In this document: positions 1 to 6,983 of the stretch, in pieces
How positions within the stretch are numbered: position 1 is the stretch's first letter
How the letters are laid out: each line of letters begins with the position of its first letter
Origin: JAUWCW01 sp030609125 [NCBI: Candidatus Rokuibacteriota bacterium]
GTDB lineage: Bacteria; JAUVQV01
DNA: 6,983 bases
Assembly (NCBI GenBank): GCA_030609125.1
Contig: JAUWCW010000101.1
Location: 1 to 6,983, forward strand
Reading direction: 5' to 3'
Translations under genes and position numbers: made by a program
Notes under the pieces: model-generated
The model's database searches: none
What the model was told of the DNA's origin: nothing
What the model saw: the letters and a program-made list of their open reading frames with translations, nothing else

Positions 1-134
1 CGGTAGGCGTGTGCGTGGGGGATGGTGTAGTCGAATTCGTGCCCGTACGATTCGGCGTAACGGACCAGGTCCAGCCAGTGGCGCCCCCATCGTTCCCCGT
101 AACGCGGGGAAGCGAGCAGGCGATCGACGACGTT
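1..134 (-). other. DUF1549 (PSCyt2)-like coding segment joined in frame to the carboxyltransferase
   Basis: Codons 230-273 of the frame above encode [10 protein letters not shown] followed by [22 protein letters not shown], then [16 protein letters not shown] recognise this as the conserved core of DUF1549 (PSCyt2), found in large secreted PSD1/planctomycete cytochrome c-type proteins of Planctomycetes and Verrucomicrobia. Carboxyltransferases at this point normally continue with AFENDVDALL-type sequence and then the C-domain. The switch lies somewhere within about 132-146, where both families can share an AFEN-like tetrapeptide, so the breakpoint cannot be set to the base. The reading frame is preserved. 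An assembly chimera is favoured, with a true genomic fusion as the alternative. The recognition is from memory of the family motif, without a search. Confidence 0.8.
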
Positions 135-821
135 TTCGAAGGCCCGGTCGGCGACACCCGACCTGGTGGAGTGGGTGTGAGAGCCCCCGAGCTCCTCGCG
201 GCTCACCTCCTCGTGCGTGACGGTCTTGACTACCTCGGGGCCGGTGACGAACATGTAGGAGGTGTCCCGGACCATGAAAATGAAGTCCGTCATCGCCGGG
301 GAGTAGACGGCGCCGCCGGCGCAGGGACCCATGATCATGGAAACCTGGGGGATGACCCCCGAGGCGAGGACGTTGCGCTGAAAGACTTCGGCGTAGCCGC
401 CCAGGGAGGCAACCCCTTCCTGGATCCGGGCGCCCCCGGAATCATTGATGCAGATCAGCGGGACACCGGCCCGGATCGCCTGGTCCATGACCTTGCAGAT
501 CTTCTCGGCGTGGGCCTCGGAGAGGGAGCCGCCGAAGACGGTGAAGTCCTGGCTGAAAACGAAAACCATCCGCCCGTTGACGGTTCCGTAGCCGGTGACG
601 ACGCCGTCGCCGGGGATGGTCTGCCTGTCCATCCCGAAGTCGGTGCAGCGGTGCTCGACGAACATGTCCCACTCTTCGAAACTCTCCTCGTCGAGGAGCT
701 GCTCTATCCGCTCCCGGGCGGTGAGCTTTCCCTTGGCGTGCTGGGTGTCGACCCTCTTCCGCCCGCCGCCGAGCCGGGCGGCCTGACGCTTCTCTTCCAG
801 CTGCTTGATGATCTTATCCAT
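1..821 (-). CDS. pccB: Acyl-CoA (propionyl/methylmalonyl-CoA) carboxylase carboxyltransferase subunit, partial and chimeric at its 3' end
   Basis: This is the beta (carboxyltransferase) subunit of a biotin-dependent propionyl-CoA carboxylase or methylmalonyl-CoA decarboxylase/transcarboxylase; it moves CO2 between carboxybiotin and propionyl-CoA. I read 273 codons from ATG 821 with no stop before the window edge. Residues 1-230 match the family's N-domain: [15 protein letters not shown] (30-44), [20 protein letters not shown] (89-108), the acyl-CoA oxyanion segment [10 protein letters not shown] (128-137), [17 protein letters not shown] (164-180) and [20 protein letters not shown] (209-228). 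The family is about 510-520 residues long, so the C-domain with the second (biotin-side) oxyanion hole is absent. From about residue 231 the sequence is no longer carboxyltransferase but DUF1549-like (separate entry). The start overlaps the mutase stop by 8 bases and has a good ribosome site. The exact substrate direction cannot be told from this fragment. Confidence 0.88.
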
Positions 822-2973
822 CGTGCCCTCCCTCATGACGGCACTCGCGGATCAGGCCCAGAATCTCACCGGCCGACACGGAGACATTCGTCCCCGGACC
901 GTAGAAGGCGGCGACCCCCTTCTTTTTCAGGACCTCCCGGTCTCCGGCGGGGACGATGCCGCCGCAGACGACGAGGACGTCGCGGGACTCCTGCCGCCGC
1001 AGGGCCTCGATGAGGCGCGGTACCAGCACGCCGTGGCCCGCGGCCATAGAGGAGACGCCGACCACGTGAACGTCGTTCTCCACGGCCTGCCGGGCGGCCT
1101 CTTCAGGTTCCTGGAAGAGGGGACCGATGTCAACGTCGAAGCCGAGGTCGGCAAAGGCGGTGGCGATGACCTTGGCTCCACGGTCGTGACCGTCCTGACC
1201 GAGCTTGACCACCAGCAGGCGGGGACGTCTCCCCTCGGCGGCGGCGAAGGCCTCGACGTCCCGGCGGACCCTGGTGAAGTCCTCGGAGCCTTCCAGGGCC
1301 GGCCCGTAGACTCCGGATACGGAACGTATTTGCGCCTGGTAGCGGGAGAAGACCTTCTCCAGGGCCGCCGTGATCTCACCGACGGTGGCCCTGCGCCGCG
1401 CCGCCTCCACGGCTCCCTCGAGGAGCGGGCCGCCGCTTTCGGCGGCGGCGGTGAGGGCCTGGAGGGAGCGGCGGCAGGCGTCCTCGTCGCGGTCCCGGCG
1501 CAGAACCTCGAGCCTCCTGAGCTGGGACCGGCGCACCGAGTCGGTGTCGATGTCGAGAATGTCCACCTCTTCCTCCTGCTCGGGGCGGTGCCGGTTGACG
1601 CCGACGATCACCTCGCGGCCGGCGTCCACGCGGGACTGCCGGCCGGCGGCGGCCTCTTCGATCAGCAGCTTGGGAATGCCCGATTCCACCGCTTTCGTCA
1701 TGCCTCCCATCTCCTCCACGCGGTCAATGAGCTTTCGCGCCTCCCCGGTCAGGCTTGCGGTGAGGCTCTCCACGTAGTACGAGCCGCCGAGGGGGTCCAC
1801 CACGCTGCTCAGCCCGGTCTCCTCGCGGAGAACGAGCTGGGTGTTGCGGGCGATGCGCGCCGCGAACTCGCCCGGCAGGGAGAGGGCTTCGTCGAAGGAG
1901 TTGGTGTGCAGTGACTGGGTGCCGCCGAGAACGGCTGCCATGGCCTCCACGGTCGTCCGGATGATGTTGTTGTACGGGTCGTGGCTCGTCAGGCTCACGC
2001 CGGAAGTCTGGCAGTGGGTTCGGAGCATGAGGGAGCGGGGGTCGCCGGGGGAGAAGTGCTCCTTCATGAGCGCCGCCCAGAGAGAGCGGGCGGCCCGGAG
2101 CTTGGCCACTTCCAGAAAGAAGTTCATCCCCACGGCAAAGAAGAAGGAGAGCCGGGGAGCGAAATCGTCGACGGCCAGCCCCGTCCCGATGGCGGTGCGG
2201 ACGTACTCGATGCCGTTGGCGAGGGTGAAGGCGAGCTCCTGCACGCACGTCGCCCCCGCTTCCTGCATGTGGTACCCGGAGATGGATATCGGGTTGAAGG
2301 CCGGCATGAGGCGGGAAGTGTAGCGGATGATGTCCGAGACGATGCGCATCGACGGGCCCGGCGGGTAGATGTAGGTGTTGCGGACCATGAACTCCTTGAG
2401 TATGTCGTTCTGCAGGGTGCCCCTGAGCCGGGCGGGATCGGCTCCCTGCTCCAGGGCGGCGGCGATGTACATCCCCATGATCGGAAGAACCGCTCCGTTC
2501 ATGGTCATCGATACGGACATCTTCTCCAGGGGGATGCCATCGAAGAGGATCTTCATGTCCTCGATGCTGTCGACGGCCACGCCGGCCTTGCCGACGTCGC
2601 CGGCGACGCGCGGATGGTCCGAGTCGTAGCCCCGGTGCGTGGGAAGGTCGAAGGCCACGGAGAGTCCGGTCTGGCCGGCCGCCAGGTTCTTCCGGAAGAA
2701 GGCGTTGGTTTCCTCCGCCGTCGAAAAGCCCGCGTACTGCCGCACCGTCCAGGGCCGCCCGGCATACATGGTTGCCCGGGGGCCCCGAAGATAAGGGGGG
2801 AAGCCGGGCAGCGTTTCGTGATCCTCGAGCTCCTGCAGGTCCGCGGCGGTGTAGAGGGGCCTGGTGTCTATCCCGTCGGTAGCGTCTCCGTACAGGGTCT
2901 CCAGGGGCCGGCCGCGCAGTTCCTTCTCGGCCAGGTCTCTCCAGTCCTCGAGGCTCTTTTTCTCGAAATCCAT
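814..2973 (-). CDS. Methylmalonyl-CoA mutase, single-chain with C-terminal B12-binding domain
   Basis: Adenosylcobalamin-dependent isomerase that interconverts (R)-methylmalonyl-CoA and succinyl-CoA in the cytoplasm. At 719 residues it has the length of the homodimeric type (E. coli ScpA, mitochondrial MUT), not a split large/small pair. Residues about 20-560 are the TIM-barrel domain: [16 protein letters not shown] (69-84, with Tyr80 matching the substrate-contacting Tyr89 of the Propionibacterium enzyme), [14 protein letters not shown] (108-121), [10 protein letters not shown] (232-241, with Tyr234-His235 matching Tyr243-His244) and RTHCQTSG (318-325). Residues about 583-710 form the cobalamin domain with the base-off/His-on motif DGHDRG (594-599, His596 as lower cobalt ligand), SSMAAGH (641-647) and GGIVPAGD (671-678). 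All key residues are present, so it looks functional. ATG 2973 follows the prpE stop by 3 bases and lacks a clear Shine-Dalgarno, so translation probably relies on coupling with prpE. The 3' end overlaps the carboxyltransferase start by 8 bases. The isobutyryl- and ethylmalonyl-CoA mutase relatives are less likely given the pathway partners. Confidence 0.96.
826..834 (-). promoter_or_regulatory. Ribosome binding site of the carboxyltransferase gene
   Basis: On the minus strand GAGGGAGGG stands 4 bases before the ATG at 821, inside the last codons of the mutase gene. It supports this start. With the 8-base stop/start overlap (ATGGATAA), it also suggests the two genes are translationally coupled. 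Confidence 0.7.
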
Positions 2974-2976
2974 GTG

Positions 2977-4872
2977 TCAGGACGGAGGGTAGCCCACTCC
3001 CTTGAGCGCCGTCTCGATCTCGTCGAGGATGGCGGGGTCGTCGATCGTGGGCGGCACGGTGTACTCCTTGCCGTCGGCGATCTTTCTCATGACGGCGCGG
3101 AGGATCTTGCCCGAACGGGTCTTCGGGAGGCGGTCGACGACCATGGCCGTCTTGAACGACGCCACCGGCCCGATCTCGTCGCGCACCATCTGGATCACTT
3201 CCTTGACGATCTCTCCGTGGTCTTTTTCGACGCCGGCCTTGAGGACGCAGAAACCGACGGGGACCTGCCCCTTCAGGGAGTCGCTCACTCCCATGACGGC
3301 GCATTCGGCCACGTCGGGATGGTTGGCGAGGACCTCCTCCATGGCGCCCGTTGAAAGGCGGTGCCCGGCGGTGTTGATGATGTCGTCCGTCCGCGACATG
3401 ACGTGAACGTAGCCGTCCTCGTCGATGACGCCGGCGTCGAAGGTCTGGTAGCAGCCGGGATAGCGGCTCAGATAGGCCTCGAAAAAGCGCTCCTTTGCCC
3501 GCCAGAGCGTCGGGAAGGTGCCCGGCGGCAGGGGAAGCTTTATGACCAGCGCGCCGAGCTCTCCCGCCTTCAGCTCACTGCCGTCCTCGCCGAGGACGCG
3601 CACGTCCATGCCGGGGACGGGGCGGGTGGGCGAGCCTTTTTTCACCGGCAGGTGCTCGATGCCGAGACAGTTGGCGCAGATGGCCCATCCCGTTTCGGTC
3701 TGCCACCAGTGGTCGATGACGGGGACGCCGAGGATCTGCTCCGCCCAGGTGAGGGTGTCCGGGTCGCAGCGCTCGCCGGCGAGGAAAAGGGCCTTGAAGG
3801 AGGAGAGATCATATTTCTCGAGGTGCGTCCCCTCCGGGTCCTCCTTCTTGATCGCCCTGAAGGCGGTGGGTGCGGTGAAGAGGGTGCCCACTTTGTGCTG
3901 AGAAATGACACGCCAGAAAGCCCCCGGGTCGGGTGTGCCGACGGGTTTTCCCTCGTAGAGGATCGTGGTGTTCCCGTTGAAGAGGGGACCGTAGACGATG
4001 TAGGAGTGGCCGACCACCCAGCCGATGTCGGAGGCGGCCCAGTAAACCTCTCCCGGCCGGGAGTTGTAGATGTTCTTCATCGACCACTTCAGGGCGACGA
4101 TGTGACCTCCGTTGTCCCGGACCACGCCCTTCGGCTGCCCGGTGGTTCCCGAGGTGTAGAGAATGTAGAGGGGGTCGGTGGCGGCCACCGGGACACACTC
4201 GTGCGGCTCGGCGGATCCCATGGCCTCGTTCCAGTCCACGTCCCTGCCCCCGACCATCGTCGCTTCCTCCTGCGGTCTCTGGACGATGACGCATGAATCC
4301 GGCTTGTGCCCGGCGAGTTCGATGGCCTTGTCGAGAAGGGGCTTGTAGGGGATGATCCGGGTGACCTCGATGCCGCAGGACGCGGAGACGACGACCTTCG
4401 GTGTGGCGTCGTCGATCCGGACCGCCAGCTCGTGGGCGGCGAAGCCGCCGAAAACGACCGAGTGCACCGCCCCCAGCCTGGCACAGGCCAGCATCGCTAT
4501 CACCGCCTCGGAAATCATCGGCATGTAGATGACGACGCGATCGCCCTTCGCGACCCCCCGGGCCGCCAGCACCCCGGCGAAGCGGGCTGTCAGGTCAAGG
4601 AGCTCCCGGTAGGTGAAGGACTTGACGGTATCGGTTACGGGACTGTCGTAGATGAGGGCCGTCTGGTCCGCCCGCCCGTGCTCCACGTGGTAGTCGAGGG
4701 CGTTGTAGCAGGTGTTGCAGACGGCGCCTGTGAACCACCGGTAAAAGGGGGCGTCGCTGTCATCCAGGACCTTGTCCCATCTCTGGAACCAGCTCACGTC
4801 TTCGGCGGCTTCGGCCCAGAAGGCCTGGGGATCGTTGAGAGACTTGCTGTAAACTTCATCGAACCGGCTCAT
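2977..4872 (-). CDS. prpE: Propionyl-CoA synthetase (AMP-forming, PrpE/ACSS3-like)
   Basis: Activates propionate with ATP and CoA to propionyl-CoA, AMP and PPi, in two steps through a propionyl-adenylate, in the cytoplasm. The 631 residues match the usual PrpE length. An ACAS-type N-terminus (about 4-60) is followed by the P-loop YTSGTTGQPKG (239-249), DHWWQTETGW (387-396), the hinge/adenylate segment SRTDDIINTAGHRLSTG (493-509) and PKTRSGKILR (583-592). Lys589 in the last is the catalytic lysine, which in relatives is also the target of Pat-type acetylation. The residue aligned with the acetate-restricting Val386 of Salmonella Acs (GSVGEP) is Ala365 here (FLAGER), which fits a larger acyl pocket. 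The start is set by a good ribosome site 8 bases upstream and by the full N-terminal domain. It is the first gene of the operon, 3 bases from the mutase. Acetate may be a side substrate. Confidence 0.93.
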   Translation of the reverse strand: MSRFDEVYSKSLNDPQAFWAEAAEDVSWFQRWDKVLDDSDAPFYRWFTGAVCNTCYNALDYHVEHGRADQTALIYDSPVTDTVKSFTYRELLDLTARFAGVLAARGVAKGDRVVIYMPMISEAVIAMLACARLGAVHSVVFGGFAAHELAVRIDDATPKVVVSASCGIEVTRIIPYKPLLDKAIELAGHKPDSCVIVQRPQEEATMVGGRDVDWNEAMGSAEPHECVPVAATDPLYILYTSGTTGQPKGVVRDNGGHIVALKWSMKNIYNSRPGEVYWAASDIGWVVGHSYIVYGPLFNGNTTILYEGKPVGTPDPGAFWRVISQHKVGTLFTAPTAFRAIKKEDPEGTHLEKYDLSSFKALFLAGERCDPDTLTWAEQILGVPVIDHWWQTETGWAICANCLGIEHLPVKKGSPTRPVPGMDVRVLGEDGSELKAGELGALVIKLPLPPGTFPTLWRAKERFFEAYLSRYPGCYQTFDAGVIDEDGYVHVMSRTDDIINTAGHRLSTGAMEEVLANHPDVAECAVMGVSDSLKGQVPVGFCVLKAGVEKDHGEIVKEVIQMVRDEIGPVASFKTAMVVDRLPKTRSGKILRAVMRKIADGKEYTVPPTIDDPAILDEIETALKGVGYPPS

Positions 4873-4880
4873 GTACCATT

Positions 4881-4886
4881 CCTCCC
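4881..4886 (-). promoter_or_regulatory. Ribosome binding site of prpE
   Basis: GGGAGG on the minus strand lies 8 bases before ATG 4872. It supports the chosen start of the first operon gene. Confidence 0.7.
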
Positions 4887-4913
4887 GGGATTCCTGGTGC
4901 TGCCTGTAAGCCT

Positions 4914-4961
4914 CCGCAGGGCCCTCTTCAGGGCATCATCAATTCTTTTTACCCCCTGCGG
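4914..4961. repeat. Inverted repeat around the prpE -10 region (possible operator)
   Basis: CCGCAGGG at 4914-4921 and its exact reverse complement CCCTGCGG at 4954-4961 lie 40 bases apart start to start, close to four helical turns. One arm sits in the -35/-10 spacer of the prpE promoter candidate and the other in the early leader. Between them, GCCCT and AGGGC (4921-4925 and 4930-4934) form a second small inverted repeat with a 4-base loop. An 8-base match in GC-rich DNA can arise by chance, so an operator role is only a suggestion. Confidence 0.35.
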
Positions 4962-4974
4962 TTCGGACTGTCAA
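4946..4974 (-). promoter_or_regulatory. Sigma-70-like promoter for the prpE-mutase-carboxyltransferase operon
   Basis: On the minus strand TTGACA (4974-4969, a perfect -35 hexamer) is followed after exactly 17 bases by TAAAAA (4951-4946, 4 of 6 matches to TATAAT). Transcription would begin near 4939, giving a leader of about 67 bases ahead of ATG 4872. Position, strand and spacing all suit the operon. This is a consensus match only. No convincing -24/-12 (sigma-54) element was found in the same gap. Confidence 0.6.
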
Positions 4975-5039
4975 GAATCTTAGCGATCTTCTCATGTATT
5001 TCTCTTCCGTGGCGCGGAGGAAGGCCCGGACGCTCGGAC

Positions 5040-5068
5040 TTGACAGCCGCCCGAGGTGCGCCTAGATT
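5040..5068 (+). promoter_or_regulatory. Sigma-70-like promoter candidate pointing into the hydrolase remnant
   Basis: TTGACA (5040-5045) is followed after 17 bases by TAGATT (5063-5068, 4 of 6 matches to TATAAT). It diverges from the prpE promoter candidate about 65 bases away. The implied transcript start, near 5075, falls inside the remnant frame when that frame is read from GTG 5056. Either the remnant's true start lies further downstream or this promoter match is accidental. Confidence 0.35.
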
Positions 5069-5334
5069 TACGAGTGGATGCCGGTAGCGGCAGGGGAAAA
5101 GGGGTTTTTCAGTCTTTCCAAGGAGCGCCGGATGCGGCTCTTTTTCTTCACGGCATCACCACCTACTCCTTTCTCTGGAAGGACGTGGTGTCTCTCCTGA
5201 AGGACCACCTCACCTTCTTCGCCCCCGACCTGATGGGGTGTGGAGATTCTTCCAAGCCGGCCGGGGCGAACTACTCCCTCTCCGCCCAGGCCGATATGAT
5301 CCTGGGCTTCATCGGCGCCACCGTCGCCGCCTGA
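5056..5334 (+). pseudogene. Alpha/beta hydrolase, N-terminal remnant lacking the catalytic core
   Basis: A 92-codon frame that encodes only the first third of an alpha/beta-fold hydrolase of the haloalkane dehalogenase/epoxide hydrolase-like kind. Visible are ALFLHGITTYSFLW (28-41), with the HG of the oxyanion region, and APDLMGCGDSSKP (56-68), followed by a helix YSLSAQADMILGFIGA (73-88). Full members run to about 270-300 residues. Here the frame ends within a few codons, just before the nucleophile-elbow strand (GxSxG or GxDxG), so the nucleophile, acid and histidine are all missing. The tail stops 7 bases before the end of the convergent regulator gene. The start is unclear: an in-frame TGA at 5041 bounds it, GTG 5056 has no obvious ribosome site, and GTG 5074 is another choice. 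The plus-strand orientation is opposite to the rest of the window. A decayed gene is most likely; a short functional protein is unlikely. Confidence 0.7.
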
Positions 5335-5341
5335 GGGCCCT

Positions 5342-6983
5342 CTACTTTTCAAACTTCTTCGAGTGGATATTGAGCTTCTGCAGGAGCCTGTGGAAGGAGC
5401 GGCGGGGAAGGCCGGCGAGCCGGGCCGCTTCCGTCACGTTCCCCTTAGTCTGAACGAGGTACTGGCGGATCAGGTTCCTCTCCACATTCTCCACGTAGTC
5501 CAGGCGTTTTTCTCGGAAGCTCTGGCTGGTGACGGTGTCGGGCGAGTCCTTCATCTTGGGCACCTGCACCCGGTTGGGCAGGTGGCTGACGAGGATCTCG
5601 TTCCCCGGAGCAAGGACCACGGCCCTCTCGATGACGTTTTCCAGCTCCCGGACGTTCCCGGGCCAGTGATAGTCGGTCAGCATCTGGAAGGCTTCCGGGT
5701 GAAGGCCCTGGACGTGCTTGTTGATCTTGCCGCAGGCCTTCTTGAGGAAGTGCTCTATGAGAGGGGGAATGTCCTCCTTGTGTTCCCTCAACGGAGGCAT
5801 CCTTATGACGAGAGTTGTCAGGCGATAGTAGAGGTCCTCCCTGAAGCGCCCCTCCTCGATTGCCTTTTCCAGGTTGTGGTTCGTGGCGGCGATGAGCCGG
5901 ACGTCGGCGCGTTTGACTTTCGCCTCGCCGACCCGTTTGAATTCCCCCGTCTCGATGACCCGCAGGAGCTTCTTCTGCAGCTCCGGGGAGATCTCGCCGA
6001 TCTCGTCGAGAAAGAGCGTGCTCTGGTGGGCCTCTTCGAAGAGGCCCTTCTTGGCGGCCGTGGCGCCGGTGAAGGCGCCCCTGACGTGGCCGAAGAGCTC
6101 GCTCTCGAGGAGGGTTTCGGCCAGGGCGGTGCAGTTGATGCTGATCAGGGGACGGTCGGCGCGTTTGCTGTGCCGGTGTATGGCCTTGGCGATCAGCTCC
6201 TTGCCGGTTCCGCTCTCTCCCCGGATGAGGACGTTCGTCGGTGCGGGAGCGACCTTCTTCGCCAGGTCGAGGATGTGCTGCATCTGCTTTGATCTGCCGA
6301 CGACGAAGTCGAAATCGCGGCTGATGTCAACTTCCTGTCTGAGAAGGTTGACCCGCTGCCGGAGTTCCAGGTTGTGCTGGTTGAGGTGGCGGATGGAGTA
6401 GGGGAAGCAGACCTCGGGCGCCGCGAGCCCCTGGAAGATGGCCACCGCCTTCTCCCGGCAGGTCCTGAACCCGCAGGCGCCGCAGTTGAGCTCATCCTCC
6501 CTGTTGAAGATCTCAACCGAGTGCAGGATCTTCGTCACGTCCGCCCGGGAAGGGACGGGGAAGGAGACCTTTTTGTTGCTGTAGGTGCGGGAAAGATCAA
6601 GGGACTCCTCCTCCCTCGACGGCCTCAGCCGCGGGAGGCCGGTCCGGTCTTCGCCCAGCATCTTCAGGATCATTTCCCGCTTCATGTAGGGGCTCAGCCG
6701 CGAATCGAGGGCCGGTCCGTCCATACAGCCCCGGCAATAGTGCAGGGCCGCGAGCCGGGGCACCAGGCGCCCGCCGGCGATGTCCCTGACGACGTCGAGG
6801 CTGTCATGTCTTCCCGCCACCTCGATGATGTCCCTGCCGAAGCGGCTCCGTGACTTGCCGAAGAGCTGCTCCATGCCCTCGCCGATGGTGTAGAAGAGGC
6901 TCACGGGCTTGAAGGAGATCTTCCCCCGGGCGCCGGATTTTTCACGGTGGGGCTCCACCTTGCCGAGAGAGAAGAGCTCCTTG
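5342..6983 (-). CDS. Sigma-54-dependent transcriptional regulator with an N-terminal [FeFe]-hydrogenase-like/4Fe-4S sensor region, 5' partial
   Basis: An enhancer-binding activator of sigma-54 RNA polymerase with an Fe-S sensory half. The frame is open to the right edge (KELFSLGK precedes GTG 6958), so the true start is outside the window. The visible part is 546 codons; numbering below counts GTG 6958 as residue 1. About 1-110 resembles the C-terminal part of the Fe-hydrogenase large-subunit domain, ending in ALHYCRGCMDGPAL (71-84), which holds a CxxC in place of the enzyme's cluster loop. A four-cysteine Fe-S domain follows: NCGACGFRTC (158-167) plus Cys184. Next come a short coiled-coil-like linker (about 190-212) and the AAA+ domain: Walker A GESGTGKE (247-254), GAFTGA sigma-54 contact loop (294-299), Walker B LFLDEIGE (315-322), arginine-finger region FREDLYYRL (372-380) and WPGNVRELENVIERA (432-446). 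A Fis-type helix-turn-helix (about 505-530) closes it. No receiver domain is seen. Its targets are unknown; it lies on the same strand upstream of the prpE operon. Confidence 0.9.
   Translation of the reverse strand, partial: KELFSLGKVEPHREKSGARGKISFKPVSLFYTIGEGMEQLFGKSRSRFGRDIIEVAGRHDSLDVVRDIAGGRLVPRLAALHYCRGCMDGPALDSRLSPYMKREMILKMLGEDRTGLPRLRPSREEESLDLSRTYSNKKVSFPVPSRADVTKILHSVEIFNREDELNCGACGFRTCREKAVAIFQGLAAPEVCFPYSIRHLNQHNLELRQRVNLLRQEVDISRDFDFVVGRSKQMQHILDLAKKVAPAPTNVLIRGESGTGKELIAKAIHRHSKRADRPLISINCTALAETLLESELFGHVRGAFTGATAAKKGLFEEAHQSTLFLDEIGEISPELQKKLLRVIETGEFKRVGEAKVKRADVRLIAATNHNLEKAIEEGRFREDLYYRLTTLVIRMPPLREHKEDIPPLIEHFLKKACGKINKHVQGLHPEAFQMLTDYHWPGNVRELENVIERAVVLAPGNEILVSHLPNRVQVPKMKDSPDTVTSQSFREKRLDYVENVERNLIRQYLVQTKGNVTEAARLAGLPRRSFHRLLQKLNIHSKKFEK

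Follow-up and report, generated by a model that had tools for sequence, protein, structure and literature searches.

Over its first 235 residues, the open reading frame at the start of the window (the whole stretch of DNA analysed, 6,983 bases, which is one entire contig, C300 of genome G000) has the sequence of a PccB-type carboxyltransferase; its final 43 residues read instead as PSCyt2/DUF1549, a planctomycete-type cytochrome-associated domain. This apparent PccB-PSCyt2 fusion is almost certainly not a real gene. We regard it, with a probability of about 95%, as an artefact in which a foreign tip of ~131 bases has been placed on the end of a draft contig, a chimera from assembly or library preparation.

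The hybrid open frame and its setting

The genome carrying the window is a 2.32 Mb draft of 376 contigs, with a listed completeness of 92.38% and contamination of 2.15%. The sample of its phylum comprises two genomes, this one and G001, a member of the same order. The features of the contig are as follows.

3-836, minus strand: hybrid open frame of 278 residues, without a stop and open at the contig end
132-836, minus strand: 5' part of a pccB-type gene, residues 1-235 (PF01039, phmmer, blastp)
132-143, minus strand: look-alike stretch, AFEN codons (column counts, 65 PccB and 29 PSCyt2 loci)
1-131, minus strand: putative foreign tip from the interior of a PSCyt2/DUF1549 gene, encoding residues 236-278 of the frame (PF07583, breakpoint model)
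814-2973, minus strand: methylmalonyl-CoA mutase with B12 domain (Pfam, NCBIfam)
2977-4872, minus strand: acyl-CoA ligase (Pfam, NCBIfam)
5342-6982, minus strand: sigma-54 activator with Fe-S domain, frame open at the other contig end (Pfam)

The main genes thus all lie on the minus strand in the order sigma-54 activator, acyl-CoA ligase, methylmalonyl-CoA mutase and pccB (Pfam). In NCBIfam the mutase, at 1168.5, clears its cut-off of 876. For the ligase the highest score is against propionate-CoA ligase, at 761.7 below the cut-off of 955, and it passes the cut-off of the acetate-CoA ligase subfamily (662.5 against 657). The methylmalonyl-CoA route is a pathway for using propionate, and the remainder of the contig is an ordinary propionate/methylmalonyl-CoA gene cluster. 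Residues 165-194 of the activator match PF04060, a putative Fe-S cluster domain, and lie ahead of its AAA+ domain. Between the ligase and the activator, a plus-strand frame of 92 residues (5056-5334) matches the alpha/beta hydrolase family PF00561 at model positions 4-60 of 245 only, and is possibly a gene remnant.

The first-pass annotation had described an in-frame switch from a carboxyltransferase to DUF1549, and Pfam confirms it, with both domains above their cut-offs. Carboxyl_trans (PF01039) occupies residues 32-235 (E 4.1e-84, 283.4 bits) and covers model positions 2-205, or 204 of 493. The closest solved relatives of the frame are propionyl-CoA carboxylase beta chains (3n6r_B, E 5.1e-118, phmmer), and solved PccB chains match residues 6-244, placing the N half of the carboxyltransferase in the frame; its C half is absent from the hybrid frame after residue 235 in the Pfam search, the contig end cutting the frame. 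PSCyt2 (PF07583) follows at residues 230-278 (E 9.1e-15, 55.6 bits, cut-off 29.8), covering model positions 53-101 of 209, where the contig end again cuts the match. The final 48 codons alone (3-146) reach 58.3 bits against the same cut-off and contain the conserved core, and the PSCyt2 part has no gene start of its own. The family switch in frame is far above chance. The frame extends to residue 278, five beyond the end at 273 given earlier. The expectation that automatic annotation would overlook the join was partly borne out: Pfam finds both domains, and the highest NCBIfam match, mmdA, stays at 361 bits, below its cut-off of 998.8.

Position of the switch

In a breakpoint model built on two profiles, the position immediately before residue 236 (plus-strand base 131) took 85% of the weight, and the positions before residues 231 to 238 together took more than 99%. 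The switch, between residues 235 and 236 (plus-strand bases 132/131), is therefore sharp, and it falls inside a stretch that resembles both families. The interval 1-146 proposed for it by the first-pass annotation holds as an outer bound; the foreign part is better given as 1-131, with the look-alike stretch at 132-143.

The families were then compared column by column, using those fetched loci that passed the reading pattern, 65 of 99 for the carboxyltransferase and 29 of 30 for PSCyt2; loci with an unmatched pattern or too short a flank were left out, and one of the 65 PccB loci, which looks misaligned to judge from its residues, was retained. At the join PccB loci mostly read AFEN, versus mostly A[YF]E[KR] in PSCyt2. 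A232 is present in 62/65 PccB and 29/29 PSCyt2 loci and E234 in 65/65 and 21/29, in agreement with the earlier suggestion that an AFEN-like stretch is common to both families here. The next positions separate them: N235 is PccB-like (62/65 PccB versus 2/29 PSCyt2 loci), V236 is PSCyt2-like (0/65 versus 26/29), as is R239 (0/65 versus 28/29). An A, a V and two L, and often an E, stand in register in both families, so that the join falls in a region of likeness between the two genes, which favours an artefact.

Residues 236-278 were also considered as a divergent carboxyltransferase C-domain, a candidate ruled out by columns 242-252. At 10 of these 11 positions the frame matches none of the 65 PccB loci, the exception being R245 (64/65); the same 10 positions match at least 23 of the 29 PSCyt2 loci, and R245 matches 2/29.

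When each fetched pccB is paired with each fetched PSCyt2 gene, exact in-register DNA identity at the join extends over 10 bases at most. This is shorter than usual assembly k-mers and counts against an artefact by the assembler route; it points to a short or error-bridged overlap, or to a chimeric read, as possible routes.

Donor, missing half and relatives

The join sits 131 bases from the end of the contig, and the confinement of the foreign part to these terminal bases argues for an artefact. The length of the foreign portion is about that of one short read; as the read length is not known, this is suggestive only.

In a search of the whole assembly with PF07583, the tip gave the sole PSCyt2 match to pass the cut-off, and PSD1 (PF07587), with which PSCyt2 pairs in particular in the same gene, had no match in the window's genome; the genome thus offers no donor, which also favours an artefact. 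A sub-threshold PSCyt2 match on contig C312 (L023, G000:C312:4979-5131; 20.5 bits, cut-off 29.8) lies in a frame containing VLGRSP and LLGRPP pieces and is not like a true PSCyt2. G001 has no PSCyt2 match at E 1e-3. From the lack of another PSCyt2 above cut-off and of PSD1 in the genome, and of any PSCyt2 match in G001, we infer that the two sides of the join differ in origin. The tip matched in 106 of 291 genomes at E up to 1e-3 and in 29 of 84 at E up to 1e-12; its donor gene was not found in the two phyla searched, where the best match has 76% identity across 50 residues, and this counts against an artefact. So does composition, by which the two parts are not told apart: GC is 0.64-0.70 in windows touching the join, and third-position GC, 0.90 over 231 codons versus 0.79 over 43 codons, carries no mark of foreign origin.

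Comparison with the orthologous locus of a relative, as the first-pass annotation had proposed, was carried out on G001 and showed a normal pccB-pccA pair. There a full-length PccB frame of 545 codons is followed by pccA, which begins 153 bases past its stop. Searches of the window's genome with the C-terminal half of G001 PccB and with PF01039 did not recover the second half of PccB. The sole match to the G001 C-terminal half, on contig C73, also matches the second half of PF01039; it was rejected as the missing half, being a complete accA (NCBIfam PRK05724, 445 bits, cut-off 357).

On contig C274 of the same genome, a frame with biotin-carboxylase and biotin-carrier parts starts at the very contig edge and lacks ~85 residues; its identity to G001 PccA is 66% over 576 aa. 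In G001 the distance from the join point to the equivalent place in pccA is 1,251 bases. An ordinary pccB-pccA pair broken at an assembly gap of ~1.25 kb would explain both broken ends, those of C300 and C274, and C274 is probably the true continuation of C300. The intact pccB-pccA pair and lack of a PSCyt2 match in G001 argue for an artefact, as does the absence of a PccB second half together with a pccA-like gene cut at the C274 edge. One other biotin carboxylase above cut-off, on C234, is 50% identical to G001 PccA; its existence counts against an artefact, though it is whole and lies beside a biotin-carrier gene.

The join is also absent from the other loci examined, a further argument for an artefact. 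Across 41 genomes, among the matches listed, only the window starts before residue 229 and runs past 256, and the exact joined 26-mer occurs in one of the 41, the window's own. The PSCyt2 motif occurs in 0 of the 99 other carboxyltransferase loci (all 99 being used for this count) and in 29 of 30 PSCyt2 loci. Among the 80 stretches, out of 590 related ones, that are most similar to the carboxyltransferase part, a selection and not a census, the top segments stop at or before residue 246. Two loci, L013 (G029:C43) and L021 (G017:C4), have PccB-like matches in unusually long frames of 1377 and 890 residues, perhaps multi-domain carboxylases or an upstream frame open by chance.

Origin of the join

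Also counted against an artefact is that the frame stays open across the join, as it would in a real fusion. By our reasoning about a third of random joins would preserve the frame, and the in-register look-alike stretch makes an open frame likelier. A real, recent rearrangement, in which recombination at microhomology put a PSCyt2 part behind the first half of pccB and left the gene broken or fused, would account for the open frame across a clean junction and for the failure to find the second half of pccB in the assembly. We consider it very unlikely, since the genome holds neither a PSCyt2 donor above cut-off nor PSD1, the join is so close to the contig end, the intact G001 order and the edge-cut pccA-like gene explain the missing half as a gap, and the join was seen in no other locus examined. 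Less credible still, to the point of being nearly negligible, is a working protein that unites half of a cytosolic carboxyltransferase with a cytochrome-associated domain. Only the open frame speaks for it; both sides are fragments (204/493 of the carboxyltransferase model and 49/209 of PSCyt2, the latter truncated where the contig stops), the fusion is absent from the other loci examined, and one study, on Verrucomicrobia draft genomes, reports PSD domains in most of the genes that have PSCyt1-3 (PMC5615132).

The preferred reading remains a chimeric contig tip. An ordinary pccB, probably followed by pccA, would sit at the broken end of a draft contig, and a PSCyt2/DUF1549 gene in a different organism, probably one present in the same sample, would have supplied the final ~131 bases. 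Attachment would have occurred at the short look-alike stretch of the two genes, during library preparation or assembly, by an assembler walk through a shared or error-bridged k-mer or by way of a chimeric read. The first-pass annotation had likewise favoured an assembly chimera at a contig end, and that view gains support from the window being a whole contig, the lack of another PSCyt2 above the cut-off, the pccB-pccA pair of G001 and the cut pccA-like gene.

The biological importance of the fusion is probably nil. Its practical consequence is a false domain at the end of one contig in a species-level draft genome: surveys of domains would log PSCyt2 in a phylum whose one other compared genome, G001, has no match, and would also log a non-existent PccB fusion. 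Dropping the terminal ~131 bases removes both.

Compared with known systems, the carboxyltransferase part resembles PccB (PF01039) in that residues 6-246 align with G001 PccB at 78.4% identity over 241 aa (blastp), and differs in that the contig lacks the second half, which the assembly searches did not find either. The tip resembles PSCyt2/DUF1549 (PF07583) in having the family's conserved core at residues 236-278, and differs in spanning 49 of 209 model positions, having no start of its own and lying in a genome without a PSD1 match. According to a review, chimeric metagenome contigs can arise when sequencing errors, or k-mers common to different species and above all to closely related ones, link assembly graphs (PMC7299287). 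The present case differs in that the exact common run is only 10 bases with the fetched relatives. It resembles such contigs in that the sequence of two genomes would stand in one contig, here joined at a contig end where the two genes look alike.
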